DNA of 64,000 bases from Sphingobacteriales bacterium 39-19. GTDB taxonomy: Bacteria; Bacteroidota; Bacteroidia; Chitinophagales; Chitinophagaceae. Of this stretch, positions 1-64,000 are shown piece by piece. A model generated the notes under the pieces. It had not been told where the DNA came from. It saw only the letters and a list, made by a program, of their open reading frames with translations, and ran no database searches. The position numbers and the translations under genes were made by a program. Numbering within the stretch: the stretch's first letter is position 1; each line of letters opens with the position of its first letter. Location of the stretch: the NCBI GenBank assembly GCA_001898465.1, contig MKTX01000003.1, positions 1 through 64,000 of the forward strand, in the 5' to 3' direction.

Positions 1-219
1 ATTGATGGCTATACTGATTCACAAGGAAGTGATGAACTGAACCAAACTTTATCTGAAAACAGGGCAAAATCTGTAAAAGATTATTTGGTAAGCAAAGGCA
101 TTGATGAAAGCAGGCTAAAATCTACAGGGTATGGCGAAACCAACCCCATTGCAGATAATAAAACAGCTGCAGGCCGTGCTAAAAACCGCAGAACAGAAAT
201 GACAATTCGTAATTACTAA
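1..219 (+). CDS. OmpA-family C-terminal domain protein, 3' end only
   Basis: The gene is open at the window start; 72 codons and a TAA stop are visible. The residues carry the OmpA/MotB peptidoglycan-binding signature: a GYTDSQGSDELNQTLSENRA stretch, then VKDYLVSKG, a GYGETNP turn and NRRTEM near the end. Proteins with this fold anchor an outer-membrane barrel or lipoprotein to the diaminopimelate of peptidoglycan. The N-terminal part, which would tell a porin from a Pal-type lipoprotein, lies outside the window. A strong terminator follows 21 bases after the stop. Confidence 0.9.
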   Translation: MDGYTDSQGSDELNQTLSENRAKSVKDYLVSKGIDESRLKSTGYGETNPIADNKTAAGRAKNRRTEMTIRNY

Positions 220-240
220 ACGTAATCATACATACTTATT

Positions 241-268
241 ATGCCCGGTATTATTGCCGGGCATTTTT
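241..268 (+). terminator. Intrinsic terminator of the OmpA-like gene
   Basis: An 8-bp perfect stem, ATGCCCGG (241-248) pairing with CCGGGCAT (257-264), has an 8-base loop and runs into a T tract (264-268). Confidence 0.85.
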
Positions 269-360
269 AATTTGGGGCATGGAGCATGAGAGGATGAATG
301 TGCAGGATACGCATAGGGTCATTATGCATCATAATTAAACAGTATGGGGGAGGGGGGCAT

Positions 361-385
361 AAAAAAACCTGCAGAATATGCAGGC
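361..385 (-). terminator. Terminator of tRNA-Gln
   Basis: Read on the minus strand, CCTGCA/TGCAGG forms a 6-bp stem just downstream of the tRNA and is followed by a run of seven T (361-367 on the plus strand are A). Confidence 0.7.
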
Positions 386-391
386 TTTGCG

Positions 392-462
392 TTGGGTTAC
401 TAGGATTCGAACCTAGACAAACAGAATCAAAATCTGTTGTGCTACCATTACACCATAACCCA
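392..462 (-). tRNA. tRNA-Gln, anticodon TTG
   Basis: On the minus strand the 71-base cloverleaf reads TGGGTTA (acceptor arm) to TAACCCA with discriminator A. The anticodon arm is ACAGA-TTTTGAT-TCTGT, giving anticodon TTG, and the T arm is CTAGG-TTCGAAT-CCTAG. The 3' CCA is not encoded. It has its own promoter and terminator, so it is a single-gene transcription unit read against the OmpA-like gene. Confidence 0.95.
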
Positions 463-492
463 TTATAAAATCCCGTTACGGTTAAGGGAGTG

Positions 493-523
493 CAAAAATA
501 GGGGTTCGTAATAAAATATCAAA
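493..523 (-). promoter_or_regulatory. Promoter of tRNA-Gln (Bacteroidota type)
   Basis: Minus strand TTTG (523-520), a 19-base spacer, then TATTTTTG (500-493). This exactly fits the known Bacteroidota primary-sigma consensus TTTG-N19-TAnnTTTG. The tRNA 5' end lies about 31 bases downstream of the -7 box. Confidence 0.75.
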
Positions 524-588
524 ATTGAACTTTTAAAAGTGAAAAATATATTTTAAACTCATATTTCCCCCGGGGGGGCAATTAAATA

Positions 589-3213
589 TTATACCAATTC
601 TTTGTCTTCCCTGTTTTTAAGTTCTTTTATTTTATCTAAAGCGCCCGTTACTACATCGCACATCATCGTGTATAAAGCGCCTTGTTGCGGGTTTGCATAA
701 ATGTATTCTAAAGCTTCGGTTTCATTCGCAATGATGGTAATGGGCATACCCGGGTTTTCAGAAATGATTCCTTCTTTTAGCAGGTCAATAATTTCTTCGG
801 CACTGCGGCCTCTTAAATTTTTATCGCAACGGATAATAATCTCATCAAAATTTTTTGCAGAGATGATGCCGAGTTCCCGGATGTCTTCATCCCGCCTGTC
901 CCCGGTACCGCTTATAATTCCAATCTTTTTCGGATAATCTAATTTGTTTACAAAATCGCAAAGCAGGTTTAAGCCATGTGGGTTATGTGCAAAATCTGCC
1001 AGGATAGTAAAAGTTTTAAAATGAAAAAAGTTTAACCTGCCGGGGGTAAGTGTGGCAGAGGGTAAAAATGACATGAGGGCACTGCGAATATCTTCAATAG
1101 TAATATCCCGGTATAAATAGGCTGCCATTACAGCGGGCAGGCAATTATTTACATTATGCACTGCCTTGCCTTCGTAGGTTACCGGTATATCTTTCACGTG
1201 CATTACCCTTATTTTCCAGGTGCCTTTTAAAATACTGATATAGCCATTTTCATATACCGTAGAGAGGCCCCCTTCTTTTGCATGTTTTAAAATGTAAGGG
1301 TTCTTTTCATCCATACTGAATAAAGCAATATTGCATTTTAGTGATTCCCGCATCGCATATACCAGTTCATCATCTGCATTTAATACAGCATACCCATGGG
1401 GAAATACAGTTTCAGGAACTACTGCTTTTACTTTAGCCATTTGCTCCAGGGTGTTTATGCCGGCTAAGCCCATATGATCGGCAGCCACATTGGTAACAAT
1501 CGCTACTTCGCAATTTTGAAAGGCAAGCCCATTTTTAAGAATGCCACCTCTTGCACATTCCAGCACTGCAAAATCTACTGTGGGGTCTTTTAAAACAAAC
1601 TGCGAACTGATGGGGCCTGTACAATCCCCTTTCATCATTAATTGGTTCTGGATATACACCCCATCGCTGGTTGTATAGCCCACTTTTTTACCGGCTGTTT
1701 TTGCAATATGAGCGGTAATACGTGTAGTGGTTGTTTTTCCATTGGTTCCTGTAATTGCAATTATGGGAATTCTGCCGGCTGATCCACGGGGGAAGAGCAT
1801 GTCTACAACCGGTTCGGCTACATTCCGGGGCAGGCCTTCGGATGGATCAATATGCATCCTGAAACCGGGCGCCGCATTTACTTCTAAGATGGCGCCTCCA
1901 TTTTCATTTACGGGTGTACGTAAATCGGTTGCCATAATATCAATACCACATATATCCAGGCCCACTATTCTTGCAATACGTTCGCACATAAAAATATTGG
2001 TAGGATGAACTTCTTCTGTTACATCGGTAGAAGTGCCTCCGGTGCTAAGGTTTGCTGTTGGCTTTACCAATACAAATTCTCCTTTGGCAGGAACGGTATC
2101 TAAAGTATATCCTTTTTCATCTAAAATTTTTTGTGTAAACTGGTCTACGGTAATTTGGGTTAATACATTTTCATGGCCATAACCCCTTCGGGGATCCTGG
2201 TTTGTAATATCAATAAGTTCCTGGATGGTATGTTTACCGTCTCCCGTTACCGAAGCGGGTGTGCGTAAAGCGGCACATATAAATTTATAATTAATTACAA
2301 GGCACCTGAAATCGAAACCGGTAATAAATCTTTCTACAATTACACTTCGGCTATAGGCTTTAGCGGCATCAAAGGCGATGAGCGCTTGTTCCCAGGTAGT
2401 GATATTGGTTGTATTTCCTTTACCATGATTTCCGTCAATTGGTTTTATCACCAATGGGTAACCATATTTTTCAACTACAGCCTGCAATCCATCAACTGTT
2501 CTTACTACCATTCCCCTGGGAACCGGAATTTCTGCTGCCTCTAAAAGGTTCTTGGTTTCTTCCTTATCACAAGCAATATCTACAGCTATATTACTGGTGG
2601 TGCTGGCAATGGTTGCCCTTATCCTTTTTTGGTGTACGCCATAACCTAATTGCACCAGTGAGTGTTTATTTAACCGGATATAGGGGATGCCTCTTTTTCC
2701 GGCTTCTTCTACAATACAGCCGGTGCTGGGGCCGAGCCGGGTATCTTCTCTTATTTCACGCAGGCGCATGATGTCATCTTCTAAATTATAGGCTTCTCCT
2801 TTTATTAATGCTTCTGCAATTCTAAAAGATGCTTTTGCTGCATATACGCCGGCATCTTCTTCTAAATAACTAAAGCATACATAATATTCACCTTCTTCAC
2901 CGGTACCTCTTGTTCTTCCAAAACCCGTATCCATACCGGCCAGGGTTTGTATTTCCAGTGCAATATGTTCAATCACATGCCCCATCCAGGTACCTTCATC
3001 TACCCGCATAAAAAAACCACCGGCTACTGCTTCGCTGCAACGATGTTCATATAAACTGGGCATTAATTTTTCAAGCCTTTCTTTAAATCCCGGAATTTTA
3101 TTGGTAGGCATTTGCTCCATTTCCTCCAGGTCTATTTTCATTTGTATCAATTTACCCCTTCGTACGCTCCAAAAATTAGGGCCTCTTAAAATCTTAATTT
3201 CTATAATTTTCAT
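589..3213 (-). CDS. cphA: Cyanophycin synthetase
   Basis: Cytoplasmic ligase of 874 aa, the usual CphA length, that builds the multi-Arg-poly-Asp polymer cyanophycin by alternately adding Asp and Arg with ATP. Visible layout: a CphA N-domain (about 1-160), an ATP-grasp domain (about 165-475, with YPLVIKP, GNHGKG, STGGTSTDVT and ILEVNAAPGF), then a Mur-ligase domain (about 480-874) with P-loop GTNGKTTTTR at 489-498. All three family modules are present and intact. It is divergent from cyanophycinase with a 234-base shared upstream region, so synthesis and breakdown genes sit together. I see no T-rich hairpin behind it, only a self-complementary C5G7 run at 567-578. Confidence 0.95.
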   Translation of the reverse strand: MKIIEIKILRGPNFWSVRRGKLIQMKIDLEEMEQMPTNKIPGFKERLEKLMPSLYEHRCSEAVAGGFFMRVDEGTWMGHVIEHIALEIQTLAGMDTGFGRTRGTGEEGEYYVCFSYLEEDAGVYAAKASFRIAEALIKGEAYNLEDDIMRLREIREDTRLGPSTGCIVEEAGKRGIPYIRLNKHSLVQLGYGVHQKRIRATIASTTSNIAVDIACDKEETKNLLEAAEIPVPRGMVVRTVDGLQAVVEKYGYPLVIKPIDGNHGKGNTTNITTWEQALIAFDAAKAYSRSVIVERFITGFDFRCLVINYKFICAALRTPASVTGDGKHTIQELIDITNQDPRRGYGHENVLTQITVDQFTQKILDEKGYTLDTVPAKGEFVLVKPTANLSTGGTSTDVTEEVHPTNIFMCERIARIVGLDICGIDIMATDLRTPVNENGGAILEVNAAPGFRMHIDPSEGLPRNVAEPVVDMLFPRGSAGRIPIIAITGTNGKTTTTRITAHIAKTAGKKVGYTTSDGVYIQNQLMMKGDCTGPISSQFVLKDPTVDFAVLECARGGILKNGLAFQNCEVAIVTNVAADHMGLAGINTLEQMAKVKAVVPETVFPHGYAVLNADDELVYAMRESLKCNIALFSMDEKNPYILKHAKEGGLSTVYENGYISILKGTWKIRVMHVKDIPVTYEGKAVHNVNNCLPAVMAAYLYRDITIEDIRSALMSFLPSATLTPGRLNFFHFKTFTILADFAHNPHGLNLLCDFVNKLDYPKKIGIISGTGDRRDEDIRELGIISAKNFDEIIIRCDKNLRGRSAEEIIDLLKEGIISENPGMPITIIANETEALEYIYANPQQGALYTMMCDVVTGALDKIKELKNREDKELV

Positions 3214-3414
3214 TCATTCAGTTTTGGTAAAAATTCAAACAAGTAAATTAGTGAAATCTTACTGTATTGCAAAAATCAATATAAGCGATCAGGCATTTTA
3301 GTTAAATCAGCAGTACCGTTTATAGCCTGCAAGTATGGGGATCTCAATCATGAAGAATAAAGGTATCAACACCCTCTTAATAATTAATGGGTGGCCATGC
3401 TGTACGATTTCCAT

Positions 3415-3422
3415 TAAATTTG
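3415..3422 (+). promoter_or_regulatory. Candidate -7 box for cphB
   Basis: TAAATTTG matches TAnnTTTG and lies 25 bases before the cphB ATG. No clear TTTG is found at the -33 distance. The rest of 3214-3414 shows no other feature I can support. Confidence 0.35.
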
Positions 3423-3447
3423 CGTTTATCTAAAAAGAAGCGTTATT

Positions 3448-4338
3448 ATGATTAAAGGAAAATTGATTGCGATTGGCGGGGCAGAAGATAAAGGTACCGA
3501 CCTGGAATTGGGCCAAATACAAAGAAATAACCTTAATTTTTTTGAATTGGGTATTTTAAGACGTATTGTGGAAGAAGCAGGAGGCACAGATTGCAGAATT
3601 GAAGTGATTACTACCGCAAGCACCATACCCTTAGAAGTGGGACAAAATTATTTAAAAGCATTTGGTAAAATTGGGTGTACCAATATTGGCCTGATGGATA
3701 TCAGGAACCGGAAAGATACCACAGACCCTGGATTCCTGGAGCGTATAAAAAAATGTGATGCCGTGATGTTTAGCGGGGGAAATCAACTTCGGCTAAGTGT
3801 TACGGATGGGGGAACAGAATTTTTATCTATCCTTAAAAAAAGATATACTGAAGAAGAAGGATTTATAATTGCAGGAACCTCTGCAGGAGCCATGGCAATG
3901 AGCCATACCATGATTTATGAAGGCAATGCTAGCAAGGCCCATTTAAAAGGAGAAGTAAAAATTACTACCGGGCTGGGATTTATAAATACACTTATTATTG
4001 ATTCTCATTTTGAAAAAAGGGGAAGGTTTGGCCGCCTGGTGCAGGCCGTAGTTTGTAACCCCGGCAGCATTGGTATAGGATTGGGTGAAGATACCGGCAT
4101 GATCATTACAAAAGGCAATAAGATGGAAGCGATTGGCAGTGGATGTGTAACGATCGTAGATGGTCACAATATTGGATTTACCAATATTGCCGATGTACCC
4201 GAAGGGAACCCTTTTTGTATTGAAAATATTAAAGTACATATTTTAGAACACGGGAATGCGTTTCTTATCAATGAAAAACAATTTATTGCCGAAATACATG
4301 AAGGGGCTTTATCCGGCAAGCAGGTGGCAGTAGATTAA
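3448..4338 (+). CDS. cphB: Cyanophycinase (peptidase family S51)
   Basis: 296-aa serine exopeptidase that cuts cyanophycin into beta-Asp-Arg dipeptides. The nucleophile is Ser145 in the elbow GTSAGAMAMS (143-152). The S51 partners SGGNQLRL (109-116) and a DSHFEKRGRFGRL segment near 186-198 are also present. No signal peptide is seen, so it acts on the internal granule rather than as a secreted CphE-type enzyme. It is divergent from cphA and converges on the CoA-transferase with only 15 bases between stops. A beta-aspartyl dipeptidase, needed to finish the pathway, is not in this window. Confidence 0.95.
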   Translation: MIKGKLIAIGGAEDKGTDLELGQIQRNNLNFFELGILRRIVEEAGGTDCRIEVITTASTIPLEVGQNYLKAFGKIGCTNIGLMDIRNRKDTTDPGFLERIKKCDAVMFSGGNQLRLSVTDGGTEFLSILKKRYTEEEGFIIAGTSAGAMAMSHTMIYEGNASKAHLKGEVKITTGLGFINTLIIDSHFEKRGRFGRLVQAVVCNPGSIGIGLGEDTGMIITKGNKMEAIGSGCVTIVDGHNIGFTNIADVPEGNPFCIENIKVHILEHGNAFLINEKQFIAEIHEGALSGKQVAVD

Positions 4339-4353
4339 GGATGGTTTGTAGAG

Positions 4354-5637
4354 TTAGTTTTTTAAAAACCTTTCGTAAATTATTTTATCTAATGCTTCCC
4401 TGTGTGCAGGGTGGGCGATACTTTGCAGGGCCCTGGCACGCTGCAGTAAATTCTGGCCAAATAAATTCACTTTTCCGTATTCAGTTACAACCCAATGTAT
4501 ATGGCCTCTTGTGGTTACTACACCGGCTCCTTGTTTTAAATACGGTACAATACGGGAAATGCCTTTTGATGTAGTAGAAGGTAAAGCAATAATAGGTTTA
4601 CCCCCGGCAGATAAGGATGCACCCCTGATGAAATCCATTTGCCCGCCAATTCCGGAATATTGGTAGGTACCCAAAGAATCGGCACATACCTGGCCTGTAA
4701 TATCAATTTCTATGGCACTGTTTATGGCAATTACTTTTGGATTTTTTCGAATGATGGCAGTATCATTTACATAACTTATATCCAGCACCCTGATGGCCGG
4801 GTTATCATGTACAAAATCATATATTTTTTTTGTACCTGCTATAAAACTCGTAACAGACCGGCCAGGGTTGTTTGATTTGCGGCTATTGTTTATGGTGCCG
4901 TTTTGTATTAAAGGAATTACGCCATCCGAAAACATCTCGGTATGGAGGCCAAGATCCTTATGATTTTTCAGGTTTTGTAATACCTGGTCCGGTATGCTTC
5001 CTATACCGAGTTGCAGCGTGCTGCCATCTTCAATCAGGGAAGCTACATGTTCCCCTATTTTCTCTACTATTTCATTTTTCTTAGATGCATAATCCACTTC
5101 GGGCAAGGGGTGATCTATCCATACCATGCTGTCTATTTTACTGTAATGTAAAAATCCGTCACCATGGGTTCGGGGCATTTGTGGGTTTACCATGGCAATT
5201 ATGTGTTTGGCGGTATCTACTGCTGCCCGGGCAATATCTACCGAGCAACCCAATGAACAATAACCATGTGCATCCGGTTCTGAAACCTGGATGAGCGCCA
5301 CTTGCAGGGGCAGTATCTTTTCTTTGAACAATTGGGGGATCTGGCTTAAAAAAACAGGAACATAATCTCCCCGCTCACTGTTTACAACCGCTCTTGTATT
5401 GGCTGAAACAAATAGGGAGTTCATGAAAAATGATTTACGGTATTGTGGGTCATCAAAATTTAAATCACCCATATTACTGATGCTTACCAACTCCACATCC
5501 TGTAAACAGGCATGCCTTTGTTGCATGGCAGTAATAAGAGGAACGGGTGTTGCTGCACTGCCATGTAAAAATACACGGTCACCGGATTTTATAACTTGTA
5601 CGGCCTCTTCTGCCTGTATGTATTCTATTGTTTTCAT
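4354..5637 (-). CDS. Acetyl-CoA hydrolase/4-hydroxybutyrate CoA-transferase family protein
   Basis: 427 aa, the normal length for the acetyl-CoA hydrolase/transferase family, which moves CoA between acetyl-CoA and a carboxylate. Visible marks are GDRVFLHGSAATP near the start, LGIGSIPDQVL in the middle, and HTEMFSDGVIPLI, whose Glu is the likely CoA-thioester nucleophile. RGASLSAGGKPIIALPST and VTEYGKVNLFGQNLLQRA are typical of the C-terminal domain. The exact acyl substrate (4-hydroxybutyrate, succinate, acetate) cannot be read from sequence. It is transcribed alone, between cphB and panB. Confidence 0.85.
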   Translation of the reverse strand: MKTIEYIQAEEAVQVIKSGDRVFLHGSAATPVPLITAMQQRHACLQDVELVSISNMGDLNFDDPQYRKSFFMNSLFVSANTRAVVNSERGDYVPVFLSQIPQLFKEKILPLQVALIQVSEPDAHGYCSLGCSVDIARAAVDTAKHIIAMVNPQMPRTHGDGFLHYSKIDSMVWIDHPLPEVDYASKKNEIVEKIGEHVASLIEDGSTLQLGIGSIPDQVLQNLKNHKDLGLHTEMFSDGVIPLIQNGTINNSRKSNNPGRSVTSFIAGTKKIYDFVHDNPAIRVLDISYVNDTAIIRKNPKVIAINSAIEIDITGQVCADSLGTYQYSGIGGQMDFIRGASLSAGGKPIIALPSTTSKGISRIVPYLKQGAGVVTTRGHIHWVVTEYGKVNLFGQNLLQRARALQSIAHPAHREALDKIIYERFLKN

Positions 5638-5793
5638 GTGATTTTTTTAAACGAAAAAAGTTAGTTAAACAGGTAAGTTGTTTACTCAAAATAAATGCTG
5701 CAAAAATAATAAAGAAATGGCTCAGCCGGGGTGAAGACAAGGCTTACCGGGATTTATTTTAATGATCGCCCGATAAAATTTGTTTTTAAGGGT

Positions 5794-6609
5794 TTAATAC
5801 TGTTCCTTCTCATTTGGAAAATCTTTATCCTTAATATCTTTTATATAATGTTGCACGGCTTGTGTTATTTGTTCGCCCAGGTTTAAATATTGCCTTAAGA
5901 AGCGGGGTTTAAATTCGGTGTTTATACCCAGCATATCGTGCATTACCAATACTTGCCCATCACAAGCGCCACCCGCTCCTATACCAATGGTTGGTATTGC
6001 TAAATTGGCTGAAACCGTTTTAGCTAAAGAAGCGGGAATTTTTTCTAACACAATTGCAAAGCATCCACATTCCTGTAACAGCAATGAATCCTTATGTAAT
6101 TTTTCTGCTTCCGCCTGTTCTTTGGCTCTCACTGTATAGGTGCCGAACTTATAAATGCTTTGGGGTGTAAGGCCCAGGTGTCCCATTACGGGGATCCCGG
6201 TATCTACAATTCGCTTTACTCCATCTGCCACTTCAGCCCCTCCTTCCATTTTTACTGCATGAGCGCCGCTTTCTTTCATTATCCTTATTGCAGAATTAAG
6301 AGCTTCTTTACTATTGCCCTGGTAACTGCCAAAAGGTAAATCTACCACTACCAGGCTTTTTTCTACCCCACGTACCACCGATGAGGCATGGTAAATCATT
6401 TGGTCGAGTGTAATGGGCAATGTAGTTTCATGGCCGGCCATTACATTACTGGCGCTATCACCTACCAGTATTACATCAATACCGGCTGCATCAAAAATGC
6501 GGGCAAAGGAATAATCGTATGCCGTGATCATGGAGATTTTTTCACGGGCTTCTTTCATTTTTAATAAGGTATGGGTAGTAATTCTTTTTACTTCTTTATT
6601 TATTGACAT
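5794..6609 (-). CDS. panB: 3-methyl-2-oxobutanoate hydroxymethyltransferase
   Basis: 271 aa, full length. It transfers a hydroxymethyl group from methylene-tetrahydrofolate to 2-oxoisovalerate, making ketopantoate in pantothenate/CoA synthesis. The TIM-barrel signatures are clear: [30 protein letters not shown] (metal-binding Asp), [24 protein letters not shown] and [22 protein letters not shown]. panC, a later step of the same pathway, lies 3.6 kb away on the same strand, with unrelated genes between. Confidence 0.96.
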
Positions 6610-6725
6610 AGTTTAAAATTTGTTATTTATGATTTTGGGTAGCCAATGCCTTTACATGCAGTAATAGAATGGCTGCCTGAGGGGGTAAATATATTTTAGT
6701 TTTTATTGTGGGCTTTATTAAATAT

Positions 6726-7667
6726 TTATAATTTCATTTTTAATATGGCATGATAACCATCCTTAAGCAATACACTGTTGTTTTTAAAAATCATTTCATC
6801 AGCGGCGCATAAATAGATACTTATGACTTTAGTAAAGAACCTGTTTTTCTTTTTACAATAATACCAGTCCTGTTCAATGGCTATTTTTTTAAAATCTTCC
6901 TGTTTATAATCCGGGGACAGGGATTTGTTGCCGGTTAACTCACCATATATATTATACACCGGTACGTTTATTACTATACTGCTTTTAAAACCATTGCCTT
7001 CTGTATTTACCAGGGCTCTGCTGCTGTCTTTTGCAAAAAATACCTTTTCGCTTTTCAGCCATACCGGCCACAAAGTGCCAATTAAACCCTGGCCGTATAA
7101 TTCTTTTAATTTATTATCTGCCGTAAGGGAGTCTAAATTAAAATATTGGAAAGACCGGCATAAGAAATCTTTTTTACGAAAATCTTTCTTCCTGCTTTTG
7201 GTATTCACAGCGGTAGTAAATATTCTTGCTTCCCCTAAAAAATTACCGGCAGGGGTAACGATAGGATAGCGCACACTCACCCAGGGAATATAGCTGTATA
7301 GTTTATCTTTTTGAATATAGAATATTTCATCTGCTGACAAGTTTGCATCTTTACGATTGGCTTCCTGGCTTACATCAATATTGTGTATGGCTTTAATTTG
7401 TGCTTTGTCAACCGGTGTTAATTCCAATGCATCGGGCCACCGGTATTGAACCGGTTTATAAGCCTTCAGTGTGCCTTTTATAAACTGGTCCAGTAAATAA
7501 TTTTTCACATCGCCACAACCTGGTTTTATGTAAGCAGGGAAAAGCCCGGCCCACTGGATTTTTGAATTATTAATAAATGCATCATACCGGGTGGGCCCAT
7601 TTTGTATTTGTGCTATTACAAAATGGCAAAAGAAAATTGAAGCAAATAAAAGGAACCTGGATTTCAT
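6726..7667 (-). CDS. Secreted protein of unknown function
   Basis: I do not recognise this 313-aa protein. It opens with a clear signal peptide (MKSRFLLFASIFFCHFVIAQ), so it should be periplasmic or exported. The mature part has no membrane segments and carries aromatic stretches such as KLYSYIPWVSVRYPIVTPAG and QDWYYCKKKNRFFTK. I chose the ATG at 7667 because it overlaps the stop of the upstream phosphatase gene as ATGA, a sign of translational coupling; an earlier in-frame ATG at 7691 would add eight residues before the signal peptide. It could be an outer-membrane or surface-assembly factor, but nothing shows this directly. Confidence 0.7.
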   Translation of the reverse strand: MKSRFLLFASIFFCHFVIAQIQNGPTRYDAFINNSKIQWAGLFPAYIKPGCGDVKNYLLDQFIKGTLKAYKPVQYRWPDALELTPVDKAQIKAIHNIDVSQEANRKDANLSADEIFYIQKDKLYSYIPWVSVRYPIVTPAGNFLGEARIFTTAVNTKSRKKDFRKKDFLCRSFQYFNLDSLTADNKLKELYGQGLIGTLWPVWLKSEKVFFAKDSSRALVNTEGNGFKSSIVINVPVYNIYGELTGNKSLSPDYKQEDFKKIAIEQDWYYCKKKNRFFTKVISIYLCAADEMIFKNNSVLLKDGYHAILKMKL

Positions 7668-8551
7668 GATTTGTTTTTTATTTCGGCCCATAGATGTTGT
7701 ATTAAACCATCTGCAAGGCCAATGCGTGGAACAAAAATCTCGTTGGCATTAGCACATCGCATTACTTGTATATAAATTTGAAGTGCAGGTACAATCACAT
7801 CTGCCCGGTCTCTTCGTAAATTATATTTTTCCATACGGGCTTCTATTGAATTTGCAGCCAGTTCTTTGTAATAATCTTTTAGTAAATCCAGGCTTAAAGA
7901 TTTTCCATCTTTCTTTTTGCTGAGTGAGAATACCTTATTGATATTGCCGCCACTCCCTATGGCAATTACTTCCTTATGCCCCTTGGTTACCGCTTTTATT
8001 GTATTTTTCAATACATCCCAGTCAGATTCGGTAAGCTGCCCTTTTAGCAAGCGAATGGTGCCGATGTTGAATGATTTATTAAATATGAGTAAACCGTTAC
8101 TAAAGAAAGAAATCTCGGTACTTCCGCCACCCACATCAATATACATATAACTATGATCAGCATTCATGTTTTCGGCTACATGATTTTCAAAAACAAAATT
8201 GGCTTCCATATCACCACTGATGATCTCGATTTGTATGCCTGTGTGTTCATAAATTTTTTCTATTACACTTCTGCCGTTAATCGCATCCCTCATAGCACTG
8301 GTAGCACAAGCTTTTATTTTTTGTACAGCATAAGCACGGGTAAGATATTTAAAAGATATCATACTGTTCAAAAACATATTGAACTTGTCTTCTGAAATGG
8401 CTTTGTTTTCAAATACATCGAATCCGAGCCTGAGGGGTACCCTTACCAAATTAAGTTTATTGAAACTTAGTTTACCTCCCGGTGTTTCCGTTACTTCCTT
8501 TATCAGGAGCCTTGCTGCATTACTTCCTATATCTATGGCTGCTAAAATCAA
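7664..8551 (-). CDS. Ppx/GppA-type phosphatase
   Basis: 295-aa member of the exopolyphosphatase/guanosine-pentaphosphate phosphatase group (ASKHA ATPase fold). It shows the phosphate-1 loop DIGSNAARLLI at the N-terminus and the second loop YIDVGGGSTEISFF in the middle, followed by AIGSGGNINKVFS. It has only the two-lobed catalytic core and lacks the C-terminal HD and helical domains of the ~500-aa E. coli enzymes. Family members hydrolyse polyphosphate or pppGpp; which one cannot be told here. Its stop overlaps the start of the secreted unknown by four bases. Confidence 0.85.
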   Translation of the reverse strand: MILAAIDIGSNAARLLIKEVTETPGGKLSFNKLNLVRVPLRLGFDVFENKAISEDKFNMFLNSMISFKYLTRAYAVQKIKACATSAMRDAINGRSVIEKIYEHTGIQIEIISGDMEANFVFENHVAENMNADHSYMYIDVGGGSTEISFFSNGLLIFNKSFNIGTIRLLKGQLTESDWDVLKNTIKAVTKGHKEVIAIGSGGNINKVFSLSKKKDGKSLSLDLLKDYYKELAANSIEARMEKYNLRRDRADVIVPALQIYIQVMRCANANEIFVPRIGLADGLIQHLWAEIKNKS

Positions 8552-8669
8552 ATTGGGTGGTTTGCTTCAAATTTCGGATAAAATTGAGGAAAGAAGCATA
8601 AATAAAAAAGAAAATAAAACGGGCAATTAAAAATTGGCGGGAAGTGTACATGGGATTAACCAGGCAGTG

Positions 8670-9161
8670 TTATTTATTTTTTAATTTTTCTATGATTACC
8701 GAGGTAGATATTCCATCCACTATATTGGCTAAGTGAACATGCCCTCCTGCAGCGATTACTTCTGTGGCTCCCGCAATTTTATCAATCGTATAATCTCCTC
8801 CTTTCACCAATACATCGGGTAAAATAGAAACGATCAGGTCCCGGGGTGTATCGGTTTCAAAAAGTACAACAGCATCTGTCATGAGCAGGCTGGCCAGTAT
8901 TAATGCTCTTTCCTGTTCACCTAAAACGGGCCTGTTATCTCCTTTTAGTCTTTTTACAGACGCATCGGCATTTACACCCACAATAAGTATGTCGCCCAAT
9001 GAAGCGGCTTCGCATAATGAAGCAATATGGCCCTGGTGCAATAAATCAAATACACCATTTGTAAATACAATTTTTTTATTGTGCAGCCGCCATCTTTTTA
9101 ATTCCTGTTGCAGTTGAGTTTCGTTCAATATTTTATTGGGTATCGCTTGTGTATGCTTCAT
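8670..9161 (-). CDS. rfaE2: D-glycero-beta-D-manno-heptose 1-phosphate adenylyltransferase
   Basis: 163-aa nucleotidyltransferase matching the C-terminal half of E. coli HldE. It activates heptose-1-phosphate to ADP-heptose for the LPS inner core. FTNGVFDLLHQGHI carries the HxGH active site, GVNADASVKRLKG and RPVLGEQERALILASL are family blocks, and VKGGDY lies near the end. The kinase half is absent here and must be a separate gene elsewhere. The start overlaps the upstream YbhN-like gene by 29 bases, and no other Met precedes the active site. Confidence 0.92.
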   Translation of the reverse strand: MKHTQAIPNKILNETQLQQELKRWRLHNKKIVFTNGVFDLLHQGHIASLCEAASLGDILIVGVNADASVKRLKGDNRPVLGEQERALILASLLMTDAVVLFETDTPRDLIVSILPDVLVKGGDYTIDKIAGATEVIAAGGHVHLANIVDGISTSVIIEKLKNK

Positions 9162-10149
9162 CTTTGCTTTTATTTTTATAAAACAGGTATACCATACTCA
9201 TTACCCCCACCATTAATATAATACTGGTAGTAACGCCCCACATCAACCAGCCAAATGCTTTACCGGTGGGGGCCGATATATGATAAATTAAAAGTGTTTG
9301 CATTACAAACATAGGGAAAGACCCCAACCCGCCGGGGGTTGCAATCATAGAAAGCGTGGCCAGTGATAAAATGGCACAGGCTGCTTTAATGCCCAGGTGG
9401 GCAGTACCCTCAATCACCTGGAAGCCAATATAAATTTGTAATAAATACATACTCCATATAAAAATCGTATGGAATATAAATAATTTCCGGTGTTTTAATT
9501 TTTTGATACTGACAAAACCGGTTAACATGCCCTTTAAAAAATGGCTTGCTTTGATGATGATGGGATGTTGCGGGTATTTCCTGGCCAGGATTATGACAAT
9601 TATAATAAAAAGCAAAAGTAATCCTGTTATTAATTGAATGCTGGTGGAAAGGTTACCGGAATGGGTAAAGGAGTGGAGCGCTTTTTTAAAATATCCTCCC
9701 ACAAGATCAATTTGAATGAGCACAGAAAATAATATAAACAGAATATAACAAAACATATCGAAAATGCGCTCAATAATTACAGTACCTAAAACTTTATCTA
9801 CTTCCAGTTTTTCTTTTTTTGATAGTACGGTACATTTTACAATCTCACCCAGGCGGGGAATAAAACTATTTATAAGGTAACCCAGCATGACACTGGCAAA
9901 AACAATTCGGGTAGCAGGCGTAAAGCCCAGGGGTTCCATCAGTAATTTCCATCTTAAGCTTCGGCTTAAATGGCTTAGTATAGCCATGATGAATACAGGA
10001 ATCAGCAGGTAGTAGTTGGCGCTCCTGAGTGCCAAACGAAATTCAGCAGTCTCTTCCGGGCTCATGGAACTTAATTGCCACCATACCAGAAAAATGCCCG
10101 CCAGGGTAAACACACCATATTTTAAAAATGTAATTATTTTCTTTCGCAT
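9133..10149 (-). CDS. YbhN/lysylphosphatidylglycerol-synthase-type membrane protein
   Basis: 338-aa integral membrane protein with about eight hydrophobic helices, from the UPF0104 group related to the flippase domain of MprF. Visible marks are SHLSRSLRWKLLMEPLG, GYLINSFIPRLGEIVKC and the late TPGGLGSFPMFV, all typical of the family. Its soluble synthase domain is absent, so it more likely moves a lipid than modifies it. I start at the ATG at 10149; a TTG four codons earlier is less likely. It overlaps the heptose adenylyltransferase, which hints at a cell-envelope operon. Confidence 0.8.
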   Translation of the reverse strand: MRKKIITFLKYGVFTLAGIFLVWWQLSSMSPEETAEFRLALRSANYYLLIPVFIMAILSHLSRSLRWKLLMEPLGFTPATRIVFASVMLGYLINSFIPRLGEIVKCTVLSKKEKLEVDKVLGTVIIERIFDMFCYILFILFSVLIQIDLVGGYFKKALHSFTHSGNLSTSIQLITGLLLLFIIIVIILARKYPQHPIIIKASHFLKGMLTGFVSIKKLKHRKLFIFHTIFIWSMYLLQIYIGFQVIEGTAHLGIKAACAILSLATLSMIATPGGLGSFPMFVMQTLLIYHISAPTGKAFGWLMWGVTTSIILMVGVMSMVYLFYKNKSKDEAYTSDTQ

Positions 10150-10213
10150 TTTGTAATACAAGATTGCCGAAGAAAAAAAGATTAAAATCCTTAATTTTTA
10201 TACTACCCGGTAG

Positions 10214-11059
10214 CTATTCATTTAATAGCATATTATCAATTAACCTCACTTCTCCCAGGTAAGCGGCTACCAGCGCTACTAATTTTTTTTTACCATCCCA
10301 CACATCTATACTTTCAAGCGTATCAGCATCTGCAATTTCCACATAATCTACCATAAATCCATGTTTGGTTAATTGGTGCTGCATGGCCATTTTTAATTCT
10401 TTTAGGGAGCCCGCTTTTATTTCCTGCTTTATTGTTAGCAGGCATTCACTTATTTCTTCGGCTTTCTTTTTTTCAGGATCAGTTAAACGCATATTGCGGC
10501 TGCTTAATGCCAATTTATTATTTTCTCTTATTGTAGGAACCGTAATTACCCGGGTGGGGTATGATTTAAGTTCTATTAATTTTTTTATCACCATGCATTG
10601 CTGGTAATCTTTTTGGCCCAGGAATAAATGATTCGGTGCTATTATTTGTAATAGCCGGTCCACTACCTGGCATACACCCTGGAAATGCCCCGGCCGGAAT
10701 TCTCCTTCTAAAATAGTTTCTAAAATGCCCAGTTCATAATGTGGCGCTATATAGCCTGCGGGGTATATTTCTACAATACCCGGAATAAATAAAATATCGC
10801 AACCAGCAGCTTCCAGCATTTGAATATCCCGGGTAAGGGTAATGGGATATTTTTCAAAATCCTGCTTATTATTAAATTGGGTTGGGTTAACAAAAATGCT
10901 GCATACACAAATATCATTTTTGGTTTTACAGGCATCTATAAGAGCCATATGCCCGGGGTGTAATGCACCCATAGTAGGTACAAAACCAATTGATTGTGAT
11001 TTTATTTGTATGCTGCCTAATATATTTCTGATGTCAATCAGCCGCTTACTAATAATCAT
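10214..11059 (-). CDS. panC: Pantothenate synthetase
   Basis: 281 aa, full length. It joins pantoate and beta-alanine with ATP in the cytoplasm. The class I tRNA-synthetase-like fold shows the first motif VPTMGALHPGHMALI (HPGH), CSIFVNPTQFN, FQGVCQVVDRLL, LGQKDYQQCMVIKKL and the KMSKS-like ALSSRNMRL. It is divergent from the glycogen-synthase homologue with 113 bases between. Confidence 0.96.
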   Translation of the reverse strand: MIISKRLIDIRNILGSIQIKSQSIGFVPTMGALHPGHMALIDACKTKNDICVCSIFVNPTQFNNKQDFEKYPITLTRDIQMLEAAGCDILFIPGIVEIYPAGYIAPHYELGILETILEGEFRPGHFQGVCQVVDRLLQIIAPNHLFLGQKDYQQCMVIKKLIELKSYPTRVITVPTIRENNKLALSSRNMRLTDPEKKKAEEISECLLTIKQEIKAGSLKELKMAMQHQLTKHGFMVDYVEIADADTLESIDVWDGKKKLVALVAAYLGEVRLIDNMLLNE

Positions 11060-11115
11060 TTTAATGTATATAATTGTTATACTAAGTAAAAAATGGCAGT
11101 CTCTTTAAAAAAACG

Positions 11116-11123
11116 TAATTTTG
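11116..11123 (+). promoter_or_regulatory. Candidate -7 box for the glycogen-synthase homologue
   Basis: TAATTTTG fits TAnnTTTG, 49 bases ahead of the ATG at 11173. No convincing -33 partner is seen. Confidence 0.4.
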
Positions 11124-11172
11124 CAGCCAATTTCAAGGAATAGGCTTATATAGCCCTCTAACTTAGCACAAT

Positions 11173-11985
11173 ATGTCAACAAAGAAACGGATTTTATTTA
11201 TTGCAAACGAAATGTCGCCCTATTTGGAACTTACTGAATTTGCAGAAGTAGTGAACAAATTGGCAATCATGTCCAATGACAATAATATTGAAGTTCGATG
11301 TATTATGCCTCGTTTTGGTGTTATTAATGAACGCCGGCATCGCTTACATGAAGTGGTTCGTTTATCGGGTATTAATGTGATGATTGATGGAGATGATTAT
11401 CCCCTCGTAATAAAGGTTGCCTCCTTACCCAATGCCCGCCTGCAGATATACTTTTTAGATAACGAAGATTTTTTTAAGCGCAAATCAATTTTTACAGATG
11501 AAAATGAAAATTGGTTTGATGACAATGGATTGCGGACTGTATTATTTTGTAAGGGCGCTTTGGAAACTGTAAAGAAATTTGGCTGGCCGCCAGATATTAT
11601 TCATTGCAGTGGATGGATGACCGGCCTGATACCGCTATATATTAAAACAGCGTATAAAAAAGAACCTGTTTTCAACCATAGTAAAGTAGTTTTTACCATT
11701 GGTGAAAATACGTTTAAAGAAAAATTAGAATCTGATTTTGCAAAACTGGCAACCATTAGCGATTCCATAGGTACTAAGGAACAATCGCTTTTTAAAGAAG
11801 GGTCCAATACAGCATTATTCAGAACTGGCGCCTCTTATGCCGATGCTATTACTTTTGGCGCTGCCAAAACGGATAAGAAATTAACCGAAGAGTTTTCAAA
11901 AGTAAAAGGGAAAAAAGTTTTGAAATTTAATCCTGAATCTGATTTAACAGACTATTTACAATTATATAACGACCTTGCTAAATAG
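11173..11985 (+). CDS. Half-size glycogen/starch synthase homologue, probably not a normal enzyme
   Basis: 270 aa resembling only the N-terminal GT5 domain of glycogen synthase (whole enzymes are about 470 aa). Recognisable pieces are ILFIANEMSPY, VRCIMPRFGVINERRHRLHEV, IYFLDNEDFFKR, FDDNGLRTVLFCKGALE and PDIIHCSGWMTGLIPLY. The ADP-glucose-binding KxGG motif expected after the first strand is missing; the sequence reads LELTEFAEVV there. The whole C-terminal Rossmann domain with the catalytic Glu is also missing, and the reading frame ends cleanly. It may be a regulator, a polysaccharide-binding protein or a subunit of something else. A DUF4270 lipoprotein follows 34 bases on. Confidence 0.75.
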   Translation: MSTKKRILFIANEMSPYLELTEFAEVVNKLAIMSNDNNIEVRCIMPRFGVINERRHRLHEVVRLSGINVMIDGDDYPLVIKVASLPNARLQIYFLDNEDFFKRKSIFTDENENWFDDNGLRTVLFCKGALETVKKFGWPPDIIHCSGWMTGLIPLYIKTAYKKEPVFNHSKVVFTIGENTFKEKLESDFAKLATISDSIGTKEQSLFKEGSNTALFRTGASYADAITFGAAKTDKKLTEEFSKVKGKKVLKFNPESDLTDYLQLYNDLAK

Positions 11986-12019
11986 TTAACTGCAACCTGA
12001 TTATCTTAAATATTTATTT

Positions 12020-13501
12020 GTGCGCAAAAATGTTTTCCCTGTAATTTTTACCGGAATTGTAGCCGCCTCATTCATTTTTTGGGGCTGTACAAAATTAGAT
12101 ACTACAAACCTGGGTATTGACCTGATACCCGCCGTAGATAATGTTCACACCTTTCGGGACACCTTTCAAATTGAAACCACCCAGGGCTTTTTTAATGATA
12201 CCAGCCAGGTAAATCTTTCGGGTAATTTTCTTTTAGGAAGAATTAATAATGACCCTTTATTTGGCACCACCCAGGCCGATTTGTTTTTACAATTTAAGCC
12301 TCCTTTTTATCCTTATTATTATGGCAACCAGGGAGATACCCTGGTAGGGATTGATTCTGTTGTTTTAGCCTTAAAATACAGTGGTTCCTGGGGCGATACT
12401 ACGGTGGCACAGCAATTGGAAGTGAGCCGGATTGTAGACCGGGAATTCTCTGATTCTTCATTCAAGTATCACAATATTAATTATAGCCCCATGCTGGGCC
12501 TGCCCGTTTCTTCCATTGAGAATATTGATATCAGGACTTTGGGCAATAAAGTATATTTTGCGCATGGTAAAGATTCCAGTACGAACCAGATCAGAATTCA
12601 TTTAGATCCCATTTATGCCAATGAGTGGTACCTGTATGATTCCAGTCAAACCGGTAATTACAATGCCTTTAGAAGCGATTCCTTATTCAGGAAATTAATA
12701 AATGGATTGGCCGTAAAATCGGTTGGTTCCGGCAATGCATTAATGTATTTGGTTTTAGACGATCCGGGTACCCGGCTTGAAATACATTTACGGAAAAGAT
12801 ATAATGGAAGAATGGATACTTCTTATGTAAGCCTGGGAATACAAACGGTTACTTATTCCGATCTGTTTCAATCGGCCGTAGCCAATCATGTACAAAGAAA
12901 CAGAGCCGGTACGCCAAGTGTGAACCCGGGGCCCGATGAATTGTATTTACAAACAAGTCCGGGCTCTTATGTAAACTTACATTTCCCGGCATTGCACCCC
13001 GATAGTATCAGCAACCGGGTAATAAACCGGGCTGAAATTGTAGTGGAACAGATACCTGATAATGTATATTACGATTCTATTTTTTCTGTGCCACATGCCT
13101 TGTATGTTGATTTGGCAGATACTGCCGCCGGGAAATGGAAACCTATTTATTTCGATTTAAACCCTATGGCATATTACGACCCGGATAATGCAAGTTTTTA
13201 TTTTCCTTCTACTATGGATTATAATAGTTTTGGCGCTTTTCCTAAACATAAAACAGGGCCCGGGGGCGTTGGTATTTATTATTATACTTTAAATGTAACC
13301 CGGCAGTTGCAAGATATGGTAACCCGGAGGCATATAAATTATGATATGCGTTTATTCGCCCCTTATACTTTAGTATATCCGCAATATTCCAAAACCATTT
13401 TACCCTATGCGAACCCCTTGGCTTTGGGCAGAATAAAAATTGGAAGCGGTACGAACCCGCAATACCGCATGAAACTAATAATGACCTGGACGAAAATATA
13501 A
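12020..13501 (+). CDS. DUF4270 lipoprotein
   Basis: 493-aa lipoprotein of the Bacteroidota family DUF4270. The N-terminus has a hydrophobic signal ending in the lipobox FIFWGC, so Cys23 is the likely lipid anchor. The body has no further membrane segments and is rich in beta-strand-like, Tyr/Asp/Asn-rich sequence ([28 protein letters not shown]), consistent with a surface or periplasmic protein. The start is GTG; the nearby ATG at 12030 is out of frame. Its molecular role is unknown. It lies behind the glycogen-synthase homologue and is followed by a strong terminator. Confidence 0.85.
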
Positions 13502-13508
13502 TTTTCTT

Positions 13509-13541
13509 AAGCCCTCACAATATTGTGGGGGCTTTGTTGTT
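13509..13541 (+). terminator. Terminator after the DUF4270 gene
   Basis: AAGCCCTCACAA (13509-13520) pairs with TTGTGGGGGCTT (13523-13534) with one G-T wobble, then a T-rich tail. The tail overlaps the -33 element of the metK promoter. Confidence 0.75.
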
Positions 13542-13564
13542 TTATGTCCATACCCTTATCTTTG
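13533..13564 (+). promoter_or_regulatory. metK promoter
   Basis: TTTG (13533-13536), a 20-base spacer and TATCTTTG (13557-13564) fit the Bacteroidota consensus. The ATG is 23 bases beyond the -7 box. The -33 box lies inside the tail of the preceding terminator. Confidence 0.6.
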
Positions 13565-13587
13565 CATCCTTAAAAAAATATATATTT

Positions 13588-14847
13588 ATGCCTTATTTAT
13601 TTACCTCCGAATCTGTAAGTGAGGGACATCCTGATAAAGTTGCTGACCAGATCAGTGATGCTTTAATTGATCATTTCCTGGCCTTTGATCCGCAAAGTAA
13701 AGTAGCTTGCGAAACACTGGTAACTACAGGCCAGGTGATACTGGCCGGTGAAGTAAAAAGTAAAGCATACCTGGATGTTCAGGAAATAGCAAGAGCTGTT
13801 ATTCGTAAAATTGGATATACCAAAAGTGAATATATGTTTGAAGCTAACTCCTGCGGTATTTTATCTGCTATACATGAGCAATCATCTGATATTAACCAGG
13901 GCGTAGATAAAAAGAAAAAAGAAGAACAAGGCGCCGGTGACCAGGGTATGATGTTTGGCTATGCAACCAATGAAACCGAAAATTATATGCCCCTGGCTTT
14001 AGACCTTGCCCATTTTATATTAATTGAAATGGCGGCTTTACGCAGGGAAAATAAACAAATAAAATATTTACGCCCCGATGCCAAAAGCCAGGTTACCCTG
14101 GAATATAATGATCAAAACCAACCGGTGCGTATTGATGCCATCGTTGTTTCTACCCAGCATGATGATTTTGGAACAGATGAAACCATGCTGGCAAAAATTA
14201 AAAAAGATATTATCAATATTGTAATACCCCGGGTAAAAGCAAAATACCCTAAATACAATCATTTATTTAATAATAAAATTACCTATCACATAAACCCTAC
14301 CGGCAAGTTTGTAATTGGCGGGCCACATGGCGATACCGGCTTAACCGGTCGTAAAATTATTGTAGATACTTATGGCGGCAAAGGCGCACATGGCGGCGGC
14401 GCTTTTAGTGGTAAAGACCCCAGCAAGGTAGATCGCAGCGCCGCATATGCTACCCGCCATATCGCTAAAAACTTAGTGGCTGCCGGCCTTTGCGACGAAG
14501 TATTGGTACAGGTATCTTATGCCATTGGCGTGGCACAACCTACCAGTATAAATGTGAACACCTATGGTACTGCCAGGGTAAAACTTACAGATGGCCAAAT
14601 TGCAAAAAAGATCATGGGAATGAAATGTTTTGATATGCGCCCATTCTTTATTGAGCAACGGTTAAAACTACGGAACCCCATGTATAGCGAAACCGCAGCT
14701 TATGGGCATATGGGCCGTAAAAATGAAACTGTTGATAAAACATTTGTTTCTCCGGATGGTAAAACGATTAAGAAAAAAGTTGAACTCTTTACCTGGGAAA
14801 AGCTGGATGCCGTGAAAGACGTAAAAAAAGAATTTGGATTAAAATAA
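13588..14847 (+). CDS. metK: S-adenosylmethionine synthetase
   Basis: 419-aa cytoplasmic enzyme making S-adenosylmethionine from methionine and ATP. The start is set by the family N-terminus [17 protein letters not shown], which begins at 13588; a longer frame to 13525 would run through the promoter. Signatures are [12 protein letters not shown]-type (here [15 protein letters not shown]), [20 protein letters not shown] and [19 protein letters not shown]. It has its own promoter and terminator and is a single-gene unit. No SAM riboswitch is seen in the short leader. Confidence 0.97.
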
Positions 14848-14868
14848 GGCCGGCTTTACAATATATTT

Positions 14869-14892
14869 GCCCAACATCGGTTGGGCTTTTTT
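14869..14892 (+). terminator. metK terminator
   Basis: GCCCAAC (14869-14875), loop ATCG, GTTGGGC (14880-14886), then six T. Confidence 0.88.
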
Positions 14893-14930
14893 GTGGCATG
14901 CATTTAATAGAGCATTCATTAAAGGCACAT

Positions 14931-15124
14931 AAAAAAAAGGGTCCCTCCGTAGAAACGGAGCGACCTTTTCGATTGCTTGCCATATGAAAAAAACTAAACA
15001 GCAAAATGCTGTAAAAAATATTTATCTTGCTTTTAGGTTATTAAAACCTGGCCTTTCCGATTGCTTTCCCTTTTCGATTGCCCGCTAATATGAAACCTGT
15101 ATTGTAAAACAATAAGCAAATGTA
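14931..15124 (-). ncRNA. Possible small RNA read against metK and the downstream gene
   Basis: This lies in the 390-base gene-free stretch 14848-15237. On the minus strand there is a -7-like TACATTTG (15124-15117). About 180 bases later comes a strong intrinsic terminator: a 10-bp stem with one C-C mismatch and loop AGAA-complement (14940-14965), followed by eight T (14938-14931). No minus-strand gene would use this terminator. Between them lie two 26-27-base direct repeats, a third partial copy, and small hairpins (ACAGC/GCTGT at 14998-15012; AGGTT/AACCT near 15035-15049). No matching -33 box is visible. The repeats could instead be a mobile intergenic element. Confidence 0.35.
14964..15095. 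repeat. Direct repeat pair with a third partial copy
   Basis: Copy 1 is at 14964-14989 and copy 2 at 15069-15095. Both begin CCTTTTCGATTGC and end ATATGAAA, differing at only a few middle bases. A partial copy, CCTTTCCGATTGC, lies at 15052-15064. Copies 1 and 2 start 105 bases apart. Confidence 0.75.
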
Positions 15125-15237
15125 CCTGGATGAAGGCATTTGTAAATACCAGATTATGAGCCAATATATGATGCTAAAACAATGCCTGTACCCTTATAAT
15201 GCAGTATAGATAAGAATTGTAGCCTATCTCTTTTATT

Positions 15238-16785
15238 ATGCCCAACCGATCTGCCGACATATTATTTCAACTTGTACATTCCCTGGAAAAGGCGGAAAAA
15301 AGGAATTTTAAACTTTATATAAAAAGAAATTCGGGGAACGCCGATCTAAAAATTATTGAACTCTTTGATGCCTTAGATAAATTGGAAGAGTATGATGAGA
15401 AGCTGCTCTTTAAAAAACTACGTTCTATAAAAAAACCGCAGTTGGCCAATGTAAAAAGTCATTTATATAAACAATTGCTGGCCAGCCTTAGGCTCATAAA
15501 AATTGCAGACAGTATAGATTTACAGCTACACGAACAGTTAGATTATGCAAAAATATTGTATAACAAAGGGCTCTACTACCAAAGCCTTAAAATATTAGAG
15601 AAAGCAAAGGAACTGGCCATTGCTAACAACCAGGACAGCCTGTTAATACCAGTTATTTCACTCGAAAAAAAAATAGAAACCCTGCATATAACCCGAAGTA
15701 TGGAAAACCGGGCAGAACAATTGAGTAGCGAAGCAGAAGAAATTTATAGAAAACGCAGGAATATTACACGGCTTTCGAACCTGGCTCTTAAAATGTATAG
15801 CTGGTATATTAAGTATGGCCATGCCAGGAATGAAAAAGAGGGCGCCGCTGTAAAACATTTTTTTACCACCAGCCTGCCAGCCGGGGCACAAAATTTTACA
15901 GGTTTTTACGAAAGATTGTACCTGTACCAAAGCTATTGCTGGCTTGCATTTATCCGGCAGGATTTTTTACAGTATTACCGATATACCCAAAAATGGGTAA
16001 ACCTGTTTACGGATCAACCCTTTATGATTGGGATAGAAACCGGCCACTATATTAAAGGCATGCATAACCTGATGAATGCCCATTTTGATTTACACAATTA
16101 TCAAAAATTTGATGAAACTTTACAGGAATTTATTCTCTTTTCAAAATCTAAAATTGCACAGCAGCATGATAACAACCGGGTACAAACTTTTATATACCTG
16201 GTAAGTGCAAAAATTAATAAACATATCAGTACCGGTACTTTTAAAAAGGGGTTGGAACTGGTACCCGATACAGAAAAAAAACTCGCCCAATATTCTTTAT
16301 ACTTAGATAGGCACCGTATCCTGGTGCTTAATTATAAAATAGCAACCTTGTATTTTGGAGCGGGAGATTATAGTACTTGTATTGATTACTTACATCGAAT
16401 CATTAATGGGGTAGATGATTTAAGGAGCGACTTGCAATGTTATTCCCGTTTATTACATTTAATTGCTCATTATGAATTAGGGAATACCATGATTATAGAA
16501 TCGTTGGTAAAATCGGTTTACCGCTACATGGCCAAAATGGATAATTTATCTATGATAGAAACCGAAGTATTGAAGTTTTTAGAAAGATCTTTCTTTATAC
16601 CGGTAAATAAAATGCAACCCCAGCTTACCCTTTTTTTGAAAAAAATAAAACACTATGAATTTAACCGTTTTGAAACCCGGGCATTTGCTTACCTGGATAT
16701 TGTTTCATGGCTGGAAAGTAAAGTAAACAATGAACCTCTTCAAAAAGTAATACATGATAAGTATTTAAAAAGTTCACGCCGTTAA
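15238..16785 (+). CDS. Helical-repeat protein of unknown function
   Basis: 515 aa, cytoplasmic by lack of a signal or membrane segment. I do not recognise a named family. The sequence is almost entirely amphipathic helix, in TPR-like pairs (for example YAKILYNKGLYYQSLKILEK and FGAGDYSTCIDYLHRIINGV), with a Lys/Arg-rich N-terminal region (RNFKLYIKRNSG) and aromatic clusters in the centre. That suggests a scaffold or protein-binding role. Its stop directly abuts the stop of the convergent LuxE-like gene, with no base between. Confidence 0.7.
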   Translation: MPNRSADILFQLVHSLEKAEKRNFKLYIKRNSGNADLKIIELFDALDKLEEYDEKLLFKKLRSIKKPQLANVKSHLYKQLLASLRLIKIADSIDLQLHEQLDYAKILYNKGLYYQSLKILEKAKELAIANNQDSLLIPVISLEKKIETLHITRSMENRAEQLSSEAEEIYRKRRNITRLSNLALKMYSWYIKYGHARNEKEGAAVKHFFTTSLPAGAQNFTGFYERLYLYQSYCWLAFIRQDFLQYYRYTQKWVNLFTDQPFMIGIETGHYIKGMHNLMNAHFDLHNYQKFDETLQEFILFSKSKIAQQHDNNRVQTFIYLVSAKINKHISTGTFKKGLELVPDTEKKLAQYSLYLDRHRILVLNYKIATLYFGAGDYSTCIDYLHRIINGVDDLRSDLQCYSRLLHLIAHYELGNTMIIESLVKSVYRYMAKMDNLSMIETEVLKFLERSFFIPVNKMQPQLTLFLKKIKHYEFNRFETRAFAYLDIVSWLESKVNNEPLQKVIHDKYLKSSRR

Positions 16786-17814
16786 TCAGGCAGTAAGTAA
16801 ACTGCATCCTCGTAAATCGGTAACATCTAACCTGCCTGTAATTTCAAAATGATTCGTGTTTGTAATATGCCCTACATCATCGGTAGCAATAAATGCACAA
16901 CTATATATATTCGCCAGGTCAATGATATTAATAACCCCGCTTGTGCCCGGTACCGTTGAAACGGCGTAAGGGTCATCTTCTGCCCGTATTAAAACCTGCA
17001 TCCAGGGCGGGCAACTAAATTGGCCATCTTTGCGTGCATAAGCCTGCGACAAAAGTTCTGTCATTCCATATTCTGAAGCAATTTCTTTCAGATGAAATTT
17101 TTCTTTTAAAATTGTATGCACTTCCGATCTGGTAATTTCCTTTTTTCTTCCCTTCATGCCGCCGGTTTCTATTACCTGGCAGTATTGTAAGGGCATGGGG
17201 AATTTATCTGCAAAATCAAGCAAGGCATAGGTTACGCCAAATAAGATTGTTTTAATTTTATTTTTTTCATTTTCAATTAAGGTTTTAGCCAGGGCTTCCC
17301 ATTCATGTAAATAAAAGCCACTGTTGGGGTGCTTGCTCAGCCGGGTTAGTTCCTGTACCATATATACCAGCGAAGAATTCCCTTTTTCTAAATAATTGGG
17401 TAATAGCCCCAGGATGCAATATTGAGCAGGATCGCCAAAGAACCGGGAGAAGGTTTTTAAAAAACTCTCTTTATAAATTTCTTCATTTGTAAGATAGTGC
17501 TTGCTGGAGATCATGCCCGTAGTGCCACTGCTTTCAAAAATGAGTTGTACCGGGTGGGCGCCTGAAATAAGGGTATGTGTTTTAAAGAAAACAATCGGCA
17601 AATAGGGGATATCCAGGATTGTATGCACATTACCGGGCCCCTTTTTTAGTAAATCGCAATATTCACGGTATAAGGAATTATGTGCATATTGATACCGGAA
17701 TACTTGAATTGCCAGGGGGTCAAAATTAAAATTCGACGCATGAAATACTTCTTTTATAATATCAATATCCAGTTGGGGCATTTGAAAGCTGCAAATTTCC
17801 GTAAAAAATTTCAT
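16786..17814 (-). CDS. LuxE-like acyl-protein synthetase/acyltransferase
   Basis: 342-aa protein of the LuxE (acyl-protein synthetase) branch of the adenylate-forming superfamily. It shows IPYLPIVFFKTH, the phosphate-binding loop FESSGTTG at about 93-100, IETGGMKGRKKEITR and SEYGMTELLSQAY, and ends with a Gly-Arg-Leu-Asp-Val-Thr-Asp-Leu-Arg-Gly segment. In bioluminescent bacteria LuxE activates fatty acids; here no luciferase, luxC or luxD is nearby, so the acyl substrate is unknown. I use the ATG at 17814; a TTG three codons earlier is also possible. It is divergent from the small lipoprotein. Confidence 0.8.
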   Translation of the reverse strand: MKFFTEICSFQMPQLDIDIIKEVFHASNFNFDPLAIQVFRYQYAHNSLYREYCDLLKKGPGNVHTILDIPYLPIVFFKTHTLISGAHPVQLIFESSGTTGMISSKHYLTNEEIYKESFLKTFSRFFGDPAQYCILGLLPNYLEKGNSSLVYMVQELTRLSKHPNSGFYLHEWEALAKTLIENEKNKIKTILFGVTYALLDFADKFPMPLQYCQVIETGGMKGRKKEITRSEVHTILKEKFHLKEIASEYGMTELLSQAYARKDGQFSCPPWMQVLIRAEDDPYAVSTVPGTSGVINIIDLANIYSCAFIATDDVGHITNTNHFEITGRLDVTDLRGCSLLTA

Positions 17815-17863
17815 TCCTTTCAAAAGGATTATTTTATTAAGAGGTTATTTAGAAATCTGTCGT

Positions 17864-17871
17864 TAAATTTG
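17864..17871 (+). promoter_or_regulatory. Candidate -7 box for the lipoprotein gene
   Basis: TAAATTTG, a match to TAnnTTTG, 12 bases before the ATG at 17884. Transcription would begin near 17876, which argues against the earlier ATG at 17875 as start. Confidence 0.4.
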
Positions 17872-17883
17872 GCTATGCAAATA

Positions 17884-18342
17884 ATGAATATAAAAAAAGC
17901 CTTTCTTTTGGGGGGTACTGTAGTTTTACTTTTCTCTTGTGGTAAGGATAAATTTAATTCTGTTCCCGAAATTAAGTTTACTTCTATTTCGCCCAATGTG
18001 ATTAGTAATTCCAGTTTTCCCGGCCAAATTGATCTTACTTTTCAATTAAAAGATGCCGAAGGCGATTTTGGTGTGGGAGGAGGACAGGATTCTTCATTTG
18101 TATATGTAAAAAACATTACCACATCGCAGGAACTGGATTCATTTAAATTCCCTGTATTAAATGGCATTAGCCGCAAAAACCTGGATGTGGAAGTTACCGC
18201 CAATATTTTACGGGACGCCAAACCCAGTAATATTCCTGCGCCTTATACAGATACTTTATATTTTGAGATTTATGTAAAAGACAATGCAGGGCATAAAAGT
18301 AATGTAGAGCAGGCGGGCCCTTTATACTATATCCGAAATTAA
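17884..18342 (+). CDS. Small lipoprotein of unknown function
   Basis: 152 aa. The N-terminus (MNIKKAFLLGGTVVLLFSCG) is a lipoprotein signal with the cleavage Cys followed by Gly-Lys-Asp. The rest is about 130 residues of strand-rich sequence (IKFTSISPNVI, DLTFQLKDAEGDFG, YFEIYVKDNAGHKS) that looks like one or two Ig/fibronectin-like domains. I start at 17884 rather than the in-frame ATG at 17875 because of the promoter position. The stop overlaps the next ATG (TAATG), so it is coupled to the UbiA-like gene. Function unknown. Confidence 0.75.
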   Translation: MNIKKAFLLGGTVVLLFSCGKDKFNSVPEIKFTSISPNVISNSSFPGQIDLTFQLKDAEGDFGVGGGQDSSFVYVKNITTSQELDSFKFPVLNGISRKNLDVEVTANILRDAKPSNIPAPYTDTLYFEIYVKDNAGHKSNVEQAGPLYYIRN

Positions 18343-19184
18343 TGCGTTGGTTACAATTCATCTTATCACATTCTATCTTCATTTCTTTTTGTGCAGCAGC
18401 ATTGTGTATGCAAACCTATATCCTGCTGCATATACCACCCAATATTCATATTATTGGCCTTGTATTTTTTTCTACCCTCTCCGGTTACAATGTGTATTGG
18501 TTTTTGAGTAAGTTTTTCTTTAGCACTTCCACTTCAATTTTTAAATTTATTAGCATAGCCAGGTCTTATTTTAGTGTAGCTGTAATAAGCGCCGGGCTTA
18601 CCTTTTACTTTTTTTTAAAGGTACCCTATAGTTTGCCTTACCTAATTATTTCCATTTTTCTTACCGCTTTATATTCCATGCCTCTATGGCCCATTCGCCG
18701 TTTGGCAGGCCTGGCACAAAAAGCCGGGTTTTTAAAAACAACTTTGCTGGCATTTACCTGGGCATATACTACAACCGTATTGCCTGCTATTGAAATTTTG
18801 CAGCGTGAAGCTTATGCTATCGCACTATTATTTGCCTCCCGTTTTTTCTTTATGCTCATGTTGTGTGTAATTTTTGATAAACGGGATACCGAAATAGATA
18901 AAATTCATTCTTTACGAAGTATGGCTACCGATATTCCTGCCCGCACACTTAGGGCCTTAATGTATGTAACGCTGTTTTGTTATATGATGGCAGGCATTTT
19001 TGTGCGAATACATTTTGGAGATACGCCCCAGGTTTTTGCTTTTGCACTAACCGGCGCTGTAGTATGGATCGTTTTTGAAATGTCCTTTAAAAAAAGAGGT
19101 TATTTTTTCTATTATTTTGTTGTAGATGGCCTTATGCTCCTCTCATCTGTTTTTACCTGGGGAGCCGATCTGTTAAATTATTAA
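18342..19184 (+). CDS. Multi-spanning membrane protein, UbiA-like
   Basis: 280 aa with about eight membrane helices. The layout recalls UbiA prenyltransferases: a cytoplasmic loop after helix 2 (SGYNVYWFLSKF) and a later acidic loop IFDKRDTEIDKIHSLRSMATD that resembles the second Asp-rich motif. The classic first motif NDxxDxxxD is not present (the equivalent site reads GYNVYWF), so catalytic activity is doubtful. The start is fused to the lipoprotein stop as TAATG, so the two are probably co-translated. It may instead be an unrelated polytopic protein. Confidence 0.65.
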   Translation: MRWLQFILSHSIFISFCAAALCMQTYILLHIPPNIHIIGLVFFSTLSGYNVYWFLSKFFFSTSTSIFKFISIARSYFSVAVISAGLTFYFFLKVPYSLPYLIISIFLTALYSMPLWPIRRLAGLAQKAGFLKTTLLAFTWAYTTTVLPAIEILQREAYAIALLFASRFFFMLMLCVIFDKRDTEIDKIHSLRSMATDIPARTLRALMYVTLFCYMMAGIFVRIHFGDTPQVFAFALTGAVVWIVFEMSFKKRGYFFYYFVVDGLMLLSSVFTWGADLLNY

Positions 19185-19204
19185 CCGGGAACCAAAGCTT
19201 TAGT

Positions 19205-19212
19205 TACTTTTG
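19205..19212 (+). promoter_or_regulatory. Candidate -7 box for the M42 peptidase gene
   Basis: TACTTTTG fits TAnnTTTG, 17 bases before the ATG. Confidence 0.45.
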
Positions 19213-19229
19213 CACAAAATATTTTTACT

Positions 19230-20333
19230 ATGGCTAAAGCAGCAAAATCTAAATCTATACTTACTCCTGCTTCCTATCAATTTTTAGAAAAGTATATTAA
19301 TAATGCCTCTCCCACAGGGTTTGAAACACGGGGGCAAAAATTATGGATGGAACATTTAAAACCCTATACCGATGAATTTTTCACTGACCCCTATGGCACT
19401 GCAGTAGCGGTTATCAATCCAGGCCATCCCTTTAAAGTGGTTATTGAAGCCCATGCCGATGAAATTAGCTGGTTTGTAAATTATATTTCTCCCGAAGGCC
19501 TTTTATATTTAAAAAGAAACGGGGGAGTAGATCACCAGGTAGCGCCCAGTAAAAGAGTCATTATCCATGGAAAAAAAGGGCCTGTAAAAGCGGTATTTGG
19601 CTGGCCCGCCATTCATACCCGTATTGGCGGTGCAGAAAAAGAAACACAGCCAAAAGTAGAAAATTTATTTTTAGATTGCGGGGCCCGAAATAAAAAAGAA
19701 GTGGAAGCGCTGGGCATACATGTAGGTGCCGTAGCCACTTATATAGATGGGTATGAAGAACTGGCGCATGATTTTTTAATAGGCCGTGCATTTGACAACC
19801 GCATTGGTGGTTTTATGATTGGCGAAGTAGCCCGCTTATTAAAAGATAATAAAAAGAAGCTTCCCTATACCTTATATATTGTAAATGCCGTTCAGGAAGA
19901 AATTGGCCTCCGGGGCGCAGAAATGATTGCCCGGCGTATAAAACCCAATGTCGCAATCATTACCGATGTTACCCATGATAGCACAACCCCGATGATCAAT
20001 AAAATGATAGAAGGCGATTGTGTTTGCGGAAAAGGTCCTGTATTAAGTTTTGGCCCCGCTGTTCATAATAAATTATTAGGGTTGGTGCAGGATGTGGCGG
20101 AAAAAAATAAAATTGAAGTGCAGCTCCGGGCCGCAAGCCGCAGTACGGGTACTGATACTGATTCTTTTGCTTATGCCAATGATGGCTGTCCTTCGGTACT
20201 TATTTCTATTCCTTTAAGATATATGCACACAACAGTAGAAATGCTTCATAAAAGGGATATAGAACTTACCATAAAATTAATGTACGAAACATTATTAGCG
20301 CTGAGCCCCAAAACCAACCTGAGTTATTTTTAA
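19230..20333 (+). CDS. M42-family aminopeptidase (glutamyl aminopeptidase/endoglucanase type)
   Basis: 367-aa cytoplasmic metallopeptidase. Members form large tetrahedral shells that trim peptides from the N-terminus. The metal site is visible in order: EAHADEI (first His/Asp), GRAFDNRIGG (bridging Asp), VQEEIGLRGAE (catalytic Glu pair), ITDVTHD and the late His in RYMHTTVEM. The Thr/Lys-rich start is normal. A four-TM membrane protein follows four bases after the stop, so the two are probably co-transcribed. Confidence 0.92.
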   Translation: MAKAAKSKSILTPASYQFLEKYINNASPTGFETRGQKLWMEHLKPYTDEFFTDPYGTAVAVINPGHPFKVVIEAHADEISWFVNYISPEGLLYLKRNGGVDHQVAPSKRVIIHGKKGPVKAVFGWPAIHTRIGGAEKETQPKVENLFLDCGARNKKEVEALGIHVGAVATYIDGYEELAHDFLIGRAFDNRIGGFMIGEVARLLKDNKKKLPYTLYIVNAVQEEIGLRGAEMIARRIKPNVAIITDVTHDSTTPMINKMIEGDCVCGKGPVLSFGPAVHNKLLGLVQDVAEKNKIEVQLRAASRSTGTDTDSFAYANDGCPSVLISIPLRYMHTTVEMLHKRDIELTIKLMYETLLALSPKTNLSYF

Positions 20334-20337
20334 ATTT

Positions 20338-20826
20338 ATGGAAGATCGTTTTTCTAAATATATAAAACTTACTACAGGGCTTATGCTCACTGTAATTGGG
20401 TTTGTATTATCCATCGCCATTCTCTTAGTTCTTATTCGGTTATTATTTGGCATATTAAGCTATGTTCCCTGGATAAGTTATTTTTTTATGGCTTGCTTAA
20501 TTATATTTCCTTCCATATTTTTTATCACGGTGTTTTATATTTACTATAAGCGTACCCGGCTTTATCCCCGTAAATGGATCAGGTACCTCTCTTTTTTTAT
20601 TTTTTGCGCCATCAGTTGTTTTTGGATGTATGTGTTAATTAAAGATGTGATCACATTCACCCGGTATCAATATACAGAAATAGATAAATATATGGGATTT
20701 GGTATGTGGTTGCTTGCCGGCTCGGTATTTACCTTGTTTTTGGTAGGTATGATGCAGGCTTTAGGCCAGCAAAAAGAATTAGACTGGCGTACAAAAAGAC
20801 AACAGGAGCGGGGCGACGTAGATTAA
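20338..20826 (+). CDS. Four-TM membrane protein of unknown function
   Basis: 162 aa with hydrophobic helices near 14-38, 46-68, 82-104 and 119-141 and a charged, Arg/Lys/Gln-rich C-terminal tail (QQKELDWRTKRQQERGD). No family is recognised. It begins four bases after the M42 gene and overlaps the convergent GNAT gene by four bases at the stop. Confidence 0.7.
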   Translation: MEDRFSKYIKLTTGLMLTVIGFVLSIAILLVLIRLLFGILSYVPWISYFFMACLIIFPSIFFITVFYIYYKRTRLYPRKWIRYLSFFIFCAISCFWMYVLIKDVITFTRYQYTEIDKYMGFGMWLLAGSVFTLFLVGMMQALGQQKELDWRTKRQQERGDVD

Positions 20827-21395
20827 CCCGGGTTTTGTAAGCAGTAAATGGCCGAATCGTAAAACTTACTTTCGTAATAATAATTTTCTGTAAAATGGGC
20901 TTCTTTTTGGAATCCCATTTTTTGTAACAGGTGCTCACTTCCTTTGTTTTCAGGATTGATGTGTGCTTCTATACCATGCAGGTTCATTTTCTTAAAACCA
21001 TATTCTATTACGGGTTTTGCGGCTTCCTGCATTATGCCCTGTTGCCAATAATCAGGGCTTAATATATATCCTAATTCTGCTCTTTTATGCTCGGCATCTA
21101 TTCGCCAGAATGTTATATTTCCAATCATCATTTCCGGTTCTTCTTTTAATGCAATCACCCATAAAATAGCTTTATTTTCAAACCAGTTATGCTCAATCAT
21201 TTTTATCATTGCCCGGGCTTCTTTTATATTTTGCAAAGGTTTTTTTTGAATATATTTTAATACCAGCGGGCTGCTGCGTAATGCATACAAACGTTGCGCA
21301 TCCTTTATACCAACGGGCCTTAACAGCAATCTGCGGGTATGTAAAACCGGGAAGGGGTGAAAATTCAAATGCAGGTTAAATTTATTTTTCTCCAT
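20823..21395 (-). CDS. GNAT acetyltransferase, RimJ/RimL-like
   Basis: 190 aa. The RimJ/L branch of GNAT enzymes transfers acetyl from acetyl-CoA to protein N-termini or small amines. Visible are HTRRLLLRPVGIKDAQRLYALRS-type N-terminal sequence, the acetyl-CoA loop region (AELGYILSPDYWQQGIMQEA), and INPENKGSEHLLQKMGF. The substrate cannot be told. It ends four bases inside the convergent membrane-protein gene and lies five bases downstream of a second GNAT gene. Confidence 0.85.
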   Translation of the reverse strand: MEKNKFNLHLNFHPFPVLHTRRLLLRPVGIKDAQRLYALRSSPLVLKYIQKKPLQNIKEARAMIKMIEHNWFENKAILWVIALKEEPEMMIGNITFWRIDAEHKRAELGYILSPDYWQQGIMQEAAKPVIEYGFKKMNLHGIEAHINPENKGSEHLLQKMGFQKEAHFTENYYYESKFYDSAIYCLQNPG

Positions 21396-21400
21396 TGAGT

Positions 21401-21895
21401 TTATCCTGTTTTTTTACCCATGATGATGAGTGAAAATTCTTTGCCATCCATACTGGCCACATCCGGTAAATGCCCCCAGGTTTCAAAGCCCAGGGATTTA
21501 AAAATAGAAAGGCTGGCATAATTATGGGCAAAAATAAACCCTAGTAAATTTTTTATTTTTAAAGCAGGCGCTTCCTTGATACATTCACTTAATATCGCCT
21601 TGCCATACCCCTTTCCCCGGCATTTTTCATCCAGGAAAATACTGATTTCTGCAGTGCCGGAATAGGCAGGCCTCCCATAAAAATCGCTGAAACTTACCCA
21701 ACCGATTTTAGAAAATTGAAGATCATCTTCAATAATCCATATCGGGCGATTACCTGTATGTGCCCAAAACCATTTCTCTTTATCCTTCGTATTTACCGGC
21801 ATCGTATCGGCAGTTACCATACGGCTTGCAATGGTAGAATTATAAATTTCTACTATATAGGGAAGGTCATCAATATAGGCATTCCGAATGAGCAT
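21401..21895 (-). CDS. GNAT acetyltransferase, phosphinothricin-acetyltransferase-like
   Basis: 164 aa. It begins MLIRNAYIDDLPYIVEIYNS, as in Pat/Bar-type enzymes, which acetylate amino-acid-like amines including some antimetabolites. EISIFLDEKCRGKGYGKAIL contains the acetyl-CoA-binding R-G-K-G-Y-G loop, followed by HNYASLSIFKSLGF. It forms a minus-strand pair with the RimJ-like gene, so the two may act together, but their substrates are unknown. Confidence 0.85.
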   Translation of the reverse strand: MLIRNAYIDDLPYIVEIYNSTIASRMVTADTMPVNTKDKEKWFWAHTGNRPIWIIEDDLQFSKIGWVSFSDFYGRPAYSGTAEISIFLDEKCRGKGYGKAILSECIKEAPALKIKNLLGFIFAHNYASLSIFKSLGFETWGHLPDVASMDGKEFSLIIMGKKTG

Positions 21896-22040
21896 CCTGT
21901 AAAAAATTAAGTGCCGGTTGCAGATTATATTCTAATTAGTAATCTTCTGTTTATATAGTTATTTGGATAGCAATTTACTCAAGAAATATTCCGAAATAAA
22001 AAAAATCTGCTCATTTGAAGCGGATTGCGTAAATTCCTCA

Positions 22041-22072
22041 TTGATTATTTAGGGTAAATACGCTTAATTTTG
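22041..22072 (+). promoter_or_regulatory. Candidate promoter of the response regulator
   Basis: TTG (22041-22043), 21-base spacer, TAATTTTG (22065-22072), followed by an 84-base leader. The rest of 21896-22156 shows nothing I can support. Confidence 0.4.
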
Positions 22073-22156
22073 AAATCTTTCGTAATTAAATAGTAAAATG
22101 TGCGTTATTGAATGAGTAATCTTACTGATCCAAAAATTTACTAATTTCACGTTTTT

Positions 22157-22834
22157 ATGAAAAACAATATGCCAGATCCAATAAAAGTTATAATTGCCGA
22201 TGACCATGTGTTATTCCGTGCCGGCGTAAAAGCATTTTTAAGTTTAAAAGAAGATATCCGTGTAATCGGTGAAGCAGATAATGGAATGCACTTACTCACT
22301 TTACTAAAAGCACAGGTTCCTGATATCATTTTATTAGATATTCAAATGCCCATCATGAGCGGTATTGATGCCTTACCGGAGATTAAAAAACTTTGCCCGC
22401 AAACAAAAATCATCATGCTCACTATGCTCGATGAAAACAGTATGATATCTAAATTAATGGAACTGGGTGCCAACAGTTACCTCTCTAAGTCCAGTGATAG
22501 CGAAGTGATTTATGAAGCCATTAAAACCTGTGTAAGCCAGGAATATTATTTTAACGACCTTACCAATAAGGCCATGCTTACCAGCCTGAAACAAAAAAAT
22601 AATGTAGTGCCTCCCCATTTAATGGTACAGGAAGCTGTATTGAATGAAAAGGAAACCACCATCCTTCGGTTGATGTGCGAAGAAAAAAGTACCAAAGAAA
22701 TAGCCGATATTGTAGAGCTTAGCCCCCGTACCGTAGAATCCATAAGGGATAAATTAAAAGTAAAAACGGGTTCAAAAAGTACAGCAGGCTTAATTATGTA
22801 TGCTGTGAAACATAAGATAATCGAAGAAATTTAG
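22157..22834 (+). CDS. LuxR/FixJ-type response regulator
   Basis: 225 aa, NarL-family layout: a receiver domain (about 9-125) and a LuxR-type helix-turn-helix (about 155-220). Phosphorylation would be at Asp61 in IILLDIQMP, with the acidic pair Asp15-Asp16 (IADDH), and the switch Lys is in SKSSDSE. The DNA-binding part reads KEIADIVELSPRTVESIRDKL. No histidine kinase is adjacent, so it is an orphan regulator with an unknown signal. A terminator follows. Confidence 0.93.
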   Translation: MKNNMPDPIKVIIADDHVLFRAGVKAFLSLKEDIRVIGEADNGMHLLTLLKAQVPDIILLDIQMPIMSGIDALPEIKKLCPQTKIIMLTMLDENSMISKLMELGANSYLSKSSDSEVIYEAIKTCVSQEYYFNDLTNKAMLTSLKQKNNVVPPHLMVQEAVLNEKETTILRLMCEEKSTKEIADIVELSPRTVESIRDKLKVKTGSKSTAGLIMYAVKHKIIEEI

Positions 22835-22861
22835 CGGATGACGCTTGTATATTTTTTTCAT

Positions 22862-22892
22862 AAACCCCTCGCTTTACGCACTGGGGTTTTTT
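22862..22892 (+). terminator. Terminator after the response regulator
   Basis: AAACCCC (22862-22868) pairs with GGGGTTT (22883-22889) around a 14-base loop and runs into TTTTTT. Confidence 0.65.
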
Positions 22893-22904
22893 AATGTATT
22901 TCAA

Positions 22905-23753
22905 ATGAACTATTATAATTTTAATGGAAAACTTTTTCCCGAACAGGAACCCGCCTTAGGCCCCAATAGCCGGGCAGTACGCTATGGCGATGGTTTGTTT
23001 GAAACCATTAAATACCGAAATGGCCAGTTGCTGCTGCAAGAAGAACATTTTGACCGCTTATGGCAGGGTATGAGATTATTGAAATTTGATATCCCTGCAC
23101 AGTTTACCCCCCAGCTATTGAAAAATGAAATAGAAAGAACAGTACAAAAAAACAAGCATACATCGGCCAGGATTAGAATGGCGATCGTACGGGGAGAGGG
23201 CGGCATGTTTGATCCTAAAAATCATTTGCCCAATTACATTATACAAAGCTGGCAATTGCCCCAGAAAATTGAACTGCTTAATAGCAATGGCCTTGTATTA
23301 AGCATTTACCGGGATGGATGGAAATCCTGTGATTCATTCTGTAATGTAAAGCACAATAATTACCTCTGCTATTGTATGGCAGCATTATATGCAAAAGAAC
23401 AATTTAGTAATGATGCGTTATTGCTGAATAATTACGGGCGCATTTGCGACAGTAGTATCGCCAATGTGTACATGATAAAAGACGAAAAAATTTTCACCCC
23501 ATCTTTATCAGAAGGGTGCATTGCCGGCGTAATGCGGAATTTTTTAATACAACATTTGCCGGTATTGGGTTATCCTGTTGAGGAAACTCAAATTACGGAA
23601 CAAATGTTATACAGCGCTGATGAAGTGTTTCTTAGTAATTCTATTTTTAATATCCGCTGGATAGCCCATGTGGGTAGTTACGATTATAAAAATAAAAAAG
23701 TTGTTGAGATGGTAAATGCCCTGCATAATGCCTGCCCCGGTGTGTTTTATTGA
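22905..23753 (+). CDS. Class IV aminotransferase (branched-chain aminotransferase or aminodeoxychorismate lyase type)
   Basis: 282-aa PLP enzyme of fold type IV. It starts at the ATG at 22905; a longer TTG-started frame from 22845 would cross the preceding terminator. Visible are NSRAVRYGDGLFETIKY, HFDRLWQGMRLL, CDSFCNVKHNNYLCYCMAA with the PLP-binding Lys in the NVKHNNY position, and SSIANVYMIKDEKIFTPSL. ADC lyase (folate synthesis) and branched-chain or D-amino-acid transaminase share this fold. Lack of the longer C-terminal region slightly favours the PabC type. It has its own terminator. Confidence 0.85.
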   Translation: MNYYNFNGKLFPEQEPALGPNSRAVRYGDGLFETIKYRNGQLLLQEEHFDRLWQGMRLLKFDIPAQFTPQLLKNEIERTVQKNKHTSARIRMAIVRGEGGMFDPKNHLPNYIIQSWQLPQKIELLNSNGLVLSIYRDGWKSCDSFCNVKHNNYLCYCMAALYAKEQFSNDALLLNNYGRICDSSIANVYMIKDEKIFTPSLSEGCIAGVMRNFLIQHLPVLGYPVEETQITEQMLYSADEVFLSNSIFNIRWIAHVGSYDYKNKKVVEMVNALHNACPGVFY

Positions 23754-23783
23754 TTTGTTCAATGCATTGCTTTCATTCATTTT

Positions 23784-23812
23784 GCCTTTCATAACCCGGA
23801 AGGCTTTTTTTT
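23784..23812 (+). terminator. Terminator after the class IV aminotransferase
   Basis: GCCTTTC (23784-23790) pairs with GGAAGGC (23798-23804, one G-T), followed by eight T. Confidence 0.8.
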
Positions 23813-23902
23813 AATTGTGATTGTAATTTTTCTATAAAATAAATATGGCAATTACATGACAATAAAAATGCTTTAAAAAAGAGAAGAGAAGAGTTACGAA
23901 AA

Positions 23903-23910
23903 TAACTTTG
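23903..23910 (+). promoter_or_regulatory. Candidate -7 box for the TonB receptor operon
   Basis: TAACTTTG matches TAnnTTTG. It would give a leader of about 85 bases before the ATG at 24002. Confidence 0.45.
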
Positions 23911-23916
23911 CCAAAA

Positions 23917-23981
23917 TATTTTTAAAATATAACCTGGCCTGTTTGCAGGCATCCCTTCCGCTTTGGGGTATTTTAAAAATA
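23917..23981 (+). promoter_or_regulatory. Inverted repeat in the leader of the haem receptor operon
   Basis: TATTTTTAAAATA (23917-23929) and TATTTTAAAAATA (23969-23981) are perfect inverted repeats, 13 bp. The 39 bases between them include a GCCTG-TTTG-CAGGC hairpin (23937-23950). The transcript could fold into a long stem, or the arms could be protein sites. Confidence 0.4.
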
Positions 23982-24001
23982 CAACACATCAACAAAACTA
24001 A

Positions 24002-26047
24002 ATGAAGAAAATAAGCCTCCTCGCATCTGCCTTACTCCTTGTGATTATAGCTGCTGCACAGGATTCCCTTGCTGTAAAACAGTTAGATGAAGTAATTGTA
24101 ACAGGTCAATACCGGCCACAGTCTATTAAAAAATCAGTTTATCAAACCCGGGTGATCACAGCCGATCGAATTGAAAAACAAGGAGCTTCCAAACTACAGG
24201 ATGTATTAAACTCCGAATTAAATATCAGGTTTGCACAAGACCTGGCAACCGGGGGCACCAATACTACCATGATGGGAATGAAAGGGCAAAATGTAAAAAT
24301 ATTATTAGATGGAATACCCATTGTAGGCAGGCAGGGCATGTCAAACGAATTTAATATCAATCAAATTGATTTAAATACAATTGACCGGATTGAAATTGTA
24401 GAAGGACCCATGTCAGTAATTTATGGGGCAGATGCGTTAGCCGGTGTGATCAACATCATTACAAAAAAAATAAGTAATGCTGCTTTTTCAGTAACTGCAA
24501 AAATACACGAAGAAACGGTGGGTAAGGAGTATAGCTTTTTCGAAAAAGGGATACATGAGCAAAACCTGGGTGCTACCTACCGGTATAAACAGTGGAGTAT
24601 GGGGGGCAATTTGGGTTATCATTATTTTGGCGGGTGGAAAGGTGAAGAGGTTGGCCGTGAATTAGAATGGCATAAAAAAGATCAAATTACCGGCGCAGGA
24701 TTTTTACATTTTCAAAAAGCAAGGTTTCATTTTAATTATCGTTTTGATGGGTTGGATGAAAAAATTACAAATCCCGGAAATTTTATTAGTCCCCAGGTAG
24801 CTTCTAATGATACATTGGCAAACGACCAGGAATATTATACGCAACGGGCCATGCAGCAACTGGAAGCTGCCTATCATTTCCATGACCGGCTTTCTTTATC
24901 CCTGCAATCAGCATATACCGTATATGGCCGCCAGGTAGTATCCAGTACAGTGAGTAAAAAAACCGGGGCAATAAGGGAAAATAATGCACCAGGTGCAAAC
25001 TCCATGGAGCAAATTACCGGCTTTACTTTCAGGTCAATGATGATTTATAAATTGAATCATATATTTTCTTTTCAGCCGGGTGTGGATGTTAATATGGAAA
25101 CGGGGGATGGAGAAAGATTAAAAGCCGGGAAGAACAGGATAAATGATTATGCTTTGTTTTTAACTTCAGAAATTTCTGCATCGCCAAAGATAAGCCTGAA
25201 GCCGGGATTGCGTTTTACCAAAAATTCAAACTATAATGCCCCGGTACTCATTCCCTCTATTAACAGTAAATTTATTGTAAATAAAAATTTCGATATTCGG
25301 GCATCTTACGGAAACGGATTCCGGGCTCCATCCATGCGGGAACTCTATTTTAATTTTATAGATGCCAATCATACCATCCTGGGTAACCCCGATTTGAAAG
25401 CAGAGGTATCTAATAGTTTTAATGCTTCAATAAACTGGAATAAAGTTCAAAATGCAAATACCGTTTTTACCGCCGTAATCAGCGGGTTTTATAATGATGT
25501 GAAAAACCTGATTGATTATGCAGCCTCTTTAAGTGAACCGGGAAAAACAACATTGATTAATGTTTCACACAGTAAATCTGCCGGTATCAACTGGCAGGGA
25601 ACCGTTACCTCCAAAAATTGGAATATCAGCATGGGCGCTGCTTATACAGGCTTTAATAATGAATATGCTGAAACTGAAAAAAACCTGTCCCGAATGTTAT
25701 GGTCTCCTGAAGCTACCACTACATGGGGTTATCACTTTTATAAACAAGCATTGGATATAAACCTGTATTATAAATTTACCGGTAAACGCCCCATTTATGC
25801 TTTTGATAATGATCAAAATTTAGTGCTTACAAAATATGATGCCTTCAGTATGGCCGATATTACATTAAATAAAAAGCTGGGTAAAAATTTAAAAGTGAAT
25901 ATGGGTATTCGGAACCTGTTTAATGTAACCAGTATAAATAGTAATTCTTCTGTTACCAATAGCAGTATTAATACTTCATTCCAGGGAATGTACCAGGCCA
26001 CCGGCAGGGGGTATTTTGCAGGACTTACTTTTAACTGGGCAAAATAA
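24002..26047 (+). CDS. TonB-dependent outer-membrane receptor, haem type (HmuR-like)
   Basis: 681 aa. Signal peptide at 1-19, TonB box QLDEVIVTGQ at about 27-36, plug domain to about 156 ending in IEIVEGPMSVIYGADALAGVINIITKK, then the barrel. Within the barrel are FRAP (440-443), His457 and NPDL (462-465). This FRAP-His-NPDL pattern is that of haem/haemoglobin receptors of the HemR/HmuR type. It should import haem into the periplasm using TonB energy. An HmuY-like lipoprotein follows nine bases after the stop, which supports the haem role. No further carboxypeptidase-like N-terminal extension is present, unlike SusC-type proteins. Confidence 0.85.
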   Translation: MKKISLLASALLLVIIAAAQDSLAVKQLDEVIVTGQYRPQSIKKSVYQTRVITADRIEKQGASKLQDVLNSELNIRFAQDLATGGTNTTMMGMKGQNVKILLDGIPIVGRQGMSNEFNINQIDLNTIDRIEIVEGPMSVIYGADALAGVINIITKKISNAAFSVTAKIHEETVGKEYSFFEKGIHEQNLGATYRYKQWSMGGNLGYHYFGGWKGEEVGRELEWHKKDQITGAGFLHFQKARFHFNYRFDGLDEKITNPGNFISPQVASNDTLANDQEYYTQRAMQQLEAAYHFHDRLSLSLQSAYTVYGRQVVSSTVSKKTGAIRENNAPGANSMEQITGFTFRSMMIYKLNHIFSFQPGVDVNMETGDGERLKAGKNRINDYALFLTSEISASPKISLKPGLRFTKNSNYNAPVLIPSINSKFIVNKNFDIRASYGNGFRAPSMRELYFNFIDANHTILGNPDLKAEVSNSFNASINWNKVQNANTVFTAVISGFYNDVKNLIDYAASLSEPGKTTLINVSHSKSAGINWQGTVTSKNWNISMGAAYTGFNNEYAETEKNLSRMLWSPEATTTWGYHFYKQALDINLYYKFTGKRPIYAFDNDQNLVLTKYDAFSMADITLNKKLGKNLKVNMGIRNLFNVTSINSNSSVTNSSINTSFQGMYQATGRGYFAGLTFNWAK

Positions 26048-26056
26048 AATTTAAAA

Positions 26057-27469
26057 ATGAAAACGATGATGATGAAAAAAATGAAAGTTGCATGTATCTT
26101 GACTCTGCTAAGCAGTATTTTATTTATCGCTTGCCGCAAACAAGATCATTTAGCAGCTCCTGATGTTCTTGTAAATTTTGAAGCCAATACATTGGGAATA
26201 CCTGCTGCTGAAGATAGTATCCTAATTAAATTAAAACTTACATCATCTACCCCGGTAGATGTACCTGTAATCATCAATGTAAATGAAGACCATTTGCAAT
26301 ATGATCAGTCTTATACCTCTGTTCCTGCCCTGGCAGCAGGAAAAATAACAGTGATTGTACCGGCTGGAAATAATGAAGCACAATTCATCATTAAAAAGAA
26401 ACCGGGTGTTTTTTATACCGGTGATGAAAAACTAAATTTAGAAATTTACAGTTCAGCCCAGCCGGTAATTATTGGTGCCGTAAAAAAACTGGAACTTAGT
26501 TTTGGTGAAATTATAGCCACAAATGTGTCTGCCGTAATAAATGGAGGGGGGGGCGATTTTCCGAATAAAGTATTTATTGACCTGAGCGCAAATCGGCAAA
26601 ACCCGGTATTGCGTACCAACTGGGATTTGGGTTTTTATACCGGCCCGGGCTTTAATGTAATTCTTAATTCATCTACGGCCATGATGGCAAAGCAAATAAA
26701 TAAAAATGATTTGAGCCTGGTAACGGCAAACGATACCCTGGGATTTGCTTCAGAGGTTTCCTTTAGCCTTACCAATCCTTCTCCCACAGCCTTGCCTTAT
26801 ATTGATTATCCTGATGGTGACCTGGGCCGTACCGCTATCTCCCCCGTTTTTGCTACACCTTCAGAAAATAAAGTGTATATTATTAACCGGGGAACCGGTG
26901 TAGGAAACCCGGCTCCCGGGCGGGGTTGGAAAAAAATAAGGATATTAAGAAATGCAAGTGGGGGCTATAGTTTACAATATGCCGATATCGGTTCGCCCAC
27001 CTATGCTACTTTAGAAATTCCAAAACAAGATGCCTGGTATTTTAATTATGTTTCTTTTGATAATGGTTTATTAAATGTAGAACCCGAAAAAGATAAATGG
27101 GATTTTGCCTGGACTTATTTTTCAAATGTACTTTCTTATATGGGTACCGATGTTCCTTATTTATACCAGGATTTTATTCTTATTAATAAGGATGTAAGTG
27201 TTTCGAAAGTGATGGTAACCGCTAAAGGATTTGATGATTTTGGTGCTGATGATATTAATGGATTAAGTTTTTCAACTGCACAAAATGCAATAGGAGCCGA
27301 TTGGCGCTCCGGCGGTGGGCCTACAACGCTGCCTTATGTACGTACCGACAGGTATTATATTATTAAAGACGCAGATGCAAATTATTATAAGCTCAAGTTT
27401 ACCGCTCTTACACAAAACAATGAAAGAGGCTATCCTGCATTTGTAGCGGTTTGGTTGAAAAAAGGATAA
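26057..27469 (+). CDS. HmuY-like surface lipoprotein
   Basis: 470 aa. A Lys/Met-rich start leads into a hydrophobic segment and lipobox (ILFIAC, Cys26). Residues about 35-150 form a strand-rich Calx-beta-like domain (PAAEDSILIKLKL, VIINVNEDHLQYD). The C-terminal 300 residues fit the HmuY family: TNWDLGFYTGPGFNVILNSS, then DKWDFAWTYFSNVLSYM and a long Tyr-rich end. HmuY binds haem and passes it to HmuR. In Porphyromonas hmuY precedes hmuR; here the receptor comes first. A strong terminator closes the operon. Haem ligands are not clear by eye. Confidence 0.8.
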   Translation: MKTMMMKKMKVACILTLLSSILFIACRKQDHLAAPDVLVNFEANTLGIPAAEDSILIKLKLTSSTPVDVPVIINVNEDHLQYDQSYTSVPALAAGKITVIVPAGNNEAQFIIKKKPGVFYTGDEKLNLEIYSSAQPVIIGAVKKLELSFGEIIATNVSAVINGGGGDFPNKVFIDLSANRQNPVLRTNWDLGFYTGPGFNVILNSSTAMMAKQINKNDLSLVTANDTLGFASEVSFSLTNPSPTALPYIDYPDGDLGRTAISPVFATPSENKVYIINRGTGVGNPAPGRGWKKIRILRNASGGYSLQYADIGSPTYATLEIPKQDAWYFNYVSFDNGLLNVEPEKDKWDFAWTYFSNVLSYMGTDVPYLYQDFILINKDVSVSKVMVTAKGFDDFGADDINGLSFSTAQNAIGADWRSGGGPTTLPYVRTDRYYIIKDADANYYKLKFTALTQNNERGYPAFVAVWLKKG

Positions 27470-27487
27470 AAGTAAAATTCTATTCTT

Positions 27488-27515
27488 AAAAAACTGTCTG
27501 TAAGGACAGTTTTTT
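27488..27515 (+). terminator. Terminator after the haem receptor operon
   Basis: AAAAAACTGTC (27488-27498) pairs with GACAGTTTTTT (27505-27515) around a 6-base loop; the right arm ends in six T. Confidence 0.88.
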
Positions 27516-27556
27516 GTTTTAATAAATAGGTTTCTCCCGATATCGCAAATGGTAAA

Positions 27557-27587
27557 TTGGGGATGAATCCTTTCCATCTTAATTTTG
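27557..27587 (+). promoter_or_regulatory. Candidate promoter of the nitroreductase gene
   Basis: TTG (27557-27559), 20-base spacer, TAATTTTG (27580-27587); the ATG is 17 bases beyond the -7 box. Confidence 0.5.
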
Positions 27588-27603
27588 CAAGAATCTTTTT
27601 ATT

Positions 27604-28236
27604 ATGAATTTAGCGGAAGCTTTACAGTGGCGGTATGCAGTGAAAAGAATGAATGGCAATACAATTCCGCCTGGTAAATTACACAGGATATTAGATGCGA
27701 TCCGCATGGCGCCATCCTCTTCGGGGCTTCAGCCTTTTGAAGTTTTTGTAATTAGTAACCGGGAGTTAAAAAATAAAATACAACCCATTGCTTTTAATCA
27801 ACCTCAAATTGGCCAGGCAAGCCATGTATTGGTATTTGCCATTTGGGATGCGTACACTGAGCAAAGGATCAACGATTATTTTTTATTGAATAACCAGGAA
27901 CGAAATATTGATGATACCCTTACCGATGTTACCCGGAAGCGAATTATTAAAAATTTTTCCCAGCAAACAGAACAGGAGCATGTACAGCATGCCTCCCGGC
28001 AATCTGCTATTGCCCTGGGTTTCGGGTTAGTGGCAGCCGCTGTAGAGAAAGTTGACAGCACTCCCATGGAAGGATTTCATGCAGCCCAGTTAGATGAATT
28101 ACTGGGCTTTCAGGAAAAACATTTAAAGAGTGATTGTATCCTGGCATTGGGTTACCGGGATGAAGAAAATGACTGGGCATTGAATTTAAAAAAAGTTCGC
28201 CGCCCCAGGCAGGCATTGTTTACATTTATTGAGTAA
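27604..28236 (+). CDS. Nitroreductase-family NAD(P)H flavoprotein
   Basis: 210 aa, typical size. Family members use FMN and NAD(P)H to reduce nitro groups, quinones or other acceptors. The FMN-binding N-terminus is clear (LQWRYAVKRMNG, RMAPSSSGLQPFEVFVIS), as are the central FAIWDAYTE and the late LGFQEKHLKSDCILALGYRDE. It is similar to the NfsB/YfkO branch. It stands alone with its own promoter. The physiological substrate is unknown. Confidence 0.88.
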   Translation: MNLAEALQWRYAVKRMNGNTIPPGKLHRILDAIRMAPSSSGLQPFEVFVISNRELKNKIQPIAFNQPQIGQASHVLVFAIWDAYTEQRINDYFLLNNQERNIDDTLTDVTRKRIIKNFSQQTEQEHVQHASRQSAIALGFGLVAAAVEKVDSTPMEGFHAAQLDELLGFQEKHLKSDCILALGYRDEENDWALNLKKVRRPRQALFTFIE

Positions 28237-28255
28237 TGGAAAAATAAGCCAGGTC

Positions 28256-29728
28256 CTATTCATCTATATCAACAATAGGCTTTTGACTTTCTTTAGGAAC
28301 CCGTTGTATATTGCTGCCAGGCATCCGAAGGGTATCTTCTCTGCCAGTAATAAGGGTATCTTTTATATTTTTAATTTTCTCTTTAGCAATCCATAACAAG
28401 GTCAAGTTCCATTCATCATTCCTGAAACTTACTTTGTAGCATTTTGTGATGATGGTACCGTTATTGGTTTGCTCTCTTACAAATACTTCCCTTGCACTGT
28501 CTTTTGAGTGGGCAGTGAGTGAAACGGGAATAAAGAGAGATTGATTGTAAACAGGAGGATCATCAAATTTATTATTTGGAGTTCTAATCTCTGCCTCCCG
28601 GAATGGCCTTGGTTGGGTACTTGCTATTTGCCGGGTAATAATTTTTTTAGCATGGTTTTCTATGTATTTCTTGTTGATATCCTCTTCCTCCCTGTTCACA
28701 GGGGTGGTATGGGTCATCGCTACAGGAATCAGGATATTTGTTTTGGCCGTAGGGTATTTTGTATGATTACCGGTTTTTGTAAACGGAACAATCGATATAA
28801 GGGTGGTAAGGAACAAAAAGGCCAGTGGAAATATGAAATGATGCCTGCCTTTAGAAAGGTTATTGTAACCGGTAAAAAAATGGATTCTTTTTAATAATAA
28901 AGGCTTGCTGGAACTTGCCGCCAGTTGAAATGCATAATGCCGCTGGTTAAATTGAGCCGTTTTAAATAATGCAGTGGCATACATAATGGGGTTGTAACCA
29001 AAATTTAAAACCTGCAAATCACAGCATTTTTCCCTTTCTAATTTTACATGCCTGCTTATGATATAAACAAATGGATTGAAAAAATAAATTGTCTCTGCAA
29101 ATAAAATCAGCCAATTGAAAAAATAATCTTTTTGGCGGATATGGGCTAACTCATGTAATAAAATGGATTCTATCTCATCGGCGGTTAAGCTGGATGCCAA
29201 AGCCAGGGGAAATAAAATAACTGGCTTTAAAAAACCCATTGTACAAGGTATTACTACTGTATTGCTAAGCCAAACCTGTACATTCTTAATTCCAAAATGA
29301 TGGGCAGCCTGTTTTGTAAACAGCCGGATAGCTGCAGGCGCTTTTTGTAATGATTTTTGATAATTTATTTTATTTTTTCTCCAGCTCATTAAAATATAAT
29401 TCCCTTTTATCAAAAGGAGCAGGAAATAAAACAGCAGCACATAGGGTGAGTAGGATAGAAGTGAAGATTTATCTATGGATACTAATTTTTCCGGGAAATT
29501 TACATCACTAAAAGCTGAAATATTGATGTTGAAAAAATAATAAAAAAATGTAAGTAAAGAGCAGGCCAGTAAAAATGGGAAAATTAATAATAATCCATTC
29601 CGCCGGGTATGAGGGGATTGAATGTGAAACGAAAAAATAGATATCCTGTAGATAACATAGAACAATGCTGCCTGCCAAATACTATGCAGTAACATTGCAA
29701 TGAAACTATAAGAAACTAATTCCTTCAT
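28256..29728 (-). CDS. M56-family membrane metallopeptidase (BlaR1/MecR1-like)
   Basis: 490 aa. The membrane part has about four helices; the zinc motif HELAHIRQKD lies after VIPCTMGFLKPVILFP and before KLEREKCCDLQVL, as in BlaR1. A further hydrophobic stretch near 285-305 leads to a tail of about 185 residues outside the membrane. The classical penicillin-binding sensor domain is missing; the tail has no SxxK/SxN/KTG triad that I can find, so the signal sensed is unknown. It begins five bases after a BlaI-type repressor gene, so it forms the usual two-gene unit in which the peptidase inactivates the repressor. Confidence 0.9.
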   Translation of the reverse strand: MKELVSYSFIAMLLHSIWQAALFYVIYRISIFSFHIQSPHTRRNGLLLIFPFLLACSLLTFFYYFFNINISAFSDVNFPEKLVSIDKSSLLSYSPYVLLFYFLLLLIKGNYILMSWRKNKINYQKSLQKAPAAIRLFTKQAAHHFGIKNVQVWLSNTVVIPCTMGFLKPVILFPLALASSLTADEIESILLHELAHIRQKDYFFNWLILFAETIYFFNPFVYIISRHVKLEREKCCDLQVLNFGYNPIMYATALFKTAQFNQRHYAFQLAASSSKPLLLKRIHFFTGYNNLSKGRHHFIFPLAFLFLTTLISIVPFTKTGNHTKYPTAKTNILIPVAMTHTTPVNREEEDINKKYIENHAKKIITRQIASTQPRPFREAEIRTPNNKFDDPPVYNQSLFIPVSLTAHSKDSAREVFVREQTNNGTIITKCYKVSFRNDEWNLTLLWIAKEKIKNIKDTLITGREDTLRMPGSNIQRVPKESQKPIVDIDE

Positions 29729-29733
29729 AAAAT

Positions 29734-30117
29734 TTAATGGCCGGCTTTTAATTTTGCAATATAGGCTTCTATTTCTCCCAATTCCTGCTTACTGGCTGTA
29801 TGGTTGCCCAAAGCCTGTAAAATCATTTGAGAAGATGATCCCGAAAAAAGATTTTGTATCATCTTGTTTACAAATAATCTTTGCGTTTTTTCTTTATTTA
29901 CAGCAGCCTCATAAATATGAATTTTGCTGCTGCTATCCCGGTTTACTAATTTCTTCTCAAACATAATTTGCATTAGTTTAAGCGTGGTGGTATAACCACA
30001 TTCTTTGGTTTTACTCAACTCTTCATGCACAGTACGAACCGATGATTTTCCTTTTTGCCAAAGCACGGTAAGTATTTCCAATTCGCTTTCTGTAGGTTTG
30101 CTAACTTTATTTTTCAT
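29734..30117 (-). CDS. BlaI/MecI/CopY-family repressor
   Basis: 127 aa, normal length. A winged helix at about 1-75 (PTESELEILTVLWQKGKSSVRTV, then CGYTTTLKLMQIMFEKKLV) is followed by a helical dimer region. TTTLK is the recognition helix. I use the ATG at 30117; an ATG nine codons upstream would place the start inside the likely operator. It lies directly before the M56 peptidase, and such repressors block their own operon until the peptidase cleaves them. Confidence 0.93.
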   Translation of the reverse strand: MKNKVSKPTESELEILTVLWQKGKSSVRTVHEELSKTKECGYTTTLKLMQIMFEKKLVNRDSSSKIHIYEAAVNKEKTQRLFVNKMIQNLFSGSSSQMILQALGNHTASKQELGEIEAYIAKLKAGH

Positions 30118-30122
30118 AACGA

Positions 30123-30140
30123 TTACGATGTATTTCGTAA
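30123..30140 (-). promoter_or_regulatory. Likely operator of the BlaI-type repressor
   Basis: TTACGA (30123-30128) and TCGTAA (30135-30140) form a 6-bp inverted repeat around TGTATT, immediately before the repressor ATG. On the minus strand a TTTG (30168-30165), 16-base gap and TACATTG (30148-30142) form a promoter, so the dyad would cover the start of transcription. BlaI-type operators are similar dyads. Confidence 0.5.
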
Positions 30141-30296
30141 GCAATGTAAGAAATTATTCGTAAACAAAATCAAAATTTTTATTACATATTTTGTTGACAT
30201 GTAAAATAAACTAAAGAGTATTATACTGATAACCAACATTATTTATTTTATACATATCTTAACAATTTTAACAGTTACTAAGCGGTTTATACATTT

Positions 30297-30304
30297 TACC
30301 TTTG
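30297..30304 (+). promoter_or_regulatory. Candidate -7 box for the L,D-transpeptidase gene
   Basis: TACCTTTG matches TAnnTTTG. It would give a leader of about 105 bases that contains the palindrome at 30378-30404. Confidence 0.4.
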
Positions 30305-30377
30305 TAGGGTTATTACTTCAAGCAATTTTTTAATTTACTCCCATAAGGATACCTATACTTAAAATTATTTTTTAACG

Positions 30378-30404
30378 TTAATGTGTTATTGAATAACACT
30401 TTAA
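30378..30404 (+). promoter_or_regulatory. 27-base palindrome ahead of the L,D-transpeptidase
   Basis: TTAA-T-GTGTTATT-G-AATAACAC-T-TTAA: symmetric about 30391, with one T/T mismatch pair. It lies 10 bases before the ATG at 30415, where a regulator or an RNA hairpin could block translation. Confidence 0.5.
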
Positions 30405-30414
30405 GTATTTGCCG

Positions 30415-31161
30415 ATGTTCAAGCTCAAGCGTATTTATTTCTTATTTTTTGTGGTGCTTTTTTTAATGGTTCATTTGCCTTTTGCTTTTGCAAAGAGTAA
30501 CGAATTTAAGTTTACACAACCTTTAGTAAAGCAAAGCATCTCTGCCCCCTTATCGCAGGTAAATACCCTTTCCTTTGCGTATGATAGCCTTCGTTTAGAG
30601 GTGAAGGGATTATCCCGCCAGGCATTTGATTATGCATTAAAAGGATATGCCATTTTAAAAAGTAAAGGAGAATTAACCAATCCCAATGTGATTACGATTG
30701 CTGATTTTTCAAAACCTTCTTATCAAAAAAGATTATTTGTTATTGACATTAAAAACCTGAAATTACTCTATAATACGTACGTGGCTCATGGCGCCAATTC
30801 CGGTAAAGAAATGGCAGTTGATTTTTCTAACCGCCCTGAAAGCCTGAAAAGCAGCCCCGGTTTTTATATTACCTCCGGCACTTATGATGGTAAGCATGGT
30901 TATAGTATGAAATTAGAAGGTATTGAAAAAGGGATTAATGACCTGGCTATGGACAGGGCTATTGTAATGCATAGCGCAGATTATGTGAGCGATGGATACA
31001 TCCGTGCCAATGGATGCCTGGGCAGGAGCTGGGGGTGCCCGGCTGTAAGTAAAGAATTAAATAAACCCATCATCAGCAAAATAAGAAATGGAAGTTGTTT
31101 TTTTATTTATAGTAACCAACCGAATTATTTAAAGCGGTCTAAAATTTTAAATGCCGCTTAG
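30415..31161 (+). CDS. L,D-transpeptidase (YkuD-type catalytic domain)
   Basis: 248 aa. Signal peptide near 1-27 (FLMVHLPFAFAK), so it acts in the periplasm. The catalytic domain covers about 80-230, with MHSADYV and ANGCLGRSWGCPAVSKELN carrying the catalytic His/Ser-Xaa-Gly-Cys motif (here SWGC). Family members form 3-3 peptidoglycan cross-links or attach proteins to the wall. I use the ATG at 30415; the TTG six bases upstream is less likely. It is divergent from the BlaI/M56 pair, which also suggests wall function, and it has a terminator. Confidence 0.9.
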   Translation: MFKLKRIYFLFFVVLFLMVHLPFAFAKSNEFKFTQPLVKQSISAPLSQVNTLSFAYDSLRLEVKGLSRQAFDYALKGYAILKSKGELTNPNVITIADFSKPSYQKRLFVIDIKNLKLLYNTYVAHGANSGKEMAVDFSNRPESLKSSPGFYITSGTYDGKHGYSMKLEGIEKGINDLAMDRAIVMHSADYVSDGYIRANGCLGRSWGCPAVSKELNKPIISKIRNGSCFFIYSNQPNYLKRSKILNAA

Positions 31162-31218
31162 TCAATATTTCTCCGTGAAAAACCAGGATTGTTTATATTA
31201 ACATCAACTGTCTTACAC

Positions 31219-31246
31219 AAAAAGTCTCCAACCCGGAGACTTTTTT
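31219..31246. terminator. Bidirectional terminator between the L,D-transpeptidase and pyk
   Basis: AAGTCTCC (31222-31229) pairs with GGAGACTT (31235-31242) around AACCC, with T6 on the plus side and a run of A (T on the minus strand) on the other. It can serve both converging genes. Confidence 0.8.
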
Positions 31247-31269
31247 ATTGGAAATAAGCAGGTTTCTTA

Positions 31270-32769
31270 TTATTCTACCCTGGTAATTTTTATGGTGTTG
31301 GTATTTAAATGTAATTCTACAGGGGTACTGCCTGTACTCACCGCAACATATCCTTTCTTTATAAATCCTCTTTCTTTTAAGATTTCAATCTGGTCGAATA
31401 TAATATCATCAAAACTTTCTTCCTCGGCATAATAAAATGCCCGCACACCCCAGCTCAGCGCCAATTGATTGATAAGTGTTCTTTCTTTACTAAAAACAAA
31501 TAATTTCGATTTGGGGCGGTAACTGCTCAGCATAAAACCGGTATAACCGCTTTGGGTCATGCCGATTAAGGCATCGGCATTTGCGTCTTGTGCAATTTTA
31601 CAGGCGCTATAGCAAATAGCATCACTAAGGTAAGAGGGGGAGTGTGGTTGAGGTGCTAAAATATCGTCCCGGTTATATTCATATACTGTGTTTTCCATGT
31701 GCTGTATGATCTTGCTCATGGTTTCTACCACTAATTCAGGATAAGATCCGGTAGCCGTTTCAGCGCTTAACATTACTGCATCGGCGCCTTCTAATACAGC
31801 CGTGGCTACATCGGTAACTTCACTCCGGTTGGGCTTTGTACGATCCATCATGCTTTCCATCATTTGGGTAGCCACTATTACCGGCTTAGCCCGCCGCATA
31901 CATTTCCTGATGATATCTTTTTGTACAACGGGTACATGTTCCACCGGAATTTCCACACCCAGGTCTCCCCGGGCTATCATAACCGCATCACTTGCTAAAA
32001 TAATGTCCCGCAGGTTCCGGATCGCTTCGGGCATTTCAATTTTAGCAATCACTTTTGTTTTGCCATTTCTTTTCCTGATGATCTCTTTTAATTCGGCAAT
32101 ATCAATAGAACGCCGCACAAATGAAAGAGCCACCCAATCCAGTTTTTGGTCGAGTATAAAATCCAGGTCGGCTATATCTTTTTCTGTGAGCGAGGGCATG
32201 GATAGGGTAGTATCGGGGAGGTTTACTCCTTTATTGGGCAATAAGGTACCGCCCAGGGTTACGCTGATTTTTACTTCATGGTCATTTAAAATCTTTTGAA
32301 CCTGCACTTCCATTTTGCCATCATCTAAAAAAATTCTTTCGCCGGGAGATACATCTTTGCAAAGGTTGGGATAGGATACATATATTTTTTCATGAGTACC
32401 CATTTGCTTCACTGAGGAAAATATTAATTCATCACCGGGTTTTAGCACCAGGCTCCCGTTTTCCAGGTCGCCCACTCTTAATTTGGGGCCTTGCAGATCA
32501 GCCAATATGGCTATGTTATAGGGTTCTTCTTCAATAATTCTGCGAATTTGCTTAATGATTTCCACTTTTTCTTCGTGGTTCCCATGTGAAAAATTTAACC
32601 GGAATACATTGGCGCCTGCCTTTACCAGTTTCAATAACATTTCATAGCTATTGCAACTGGGCCCTACCGTAGCTACAATTTTTGTTTTTTTAATGGCATG
32701 CGCTTTTGCAGCTTCATTGTCCATGTGCAAATGCAGGTACTTGCTTATATCTTTTGTTTTCTTCATCAT
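31270..32769 (-). CDS. pyk: Pyruvate kinase
   Basis: 499-aa glycolytic enzyme converting PEP and ADP to pyruvate and ATP. Signatures: KIVATVGPSCNS, VFRLNFSHG, LADLQGPKLRVG, DWVALSFVRR, KVIAKIEMPEAIRN (catalytic Lys), ARGDLGVEIP (Mg2+ Glu/Asp), VIVATQMMESMMDRTKPNRSEVTDVATAVLEGADAVMLS region and a full C-terminal domain. It ends the argS-pfkA-pyk run, 21 bases after pfkA, so the two glycolytic kinases are co-transcribed. Confidence 0.97.
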   Translation of the reverse strand: MMKKTKDISKYLHLHMDNEAAKAHAIKKTKIVATVGPSCNSYEMLLKLVKAGANVFRLNFSHGNHEEKVEIIKQIRRIIEEEPYNIAILADLQGPKLRVGDLENGSLVLKPGDELIFSSVKQMGTHEKIYVSYPNLCKDVSPGERIFLDDGKMEVQVQKILNDHEVKISVTLGGTLLPNKGVNLPDTTLSMPSLTEKDIADLDFILDQKLDWVALSFVRRSIDIAELKEIIRKRNGKTKVIAKIEMPEAIRNLRDIILASDAVMIARGDLGVEIPVEHVPVVQKDIIRKCMRRAKPVIVATQMMESMMDRTKPNRSEVTDVATAVLEGADAVMLSAETATGSYPELVVETMSKIIQHMENTVYEYNRDDILAPQPHSPSYLSDAICYSACKIAQDANADALIGMTQSGYTGFMLSSYRPKSKLFVFSKERTLINQLALSWGVRAFYYAEEESFDDIIFDQIEILKERGFIKKGYVAVSTGSTPVELHLNTNTIKITRVE

Positions 32770-32790
32770 TTTATTTAATAATCATAATCA

Positions 32791-33771
32791 CTAAGAAGAC
32801 AGGATCCGTACTATTTTCATCCATTCTTCATTAATTCGTTGTTTTTTCTTTACCGCCTCAGAGAGGGGAGTATAATTCATCCTGTTTTGCAGTACGCCCA
32901 CAAAAACATTATGCCTACCTTCCAGCAGGCATTCTACGGCATGGTATCCCATACGGCTTGCCATTACCCGATCCATACAAGTAGGGGCGCCCCCTCTTTG
33001 GATGTGGCCCAATATGCAAACCCGGGTATCCAATCCGGGGATTCTTGCCTTTATTACCTCTTCAATATATTCAGCGCCTCCTTTTTCTCCCTCAGCAACA
33101 ATAATTAAGTTTACTAATTTTTTTCTTCTTTCTTTTTCCTGGAGAGAAGCCACCAGGTTTTCTATATCTGTTTTTCGTTCGGGTATTAAAATATTTTCAG
33201 CACCGGTAGAAATACCGCTGTGCAAGGCAATGTAACCGGCGTCTCTGCCCATCACTTCTATGATGAATAATCGGTCGTGGGCATCGGCAGTATCCCGAAT
33301 CTTATCGATGGCTTCAACTGCAGTATTTACGGCAGTATCAAAACCTATGGTAAAATCGGTACCCGCTATATCCCGGTCAATCGTACCCGGGAGGCCAATA
33401 CAGGGAATATCAAAATCATTACTAAACGCCTGCGCTCCCCGGAAACTTCCATCGCCACCTAAAATCACCAAACCATTAATTCCTCTTTTCTTTAAATTAT
33501 CGTATGCCTTTTTGCGGCCCTCGTAAGTCATGAACTCTGCCGACCGTGCAGTTTTTAAAATGGTGCCACCCCTTTGTATGATATTGGCAACACTGCGGTT
33601 ATCCATTTGAAAAATATCATCTTCAATCATCCCGGTATAGCCTCTCATAATTCCAAAAACCTCTAAACCATAGTAAAGGCCGGTACGCACCACTGCCCGA
33701 ATACCGGCATTCATACCCGGGCTATCGCCCCCACTGCATAAAACGCCTATTTTGGAAACTTTAGATGTCAT
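32791..33771 (-). CDS. pfkA: ATP-dependent 6-phosphofructokinase
   Basis: 326 aa, the usual bacterial Pfk length. It phosphorylates fructose-6-phosphate, the committed step of glycolysis. Signatures: GVLCSGGDSPGMNAGIRAV, ARSAEF, LGGDGSFRGA (ATP/Mg), LPGTIDRDIAGTDFTIGFDTA (catalytic Asp), VMGRDAGYIALHSGI and LGHIQRGGAPTCMDR. A Gly at the ATP-loop position (GGDGS) is that of ATP-, not pyrophosphate-, dependent enzymes. It is 36 bases downstream of argS and upstream of pyk. Confidence 0.97.
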   Translation of the reverse strand: MTSKVSKIGVLCSGGDSPGMNAGIRAVVRTGLYYGLEVFGIMRGYTGMIEDDIFQMDNRSVANIIQRGGTILKTARSAEFMTYEGRKKAYDNLKKRGINGLVILGGDGSFRGAQAFSNDFDIPCIGLPGTIDRDIAGTDFTIGFDTAVNTAVEAIDKIRDTADAHDRLFIIEVMGRDAGYIALHSGISTGAENILIPERKTDIENLVASLQEKERRKKLVNLIIVAEGEKGGAEYIEEVIKARIPGLDTRVCILGHIQRGGAPTCMDRVMASRMGYHAVECLLEGRHNVFVGVLQNRMNYTPLSEAVKKKQRINEEWMKIVRILSS

Positions 33772-33807
33772 TTTTTTATTTTTAACTGCTTCTTTTTTAT
33801 ATTTTAA

Positions 33808-35583
33808 TTACATTCTCTCGGGTACGTCAATACCCAATAAGTTCATACCTGCTTTAATGGTATTAGCCGTTGCCCGGCTTAACAGTAAGCGTAATTGCTT
33901 TTTTGCTTCTGTTTCGGCAGCGGCAATGGAATGTTCATTATAGAATGAACTGAACGTTTTGGCTAATTGATAAATATAGATGGCCAGGGCAGCAGGGTTC
34001 ATTTCTTCGCTGGCCTGGGCTACGGTGGTAGAGAATCTTTCGAGCAATACCAGCAACTCTTTTTCCAGGGGTAAAAAACTGCCCGATGGCTTTGCATCTT
34101 CATCTATTTTATTTTTACGTAAAATAGATTTTATACGGGCATGGTTAAATTGGATGAATGGCCCGGTAAAACCATGGAAATCGATACTTTCTTCGGGGTT
34201 AAAGATCATTTTCTTTTTGGGATCTACCCGTAACAGGAAAAATTTTAAGGCGCCCACACCAATGATGTGATAAAGGTTTTGCAGTTCCTGTGTTGTAAAA
34301 TCTTTTACTTTACCCAGTTCCTCTGTTTTAATGCGGGCTACATTTTCCATTTCATCAATAATATCATCCGCATCTACCACAGTTCCTTCACGGCTTTTCA
34401 TTTTACCGCCCGGCAATTCTACCATACCATAACTTAAATGGTAAATATCCTGGGCATAGGGTAGTCCCATATGTTTGGCAATTTGCTGCAGCACTTTCAT
34501 GTGGTAGTTTTGCTCATCGCCAATTACATAAATACAGCGGTCAATTTTCTCTTCTTCATAGCGCTGCTGGGCAAGGCCAATATCCTGGGTTATATAAACG
34601 GAGGTACCATCTTTGCGTAAAACTAATTTTTCTCCCAGGCCTTCCTTTTCCAAATCAATCCATACACTGCCGTCTTCTTTTTTAAAAAACACATTTTTTT
34701 GAATTCCCTGCTGTACAATTTCTTTTCCCAGCAGGTAGGTGTTGCTTTCGTAATATACCCGGTCAAAATCGCTTCCAATTTTTTTATAAGTTTCATCAAA
34801 ACCCTCATACACCCAGCCATTCATTTTGGCCCAGAGTGTTTTTACTTCGGGGTCACCCTCTTCCCATTTTAGCAGCATATCCTGGGCTTCTAATAATATG
34901 GGTGTTAGTTTTTCTGCTGTATCCTTATCTAATCCCCGGGCCAGGCCTTCGCTTACCTGTTTCTTATATTCATCATTAAATTTTACATAGTATTCACCTA
35001 CAAAATGATCTCCTTTTATGCCTGCCGTTTGGGGCGTAGCCCCGTTTGCAAATTTTTGCCAGGCAATCATACTTTTGCAAATATGGATACCCCTGTCATT
35101 TACGATGCAACCTTTCAATACTTCGTAGCCCCGGTATTTTAAAATTTCAGCAATACTCCAGCCTAAAAATATATTGCGCAAATGCCCCAAGTGCAGCGGC
35201 TTATTGGTATTGGGAGAGGCGTATTCTACCATCACTTTTTTACCATTGGCTTCCTGCCTGCCGGGTTGGTCTTTTGAACTGTTTTTTGCTAAATAGTCCA
35301 GCCAATATTCATTGGCCACGGTGATATTTAAAAAGCCATTAATGATATTGTAAGAGGCGTAAATATGAGGTTGATTTGCTATTAAAGCTCCGCCTAAATC
35401 TTCTCCCAACTTGGCCGGGCTCAGTTTCGTTTTTTTTAAAAGAGAAAATAAAACAACCGTATAATCCCCTTCAAATTCCGCTTTGGTTTGGTTAATTTGA
35501 AAATCGGATGGTATAAATGGCTGCTGGTATAAATTTTCCAAGACCTTAATTACTGAGTCCTGTATGATCTTCACAATATGCAT
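33808..35583 (-). CDS. argS: Arginyl-tRNA synthetase
   Basis: 591 aa, normal length; charges tRNA-Arg. The N-terminal tRNA-binding domain (about 1-115) is followed by the HIGH-type motif in NKPLHLGHLRNIF, the KMSKS-like GGKMKSREGTVVDADD, and an ALYIYQLAKTF-type C-terminal anticodon domain ending in MNLLGIDVPERM. It is first in the minus-strand run with pfkA and pyk, so a translation gene and glycolysis genes may share one message. Confidence 0.97.
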   Translation of the reverse strand: MHIVKIIQDSVIKVLENLYQQPFIPSDFQINQTKAEFEGDYTVVLFSLLKKTKLSPAKLGEDLGGALIANQPHIYASYNIINGFLNITVANEYWLDYLAKNSSKDQPGRQEANGKKVMVEYASPNTNKPLHLGHLRNIFLGWSIAEILKYRGYEVLKGCIVNDRGIHICKSMIAWQKFANGATPQTAGIKGDHFVGEYYVKFNDEYKKQVSEGLARGLDKDTAEKLTPILLEAQDMLLKWEEGDPEVKTLWAKMNGWVYEGFDETYKKIGSDFDRVYYESNTYLLGKEIVQQGIQKNVFFKKEDGSVWIDLEKEGLGEKLVLRKDGTSVYITQDIGLAQQRYEEEKIDRCIYVIGDEQNYHMKVLQQIAKHMGLPYAQDIYHLSYGMVELPGGKMKSREGTVVDADDIIDEMENVARIKTEELGKVKDFTTQELQNLYHIIGVGALKFFLLRVDPKKKMIFNPEESIDFHGFTGPFIQFNHARIKSILRKNKIDEDAKPSGSFLPLEKELLVLLERFSTTVAQASEEMNPAALAIYIYQLAKTFSSFYNEHSIAAAETEAKKQLRLLLSRATANTIKAGMNLLGIDVPERM

Positions 35584-35590
35584 GATGAGG

Positions 35591-35598
35591 CAAAAATA
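35591..35598 (-). promoter_or_regulatory. Candidate -7 box for argS-pfkA-pyk
   Basis: On the minus strand TATTTTTG, a match to TAnnTTTG, ends eight bases before the argS ATG, so the message would be nearly leaderless. Confidence 0.4.
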
Positions 35599-35713
35599 AT
35601 ACTATCATTCTGCTTTAACTAATTATATGTACAATTTACACATTAGTGCCCCGGGCTGTTATTCAAATTTTTCATCCTGCCATGGGCCGGGTAAGGTTGC
35701 CTGATTTTTATTC

Positions 35714-35721
35714 TAATTTTG
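35714..35721 (+). promoter_or_regulatory. Candidate -7 box for the membrane-THEP1 gene
   Basis: TAATTTTG ends only seven bases before the ATG at 35729, so the mRNA would be leaderless or nearly so. Confidence 0.4.
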
Positions 35722-35728
35722 AGGCTTT

Positions 35729-37225
35729 ATGGCAAATCTTACTTCAGAACAAAATCAAAGAGCCGTTTTAAGTCTTACTGCTTTATGGGGTTTAGTAGAA
35801 TCCGGCCTGGGCGGTTTTTTATTTGCCTTAAAGATTCCTTTAACGGGTTTACTTGTGGGCGGTTTTGCCATTATCATTATTATTTTATTGGCAAGTTTTA
35901 GTAAAGATCCAGCACAGCAAATTATAAAAAGCACACTATTGGTGTTATTGATAAAAGGGATGGTAAGCCCGCACGCACCCATAACAGCATACCTGGCTGT
36001 AAGTTTCCAGGGTTTTACCGGGGCCCTGTTTTTTTATTTGCTGCCCAATCGGGCAATGGCCGCTATATTGCTTGGTTTCTTTGCTATGGCCGAAAGCGCT
36101 TTACAAAAGATATTGCTGTTAACAATTGTATTTGGTCGTTCACTCTGGCTTGCGGTGAATACTTTCTTTGAAACACTGATGAAGGATTTTAACGGGTCTG
36201 CCCATTTTAGCTGGTATATTATTACACTGTATGTTTTATTGCATGCCTTGTGGGGAATATTCCTGGGTGCCTGGGCGGTAAGTTTGCCGGCAAAATTAAA
36301 TTTTAGAAAGGAGGGTGTAATTGCGGCGTATCGCCAGTTTACACCGGGATCACAGGAAATGGTATTTGGGAAACCCAACAAAAGGAAGCGTTTTGTTTTT
36401 TTAATATCGATCCTGGTTTTTGTAGGGTTTGTAATTTTATTTATGAAACCGGGAAAAGGTACTCCTACTACCCTTATTTATTTTATAGCCCGGGCTGCTG
36501 CTATGCTGGGGCTCTTATTTTTGGTTTTGCGGCCCCTTGTTTTATTTATATTTAAAAGATTTTTAAATAAAACTTCTCAGCAAAATAAAGAACAGGTTGC
36601 CACTCTTTTATTTCAAATGGAGGGCCTTAAAAAATATATTTTACCGGCCTGGCAAATGACGGCAAAAAAGAACCCGCTCGCCCGGCTATTTTTATTTATC
36701 CAAAACTTGCTGATCTTAACTCTGTATTTACCACCATCCCAAATATATATTTTTAGCAGCCCGGTGCGAACGGGTAAAACTACCGGGCTTCAGCAATGGA
36801 TAAAAAATAGGGAACAGGTAGCCGGGATTCTTACCCCCGATGTAGAGGGAAAGAGAATGTTATATGATATTGGCTCTAAAAAGTTTACTTTGCTGCAAGT
36901 AGATAATGATTTTCCGGGAGCTAAAATATCCATTGGAAGATTCATTTTTTCGGCTGATGTGATACAGCAGGCCCGTCAAATTTTGATGAATGCTTCCGGT
37001 AAAGAAGAGTGGTTAATTATAGATGAAGTAGGTAAGCTGGAAGTATATCAAAACGCCGGGCTGGAACCGGCTATTTCTGCCATTATTGAAAAATATAGAT
37101 TAAATAGTGGTTTTGGAAAACTGTTGCTGGTCATCCGGAAGGAGATTTTACCCGATGCTATAAAAAAGTATAACTTGCAGGCATCCATTGTATTAGAAGA
37201 TTTATCTGTCTTAAGTGCCGGGTAG
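35729..37225 (+). CDS. Fusion of a polytopic membrane domain and a THEP1-type NTPase
   Basis: 498 aa. Residues about 12-180 hold five or six hydrophobic helices with Gly-rich turns (VESGLGGFLFALKIPLTGLL, AVSFQGFTGALFFYLLP), reminiscent of ECF-type substrate-binding membrane subunits. Two or three more helices lie at 222-280. Residues 338-498 are a P-loop NTPase of the THEP1 (NTPase_1) family: FSSPVRTGKTTG with Lys350/Thr351, then EEWLIIDEVGKLE with Asp432-Glu433 as Walker B. THEP1 enzymes hydrolyse NTPs in vitro but have no firm role. The fusion suggests that nucleotide binding drives or senses membrane transport. It is not linked to known transporter genes here. Confidence 0.8.
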   Translation: MANLTSEQNQRAVLSLTALWGLVESGLGGFLFALKIPLTGLLVGGFAIIIIILLASFSKDPAQQIIKSTLLVLLIKGMVSPHAPITAYLAVSFQGFTGALFFYLLPNRAMAAILLGFFAMAESALQKILLLTIVFGRSLWLAVNTFFETLMKDFNGSAHFSWYIITLYVLLHALWGIFLGAWAVSLPAKLNFRKEGVIAAYRQFTPGSQEMVFGKPNKRKRFVFLISILVFVGFVILFMKPGKGTPTTLIYFIARAAAMLGLLFLVLRPLVLFIFKRFLNKTSQQNKEQVATLLFQMEGLKKYILPAWQMTAKKNPLARLFLFIQNLLILTLYLPPSQIYIFSSPVRTGKTTGLQQWIKNREQVAGILTPDVEGKRMLYDIGSKKFTLLQVDNDFPGAKISIGRFIFSADVIQQARQILMNASGKEEWLIIDEVGKLEVYQNAGLEPAISAIIEKYRLNSGFGKLLLVIRKEILPDAIKKYNLQASIVLEDLSVLSAG

Positions 37226-37287
37226 CCTTCATGTATTAAGAAAAGTATTTTTTTTAATAATGATAGCGTAAATACGGGATAATCACT

Positions 37288-37295
37288 TACCTTTG
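37288..37295 (+). promoter_or_regulatory. Candidate -7 box for rpmI-rplT
   Basis: TACCTTTG matches TAnnTTTG; transcription from about 37301 would give a 100-base leader that starts at the first leader hairpin. Confidence 0.5.
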
Positions 37296-37300
37296 CGACC

Positions 37301-37378
37301 CGAAAAGAAAAATATTCTTTTCGTATCATTTCCCACAAGGCCCAAAAAGTTCCCGTCTGTTCGGGACGCCAGCAGGGA
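37301..37378 (+). promoter_or_regulatory. Structured leader of rpmI-rplT
   Basis: Hairpin 1: CGAAAAGAA (37301-37309) with TTCTTTTCG (37315-37323), perfect 9 bp. Hairpin 2 is nested: TCCC (37331-37334) with GGGA (37375-37378), GGC (37339-37341) with GCC (37368-37370), and TCCCG (37351-37355) with CGGGA (37362-37366), with purine-rich internal loops. In other phyla L20 binds such leaders and represses its own operon, so autoregulation by L20 is likely by analogy. It is not a recognised Rfam family by eye. Confidence 0.55.
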
Positions 37379-37399
37379 GTAACGATAACAAGTTATATA

Positions 37400-37597
37400 A
37401 TGCCAAAGGTTAAAACCAACAGTAGCGCCAAGAAGCGCTTTAAAGTTACAGGTGGAGGTAAAATCACTTTCCAAAAAGCTTTTAAACGCCATATTCTCAC
37501 AAAAAAATCTACAAAACGTAAACGCCATATGCGTAAACCCGGTGTGGTTGCAGATGCCAATCTTCATTTTGTAAAACGTTTATTGGGGATGAAATAG
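37400..37597 (+). CDS. rpmI: Ribosomal protein L35
   Basis: 65 aa, standard L35: [19 protein letters not shown] start, [16 protein letters not shown] centre, highly basic. Part of the large ribosomal subunit. L20 follows 39 bases later. The usual upstream partner infC (IF3) is not here; the gene upstream is the membrane-THEP1 fusion. Confidence 0.98.
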
Positions 37598-37636
37598 TCC
37601 ACAAAAGCACAACTTTAACTTTAAAAACATTAAGAT

Positions 37637-37981
37637 ATGCCACGTTCAGTAAATGCAGTAGCCAGCAGGGCCCGCCGCAAAAGAATATTAAAAGCTGCCA
37701 AAGGATATTATGGTAAGCGTAAAAACGTATATACCGTTGCTAAAAATGTAATGGAAAAAGGCTTAACATATAGTTATGTAGGCCGTAAAATCAAAAAAAG
37801 AGATTATCGTACATTATGGATTGCCCGTATCAATGCAGCTGTAAGGGCAGAAGGCCTTACGTACAGCGAGTTTATCCATAAATTAAATAGTAAGAATATA
37901 AGCCTAAACCGTAAGGTATTGGCTGATCTTGCCATGAATGAACCAGAAGCTTTTAAAAGCCTGGTTGATTCAGTAAAATAG
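37637..37981 (+). CDS. rplT: Ribosomal protein L20
   Basis: 114 aa, full length. It opens [19 protein letters not shown] and contains [17 protein letters not shown] and [16 protein letters not shown], all standard. L20 binds 23S rRNA early in 50S assembly and is the usual translational repressor of rpmI-rplT. It is followed by an intrinsic terminator. Confidence 0.98.
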
Positions 37982-38000
37982 ATTTACCCAAACCAACTGA

Positions 38001-38033
38001 AAAAAACCGCTTTGATTTTCAAGGCGGTTTTTT
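38001..38033 (+). terminator. Terminator after rplT
   Basis: AAAAAACCGC (38001-38010) pairs with GCGGTTTTTT (38024-38033) around a T-rich loop. Confidence 0.85.
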
Positions 38034-38044
38034 ATTTTAAATGA

Positions 38045-38052
38045 TATATTTG
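38045..38052 (+). promoter_or_regulatory. Candidate -7 box for arginine decarboxylase
   Basis: TATATTTG matches TAnnTTTG, 43 bases ahead of the ATG at 38096. Confidence 0.4.
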
Positions 38053-38095
38053 CTTCCACAAATTTTTAGTTCATTCATTACACAGGTAATCAGGC

Positions 38096-39520
38096 ATGAA
38101 TAATACATACAATGATCTTGTACAACAGACATTTAATTTTCCCCAGGAAGATTTTAAAGTAAAAGATGAATATCTGCAATATAATAATCTTGATTTAAAA
38201 GCATTAATAGATAAATATGGTACTCCATTAAAGCTTTCGTACCTGCCCAAAATAAGTATGCAAATACAAAAGGCGAAGCGCATGTTTGCATCGGCTATAA
38301 AAAAGCATAAATACGAAGGTGATTATCATTATTGCTATTGTACCAAGAGTTCACATTTTAGTTTTGTATTAGAGGAGGCATTAAAAAATGACATTCACCT
38401 GGAAACTTCTTATGCCTACGATATTGAGATCATCAATGCCCTTTACAAGCGGCGTAAAATAAATAAAGAAACTTATATTATTTGTAATGGCTTCAAACAA
38501 AAAAACTATACCAGCCGTATTGCCAGGCTTATTAATACCGGTTTCAAAAATGTAATACCCATACTGGATAATAAGGAAGAGCTGGCCATGTACAAACGAA
38601 GCATACGTTCTAAGGAGCCTTTTAAACTCGGTATTCGCATTGCAGCAGAAGAAGAACCTTCTTTTCCCTTTTATACATCCAGGCTGGGCATTAAAGCCAA
38701 AGATGTATTGGAATATTATGTAGATGAAATAGAAGGCAATGAGGATCGTTTTCAACTTAAAATGCTGCATATTTTTTTAAATAAAGGGATTAAAGATGAT
38801 CTTTACTACTGGTCAGAATTACAGAAAAGCATTAACCTGTATTGCCAGTTAAAGAAAATATGCCCGGAATTGGATTCCATCAATATTGGCGGTGGGTTTC
38901 CCATTAAACATTCACTGGCATTTAATTACGATTACCAGTTTATGGTAAATGAGATTGTAAGCAATATTAAAAAAGCATGCCGTAAAGCCAAAGTGCCCAT
39001 GCCTCATATTTTTACCGAGTTTGGCAGCTATACCGTAGGGGAAAGTATGGCTCATATATACAGCGTAATAGGAGAAAAAATGCAAAATGACAGGGAAACC
39101 TGGTATATGATAGATTCTTCTTTTATCACCACATTGCCAGATACATGGGGTATTGGTGAAAAATTCCTGATGTTACCCATAAATAAATGGGCTAATGATT
39201 ACCAGCGGGTAGTACTGGGCGGCATTACCTGCGATGGCCATGATTATTACGATTCTGAAGAACATATCAATGAAGTGTTTTTACCCAAAATAAAAAATAC
39301 GGATGGGGCAGAGGAGAGTAATAAAGAACCGCTTTATGTGGGTTTCTTCCATACGGGTGCCTACCAGGATCAAATAAGTGGATACGGGGGCATTAAACAC
39401 TGCCTTATCCCTTCGCCAAAACATGTAATTGTGAGTTACGATAAAAATGGTAAGCTTACCGATTGGCTGTATGCAAAACAGCAAACGGCACAAAGTATGC
39501 TTAAAATCCTGGGCTATTAA
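38096..39520 (+). CDS. Arginine decarboxylase, short Bacteroidota type
   Basis: 474-aa PLP enzyme of the alanine-racemase-fold (group IV) decarboxylases. The PLP Lys is Lys84 in YCYCTKSSH; INIGGGFPIKHS binds phosphate; FTEFGSYTVGESMAHIY and GGITCDGHDYYD (Cys and Asp for substrate) are also clear. It is shorter than the ~630-aa SpeA enzymes of E. coli. It should convert arginine to agmatine in polyamine synthesis; a carboxynorspermidine-type activity is the main alternative. Cyanophycin breakdown elsewhere in this window would supply arginine. It stands alone with its own promoter. Confidence 0.85.
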   Translation: MNNTYNDLVQQTFNFPQEDFKVKDEYLQYNNLDLKALIDKYGTPLKLSYLPKISMQIQKAKRMFASAIKKHKYEGDYHYCYCTKSSHFSFVLEEALKNDIHLETSYAYDIEIINALYKRRKINKETYIICNGFKQKNYTSRIARLINTGFKNVIPILDNKEELAMYKRSIRSKEPFKLGIRIAAEEEPSFPFYTSRLGIKAKDVLEYYVDEIEGNEDRFQLKMLHIFLNKGIKDDLYYWSELQKSINLYCQLKKICPELDSINIGGGFPIKHSLAFNYDYQFMVNEIVSNIKKACRKAKVPMPHIFTEFGSYTVGESMAHIYSVIGEKMQNDRETWYMIDSSFITTLPDTWGIGEKFLMLPINKWANDYQRVVLGGITCDGHDYYDSEEHINEVFLPKIKNTDGAEESNKEPLYVGFFHTGAYQDQISGYGGIKHCLIPSPKHVIVSYDKNGKLTDWLYAKQQTAQSMLKILGY

Positions 39521-39526
39521 TATAGG

Positions 39527-39814
39527 TTATCGTTTTTGAAAATCCTTATTTTCAAACATGCCTTTATGATACAAATAGTATTTTCCGTCTTTTTTGTTTT
39601 TCCAATACCGCTTGCCTTCCAGGTCGTAGTATAACCTGCCTTCTGCTGATTTTCGGGCAGCATTATCATTTACCGTTATTACTTTGGGAACCGGAGTTTT
39701 TATGGGTTTTACCACTGCCGGCTTTGCAGGTTCTTCGGTTTTGGCAGGAACTGTTTTTTTGCCGCAGCTTACCAATAAGATACCCATTAAAATTACCGGG
39801 ATATATTTAATCAT
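39527..39814 (-). CDS. Small lipoprotein
   Basis: 95 aa. Signal and lipobox MIKYIPVILMGILLVSC (Cys17), then a Pro/Lys/Ala/Val-rich linker (residues 22-48) and a basic, Tyr-rich C-terminal segment (LYYDLEGKRYWKNKKDGKYY). The layout is of a short envelope lipoprotein with an extended spacer and a charged end that could bind peptidoglycan or LPS. No family is recognised. It converges with arginine decarboxylase and ends six bases from that gene's stop. Confidence 0.7.
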   Translation of the reverse strand: MIKYIPVILMGILLVSCGKKTVPAKTEEPAKPAVVKPIKTPVPKVITVNDNAARKSAEGRLYYDLEGKRYWKNKKDGKYYLYHKGMFENKDFQKR

Positions 39815-39952
39815 TTTTATACAGGATGTTTATCTTGTTTTAAACAAGAACTTTACCAAGATTTTAAAATTGTGTATTAATTTAAAAGATTCCCGGGATT
39901 TGAGATTGAATGTATTAATTTCGTGGCCAGTTTTTTTAATATCAACTCCAGT

Positions 39953-40456
39953 ATGCAGCCCACTAACTTAAGATCGTTTAAACGCAAACTCTCTTATCAT
40001 CGTAAAACTTTTCGTCGTTTTTTAAATAAAACAGAAAAAACAACAGTAAGAGGTATTGATAAACTTACCCCGGAAATTGAAAAAGAAGTTTGGCAGGAAG
40101 TAGATTGCCTGAGCTGTGCCAATTGTTGTAAAAAAATGACACCCACTTTTACGGATAAAGATTTAAAAAGAATATCTGCTCATTTTAATCAAACCCCGGA
40201 AGCATTTAAAAAGCAATGGCTGGAGAAAGATAAAAATAAAGATTGGGTGAATAAGTTACAACCCTGCCAGTTCTTGAATGTAAAAGACAATAAGTGCAGC
40301 ATTTATGAAATTCGCCCTGCCGATTGTGCCGGTTTCCCCCATCTGTCAAAAAAACGCTGGAAAGAATACGCCCACGTACACAAGCAAAATATTGATTATT
40401 GCCCTGCTACGTATAGCATGGTAGAAAAAATGATAGCCCGCTTGCCACAGGTTTAA
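39953..40456 (+). CDS. YkgJ-type Cys-cluster protein (zinc/iron chelating)
   Basis: 167 aa. It carries the YkgJ Cys pattern: CLSCANCCKKM, then PCQFL, KCSIYE and CAGFPH, which together can chelate Zn or Fe. Family members are thought to be iron-sulfur or zinc proteins of unknown role. I use the ATG at 39953; a GTG at 39923 could add ten residues. It ends exactly at the stop of the convergent YraN gene. Confidence 0.85.
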   Translation: MQPTNLRSFKRKLSYHRKTFRRFLNKTEKTTVRGIDKLTPEIEKEVWQEVDCLSCANCCKKMTPTFTDKDLKRISAHFNQTPEAFKKQWLEKDKNKDWVNKLQPCQFLNVKDNKCSIYEIRPADCAGFPHLSKKRWKEYAHVHKQNIDYCPATYSMVEKMIARLPQV

Positions 40457-40813
40457 TTAAACATATACATCTTCTATTAAAAAATAACCAGGATTGTTTT
40501 GATCCAGTAGGGTTATTGCCAATACATCAAATTGTTTGCGGTCAGGCGTTTCGTTTATTTGGCAATATGCTTCTGCAGCATTCATCAGGTTCAGTATCTT
40601 TTTTTTACTTACCGATTCTTCGGGATGCCCAAAACGAAGGCTGCGCCTGCATTTTACTTCTATAAAATGAAGCACCCGGTCTTTTTCTGCAATGATATCT
40701 ATTTCCCAATGGCCAGACCTCCAGTTTGTATGCAAAATTGTATAGCCCCGGTTTAAGAAATATTCGGTGGCGAGGGTTTCGCCCAATTTGCCGGTATGGT
40801 TATGTTTAGCCAT
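40457..40813 (-). CDS. YraN/UPF0102 family endonuclease-like protein
   Basis: 118 aa, typical. The restriction-endonuclease-like core is clear: HNHTGKLGETLATEYFLNRGY, then EIDIIAEKDRVLHFIEVKCR with the Glu-Asp-EVK catalytic triad. Widely conserved, but its substrate is unknown; a role in DNA or RNA processing is assumed from the fold. It is followed by no space before the YkgJ stop. Confidence 0.9.
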   Translation of the reverse strand: MAKHNHTGKLGETLATEYFLNRGYTILHTNWRSGHWEIDIIAEKDRVLHFIEVKCRRSLRFGHPEESVSKKKILNLMNAAEAYCQINETPDRKQFDVLAITLLDQNNPGYFLIEDVYV

Positions 40814-40886
40814 CTGTTTAAAGTTACGGTATCGGAAAAAAATAACGCTTAAAAAGGAGCAGTAAGTCGCAAACTAAATTATTGCT

Positions 40887-40894
40887 TATTTTTG
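40887..40894 (+). promoter_or_regulatory. Candidate -7 box for the DUF6580-like gene
   Basis: TATTTTTG matches TAnnTTTG, 14 bases before the ATG at 40909. Confidence 0.4.
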
Positions 40895-40908
40895 CTGAAA
40901 CTTTGAAG

Positions 40909-41457
40909 ATGATGAAAAAATTTAATTCTCTTTTTTGGATAGCCGTAATTATGATATTTATTGCTGCCTTGTTACGCCTGGTAATATACCCGGCAAACTT
41001 TAGCCCGGTAATAGCCATGGCCTTATTTGCAGGCGCTGTAATTAAAGATAAAAAATATGCACTCGCATTGCCTTTATTTGCCATGTTTATTTCTGACTTA
41101 GGTTTTGAAATCTCGGGCATGGGCCTTGGCTTCTGGGGATGGGGACAATTGATTGGATATGGCATCCTGGCTATCATTGTTCTTGGCGGATCAGCGATTA
41201 AAAAAATATCCGTCTTTTCGGTACTGGGATTTGCAATGGGTTCATCGCTTTTATTTTATTTGTTAAGTAACGCTTCTGTATGGTTATTTGATAGCTATGG
41301 CATGTATGCACGTAATTGGGCCGGCTTTAAGCAATGCATGATTGCGGGGGTTCCTTTTATTAGAAATACAATGGCAGCTACTGTTCTGTTTAGCGCCGTA
41401 TTATTTGGTTCTTACTATTTATACAGCCGTTCGGCCCATGCGAAAGTAATTGCTTAA
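40909..41457 (+). CDS. DUF6580-like membrane protein
   Basis: 182 aa with about five hydrophobic segments and a conserved-looking NFSPVIAMALFAGA stretch and ISDLGFEISGMGLGFWGWGQL. The pattern is that of DUF6580 membrane proteins of Bacteroidota, some of which neighbour vitamin transport genes. Function unknown. The start at 40909 (ATGATG) is preferred over an upstream in-frame ATG at 40882. A terminator follows. Confidence 0.7.
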   Translation: MMKKFNSLFWIAVIMIFIAALLRLVIYPANFSPVIAMALFAGAVIKDKKYALALPLFAMFISDLGFEISGMGLGFWGWGQLIGYGILAIIVLGGSAIKKISVFSVLGFAMGSSLLFYLLSNASVWLFDSYGMYARNWAGFKQCMIAGVPFIRNTMAATVLFSAVLFGSYYLYSRSAHAKVIA

Positions 41458-41475
41458 TTGAATTTATTATATTAT

Positions 41476-41512
41476 AAAAAATCCCCGGTATTTAATTTCC
41501 GGGGATTTTTTT
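41476..41512. terminator. Bidirectional terminator between the DUF6580-like gene and topA
   Basis: AAAAAATCCCCGG (41476-41488) pairs with CCGGGGATTTTTTT (41499-41512) around TATTTAATTT. Both strands end in T. Confidence 0.88.
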
Positions 41513-41526
41513 GTACCTGCGTTTTT

Positions 41527-44124
41527 TTATTTTTTAGCCGGTTTCTTTTTGGGAGCTGCTTTTTTAGCCGCTGCTTTTTTGGTTGCCGGTTTCTTTTTGG
41601 TTGCTGCTTTTTTAGGTGCTTTTTTGTCGAAAGCTTTTGGGTCCTGTGCCAATACCATTTTTTTAATTTCGTCTGCAGTAATTGAAGCCAGTTCTTCGGG
41701 GCTATATTTTTTACCTTCTTTATTTTGCGTGATCTTATACATTTTCTTACCCAGCCTGATGAACGGGCCCCATCTGCCGTTTTCAATAGCAAGTTTTTCT
41801 TCGGGCCATTGTTGAATGTAGCGATTGGCTTCCTTTTCAATTTTCTTTTGTATCAGGGTATCACAATCGCTTTGGGTAAGGTTTTCAAAATTATAAGCAC
41901 GGGGAATATTAATAAACATATCATTCCATTTTATGAAAGGGCCAAATCTTCCTTTACCTTTGGTTATGGGTTTTTCATTATAATAACCAATGGGGGCATC
42001 TTCTGCCTGCTTGGCTTCAATAATCTCTATGGCTCTTTGCAGATCCACATCCGTAGGTTCTTCTCCTTTGGGGATAGAAATAAATTGTTCGCCCCATTTT
42101 ACATAGGGGCCAAAACGGCCGATATTCACAGATATTTCCTGCTCCTGGTAGGTACCTAATTGTAAGGGAAGTTTAAAAAGTTCCATGGCCTCGTCCAGGC
42201 TTATGGTTTCAATACTTTGCCCGGCTTTTAAACGGGCATATTTTGGTTTTTCCTCATCCGATTGAAGGCCGATCTGCACCATCGGGCCATACCGGCCCAT
42301 GCGGGCAATTACGGGTTTCCCTTCGGCATTGCCGAGAGATCGTTCTCCTACTGCCCGTTCTGCCGTTTCCAGGGTATGTTCTACACCCGTATGAAAAGGA
42401 CCGTAAAAGTCGCCAACCATCTTATTCCATTTCATTTTACCATCCGCTATTTCATCAAAATCTTTTTCTATTTCTGCAGTAAAGGAATAATCCATTACAT
42501 TGGTAAAATGCTGGTTTAAAAAATCTGTTACTACCAGGCCAAGGTCAGTTGGAAAAAGTTTTGATTTTTCTGCCCCGGTATTTTCTGTTTCTGTGGCTTT
42601 TTGTATGGTATCGTTTTTTAATAAAAGTACCCGGTATTTTCTTTGTATGGCCTCCTTATCTTTTTTTACCACATAGTTTCTTTTTATGATGGTAGAAATG
42701 GTAGGGGCATAGGTACTGGGTCTTCCAATACCCAGTTCTTCTAATTTTTTTACCAGGGATGCTTCTGTGTAGCGGGCACCGGGGCGTGTAAATTTTTCTG
42801 TAGCCATTAATTGTATAAAGCCCAGTTTTTGCCCGGGTTTTAAATCGGGTAAGCGGCTCTCTTGTTCGTCCCCGGTATCTTCATCATCGGTACTTTCTAA
42901 ATAAACTTTTAAGAAACCGTCAAATTTTAATACTTCCCCGGTAGCGGTGAGATCTGCGGGTTGCTCTTGTTTTGCATGAATTTGAATTTTAGCAATTGTT
43001 TTTTCAAATTCAGCATCGCTCATTTGCGAAGCAATTGTACGCTTCCATATCAGTTCGTATAACCGGCTTAATTCTGGATCATCTATATGGTGGTTATCAA
43101 TATAAGTAGGCCTGATGGCTTCATGTGCTTCCTGGGCGCTCTCGTTTTTATTTTTGTAACGGCGTTCTTTTACGTAGTTATTGCCATAGCTTTTTATAAT
43201 TTCCTGTTTTATTCCCTGCATGGCAGTGTCACTCAGGTTTACACTATCGGTACGCATATAAGTGATCTTTCCACTCTCGTACAATTTTTGGGCAATCATC
43301 ATGGTTTTGCTTACACCATATCCTAATTTACGGCTGGCTTCCTGCTGCAGGGTGCTGGTGGTAAAAGGGGCTGCCGGGCTTCGTTTACCCGGTTTCACCT
43401 GGATGTCTCTTACGGAATAGGCAGCGCCAATACAAGATTGTAAAAACTTTTCTGCATCTGCTTCCTGGTTGTATTTTTCACCTTCGGCTTTAAAGGATAC
43501 TTCTTTTTGGTTTAAATCGGTAGCGGCAAATAAGCCTTCTATTTTAAAACTACTGGTACTTTTAAATGTATTTATTTCCCTTTCTTTTTCTACAATGAGT
43601 TTTACGGCCACACTTTGAACCCGGCCGGCACTCAGTCCGCCTTGCATACCAATTTTACGCCATAATACCGGGCTTAATTCAAAGCCTACAATACGATCTA
43701 CTACCCTGCGTGCCTGTTGTGCATCTACCAGGTTCATATCTATTGTACGGGGGTTTTGCACTGCTTTTTGTATAGCCGGTTTGGTAATTTCGTGAAATAC
43801 GATTCTTTTGGTAGTAGCCGGGTTTAGCTTTAATACTTCTGCCAAATGCCAGCTAATACTTTCTCCCTCCCTGTCTTCATCCGATGCCAGCCATACTTCA
43901 TCTGCCTTCTTAGCCAGTGATTTAAGTTCCTGTACTACTTTTTGTTTTTCGGGAGGTACTATATACGTGGGGGCAAAATTGTTTTCAATATTTATGCCCA
44001 TATCATTTTTCTCTAAATCCCTGATATGGCCAAAACAACTTTTTACCTCAAAATCTTTCCCGAGGATTGCACCAATGGTTTTTGCTTTCGCAGGGCTTTC
44101 AACGATCAATAAATTTTTTGCCAT
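41527..44124 (-). CDS. topA: DNA topoisomerase I
   Basis: 865 aa. Relaxes negative supercoils. Toprim domain first (LIVESPAKAKTI with Glu9, then SDEDREGE), then the gate domains with active Tyr289 in ITYMRTDS. In place of the E. coli zinc fingers, the C-terminal third shows four GRFGP-type repeats (for example GRYGPMVQIG, GRFGPYVKWG, GRFGPFIKWN, GRWGPFIRLG). The last ~45 residues are almost pure Lys/Ala/Pro (KKAATKKKPATKKAAAKKAA), likely a DNA-binding tail. It is the only gene between the terminator and the alpha/beta hydrolase. Confidence 0.97.
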   Translation of the reverse strand: MAKNLLIVESPAKAKTIGAILGKDFEVKSCFGHIRDLEKNDMGINIENNFAPTYIVPPEKQKVVQELKSLAKKADEVWLASDEDREGESISWHLAEVLKLNPATTKRIVFHEITKPAIQKAVQNPRTIDMNLVDAQQARRVVDRIVGFELSPVLWRKIGMQGGLSAGRVQSVAVKLIVEKEREINTFKSTSSFKIEGLFAATDLNQKEVSFKAEGEKYNQEADAEKFLQSCIGAAYSVRDIQVKPGKRSPAAPFTTSTLQQEASRKLGYGVSKTMMIAQKLYESGKITYMRTDSVNLSDTAMQGIKQEIIKSYGNNYVKERRYKNKNESAQEAHEAIRPTYIDNHHIDDPELSRLYELIWKRTIASQMSDAEFEKTIAKIQIHAKQEQPADLTATGEVLKFDGFLKVYLESTDDEDTGDEQESRLPDLKPGQKLGFIQLMATEKFTRPGARYTEASLVKKLEELGIGRPSTYAPTISTIIKRNYVVKKDKEAIQRKYRVLLLKNDTIQKATETENTGAEKSKLFPTDLGLVVTDFLNQHFTNVMDYSFTAEIEKDFDEIADGKMKWNKMVGDFYGPFHTGVEHTLETAERAVGERSLGNAEGKPVIARMGRYGPMVQIGLQSDEEKPKYARLKAGQSIETISLDEAMELFKLPLQLGTYQEQEISVNIGRFGPYVKWGEQFISIPKGEEPTDVDLQRAIEIIEAKQAEDAPIGYYNEKPITKGKGRFGPFIKWNDMFINIPRAYNFENLTQSDCDTLIQKKIEKEANRYIQQWPEEKLAIENGRWGPFIRLGKKMYKITQNKEGKKYSPEELASITADEIKKMVLAQDPKAFDKKAPKKAATKKKPATKKAAAKKAAPKKKPAKK

Positions 44125-44321
44125 AATCCTTTTATTATTCTCTACTTATTTTATTCTTTTTTTATATGACAAAGGATGCCAAAAAAAAGAATAAGATTTC
44201 TGCAATATTAGTTTAAAATTAAAAAATCAAAATTTTCATTGCCTTTTTATGGCTTGATCGGCTTTTTATGGTGTTAATCAACTCCAGATTAAAATGAGGC
44301 AAATTAAAAACCACCGGGGCG

Positions 44322-45170
44322 TTAAAGGTATTCCATCACCCGGTTTTGTACATTTTTATCTTTATATATCTTTTGATGACCCAGCCCTTGCGTAGTAATT
44401 AAATGAACATATGGTAAATGATCTTCTAAAATTTTCTGTGCATCCCGGTAAGGGGTAATTTTATCATCCTGGTCGTGAACCCATATCACTTGCGCCTGTA
44501 TATGATGTAAAGCCCTTCTTACCGAGTACCATTCAGCCGGTTTACCGCTCTTTTTTAAAATCGTTTCTCTTAGTGCATTTTTAAATTTTGGCTGGGGTAA
44601 TTTTAAAATATTAAATGCCCCCTCAATAGCAGTATTGGTTTCCGTAGCTGGTGCTATTAATACCAATTTAGTATCTTTTTGGAGTTCTGCTATTTCTTCT
44701 AAAGCCAGGCAAACTGCCAGGCCTCCAAAGGAGTGGGCGATGTAAGTATCAATTGGGCCATATAATTCAATAATTTTTTTGATCATTTTACTGTAATCCA
44801 GGGCATTTACTCTTTTACCACCGCTTTTTCCATGAGCGGGCGCTTCAAAAGCCAGTACTTCATATCCCTTTTGCACAAGCGCTTCGGCATAATTTGAAAA
44901 TTTATGATAGCTGGATGAAAACCCATGAAGTAGTAAAGCTTTTTTTGATTGGTTCCGGTTGAGCCTGCATCCCGAAATTTTACAGCTATCTAATTGAAAC
45001 TGCAGTTGTTCCCCCTTATTAAATAGATCAACCCCGTTGCCTTTGTAACGGGTATAGGGGGTACAAAATAATTTAAATGCATAAGCGCCACTATACCGGC
45101 TACCCAATACGTCTAGTAAATACAGTTTTGTACGAATGTAACTATAAATGATATTTTTTTGTATTTTCAT
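44322..45170 (-). CDS. Alpha/beta hydrolase
   Basis: 282 aa. Fold marks: LLLHGFSSSYHKF (oxyanion loop HG), FEAPAHGKSGGKR, nucleophile elbow IAHSFGGLAV, catalytic Asp near WVHDQDDKITPY and a final His in GLGHQKIYKD. No signal peptide, though a hydrophobic Tyr-rich N-terminus is present (IRTKLYLLDVLGSRYSG). Substrate unknown; esterase or lysophospholipase activity is possible. It is divergent from the DUF2520 gene, 18 bases apart. Confidence 0.85.
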   Translation of the reverse strand: MKIQKNIIYSYIRTKLYLLDVLGSRYSGAYAFKLFCTPYTRYKGNGVDLFNKGEQLQFQLDSCKISGCRLNRNQSKKALLLHGFSSSYHKFSNYAEALVQKGYEVLAFEAPAHGKSGGKRVNALDYSKMIKKIIELYGPIDTYIAHSFGGLAVCLALEEIAELQKDTKLVLIAPATETNTAIEGAFNILKLPQPKFKNALRETILKKSGKPAEWYSVRRALHHIQAQVIWVHDQDDKITPYRDAQKILEDHLPYVHLITTQGLGHQKIYKDKNVQNRVMEYL

Positions 45171-45188
45171 GCTCCAAAGTTATTGCTT

Positions 45189-45944
45189 ATGAAGATTGTA
45201 TTGATTGGCTCCGGAAACGTAGCCACGGTACTAGGCAGGCTTATTATAAAAAATGGCCATACCGTTACCCATGTTATTAGCCCACACGTAGAGAATGCAG
45301 CCACACTCGCCAATGAATTAAATTGTACTTATTCTCATTGCAAGCAACCTATAACCCCGGATTGCGACCTGGTGATATTATCCGTTTCAGATTCGGGCCT
45401 GGAAAATATTCATGCCAATGTAAAAAGCTGGAATAAGCCCGTAGTTCATACCTCCGGATCTGTTTCAATAGAAATATTAAAAAAATATGCCGATGTTTTC
45501 GGGGTACTTTATCCTTTACAAACTTTACGTAAAGAAATGACAACGATCCCGGAAATTCCTTTTTTAGTAGATGGATCCACTGATGATATGTACACATTCA
45601 TTGAAGGGTTTGCCAAAACACTCTCACACCAGGTACAGCGGGCAAATGATGAAGAGCGCAGTAAACTACACCTGGCTGCCGTAATTTCGAGCAATTTTAC
45701 GAATTATATGTATAAACTGGCAGAGCAGTATTGTATTGATGAGGGGGTAAATTTTACCTTGTTACACCCGCTTATCCTGGAAACAGCACAACGGGCCACT
45801 TTGTTTTCTCCCGGCAATGTACAAACCGGGCCCGCTATCCGAAAAGATATTCAAACACTCGATAAGCATTTACGTTTATTAAATGCCTATCCCAAATTAC
45901 GTACAACTTATTTACGTATTACAGATAGTATTATGAACCCTTAA
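45189..45944 (+). CDS. Rossmann-fold protein with DUF2520 domain
   Basis: 251 aa. The N-terminus MKIVLIGSGNVATVLGRLI is a nucleotide-binding GxGxxA-type loop, followed by a second Rossmann half and a helical C-terminal DUF2520 domain (AAVISSNFTNYMYKLAEQYC, LLHPLILETAQRA). Similar proteins are related to F420-dependent and 6-phosphogluconate-type reductases; activity is unproven. The start at 45189 gives a clean N-terminal strand. It converges with the GyrI-like lipoprotein, four bases apart. Confidence 0.85.
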   Translation: MKIVLIGSGNVATVLGRLIIKNGHTVTHVISPHVENAATLANELNCTYSHCKQPITPDCDLVILSVSDSGLENIHANVKSWNKPVVHTSGSVSIEILKKYADVFGVLYPLQTLRKEMTTIPEIPFLVDGSTDDMYTFIEGFAKTLSHQVQRANDEERSKLHLAAVISSNFTNYMYKLAEQYCIDEGVNFTLLHPLILETAQRATLFSPGNVQTGPAIRKDIQTLDKHLRLLNAYPKLRTTYLRITDSIMNP

Positions 45945-45948
45945 TTGG

Positions 45949-46593
45949 TTATTTTATCTTCTTATAAGGCATCACTATATCTGTTTGTACCTTATAAGGG
46001 TTTTTTACATTCCCTTTTTCATCAATCGGGTCACTCACATAAATTTCATATGGAATTGCAATCGCTTTCCTGTTTTGTGATGATAACCTTTCCTGTAAAG
46101 CTTCATAAGCAATACCCGTAATTTCGTAAGGCCCAAAAAAATGGGCTACCAGTGCGCTATCGGCACCTATTTCCCGGGTGAAAATATTTTTAGAAAGTTT
46201 GGCCGGTTTCTTTGCTACAGGAAAACCAATTTCAAAAAAATAAGGGGCTTTACGGGTTTTATACCAGGCCATGGGCGGACCTGTCGCCTTCATTTTATTT
46301 GCTTTTAAAAATGACAATAAGGTACCCGACAGGCTGGTTTCAATTTTCTTACTTACTGATGCCATATTGGTTGCACTGTCATTGGTATACAAAATAAATT
46401 GTTTTGCAGTAACCGTATCTTCTATATTGATCACAGGGGCTTTTAATTGCCGGGCTTTATCCAGGGTATCTACCACAGGGGCATGAAGTTTAATGCTATC
46501 TTTTTGAGCCGAAGGATGGCTGCTTTTATTTTTACAACCTATTGAGATCATACAACTATACAGGATGATGATGAACAGGAGGAGGAACTTCAT
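45949..46593 (-). CDS. GyrI-like lipoprotein
   Basis: 214 aa. Lipoprotein signal MKFLLLFIIILYSCMISIGC with the likely lipidated Cys at 20. The rest shows the SOUL/GyrI-like fold in part: AWYKTRKAPYFFEIGFPV, FFGPYEITGIAYEALQE and YEIYVSDPIDEKGN, typical of small-molecule-binding GyrI domains. So it may bind a drug-like or heterocyclic ligand in the envelope. I use the ATG at 46593, since an upstream start at 46635 would bury the signal. Function is otherwise unknown. Confidence 0.75.
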   Translation of the reverse strand: MKFLLLFIIILYSCMISIGCKNKSSHPSAQKDSIKLHAPVVDTLDKARQLKAPVINIEDTVTAKQFILYTNDSATNMASVSKKIETSLSGTLLSFLKANKMKATGPPMAWYKTRKAPYFFEIGFPVAKKPAKLSKNIFTREIGADSALVAHFFGPYEITGIAYEALQERLSSQNRKAIAIPYEIYVSDPIDEKGNVKNPYKVQTDIVMPYKKIK

Positions 46594-46730
46594 ACGGGGT
46601 ATATTTTTAATTGAAATAAGAGGATGTTTATACACAAGTATTGCAAAATAAACGATTGTTTTAATACTTATCGTTTAATATTTTTCGCAAATAGTAATCC
46701 TCATTGAGATTGCAAACCGAAATTTGCACA

Positions 46731-47066
46731 ATGTATACGATTACCTTTAAGTTTGAACAGAAAGGAATAGAGCCGGTAACCATTAAAAACGTGGAAGATG
46801 GACAATCTATTTTAGAAGTAGCCCTGATTAATGATATTGATTTACATCATAATTGCGGGGGAGTATGTGCCTGTAGTACCTGTCACTTATATGTAGAACA
46901 AGGCGAAGAATTTTTGGAAGAGCTAAGCGATGCAGAAGAAGATTTTATTGACCGGGCCATTAATCCCCGGTTAAATTCTCGTTTGGGTTGTCAATGTGTT
47001 TTGCAAAAGGGCACCGGTGAAATTATTGTAAGGTTACCTGACCAAACCCAGTTTTTGGGTGAATAA
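46731..47066 (+). CDS. fdx: [2Fe-2S] ferredoxin, adrenodoxin type
   Basis: 111 aa. The cluster Cys are all visible: NCGGVCACSTCHLYV, and later RLGCQCVL. The ISC-type ferredoxin passes electrons in iron-sulfur assembly. Start fixed at 46731 by the MYTITFKFEQKG N-terminus. Directly followed by iscX, which supports an assembly role rather than a metabolic one. It opens a plus-strand run with iscX, kdsC, a prenyltransferase, maf and a DUF2851 protein. Confidence 0.9.
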   Translation: MYTITFKFEQKGIEPVTIKNVEDGQSILEVALINDIDLHHNCGGVCACSTCHLYVEQGEEFLEELSDAEEDFIDRAINPRLNSRLGCQCVLQKGTGEIIVRLPDQTQFLGE

Positions 47067-47130
47067 CAGCATCATTCTTTTGCAGCAGCAATAAAAAATC
47101 TATTACTTATACTAAAAATTGATTATATTT

Positions 47131-47367
47131 ATGAGTTATGAACCCCCCATTCATTGGAATGATTATGAGGATATTGCCCAAAAGTTGTATGAAAAGTTTG
47201 GAGATGAATTTGGCGAGGGCAAAATTTATCGTATTCGTTTTACTGACCTGCACAAATGGGTGCTTTCCCTTCCGCATTTTGAAGGCAAACCGGAAGATAG
47301 TAACGAAGGGCACCTGGAAATGATACAAAGCAGTTGGGTTTACGAATGGCGGGATAATCAAAAATAA
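47131..47367 (+). CDS. iscX: Fe-S assembly protein IscX
   Basis: 78 aa, close to the ~66-aa E. coli protein with a short N-terminal addition. The acidic IscX pattern is clear: HWNDYEDIAQKLYEKFGDEF, RIRFTDLHKWVLSLPHF, EGHLEMIQSSWVYEW. IscX binds IscS and iron and tunes cluster assembly. It is 64 bases after fdx and seven before kdsC. Other isc genes are not in this window. Confidence 0.9.
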   Translation: MSYEPPIHWNDYEDIAQKLYEKFGDEFGEGKIYRIRFTDLHKWVLSLPHFEGKPEDSNEGHLEMIQSSWVYEWRDNQK

Positions 47368-47373
47368 AATATC

Positions 47374-47895
47374 ATGAATATGCTTTCAGATTTTAAACCC
47401 ATCAGGCTATTTGTATTTGATATTGATGGTGTTTTAACTGATGGCAATATACTGTTAATGGATAATGGAGAGCAAGTACGCAAAATGAGTATTAAAGATG
47501 GCTATGCCTTGCAAATGGCCATCAAAAAAGGGTATTATATCCTGGTGATTTCAGGAGCCCGGCAAACTTCAGTTATTCATCGCCTGGCATTATTGGGTGT
47601 AGAGGATGTGTATGCTGAAATTACAGATAAAGTAGCTACGTTGCAGGAGTATATAAAAAAACTGAACCTGCGTGCCGAAGAAGTTTTATTTATGGGTGAT
47701 GATATGCCCGATATGGGTTGTTTACAAATCGTGGGGGTTCCCTGTTGCCCCGCTGATGCTGTACCGGAAGTAAAGGAAATGGTACATTATATATCTCCAT
47801 TTAATGGTGGCCAGGGTTGTGTAAGAGATGTGATAGAAAAAGTACTTAAACTGAACAGCCATTGGGTACACGATGCTCCCATCACTTCTCAATAG
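47374..47895 (+). CDS. kdsC: 3-deoxy-manno-octulosonate-8-phosphate phosphatase
   Basis: 173-aa HAD-family phosphatase. It removes phosphate from Kdo-8-P in LPS inner-core synthesis. RLFVFDIDGVLTDG holds both catalytic Asp, VISGAR the Thr/Ser-type second motif, and MGDDMPDMGCLQ the metal-binding acidic motif; the cap-less, short architecture is that of KdsC tetramers. It is in an operon-like run with fdx/iscX upstream and the prenyltransferase downstream, 21 bases on. Confidence 0.92.
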   Translation: MNMLSDFKPIRLFVFDIDGVLTDGNILLMDNGEQVRKMSIKDGYALQMAIKKGYYILVISGARQTSVIHRLALLGVEDVYAEITDKVATLQEYIKKLNLRAEEVLFMGDDMPDMGCLQIVGVPCCPADAVPEVKEMVHYISPFNGGQGCVRDVIEKVLKLNSHWVHDAPITSQ

Positions 47896-47916
47896 AGTTT
47901 TTCCTATTTTTACCAA

Positions 47917-48855
47917 ATGAGATTAATTGCAGCTTTTTTACGACTCATTCGCTGGCCCAATCTTTTCTTTATTATCCTTACCCAAAGCCTGTTTTATTTT
48001 TGTGTATTTAAACCCATGTTGAAATACCCGCTTCCTGCATCATTTGATGTTTTATTTTGGATTTTGGTAACGGCCTCGGTATGTATTGCTGCTGCCGGTT
48101 ATATCATTAATGATTATTTCGATTTTCATATTGATGCTATCAATAAACCTCAAAAAGTGGTGATTGATAATGTAATCAAACGCCGATGGGCCATTATCTG
48201 GCATTGGTTTTTATCTGGCCTGGGTATATTGTTAACGGCCTATATTAGTTATAAAACAAACAAATTTCATATCCTGGCTGCCAACATCACTTGTGTGTTA
48301 TTACTTTGGTTTTACAGTACTACATTTAAAAAGAAAATATTGTGGGGCAATATTCTTATTTCGCTTTTAACTGCTTGGGTAATACTCGTTATCTATTTTT
48401 TTGTGGGTACCGGCATAGGTAAATGGCAATCGCCAGACCTGGCACTGGATGTAAAAAGGCTTTACAAATTTGCTATCTTGTATGCCGGGTTTGCATTTTT
48501 ACTTTCGGTAATAAGAGAAGCAGTGAAAGACCTGGAAGACCTGGAGGGTGATATAAAATATGGCTGCCGTACCATGCCCATTGTGTGGGGTGTGCCTGCC
48601 GCTAAAGTATATACCGCCATCTGGTTGGTAGTGTGTGTGGGTATGCTTACCGCTATTTTGATTTATGCCGGTTTAAGTGGCTGGTGGGTGGCGTCGCTGT
48701 ATATAGCCATAGCCATATTAATTCCGCTTTTTATGATCCTGTTTGCCCTGGGTAAAGCCGGGGCGCCCGAAGCGTATCATAAAATCAGTTCAATGCTCAA
48801 GCTGGTGATGCTGGCCGGCATATTATCCATGTTATTCTTTCTTATCCTCAAATAA
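47917..48855 (+). CDS. UbiA-family prenyltransferase (geranylgeranylglycerol-phosphate type)
   Basis: 312 aa with about eight or nine membrane helices. The two Asp-rich motifs are present: NDYFDFHIDAINKPQK and DLEDLEGDIKYGCRTMP, which bind the Mg-prenyl-pyrophosphate. The general pattern is closest to geranylgeranylglycerol-phosphate transferases annotated in Bacteroidota, though the acceptor could be another lipid or quinone precursor. It contrasts with the UbiA-like protein at 18.3 kb, which lacks the first motif. It is five bases ahead of maf. Confidence 0.85.
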   Translation: MRLIAAFLRLIRWPNLFFIILTQSLFYFCVFKPMLKYPLPASFDVLFWILVTASVCIAAAGYIINDYFDFHIDAINKPQKVVIDNVIKRRWAIIWHWFLSGLGILLTAYISYKTNKFHILAANITCVLLLWFYSTTFKKKILWGNILISLLTAWVILVIYFFVGTGIGKWQSPDLALDVKRLYKFAILYAGFAFLLSVIREAVKDLEDLEGDIKYGCRTMPIVWGVPAAKVYTAIWLVVCVGMLTAILIYAGLSGWWVASLYIAIAILIPLFMILFALGKAGAPEAYHKISSMLKLVMLAGILSMLFFLILK

Positions 48856-48860
48856 TCAAA

Positions 48861-49421
48861 ATGCAAAAAATTGTATTGGCATCAGCTTCGCCAAGGCGAA
48901 AGCAGTTATTAGAGTGGGCAGCCCAAGAATTTGATGTAATAGTAAGCCATTGCCCCGAAGAAGCGCCCGGCAAATTGTCTCCCCATGAAACGGCCATATA
49001 TATTGCCAGGCAAAAAGCACTTGCCGTTTTAGAAAAGGTAAAGGAAAACATACCGGTATTGGCAGCTGATACCATCGTGGTATGTAAAGGGCGTATTTTA
49101 GGAAAACCCAAAGACCGGGAAGAAGCTATTCACTTTTTGGAATTATTGTCTGGTACCAACCATACCGTAATTACCGGCGTGGTAATCCGGTATGGAAAAA
49201 AAGAAATTTCATTTGCCGATGAAACGATTGTTTCTTTTCATGCGCTAAGCCGGGATCAAATACAGTTTTATGTGGAGCATTACAAACCCTATGATAAAGC
49301 GGGGGCATATGCCATCCAGGAATGGATTGGCGTAATCGGGATCAAAGCCATTCAAGGTGATTTTTATAATGTAATGGGCCTCCCGGTTAGCCGTGTCATG
49401 CAGGCTCTTTCTTCCTTATGA
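48861..49421 (+). CDS. maf: Maf nucleotide pyrophosphatase
   Basis: 186 aa. Hydrolyses canonical or modified nucleoside triphosphates to monophosphates as a housecleaning enzyme. IVLASASPRRKQLLEW, PVLAADTIVVCKGRILGKP and AGAYAIQEWIGVIGIKAIQGD are standard family motifs; Asp in AADTIV is catalytic. It begins five bases after the prenyltransferase. Confidence 0.95.
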   Translation: MQKIVLASASPRRKQLLEWAAQEFDVIVSHCPEEAPGKLSPHETAIYIARQKALAVLEKVKENIPVLAADTIVVCKGRILGKPKDREEAIHFLELLSGTNHTVITGVVIRYGKKEISFADETIVSFHALSRDQIQFYVEHYKPYDKAGAYAIQEWIGVIGIKAIQGDFYNVMGLPVSRVMQALSSL

Positions 49422-49472
49422 GTTTTTGATTAAATTTTAAATTATTTGTAATTTTCAGAAAGATTCCGCCCC

Positions 49473-50732
49473 ATGACTGAAAAATTACTTCAATTTATCT
49501 GGCAGTTCCGCCATTTTGACCTGGCTCATTTACAAACAGAAGATGGCGACCCATTACAAATACTTCATCCCGGTACTTTAAATAATAACCAGGGACCCGA
49601 TTTTTTAAATGCCAGGATACATTGCAGGGGAACCACCTGGGCCGGTAATATTGAGTTGCACGTATTAAGCTCTCAATGGAAATTACATAAGCATGATGAT
49701 GACCCCAATTACAAAAATATTATTTTGCATGTGGTATGGCAACACGATGCAGATTTAAACTTACCATTTCCAACTTTCGTGCTGGGTGGGAGAGTGCCTT
49801 TATTGTTTTTAAACAGGTACGATCAGTTGATGAAGGAACAGGGTTTTATAGCCTGCGAAAAAAACATATCACAAGTACCGGAAATTATTCTCCTTAGCCG
49901 TATAGATAGTATGCTGGCAGAACGACTGCAACAAAGAGCGGATCGTATATTAACATCCCTGCAAAATAATAAAGCACATTGGGAAGAAGTATTTTGGCAA
50001 ACCCTTTGCCGGAGCCTGGGTACTAAAGTGAATGAAAGCGCCTTTGAAGCTATAGCAAAAACTTTACCCATTTCTTTACTGGCAAAGCATAAGCATAATT
50101 TAGTACAGGTAGAGGCGCTGCTCATGGGCCAGGCGGGGTTATTATCAGCCGGCACAAAGGATGCTTACCAAAACATGCTCTGCAAAGAATATCATTTTTT
50201 AAAAAAGAAATATACTTTGGCCGGCATTGGTTTGCCGATTCATTTCTTAAGGATGCGCCCGGCCAATTTTCCTACTATTCGGCTGGCACAACTGGCTGCC
50301 TTGATTAATGAGAGCCAAAAACTATTTTCTAAAATACGGGAAGCTACAGATGTGCAGCAGGTGCAGCAATTATTTACTATTACCGCCAATGATTATTGGC
50401 ATTATCATTACCGGTTTGGCGAAGAAACTCCTTTTAAAGAAAAGCAGTTAGGCAGGCAAATGATACATGGGATTCTCATCAATACCGTAATACCCATATT
50501 GTATGCTTATGGCCAGTATCATCAAAATGAGAAAATAAAAGAAAAAGCCATAACCTGGATGCAGCAATTGCCCGCAGAAAAAAACAGCATTACAAACGGA
50601 TTTAAAATATTGGGATTACGTTGTGTAAAAGCTAGTGAAAGCCAGGCCTACTTACAATTGAAAAATGAATATTGCAACCATAAGCGTTGCCTGCAATGCA
50701 GTATTGGGAATGCTATTTTAAAAATGAAATAA
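49473..50732 (+). CDS. DUF2851 protein
   Basis: 419 aa of the Bacteroidota family DUF2851. The conserved start is TEKLLQFIWQFRHFDLAHLQT, with GPDFLNARIHCRGTTWAGNIELHV and ILHVVWQHDAD, a pattern with His/Asp residues that could form a nuclease or metal site. The end is a Cys cluster (CNHKRCLQCSIGNAIL). No signal peptide. Function is unknown. It is last in the fdx-iscX-kdsC-prenyltransferase-maf run. Confidence 0.85.
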   Translation: MTEKLLQFIWQFRHFDLAHLQTEDGDPLQILHPGTLNNNQGPDFLNARIHCRGTTWAGNIELHVLSSQWKLHKHDDDPNYKNIILHVVWQHDADLNLPFPTFVLGGRVPLLFLNRYDQLMKEQGFIACEKNISQVPEIILLSRIDSMLAERLQQRADRILTSLQNNKAHWEEVFWQTLCRSLGTKVNESAFEAIAKTLPISLLAKHKHNLVQVEALLMGQAGLLSAGTKDAYQNMLCKEYHFLKKKYTLAGIGLPIHFLRMRPANFPTIRLAQLAALINESQKLFSKIREATDVQQVQQLFTITANDYWHYHYRFGEETPFKEKQLGRQMIHGILINTVIPILYAYGQYHQNEKIKEKAITWMQQLPAEKNSITNGFKILGLRCVKASESQAYLQLKNEYCNHKRCLQCSIGNAILKMK

Positions 50733-50755
50733 AAAAAGCCGGTAAGTACCGGCTA
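50731..50755 (-). terminator. Terminator of lpd
   Basis: AGCCGGTA (50737-50744) with TACCGGCT (50747-50754), with seven T on the minus strand (A at 50731-50737). The plus-strand side lacks a T run, so it serves lpd. Confidence 0.8.
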
Positions 50756-50776
50756 TCTAAAATCTTTATAGATGTG

Positions 50777-52165
50777 TTAAATGTCAATGGCTTCTCCATA
50801 AGCAACAGCGGTTGCTTCCTTTATTCCTTCGCTCATCGTAGGGTGCGGATGAACGGCATTTAAAATTTCATGGGCCGTGGTTTCCAGTTTCCTGGCTACT
50901 ACCACTTCTGCTATAAGTTCGGTTACATTCATGCCAATCATGTGGCAACCTAAGAATTCGCCATATTTGGCATCGTAAATTACTTTTACAAAACCTTCTG
51001 TGGCACCGGCTGCACTTGCTTTGCCGCTGGCCATAAATGGAAATTTTCCTACTTTAATTTCGTATCCTGCATCTTTTGCTGCTTTCTCTGTAAAGCCTAC
51101 ACTTGCAATTTCGGGTGTACAATAAGTACAGCCGGGAATATTGTTATAATCCATGGGTGTAATTTTAAGGCCAGCCAGGTGTTCGGCTGCATTGATGCCT
51201 TCTTTTGATGCAACGTGGGCAAGAGCCTGGCCGGGTGTACAATCACCAATAGCATATACTCCGGCCACATTTGTTTGCTGGTTTGCATCTACTACTATTT
51301 TCCCTTTTTCTGTTTTAATGCCTAATTGTTCCAGCCCTATATTTTCAATATTGGCAACTACACCCACCGCACTCAATAAAATATCGGCTTCTATTACTTG
51401 TTCACCAGCTGCAGATTTTATAGTTGCTTTTACCCCATTTCCACTGGTATCTACTTTGGTTACTTCGCTGGATGTGAGTATCGTCATCCCTTGTTTTTTG
51501 AATTGTTTTTCCAATTCTTTACTTATTTCCTCATCTTCTACAGGAACAAGCCTTGGCATAAATTCTACCATGGTAACTTTAGTACCCAGGCTATTATAGA
51601 AATAAGCAAACTCACTGCCTATGGCACCGCTTCCGCATACGATCATGCTTTTGGGTTGTTCGGGTAATGCCATAGCTTCCCGGTATGCAATTATTTTTTT
51701 ACCATCTACAGGCATACTGGGTAATTGCCGGGCACGGCCCCCGGTAGCAATAATAATATTTTTAGCTTCCAGTGTTTGTTTGGTTCCATCTGCTGCCGTT
51801 ACCTCCAGTTTGTTGGCGGCAATTAATTTGCCGGTACCCATGATGACTTCAATCTTATTTTTCTTCATTAAAAACTGCACCCCTTTGCTCATTTTATCGG
51901 CCACACCCCGGCTGCGTTTTATTACTGCGCCAAAATCCTGGGAAACTTCGCTTACGTTTATGCCATAATTGCCGGCATGTTTTGCATAATCATATACCTG
52001 GGCACTTTTTAATAATGCTTTTGTGGGAATACAGCCCCAATTCAGGCAGATGCCGCCCAGGCTTTCTTTTTCTACAATTGCAACTTTTTTACCAAGCTGG
52101 CTGGCCCTGATTGCTGCGGGGTAGCCTCCCGGGCCACTTCCTAAAACGATTACGTCGAATGCCAT
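50777..52165 (-). CDS. lpd: Dihydrolipoyl dehydrogenase
   Basis: 462-aa flavoprotein (E3) of pyruvate, 2-oxoglutarate and branched-chain oxo-acid dehydrogenase complexes and the glycine cleavage system. FAD loop GSGPGGYPAAI; redox Cys40/Cys45 in GGICLNWGCIPTK; NAD loop MIVCGSGAIGSEFA; central TPGQALAHVASKEG; and the C-terminal HPHPTMSEG that carries the catalytic His-Glu pair. It is a single gene here without E1/E2 partners. Confidence 0.97.
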   Translation of the reverse strand: MAFDVIVLGSGPGGYPAAIRASQLGKKVAIVEKESLGGICLNWGCIPTKALLKSAQVYDYAKHAGNYGINVSEVSQDFGAVIKRSRGVADKMSKGVQFLMKKNKIEVIMGTGKLIAANKLEVTAADGTKQTLEAKNIIIATGGRARQLPSMPVDGKKIIAYREAMALPEQPKSMIVCGSGAIGSEFAYFYNSLGTKVTMVEFMPRLVPVEDEEISKELEKQFKKQGMTILTSSEVTKVDTSGNGVKATIKSAAGEQVIEADILLSAVGVVANIENIGLEQLGIKTEKGKIVVDANQQTNVAGVYAIGDCTPGQALAHVASKEGINAAEHLAGLKITPMDYNNIPGCTYCTPEIASVGFTEKAAKDAGYEIKVGKFPFMASGKASAAGATEGFVKVIYDAKYGEFLGCHMIGMNVTELIAEVVVARKLETTAHEILNAVHPHPTMSEGIKEATAVAYGEAIDI

Positions 52166-52289
52166 AATATTACTGTGTTTTTATAAAAAATCCCTGCAAA
52201 TTTACTCGCTAATAGCTGAACGCCAAAATGTAATTTTCTCTACCGGTTCTGTTATTTTTATTAAAATTTAAATGGATTGTCAAAAGTTA

Positions 52290-52916
52290 CTAAGGTGTGT
52301 CAAAGAATATTTTTAAAATCTCTTTTATATTTTCATAGGTATTGGCTACCGGTTTTTTTATATCTTTTGTTTTAAACCATCTTATTTCTGTAATATCTTC
52401 TTCGGACTGTGGTTGGGTGGGCTGTTTTTTTACCGTAAAATAATACCAGTGCGTTTTTTTTAAATAATGCTTACCATAGGCTTCGTAGGTATGCCAGGTA
52501 TCGGTGATTTTATTTTTTAGAACCAGTTTTTTTAATCCTGTTTCTTCTTCTATTTCCCGGGTGGCCGCTTTTTGTGCGGTTTCTTTTTTCTCTATTTTAC
52601 CTTTTGGTAAGTCCCATTTGCCCAGGCGATATATAAATAAGATCTCTTTATCTTCATTTTGAACCAAACCACCCGCTGCTTCTATTACGGTAAACTGGCG
52701 TGAAAACAATTTTTGTAATTTATCTAAATCATGATCTAATAAAATGCCTGCATGAAATGTTTCTTTTTTTATTTCGTGTAACAGGCTATGTATTGCGGCT
52801 GTGCTGGTTTCATCAATAAATACCGTATCGGGGTGCTTCAGTAATTCAGTAAGTTCCGGTGTAAGCGTATCGCAAAGAAATACGGGTTTCTCTCCAAAAA
52901 ATATTTTTACTTGCAT
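52290..52916 (-). CDS. Nudix hydrolase with extra N-terminal domain
   Basis: 208 aa. The Nudix box GKIEKKETAQKAATREIEEE plus the next TGL fits Gx5Ex7REUxEExGU exactly (about residues 120-142). Upstream are the N-terminal ~75 residues that look like a separate alpha/beta domain (KIFFGEKPVFLCDTLTP). The likely substrates are nucleoside diphosphate derivatives; the exact one is not clear. I start at the ATG at 52916, because the open frame upstream to 53072 crosses the divergent pyrE promoter. Confidence 0.85.
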   Translation of the reverse strand: MQVKIFFGEKPVFLCDTLTPELTELLKHPDTVFIDETSTAAIHSLLHEIKKETFHAGILLDHDLDKLQKLFSRQFTVIEAAGGLVQNEDKEILFIYRLGKWDLPKGKIEKKETAQKAATREIEEETGLKKLVLKNKITDTWHTYEAYGKHYLKKTHWYYFTVKKQPTQPQSEEDITEIRWFKTKDIKKPVANTYENIKEILKIFFDTP

Positions 52917-53036
52917 AGCTGGCAATTTACGTTGTAAATTTAGGCTTTTGTAAATGAATACGATGGTTATATCCGGCTGTGCCGGTTCCCATTTTAAAAT
53001 AAAAAGTAACCGTTTTTTTTTTGAAATGCTGGCAAC

Positions 53037-53044
53037 TAACTTTG
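53037..53044 (+). promoter_or_regulatory. Candidate -7 box for pyrE
   Basis: TAACTTTG matches TAnnTTTG, 21 bases before the pyrE ATG at 53066. The -33 position is occupied by a T-rich run. Confidence 0.5.
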
Positions 53045-53065
53045 TATCACATAATAATATTAAAT

Positions 53066-53695
53066 ATGACAAATGAAGCTGCCATTGCCGAAAAACTTTT
53101 GCATATCGGCGCTGTACAGTTAAATACTGAAAAGCCTTTTACCTGGGCCAGTGGCTGGAAAAGCCCCATTTATTGCGATAACAGGAAATTACTTTCTTTT
53201 CCCTATGAACGGGACTATGTGAAAAGTGAATTGTGCAGTGTGATTTTTGAAGAATTCATGCAAGCCGATGCCCTGGCAGGTGTAGCTACAGCCGGTATTG
53301 CATGGGGGGCCATGGCTGCCGATCAGCTTAAACTTCCTTATTTATACGTACGGCCTAAACCCAAAGAACATGGTTTGGGCAATCAAATAGAAGGAAATTT
53401 ACAAAAAGGACAAAAAGTTGTATTGATAGAAGATTTAATCTCAACCGGTAAAAGCGTTTTGCAGGTATGCGAAGTGCTAAAAAATGCCGGTGCCGAAATA
53501 CTGGGTGTAATTTCTATTTTTAATTATGGGTTTCCACAAGCAGATGCCGCCTTTACATTGGCAGGCATTCCCTATCGTTCGTTGAGTAACTACCCGGTTT
53601 TAATTAAACTGGCCCGGGAAAAAGGTTTAGTAACCGGTGAGGAGTTAAAATCGCTGTTAAACTGGAGGGAAAACCCATCAGAATGGCAGGGTTAG
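53066..53695 (+). CDS. pyrE: Orotate phosphoribosyltransferase
   Basis: 209 aa. Makes OMP from orotate and PRPP in pyrimidine synthesis. FTWASGWKSPIYCDNRK, AGVATAGIAWGAMAADQL, YVRPKPKEHGLGNQIEG and the PRPP loop VVLIEDLISTGKSVLQV are all normal. Start fixed at 53066 by the MTNEAAIAEKLLHIGAVQL N-terminus and the promoter position. An HMA-domain protein follows 30 bases on. Confidence 0.96.
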   Translation: MTNEAAIAEKLLHIGAVQLNTEKPFTWASGWKSPIYCDNRKLLSFPYERDYVKSELCSVIFEEFMQADALAGVATAGIAWGAMAADQLKLPYLYVRPKPKEHGLGNQIEGNLQKGQKVVLIEDLISTGKSVLQVCEVLKNAGAEILGVISIFNYGFPQADAAFTLAGIPYRSLSNYPVLIKLAREKGLVTGEELKSLLNWRENPSEWQG

Positions 53696-53725
53696 TGTAA
53701 ATTTGATGATATAAAAAGAAAGGTT

Positions 53726-54082
53726 ATGAAAAAAGCGTTCCTGATTATTTTTGTACTGTTTGGGTTTAGCTTACTGGCTACAGCCCAAAAAACTACCGAT
53801 AAAGCCGTTATAAAAACACCAGCAGCTCAATGTGATGCATGTAAAGATAAAATTGAAAAATATTTATTTAGGGCACAAGGGGTTACTTCGGTAAAAGTGG
53901 ATATAAAAAAAAGAACAACAACAGTTACCTGGATCAAGGATAGAACAAATATTGAAAATATAAAAACTGAAATTGCGAATATTGGCTTTGATGCCGATGA
54001 TGTAACTGCCGAACCCGGCGCTTATGCCAAGCTGCCTCCTTGCTGTAAAAATGCAGAAACCGGCGAAAAGGTAAAAGAATAA
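53726..54082 (+). CDS. Exported heavy-metal-associated (HMA) domain protein
   Basis: 118 aa with a signal peptide (cleavage near Ala20-Gln21). The HMA core shows CDACKDKIEKYLFRAQGVTSVKVDI, with a CxxC motif, then VTWIKDRTNIENIKTEIANIGFDAD. A second Cys pair, PPCC, lies near the end. It should bind Cu or Zn in the periplasm, perhaps as a chaperone or a sensor. Upstream pyrE is probably on the same message, which has no obvious link to metals. Confidence 0.85.
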   Translation: MKKAFLIIFVLFGFSLLATAQKTTDKAVIKTPAAQCDACKDKIEKYLFRAQGVTSVKVDIKKRTTTVTWIKDRTNIENIKTEIANIGFDADDVTAEPGAYAKLPPCCKNAETGEKVKE

Positions 54083-54117
54083 TACCGCTCATTCTTACAA
54101 TGATATAAAAATAAAAT

Positions 54118-54143
54118 AGCAACTCAATCCTTGCTTTTTTTTT
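54118..54143 (+). terminator. Weak terminator after the HMA gene
   Basis: AGCAA (54118-54122) with TTGCT (54131-54135), followed by a nine-T tract. The stem is short. Confidence 0.5.
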
Positions 54144-54150
54144 GATTCTT

Positions 54151-54909
54151 TTATTTTGCTGCGGGAATATTTTTCCAGTTTTCTCCCCTTTTAATGCGTA
54201 ATACCTGGGTTTCAGTAATATTAAACCGGTTGGCCAAGGGCGCTAATGACCCTGGCTTTTTTAATAATTTCTTTAATTTTTTCACATCATTTACCGATAA
54301 CTTGGCAGTATTGGTTAAATCTCTTTCACGGGTTCGCCTTAAAATTTTATCTTTTATTACCAGGGGACTCTTTTTTTGATGTTCATAGTTTTCTGCTAAA
54401 GTCATCCATTTAAGGTTAGTTACCCGGTTATCTTGTTTATTGTGGTTTAGGTGCGCTACTACTTCGTGCCTGGCTCCGGGCTTAGGTAAAAAATACTGGG
54501 CCACCAGGCGGTGTATTAAAAAATGATGATTAATGGTGCGTTCTTTTGCATTGGATTTAAAAAAATCTTTTAATTCCTTTTTCTGTTTATGCATCGCCGA
54601 ACGTAATTCTTTAAGCTCCTTAGCATTTGCCTTATTGCTGTGGAGTGCTTTTAGTTTTTGGCTCATTTGAGCCATTTGCTTTTTCATTTTAGTCACCTGC
54701 TTTTCATCTTTATCGGTTCGGGGGGCGTATAATTTTAACCTGATAATTTTATATCCATTTACCGTGGATCCTTTAAGTATATTGCCATCCGATTGTTTAT
54801 TAAAGGAACGCACTCTTCCCAGGTTTGAAACTTCCAGGCGGAAAGTATTAGTAAATTTGAAATCAAATTTTACTTTTTTCCAGGTTTCAGCTGTGTTTAA
54901 TTTAGCCAT
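54151..54909 (-). CDS. NUMOD4-HNH protein with internal coiled coil
   Basis: 252 aa. Residues 8-40 look like NUMOD4 (FRLEVSNLGRVRSF). Residues 60-120 are a Lys/Gln/Met-rich heptad stretch inserted between it and the HNH part, likely a coiled coil. HNH at about 125-180: HHFLIHRLVAQYFL, then VVAHLNHNKQDNRVTNLKW, with His-Asn-His ligands. The end (SVNDVKKLKKLLKKPGSLAP to QVLRIKRGENWKN) looks like a helix-turn-helix. Such modules are common in homing endonucleases, but here no intron or intein flanks it. It may be a free-standing or domesticated nuclease. Confidence 0.8.
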   Translation of the reverse strand: MAKLNTAETWKKVKFDFKFTNTFRLEVSNLGRVRSFNKQSDGNILKGSTVNGYKIIRLKLYAPRTDKDEKQVTKMKKQMAQMSQKLKALHSNKANAKELKELRSAMHKQKKELKDFFKSNAKERTINHHFLIHRLVAQYFLPKPGARHEVVAHLNHNKQDNRVTNLKWMTLAENYEHQKKSPLVIKDKILRRTRERDLTNTAKLSVNDVKKLKKLLKKPGSLAPLANRFNITETQVLRIKRGENWKNIPAAK

Positions 54910-55074
54910 AATAAAATATGCTTTTAGTGAATGATGGATATGCTAAAAGTCTTGATTCTAATTCCGTTGATATTGTCAAGGGAATAAGGTTTCCTGCTAA
55001 TTGTTTAAATCTCTATAAAACTATGTCATTATATATGAATAAATATGAACCGGGGTATATTATTTTTATAAAAT

Positions 55075-55104
55075 ATAAAAAACCCCTTTATCAGGGGTTT
55101 TAAA
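55075..55104 (-). terminator. Terminator of the 135-aa gene (after hmgA)
   Basis: ACCCCT with AGGGGT around TTATC (about 55082-55098) and, on the minus strand, a run of T. It lies about 18 bases past the stop of the 135-aa gene. The rest of 54910-55121 has no gene that I can support. Confidence 0.7.
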
Positions 55105-55121
55105 AATAGGGGGAGGCCTGT

Positions 55122-55529
55122 TTAGTCAAATGACTCGGTGTTTAAGTGAACCTTGGTCATTTCATAAAAATGATTTTGTAATACATGCACCGGTATAGGC
55201 TCCATAATATGCCTTTTCTCGTCACGGTACCACAGTTCAAAATGAGAAAAATCGCCTGGTTTGGGAATTAACATGCGAAAAGCCCCTTTGCTGTACTTTA
55301 CCGTTCCATCTTCGTTTTGTTGTTTATGAAATTTGAGATTGCTTAATTCTTCATCATTAATTTCCAGGGGAAAGAGTTGATTGGTTTCATACCAGAAATC
55401 CTGTACGCCGTTATTTAAACAAACCTGTTTTTCATCTCCATTCAAATTGGTTACTTCACCCCGGCGCAGGTCTCCTTCATTATCGGCCACTAAAAAATCA
55501 CCTTTTTTAATTTCATTGAATTTAAGCAT
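55122..55529 (-). CDS. Protein of unknown function linked to hmgA
   Basis: 135 aa, soluble, with no signal or membrane segment. I do not recognise the family. Visible parts: MLKFNEIKKGDFLVADNEGDL, ending TNLNGDEKQVCLNNG, which looks like a small beta-barrel (SH3/Tudor-like) with charged loops; then RMLIPKPGDFSHFELWYRDE and a helical end (HVLQNHFYEMTKVH). It starts 66 bases after hmgA on the same strand and probably shares its message, which hints at a role in tyrosine breakdown or in regulating it. Confidence 0.7.
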   Translation of the reverse strand: MLKFNEIKKGDFLVADNEGDLRRGEVTNLNGDEKQVCLNNGVQDFWYETNQLFPLEINDEELSNLKFHKQQNEDGTVKYSKGAFRMLIPKPGDFSHFELWYRDEKRHIMEPIPVHVLQNHFYEMTKVHLNTESFD

Positions 55530-55595
55530 AACGATATTTCATTTTATATGATTAATGCATCAATTTAAGATTTTTTTGGAATGATAAAAAAAATC

Positions 55596-56753
55596 TTATT
55601 CGGCCCAGCTCATAATATAATTCTTGTCTTCTATTCCTAATGCATCTTCTGTAAGCTTTAAAGGCCTGAAAGTATCTACCATTACGGCGAGTTCTTTTGT
55701 TTCTTTAGCGCCAATGCTTTTTTGTACGGCACCCGGGTGCGGGCCATGGGGAATGCCGGCCGGGTGCAGGGTAATCATACCCCTGGTAACATGTTTACGG
55801 CTCATAAAATCACCATCTACATAATACAAAAGTTCGTCGCTGTCAATATTACTGTGATTATATGGAGCCGGTATAGCTTCCGGGTGGTAATCGTACAAAC
55901 GAGGTACAAAAGAACATACCACAAAGGCATCGGTTTCAAAAGTTTGATGCACAGGTGGCGGCTGGTGTACCCTGCCGGTTATGGGCTCAAAATCATGAAT
56001 TGAAAAAATATAAGGATAGCAGCAGCCATCCCAGCCAACAACATCAAAAGGATGGGTGCCATAATGAATACCATACAACCAGCCTTGCTTTTTTGTTTTA
56101 ATAACAAAATCACCTTTCTCATCATACGATTGCAGGTTATCCGGTGTACGGATATCTCTTTCGCAATAAGGCGAATGTTCCATGAGCTGGCCAAACCGGC
56201 TCATGTATCTTTTAGGATAGCGCATGGCATGATGGGACTCAACGATGAACAAACGGTTTTTTTCATCTTCAAACTGAATTTGATAAATAGTGCCCCTGGG
56301 TAACATGATGTAATCACCATAGCCAAAATGTAATTGGCCATAGCAGGTGGTAACGGTGCCTTTGCCTTCATGAACAAAAATCATTTCATCGGCATCTGCG
56401 TTTTTATAAAAATAATCTCCCGTTCCCTGCCGGGGGGCAGCCAGTATGACCTGGCAATCATCATTTACCAATACCGCTTTTCGGCTATCTAAGTAATCTG
56501 TTTCCGGTTTTATATTAAAGCCTTCAAAACTACGGTGCTTCAGCATTTTTTCTTCTGCAATTTTGGGCATTACATTTACCGGTTCATCGCATTTCACAAT
56601 TTGAGTAGGGGGGTGGGCATGATACAAAATGGAGTATTCTGTTGCAAACCCTTCAGTAGAAAATAATTGTTCGGAATATAAACTCCCATCAGGCTTTTTA
56701 AATTGAGTATGACGTTTATGTGGAATTTTTCCGAGTTTATAATAATGTGGCAT
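55596..56753 (-). CDS. hmgA: Homogentisate 1,2-dioxygenase
   Basis: 385-aa iron(II) enzyme that opens the homogentisate ring to maleylacetoacetate in aerobic tyrosine/phenylalanine breakdown. Family start MPHYYKLGKIPHKRHTQFKK, central IVESHHAMRYPKRYMSRFGQL, and the metal/His-rich C-terminal GMITLHPAGIPHGPHPGAV are all clear. The size is that of the bacterial enzymes from Bacteroidota. It is read with the 135-aa unknown gene, from a promoter with a structured leader. Other genes of the pathway are not in this window. Confidence 0.95.
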   Translation of the reverse strand: MPHYYKLGKIPHKRHTQFKKPDGSLYSEQLFSTEGFATEYSILYHAHPPTQIVKCDEPVNVMPKIAEEKMLKHRSFEGFNIKPETDYLDSRKAVLVNDDCQVILAAPRQGTGDYFYKNADADEMIFVHEGKGTVTTCYGQLHFGYGDYIMLPRGTIYQIQFEDEKNRLFIVESHHAMRYPKRYMSRFGQLMEHSPYCERDIRTPDNLQSYDEKGDFVIKTKKQGWLYGIHYGTHPFDVVGWDGCCYPYIFSIHDFEPITGRVHQPPPVHQTFETDAFVVCSFVPRLYDYHPEAIPAPYNHSNIDSDELLYYVDGDFMSRKHVTRGMITLHPAGIPHGPHPGAVQKSIGAKETKELAVMVDTFRPLKLTEDALGIEDKNYIMSWAE

Positions 56754-56802
56754 GGTACTTTTTTTAAGTAAAAAATAATTTGGCTAAAGATTGTATTGAT
56801 AT

Positions 56803-56871
56803 GGGTATCACCTTACATAGCCCGAGAGATTGAGCGTAGCTAGCAGGAAAATATATTTCCACTTTCGCTTA
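56803..56871 (-). promoter_or_regulatory. Structured leader upstream of hmgA, possible riboswitch-like element
   Basis: Two stems. A: GGGTAT (56803-56808) with ATA-G-CCC (56817-56823), one bulge. B: outer TGAGCG (56831-56836) with CGCTTA (56866-56871, one G-T) and inner GGAAA (56846-56850) with TTTCC (56856-56860). Linker GAGAGAT. With the -7 box at 56934-56941 both would be in the 5' leader of hmgA. I cannot match it to a known riboswitch family; TPP, SAM and preQ1 consensus do not fit. Confidence 0.4.
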
Positions 56872-56933
56872 TCTATCCAATAAGTAAAATTCCGGTACAA
56901 TAGCATAATTCGTAAATCATATTATCTTCACAT

Positions 56934-56941
56934 CAAATTTA
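56934..56941 (-). promoter_or_regulatory. Candidate -7 box for hmgA
   Basis: On the minus strand TAAATTTG matches TAnnTTTG. It would give a leader of about 175 bases. Confidence 0.4.
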
Positions 56942-56985
56942 CAACTTTTATAACCACATTAGTTTCCCGGCTAAGAACTCATAAT

Positions 56986-57480
56986 TTGAAACAAATTGGC
57001 TTAATATCAGATACCCATGGTTTTTTAGATGAAACCATTTTTCAACATTTTTCCCCCTGCGATGAAATATGGCATGCAGGTGATTTCGGTAACCTGGAAC
57101 TGGCCAGGACGTTACAGGCCTTTAAACCACTAAGGGGGGTGTATGGAAATATTGACGATGCCAAAACCCGGCAAGTATTTGGAGAAAAACTTTTTTTTCA
57201 TTGTGAAGATATTCTCGTTTATATGCAGCATATCGGGGGCTACCCGGGCCGGTATGCAAAGGGTGTAAAAGAAAATATCATGCAACACCAGGCTCATCTT
57301 TTTATTAGCGGCCACTCACATATTTTAAAAATTATGTATGATGAAAAATTAGGTTGCCTGCACATGAATCCCGGTGCAGCCGGTAAACAAGGATGGCATA
57401 CAAAAAGAACCCTTATACGCTTCCTGGTTGATAAAATGGATATAAAAAATTGTGAGGTGATAGAATTGGATGTTTCATAA
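56986..57480 (+). CDS. YfcE/MJ0936-type metallophosphoesterase
   Basis: 164 aa. A two-metal phosphodiesterase of the calcineurin-like class, short YfcE type. Ligands are visible in order: ISDTHG, WHAGDFG, VYGNIDD, FISGHSHI and MNPGAAG. The start is a TTG at 56986, because no in-frame ATG precedes the ISDTHG motif at residues 7-12. Physiological substrate unknown; family members cleave phosphodiesters and modified nucleotides. It has an amidotransferase-like gene 27 bases downstream. Confidence 0.88.
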   Translation: MKQIGLISDTHGFLDETIFQHFSPCDEIWHAGDFGNLELARTLQAFKPLRGVYGNIDDAKTRQVFGEKLFFHCEDILVYMQHIGGYPGRYAKGVKENIMQHQAHLFISGHSHILKIMYDEKLGCLHMNPGAAGKQGWHTKRTLIRFLVDKMDIKNCEVIELDVS

Positions 57481-57507
57481 ACTAATATTATTTATTAAAT
57501 TTGCAGA

Positions 57508-58353
57508 ATGAGTTGGAATGAAAACCAATCAATACGTGTTGCAATTTTAGACCTGTATGAAGGTGTTGAAAACCAGGGAATGCGATGCTTACGTGAAATC
57601 TTAAATCAATTTGCAGATTTCCATCACCTCAATTTACATAAGGATGAATTTGATGTGCGCTTACAAAATGAAGTGCCGGGCCTAGATTACGATATTTATA
57701 TTTCAAGTGGCGGACCGGGCAGCCCGCTAGAAAGTGAAGGCAACAAATGGGAGAAAGTTTATTTTAACTGGTTAGAGGATGTGCAGGCATACAACCGAAA
57801 TGATGCCCATGTTATAAAGAAGCAAGTATTTTTTATTTGCCACTCATTCCAGCTGGCATGCCGGCAATTGGGATTGGGAAATGTAACCCCCAGGAAGAGT
57901 ACTGCATTTGGCGTTTTTCCCGTTCACTACCTGCCGGGTGCCGAAACAGAACCCGTATTTGCCGGATTAAAAGATCCTTTTTATGCAGTGGACAGCCGGG
58001 ATTTCCAGGTAATACAACCCGATCATAATAAGATAAAGGAAATGGGGGGGCAAATTTTGGCAATTGAAAAAGCCCGGCCACATGTACCTTACGAAAGGGC
58101 CATGATGGCACTTAGGTTCAATGAAAACATGATTGGCACCCAATTTCATCCCGAAGCCGATGCCATAGGAATGAGCCTGCACCTGCAATCTCCGGAAAAA
58201 AAGAAAACGGTGGTAGATAATTATGGATTTGAAAAATGGCAAAACATGATTGGTAACCTGAATGACCCGGATAAAATAATGCATACCTATGCACATATTT
58301 TGCCCAACTTTTTAAATGAATCCATTGCTAAAATGCAACCGGTAGAAATTTAA
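57508..58353 (+). CDS. Class I glutamine-amidotransferase-like protein
   Basis: 281 aa. The triad is visible: Cys111 in FFICHSFQLA, then IGTQFHPEAD with the His and Glu. The usual G-x-C-x-G elbow is changed to ICHSFQ, as in some free-standing amidotransferases. SSGGPGSPLESEG is the oxyanion loop. No synthase domain is fused, so it should act with a separate partner or be a free hydrolase. It stands alone between the phosphoesterase gene and the convergent purB, whose stop is two bases away. Confidence 0.82.
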   Translation: MSWNENQSIRVAILDLYEGVENQGMRCLREILNQFADFHHLNLHKDEFDVRLQNEVPGLDYDIYISSGGPGSPLESEGNKWEKVYFNWLEDVQAYNRNDAHVIKKQVFFICHSFQLACRQLGLGNVTPRKSTAFGVFPVHYLPGAETEPVFAGLKDPFYAVDSRDFQVIQPDHNKIKEMGGQILAIEKARPHVPYERAMMALRFNENMIGTQFHPEADAIGMSLHLQSPEKKKTVVDNYGFEKWQNMIGNLNDPDKIMHTYAHILPNFLNESIAKMQPVEI

Positions 58354-58355
58354 GA

Positions 58356-59690
58356 TCATATTCCCGTATAGGTTTGGGGGCTAATGGCTTTTAATTCTTT
58401 CTTCAGCACAGCGCTTATTTTTAATTTATCAATAAAAGCATGGATGTCTTTTTTTTGAATGCCGGCTTTTCCCCTCGTTAATGTTTTGAGTGCTTCATAG
58501 GGAGCCGGGTAATTTTCCCGCCTTAAAATAGTTTGTATTGCTTCTGCTACCACCGCCCAGTTTTTCTCAAGATCATTGTGGATGGTTATAGGATTCAGGA
58601 TTAATTTATTTAACCCTTTTTCAATCGCATTCAGGGCTATACCCGTATGAGCCAAGGGAACGCCTATATTTCTTATCACCGTACTATCGGTAAGGTCCCG
58701 CTGTAGCCTGGAAACAGGCAATTTGGCTGCGATGTGTTCAAATAATGCATTTGCTATTCCCAGGTTTCCTTCCGCATTTTCAAAATCTATCGGGTTTACT
58801 TTATGGGGCATGGCACTGCTGCCTATTTCATTCTTTTTCGTTTTTTGTTTAAAGTAATCCATACTGATATATGTCCACAGGTCACGACACAAATCAATAA
58901 GGATGGTATTGATGCGTTTGATAGAATCAAAATGAGCAGCCAGCATATCATAATGTTCTATTTGAGTGGTACATTGCTGTCTTTGTAAACCCAGTTTTTT
59001 ATCTACAAAATTATTGGCAAATTTTACCCAGTCTGTTTTTGGAAAAGCAACTACATGGGCATTTAAATTACCGGTAGCGCCACCAAATTTTGCCATAAAA
59101 GGAATATGAGAAAGCAATTGAACCTGGTTTTGTAATCTTTCTACAAATACATTTATTTCTTTTCCTAAGCGGGTGGGAGAGGCAGGCTGGCCATGGGTGC
59201 GTGCCAGCATAGGTATATTTCTCCATGCTTTGGCCAGCTGGCTAAGATGCTGCTGTAAAGTGAGTAATAATGGCAGGTAATATTGTTCCAGGGCATCTTT
59301 CCATAAAAGGGGAACAGCCGTATTATTAATATCTTGTGAGGTAAGCCCAAAGTGTACCCATTCTTTTAAATGAGATGCTCCCCATTGTTCTAATTTATTT
59401 TTAAGAAAATATTCTACTGCCTTTACATCATGGTTGGTGATGGCTTCAGTTGCTTTTATTTCTTCGGCCATAGCCAGTGAAAATGTAAGTACGGTTTTTC
59501 TTAATTTATTTTTTAAAGAAGCAGGAATAGGAAAGAATTTTTTCTCTCCCAGGTAAATAAAATATTCCACTTCTACAAAAAGGCGGTAACGGATAAGCGC
59601 TTCTTCAGCAAAATATGCCGAAAGGGGCTGTGTAAAATGCTGGTACCGCCCGTCAATGGGCGAGATGGCCTGGAGTGTAGATATTTGCAT
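58356..59690 (-). CDS. purB: Adenylosuccinate lyase
   Basis: 444 aa. Removes fumarate in two steps of purine synthesis. The signature GSSAMPHKVNPIDFENAEGN with the catalytic Ser loop is clear, as are TRHGQP-type (here ARTHGQPASPTRLGKE) and the LTSQDINNTA segment. I start at the ATG at 59690 (MQISTLQAISPIDGRYQ), since an upstream start at 59723 would add non-family residues. It converges with the amidotransferase gene and is divergent from mqnA. Confidence 0.96.
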   Translation of the reverse strand: MQISTLQAISPIDGRYQHFTQPLSAYFAEEALIRYRLFVEVEYFIYLGEKKFFPIPASLKNKLRKTVLTFSLAMAEEIKATEAITNHDVKAVEYFLKNKLEQWGASHLKEWVHFGLTSQDINNTAVPLLWKDALEQYYLPLLLTLQQHLSQLAKAWRNIPMLARTHGQPASPTRLGKEINVFVERLQNQVQLLSHIPFMAKFGGATGNLNAHVVAFPKTDWVKFANNFVDKKLGLQRQQCTTQIEHYDMLAAHFDSIKRINTILIDLCRDLWTYISMDYFKQKTKKNEIGSSAMPHKVNPIDFENAEGNLGIANALFEHIAAKLPVSRLQRDLTDSTVIRNIGVPLAHTGIALNAIEKGLNKLILNPITIHNDLEKNWAVVAEAIQTILRRENYPAPYEALKTLTRGKAGIQKKDIHAFIDKLKISAVLKKELKAISPQTYTGI

Positions 59691-59710
59691 GGTAATAAAA
59701 TGTAAAGAAG

Positions 59711-59718
59711 TAAATTTG
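59711..59718 (+). promoter_or_regulatory. Candidate -7 box for mqnA
   Basis: TAAATTTG matches TAnnTTTG and lies 21 bases before the TTG start of mqnA. Confidence 0.45.
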
Positions 59719-59739
59719 TACAAATTTAATTGAAAGCGA

Positions 59740-60474
59740 TTGGACAGAAAAATAAGGGTTGGAGCCGTAAGCTACCTCAATACATTGCCGCTGATTGATG
59801 GATTTAAAAAGGGACTTCTCCAAAATGAAATGGACTTAATAGAAGCATACCCGGCACATTTAGCCGGTATGCTCATGGGCGATGAAATTGATGTAGGACT
59901 GGTACCGGTGGCGGTAATGCCAAAACTAAAAGAGGCACACATCATTTCAAAATATTGTATTGGAGCCAGTAGCCCTGTTTGCAGTGTATGCCTTTTTAGC
60001 GATGTACCTATTGAAGAAGTAAAAGAAGTGCTGGTAGATTATCAAAGCCGCACTTCGGCCGCTTTGCTGAAAATATTATTGCAAAAATACTGGAAGCAAC
60101 ATCCCTTGCTTATAGATGCACAATCGGGTTTTGAGGAAAAATTTGGAGGCCATACGGCTGCCCTGATCATTGGCGACAGGGCTTTGCAACAAAGACAGCG
60201 CAATAATTATATTTATGATTTGGCAGAAGCCTGGATGCAAATGACGAGCCTCCCCTTTGTATTTGCAGCCTGGGTGGCCAATAAACAAATACCCGAATCT
60301 TTTATAACCCAATTTGATGAGGCAACCGGCCTGGGTTTACAGCATATTGATGACATTGTAAAAGCAAACCCCTGTCCATATTACGATTTGCATACTTATT
60401 TTACAAAAAATATTGATTACCGTTTAGATGCAAAAAAATTAGAAGGGCTGAATTTGTTTTTAGAGATGTTGTAA
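59740..60474 (+). CDS. mqnA: Chorismate dehydratase, futalosine menaquinone pathway
   Basis: 244 aa. Dehydrates chorismate to 3-enolpyruvyl-benzoate, the first step of the futalosine route to menaquinone. RVGAVSYLNTLPLIDGF, EIDVGLVPVAVMPKL, DYQSRTSAALLKILL, ALIIGDRAL and LPFVFAAWV match the MqnA periplasmic-binding-like fold. The start is TTG at 59740, because no ATG is close to the family N-terminus. It is divergent from purB. Other mqn genes are not in this window. Confidence 0.93.
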   Translation: MDRKIRVGAVSYLNTLPLIDGFKKGLLQNEMDLIEAYPAHLAGMLMGDEIDVGLVPVAVMPKLKEAHIISKYCIGASSPVCSVCLFSDVPIEEVKEVLVDYQSRTSAALLKILLQKYWKQHPLLIDAQSGFEEKFGGHTAALIIGDRALQQRQRNNYIYDLAEAWMQMTSLPFVFAAWVANKQIPESFITQFDEATGLGLQHIDDIVKANPCPYYDLHTYFTKNIDYRLDAKKLEGLNLFLEML

Positions 60475-60482
60475 AAAAGAAT

Positions 60483-63400
60483 TTAGCGCATCAGGATGAT
60501 ACTTCCTTTTCTCATAAAGTATCCACATTCCGATATGCCAGATATGTAGTAGATATAAGTTCCTGTATCGGCATCTGTATTTTTATATTTACCATCCCAG
60601 CATTTTGATGGATCGTTCGTACTAAATACCAAATTACTCCAGCGATTGTAAATAATAAATTTAAATTCTTTGATTTGATTTCCTGTAACCTTCAATCCAA
60701 AGCAATCGTTTTTTCCATCTTTATTAGGAGTAAATATATTGGGCATATAAATATCCCCATCTGAGGGACTATTATTAGCTTTTACCCATACGGTATCAGT
60801 ATTTGAACAATTCTTAAGATCCGTTCCAATTACGGTATAGTACATTGATCTGTCGGGATGAGCATTGGTTGTTGCAGCAGTAGAATCATCCAAACTATTT
60901 CCCGGGTGCCATATATATGAGTTAGCGCCCGATGCAGAAAGGGTGATTCCCAGAATACTGCATTTTGCATCATTAAATGCTTTTGCATTTACATTGGGCA
61001 AGGGATTTACAGTAACAGGTACTATAAAAGTTTTGGTTTGAGGACAAATATGGTCAGTTATAATTACCTGGTAATTTTGAGTATTTACAGGAATGGCAGT
61101 TGGGTTTTGTAAGGTACCATCATTTAATGTCGTTGATGGGCTCCATTGATAACTAATCTGTGGACTATTCCCATTTGCTCCATTTAATATTACACTGTTG
61201 CCCTGGCAAGTTTCTTTTGCTGGAGGTTGTACAAATGTTTTAATTTCATTTGATGTAATTTTTACAGAATCTTTCCCTTTGCATCCATTGGTAGCGGTAC
61301 CGGTAACAATAAATAAAGAGGACCCTACTGAGCTCCCTGTAAATACCGGGCTAGCTATATTTGGATTATTTAATCCTGATGCCGGGCTCCAGGTATATGT
61401 GTTTGCCCCGCTTGTGGTAAGGGTTACGGATTGTCCTTTACAAATGGCAGTATCCGGTATTGATTTTACAACGGGAATTGCTTTTACGGTAACGATGATT
61501 GTATCTTTTGCATTGCAGCCATTGGCAGCAGTACCAGTAACAAATACAGTTTGCGAAGTATTCCCGGTAAAAATTGGGTTTGCAATTCCCGGGTTATTTA
61601 CAGCAGTGGCAGGCAACCAGCTATATGTTTGTGCACCCGTAGTGGTAAGTAAAAGTAATTGACCATTGCATATAGAAGTATCATTTATACTTTTGACGTT
61701 CGGCAATGGGTTTACCGTAATTTTTACACTATCTATAGCAGAGCAACCCATGCCATCAGAAACAGTGAGATAATAAGTAGTTGTATGGGTAATGGCAGCA
61801 ACAGGATTTGCAATATTAGGATTACTTAAACCTGCAGCAGGGCTCCAGGAATATGTGCCGGTGCCGCTTCCCTGTAAGCTGTGTATTACGGTTGTATTAC
61901 TGCAAAAACTGGTATCTGCTCCTGCGTTTGCAGTAATAAGAGATACATTTAGTACCCTGCTAAAACTATCCTTGCAGCCATTAATATCGGTAGCTATTAA
62001 TTTTATGGTATAGTTGCCACTGCTGAGATAAGTATGTGAAGTGTTTTGAGTATTAGCAGTGCCCCCATCTCCAAAATACCACTGCCAACTTATGCTGCCA
62101 ATAGGATTAAAATAAACATTCCCGTTAAAGTTGTACGTATTACAGGATTGCGCACTTGAAGTAAATCGTACTGAATCTATATTGGGCGTATAAGCAACAG
62201 AAGAAACAGGAAGCATTAGGTTAAACAAAACATTCCCAGGGTTTCCTGGCAATGCGCCATTTGCCGTATTACCATTATTTGTATTAATACCATTAAGCCC
62301 GCCATTTATGGCAGGAATAATATTTGGCGGGGTAGTAGCAGTTTTTAGCCAGATTGCGCCGCCGCCACCGCCGCCACCCGGGCCAAGAGCGCCCAGCGCC
62401 TCTCCGGTCATATTGGCTCCTTTGCCACCCTGGGCAGATACATGGGTATTACCAGCAAAATTTTGAGTATTTATTAAAATGGTTCCACCAGCACCACCGC
62501 CTCCCATGCCTTCATGGCAATAATATTGAGCCTGGCCCGAGGGATCACAGTCTTTTCCGTTATCGCCATTAGAAATAATGTCGTGGTTATTTGTAATAAG
62601 TTGATTGCAATTAATAATTATAATTCCACCCCCATTACCACCATCAGAATTAAAACCTAAATTATTACAATGGCCGGCGCCTCCACCACCGCCTAAGAAT
62701 ATTTTATTTTGTAGGGCTGAATAGTTCAATGAATACCCGCCAACACCTCCATTTTGACCGGGGCCGGGGCAAGTAGCCCATTGATTTCCTCCATTACCGC
62801 CCTGGCCAAAATTACCCCCACCGCCACCACCGGAATTATGATCTAATCCGCCGCCACCCCCATTGGCAGGTGCGCCACGGCCACTGGCTCTTAATAAGGA
62901 ATAATCTGCAATTCCCTCTCCTTTTAATGCTGCTAAAGTAGAAGAACTTGGCAAATAATAATCTAAAATATTACAGACATAAGAACTGAGAAGGGTATTA
63001 ATTCCTTTGCCTCCTTTAAATCCATTTCCACTGGTATTGATATCAGCGCCTAAGGTTAAAGTGTTTTGAACATTGAGGGCTAATACACCCCCTTTACTAC
63101 CATCCCAGGGCAAGCTGGAAAGCGAAGCACTTGTGCTGTAATTACTAAAGTAAGGTACCCTCACAAATTGAACTTTGCCATCGGGAATATCGTAAGGCCT
63201 TAATAAATCATTTTTTAGTTCCAGGGTATTACCAACTTTTGATTTAATATAATTGTATTCGTAATTCCCACTATTTGTATAGTTTGTAATTGTTCCATAC
63301 TGGTTTGTATTGGTACTGTCAATCACAGCGCCTTTCATTTGAATGATGAGGATGGTATCGCCCACATTAAAAGCAGTTGCATCTTCTACTTCAAATTTGT

Positions 63401-64000
63401 TTGAGCAACTTATTTTACTGATAACAGGGGTATAATCATTTATAATATTTGTATCTGGTGGAGTCACTATGCAACTATCCACAATGAGTGTACATTGAGG
63501 GTTCGTAGAATTTATGGTTGCACTACCCGAAAGTGTTCCGTTGTAAAGAGTATTTCCTTGCTTATTGATCAAATTATCAAAAACATAATAAGCTTTAAGC
63601 CCCGTTTGGGTTGTGGGATTGGGCAGTGAATTGGCCATATTAGCCCTTATTTCTGATTGTGTTCTTGCAACGTTCCAAATGCGGACTTCATTGATGTAAC
63701 CTTTAAAATTTTCGATAAATGCGCCACTGTATAACCCAACCCTGGTAGGAAAATCATTTTGAAATAAATTACCGGTTGCGTTGACCTGGCTCATTAAAAA
63801 ACCATTTCTATAAAACTTTAAAGTAGCGCCATTGTAAACCATTGCAACATGATATGTTTTATTTAGTGTTGGTTCACATACATCGGGTGTAGCAAAAAAA
63901 CCATTAGAAGTTGTAATGTAACCGCCATCTAATCGCAACAAATAATTGGCGTCTGATGGACTAAGATGTTTTGAAACAATATCACCAATATTATCATTAG
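60483..64000 (-). CDS. Large surface protein with gliding-motility (type IX secretion) C-terminal domain, 5' end beyond window
   Basis: At least 1172 codons; still open at 64000, so the N-terminus and signal peptide are outside. From the visible N-terminal end: a LamG/ConA-like lectin domain (LLRLDGGYITTSNGFF to INEVRIWNVARTQSEIRA); then a long strand-rich region with a Gly-rich block (GGGG runs, about residues 330-540 of the visible part). Next comes a PKD domain (WQWYFGDGGTANTQNTSHTY). Then come three Ig-like repeats with the recurring (Y/S)xWSPAxGLxNPNIAxP motif, one further module and a type B C-terminal domain (YMPNIFTPNKDGKNDCF to CGYFMRKGSIILMR). That domain directs export by the type IX system. 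A surface-adhesion role is likely. Confidence 0.92.
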   Translation of the reverse strand, partial: NDNIGDIVSKHLSPSDANYLLRLDGGYITTSNGFFATPDVCEPTLNKTYHVAMVYNGATLKFYRNGFLMSQVNATGNLFQNDFPTRVGLYSGAFIENFKGYINEVRIWNVARTQSEIRANMANSLPNPTTQTGLKAYYVFDNLINKQGNTLYNGTLSGSATINSTNPQCTLIVDSCIVTPPDTNIINDYTPVISKISCSNKFEVEDATAFNVGDTILIIQMKGAVIDSTNTNQYGTITNYTNSGNYEYNYIKSKVGNTLELKNDLLRPYDIPDGKVQFVRVPYFSNYSTSASLSSLPWDGSKGGVLALNVQNTLTLGADINTSGNGFKGGKGINTLLSSYVCNILDYYLPSSSTLAALKGEGIADYSLLRASGRGAPANGGGGGLDHNSGGGGGGNFGQGGNGGNQWATCPGPGQNGGVGGYSLNYSALQNKIFLGGGGGAGHCNNLGFNSDGGNGGGIIIINCNQLITNNHDIISNGDNGKDCDPSGQAQYYCHEGMGGGGAGGTILINTQNFAGNTHVSAQGGKGANMTGEALGALGPGGGGGGGAIWLKTATTPPNIIPAINGGLNGINTNNGNTANGALPGNPGNVLFNLMLPVSSVAYTPNIDSVRFTSSAQSCNTYNFNGNVYFNPIGSISWQWYFGDGGTANTQNTSHTYLSSGNYTIKLIATDINGCKDSFSRVLNVSLITANAGADTSFCSNTTVIHSLQGSGTGTYSWSPAAGLSNPNIANPVAAITHTTTYYLTVSDGMGCSAIDSVKITVNPLPNVKSINDTSICNGQLLLLTTTGAQTYSWLPATAVNNPGIANPIFTGNTSQTVFVTGTAANGCNAKDTIIVTVKAIPVVKSIPDTAICKGQSVTLTTSGANTYTWSPASGLNNPNIASPVFTGSSVGSSLFIVTGTATNGCKGKDSVKITSNEIKTFVQPPAKETCQGNSVILNGANGNSPQISYQWSPSTTLNDGTLQNPTAIPVNTQNYQVIITDHICPQTKTFIVPVTVNPLPNVNAKAFNDAKCSILGITLSASGANSYIWHPGNSLDDSTAATTNAHPDRSMYYTVIGTDLKNCSNTDTVWVKANNSPSDGDIYMPNIFTPNKDGKNDCFGLKVTGNQIKEFKFIIYNRWSNLVFSTNDPSKCWDGKYKNTDADTGTYIYYISGISECGYFMRKGSIILMR

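Follow-up and report, generated by a model that had tools for sequence, protein, structure and literature searches.

Judging from its sequence and that of its relatives, the gap next to metK very likely holds the gene of a small RNA whose family has so far gone unlisted. On the minus strand of this gap, which lies in a window of 64,000 nucleotides (the whole stretch of DNA that was analysed), a TAnnTTTG promoter is followed by a GCAAGCAAUCG-type block in three copies and by a terminator. The core of the repeated block is GCARGCAAUCG, and its last copy adjoins the terminator hairpin, whose UUCY loop is fixed. This 3' tail (CATATRGCAAGCAATCG plus the hairpin with the UUCY loop) is common to stand-alone RNAs, to the 3' UTRs of a lipoprotein of about 60 amino acids and to the ends of phage genes. 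The presence of the tail at phage gene ends suggests an unknown RNA-based control system that phages may tap.

Anatomy of the predicted RNA

The initial annotation proposed a repeat-bearing small RNA in a 390-base gap beside metK, and the gap has that length, running from the metK stop at 14847 to the start of the next plus-strand open reading frame at 15238. Its features are as follows.

14931 to 15112, minus strand: stand-alone noncoding RNA, predicted transcript of ~180 nt, start placed by the -12 to -5 rule for TAnnTTTG
14931 to 14938, minus strand: T8 tract of the terminator
14939 to 14965, minus strand: terminator hairpin with a UUCU tetraloop closed by U-A; the stem co-varies in relatives
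14964 to 14990, minus strand: 3' block TTTTCATATGGCAAGCAATCGAAAAGG, conserved in Chitinophagaceae and phages
14998 to 15012, minus strand: small hairpin ACAGCATTTTGCTGT, terminator-like by the scanner
15052 to 15067, minus strand: middle degenerate block copy AAAGCAATCGGAAAGG
15068 to 15095, minus strand: 5' degenerate block copy TTTCATATTAGCGGGCAATCGAAAAGGG
15117 to 15124, minus strand: -7 box TACATTTG (consensus from the available text of PMC9723704)
15146 to 15155, minus strand: promoter box at -31 to -22, consensus AAGTTGNTTT, degenerate in the window copy
15164 to 15178, minus strand: promoter box at -54 to -40, consensus TTNNNCATNATNAAA
15197 to 15218, minus strand: promoter box at -94 to -73, weak in the window copy
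15238 to 16785, plus strand: divergent all-helical TPR-like gene, distant BT2802-family relative

The -7 box stands about 180 bases from the terminator, as first described. In Flavobacterium, TAnnTTTG is the -7 box and is located at -12 to -5 (PMC9723704, in the text available), so the RNA would start near 15112 and have a length of ~180 nt. The hairpin and T8 tract of the minus-strand terminator are present, but the stem, first given as 10 bp, carries one G.G mismatch among its ten positions (14939-14965, minus strand, GGTCGCTCCG-TTTCTA-CGGAGGGACC); this mismatch is probably why the site is absent from the list of a simple terminator scanner. The sole minus-strand terminator-like site that the scanner lists is the hairpin at 15012-14998, followed by the T-rich TTAGTTTTTT. 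It lies inside the proposed RNA, and an alternative, earlier 3' end is thus possible. On the plus strand, metK has a terminator-like site of its own at 14869-14886 (GCCCAACATCGGTTGGGC TTTTTT), so metK and the RNA gene would converge with separate terminators.

The two long direct repeats of the initial annotation were found at 14964-14990 and 15068-15095, but they align only with a one-base gap; the ungapped repeat family is 18 nt long, at 83-89% identity. The third, partial copy is also there (15052-15067). The threefold GCAATCG held up well: CGATTGC occurs three times in the gap, and none of 2000 mononucleotide shuffles of the gap has it even twice. The centroid fold of the window RNA is mostly open and comprises the terminator and two small hairpins; the fold is more stable than that of shuffles (z -2.1). 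Hairpins before the block are in modest excess over shuffles in relatives, a stem of at least 6 within 70 nt before the block being found in 16 of 48 copies from loci L001-L054 (7.0 in shuffles) and in 25 of 107 later non-lipoprotein loci (11.8 in shuffles).

The predicted gene has its own promoter and terminator, both read from the sequence, and no conserved reading frame. A coding frame, ATG GCA AGC AAT CG., was considered and rejected: many copies have ATA, and after CG the letters differ or a stop comes early. Rfam 15 holds no family that the predicted RNA matches at the gathering threshold, and a relaxed scan of the gap gave sub-threshold hits only. At that threshold, tRNA and tmRNA were the only matches for the window, 19 loci of the genus, 20 further loci mostly from other genera and 13 viral loci. 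No description of the family was found among the literature matches listed, and those listed for a string search are unrelated by title.

Distribution of the family

With the gap as query, relatives were found in 21 of 58 other genomes searched (22 of 59 with the genome's own), all of the same genus. Among the matches listed from other genomes, 43 of 44 cover the block and the terminator and one lies elsewhere.

A profile of the RNA 3' end (model R1), built from an alignment of 26 copies, matched 75 of 93 genomes of the genus including the genome's own, with at most nine matches per genome. In a sample of the order it matched 70 of 298 genomes: 66 of 85 in Chitinophagaceae and 4 of 213 outside, the latter weakly (E 0.002-0.008). 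In a sample of the phylum it matched 18 of 395 genomes, 11 of 14 in Chitinophagaceae and 7 of 381 outside. None of these seven outside-family matches has the intact block (best ungapped agreement 12-14 of 20) or a UUCU or UUCC loop closed by U-A. In two loci outside the family, the letters before the stem do partly resemble the block (L293, ATATTGCAAGCAA; L294, gapped, TTTCATATAGAGCATTCCTTAAAG), which makes a remote relative outside Chitinophagaceae possible. A 20-mer search of named genomes returned at least 120 stretches; the 80 matches listed bear the labels of Chitinophagaceae or its genera, of Chitinophagales, of broader Bacteroidetes or Sphingobacteriales groups and, in one case, of a metagenome-assembled genome called Flavobacterium.

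Terminator stem, block and loop

The terminator stem shows compensatory changes. In the 26-copy alignment, 98.3% of stem cells are paired and five of the nine pairs have changed on both sides, with 25 stem cells affected in this way; neither the 500 shuffles nor the slid versions reach the covariation score of the real alignment. RNAalifold, run on 18 stand-alone RNAs, predicts the terminator as the sole structure.

Loop and T-tail were counted on 226 copies, 204 from hosts and 22 viral, that differ from one another within the 120 nt surrounding the block. Among the 202 host copies scored, 176 have a UUCU or UUCC loop with a closing U-A pair; among the 22 viral copies, 15 have UUCU or GUCU with the same closing pair. 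T-tails follow in 149 of 202 host copies versus 9 of 22 viral copies. The pattern-fetched loci were selected by the 20-mer and later by the near-exact block, so that conservation of the block among them is itself selected; the hairpin was not selected for. A terminator stem that co-varies while block and loop stay fixed supports an RNA, and fits it better than a DNA repeat.

Copies of the block within the RNA

We scored as an internal copy any upstream sequence that agrees with the RNA's own block in at least 16 of 25 letters. Loci L001-L054 come from the genus and the genome itself, and those from L055 on mostly from other genera, with some from the same genus. Such copies occur in 39 of 48 RNAs of the first set (0.8 in shuffles), in only 35 of 103 non-lipoprotein copies of the second (1.6 in shuffles) and in 1 of 22 viral copies. 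Their best-kept part is GCARGCAATCGTTA; conservation of CATAT is for the most part limited to the 3' block. The letters after the core also tend to change together: where the 3' block is followed by AA, the internal copies have AA, GA or AG in 20 of 21 cases, and where it is followed by TT, they have a T-containing pair in 52 of 62 (AA or AG in four, another pair in six). This joint change would fit one common partner, or gene conversion.

Promoter design and the divergent gene

Promoters were aligned on TAnnTTTG in 36 copies from L001-L054 and 41 from L055 on, after a loose filter that asked for TTG at -28, an upstream CATnAT box, or both. Boxes lie at fixed distances: AA at -94, TTT at -75, TTnnnCATnATnAAA at -54 to -40 and AAnTTGnTTT at -31 to -22. 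A score over 21 positions reached at least 14 in 54 of 76 copies with the divergent helical-repeat gene and in 38 of 72 other host copies, as against none of 44 lipoprotein copies, none of 22 viral copies and no shuffle. As these very data had served to choose the 21 positions, it is the contrast between classes that counts as evidence. The window copy agrees at 16 of the 21 positions. The stand-alone RNAs thus appear to be one gene family with one promoter design. The promoter pattern itself is too loose to define a regulon: in 11 genomes it found 38 sites against 22 in the control, with one exact site, at an RNA locus, and a one-mismatch site (L262) that has no block downstream.

Inverted repeats whose arms differ between copies and still match were seen across the -7 box, e.g., in L012, L016, L017 and L008. 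Of 108 copies, 13 reach a score of 9 or more (0.7 in shuffles), and the window copy is not among the best 45 of the 108. These repeats may be an operator, an RNA hairpin or a start site further upstream.

The helical-repeat gene is divergent from 76 of 204 host copies in several genera, its start codon lying 139-271 nt from the block in 66 of them and further away in 10. It is absent from 107 copies with room for it, 42 of which are lipoprotein copies; the other 21 had no room. Its product is predicted to be all-helical (pLDDT 85.8). It has no Pfam match, a sequence search of the PDB gave nothing significant, and a fold search gave weak TPR-like matches only, none at E <= 0.001. Over its full length the protein is distantly related to the BT2802 'ribose utilization' family (136 bits against a cut-off of 550), and we take BT2802 to be RusR. 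RusR is the regulator of the Rus locus BT2803-2809, according to the available text of PMC12596196. We speculate that the divergent gene may encode a regulator or partner of the RNA.

The initial annotation also considered a REP-like or other mobile intergenic repeat, which would have no function. Several copies do occur per genome, some in tandem 330-970 nt apart. Against this stand the compensatory stem changes, the fixed spacing of the promoter boxes and the helical-repeat gene keeping its place beside 66 of the 204 host copies across several named genera. The own genome, moreover, does not have the many dispersed copies of such a repeat: the 351-base gap query has one match there, and the tail has three at E <= 0.01 and five at E <= 1, so that the scattering that would have told against an RNA gene comes down to one full copy and two weaker tail relatives (E 0.001-0.007). 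We consider a mobile repeat very unlikely.

Three contexts of the tail

Context classes were counted on the 196 host copies with enough upstream sequence. A copy was called stand-alone if it has a TAnnTTTR-type box and neither a lipoprotein gene nor a long gene ends shortly before it; this holds for 45 of 48 in L001-L054 and 76 of 148 from L055 on. In the latter set, a lipoprotein of 48-73 amino acids of the MKK...C type ends 3-79 nt upstream of 44 of 148 copies. Copies after a long gene are few (4 of 148, and 1 of 48 in the first set), and 24 of 148 and 2 of 48, respectively, fall outside these classes. The lipoprotein at L108 comes near the PG1828 family model (48.2 bits, cut-off 50), and that of the own genome scores 26.8 bits against the same cut-off.

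Both weaker tail copies of the own genome lie in such surroundings. A partial one follows a gene for a 64-amino-acid lipoprotein (contig C17, L022, E 0.0014), and another follows a SusD gene and precedes NanA- and NanM-like genes (contig C15, L023, E 0.0066). In L023 (1508-1600; C15:161966-162033), an 11-nt perfect complement of the block, TTGCTATATGA, lies 55 nt past it, before the nanA-like gene, so the block and the downstream sequence could form an alternative hairpin. By eye, several lipoprotein 3' UTRs (e.g., L150, L068, L114) have a hairpin ahead of the block whose loop is GCUUGC; GCUUGC is complementary to the block's GCAAGC, which raises the idea of a pseudoknot, and it may be just a stable CUUG tetraloop.

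The viral set comprises 26 contigs with 22 distinct copies. In 11 of the 22 the block begins 0-20 nt past the stop of an open frame of at least 60 codons, and in L202 it follows a phage tmRNA, L209 and L212 having the same flanks. A tRNA, always on the same strand, lies within 700 nt upstream or 600 nt downstream of 8 of the 22 copies (7 loci), versus 3 of 204 host copies. These host-labelled three are possibly prophage pieces: L149 lies 10 nt after a same-strand tRNA-Cys, and L129 and L159 have a same-strand tRNA-Met 190-214 nt downstream, like phage L203 (211 nt). In the phages L204, L206 and L226, only 4-5 nt separate the end of the hairpin from a tRNA, and there is no T-run. Processing of the tRNA, and not termination, would then create the 3' end, and the module would not be just a terminator. 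The stretch before the block in L204 (8860-9095) and L206 (minus strand) looks like a further phage noncoding RNA; by eye, it begins with AGTTCTTTGAA-like letters in both phages, and its ends, which precede the block and the tRNA, are complementary over a long range (TTATTGTTG...CAACAACC).

Twenty viral records searched whole have one strong match each, except the L206 record with two; any further matches are weak. Genes for SbcC-like proteins (two), an exonuclease and replication initiation support the phage origin of four contigs, and of 10 viral-contig proteins tested, three have no family and three belong to families of mostly unknown function. No metK relatives were found in the viral contigs. 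Two phage queries against the named phages of INPHARED gave no match beyond one of 20 bases (E 0.7).

Phages are known in general to integrate at the ends of small RNA genes, and the tail in phages might accordingly mark an attachment site at the 3' end of the RNA gene. This we find hardly credible, as phage stems differ from host stems and many keep the loop, and as the copies follow ordinary phage genes and flank tRNAs. The tail might instead be purely a stability or processing element of 3' ends, acting as an exonuclease block or a cleavage site by tRNAs and having no part in regulation, with the stand-alone RNA as a by-product or reservoir. Its place at RNA 3' ends in all three main contexts, close behind stops and near same-strand tRNAs in phages, would agree with this. 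Yet nine matches at most per genome are far fewer than the mRNAs that need ends, and the conserved promoter and the extra copies near the RNA 5' end would be left unexplained, so we hold it to be unlikely.

The repeat-bearing small RNA of the initial annotation stands in so far as promoter boxes and internal copies recur as a set with block and terminator, and the stem co-varies. The same tail also ends a lipoprotein mRNA and follows susD and phage genes, however, so the element would not be solely a small RNA gene.

Possible functions of the 3' module

A fixed unpaired block and a fixed loop on a stem free to vary, at the 3' ends of unrelated RNAs (stand-alone RNAs, lipoprotein mRNAs, phage genes and a phage tmRNA), look like a recognition module. 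We infer transcription, a partner and decoy action from the anatomy, conservation, covariation, distribution and contexts read in the sequences. A sigma-A type promoter, preceded by conserved boxes, would drive leftward transcription of the stand-alone RNA of ~180 nt, most of which would be unpaired. Block and UUCY loop would together make up a 3'-end module, and the partner that recognises their sequence specifically would most likely be an RNA-binding protein. With several sites and one promoter design, the stand-alone RNA might serve this putative partner as a multi-site ligand or decoy, and lipoprotein 3' UTRs and phage transcripts would offer it single sites; phages would then probably use a host factor to stabilise, process or protect RNA ends. 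Our preferred reading, in which the stand-alone RNA serves as multi-site ligand or decoy of a protein recognising the block and loop, we give a little less than an even chance. A wider version is possible but distinctly speculative: an RNA end-tag system of the whole Chitinophagaceae, in which a putative factor binds the block and UUCY hairpin, a promoter-controlled multi-site decoy RNA opposes it, and phages tag the ends of mRNA, tmRNA and tRNA-linked RNAs, some by RNase P at an adjacent tRNA and without a terminator.

Alternatively, the RNA may be a base-pairing regulator like FopS or GibS. The block would then be a seed for pairing with mRNAs, e.g., near start codons, and its repetition would add avidity; lipoprotein 3' UTRs and phage 3' ends would be sources of small RNAs with the same seed, or serve as such themselves. 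We rate this proposal as a whole as a serious contender, on the doubtful side. It would suit the FopS-like architecture, i.e., multicopy, single-stranded, with a terminator and found in phages (PMC11697453, available text), the RNAalifold result, in which nothing but the terminator folds, and the variable block position, which is G or A, either of which pairs with U. In the own genome, complements of the 20-nt block gave two non-self sites at 3 mismatches versus none for the reversed control, and complements of a 12-mer (at most one mismatch) gave 76 sites versus 51. The two 20-nt sites are unremarkable, however; inspection of 20 of the 76 sites, 19 of these being non-self, showed no open reading frame of at least 30 codons that starts there; and a G-U tolerant 13-mer found one non-self site versus five in the control. 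Conservation over 20 nt plus the loop also exceeds what a seed needs. These searches target long pairing, and short seeds of 7-9 nt lie below them.

Antisense pairing at start codons was considered specifically, as the reverse complement of the block (CCATATGAAAA) reads like a start region, and was dropped with the absence of an open reading frame start at the 19 non-self 12-mer sites. Local pairing was likewise rejected as a general feature: complements of the block of at least 9 nt within 150 nt number none upstream (4.4 in shuffles) and six downstream (1.8 in shuffles), three of which reach 11 nt (L023, L090, L173).

Comparison with known RNAs

To our knowledge, few small RNAs of Bacteroidota are known outside Bacteroides and Flavobacterium. 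The closest known kind appears to be FopS, by analogy and as far as its available description goes; the comparison with FopS and GibS is one of architecture. FopS has 12-15 copies per genome in the Bacteroides species named, is single-stranded with a terminator and occurs in a phage; it binds RbpB, represses susC translation and has a conserved R1 seed at its 5' end (PMC11697453, available text). Like FopS and GibS, the RNA described here is multicopy in one Bacteroidota family and mostly unpaired, with a Rho-independent terminator, a sigma-A type promoter and occurrence in phages. In contrast to the 5'-end seed of FopS, the conserved block adjoins the terminator here and is often repeated, whereas the available text on FopS makes no mention of internal repeats (PMC11697453). 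Another difference from FopS as there described is that lipoprotein mRNAs, phage genes, a tmRNA and tRNA-linked RNAs share the tail at their ends.

Decoy RNAs of the CsrB/RsmX type have many sites, with a GGA motif in hairpin loops. They share with our RNA the repeated unpaired copies of a short motif on one molecule, but the motif is another one, and there are only 2-3 copies here. The Hfq-binding 3' module of enterobacterial small RNAs and 3'-UTR-derived small RNAs similarly place a terminator module on stand-alone and mRNA-derived RNAs; here, however, a specific 20-nt sequence and the loop are conserved and not only a hairpin and U-tail, and T-tails are absent in 13 of 22 phage copies. Rfp18 and other small RNAs of Flavobacterium psychrophilum are likewise from Bacteroidota and have a TAnnTTTG -7 box, but Rfp18 is a genus-level RNA of strong structure, and the available text mentions no shared block (PMC9723704).

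A multicopy RNA present through most of Chitinophagaceae, with its tail on phage RNAs, provides a short RNA bait for the putative partner, and the shared tail a prediction on how phages of this family handle host RNA metabolism. In the order sample, 19 of the 85 Chitinophagaceae genomes have no match to model R1, among them all five members of genus g39; contrasting the gene content of genomes with and without a match would offer a way to the gene of the putative partner.
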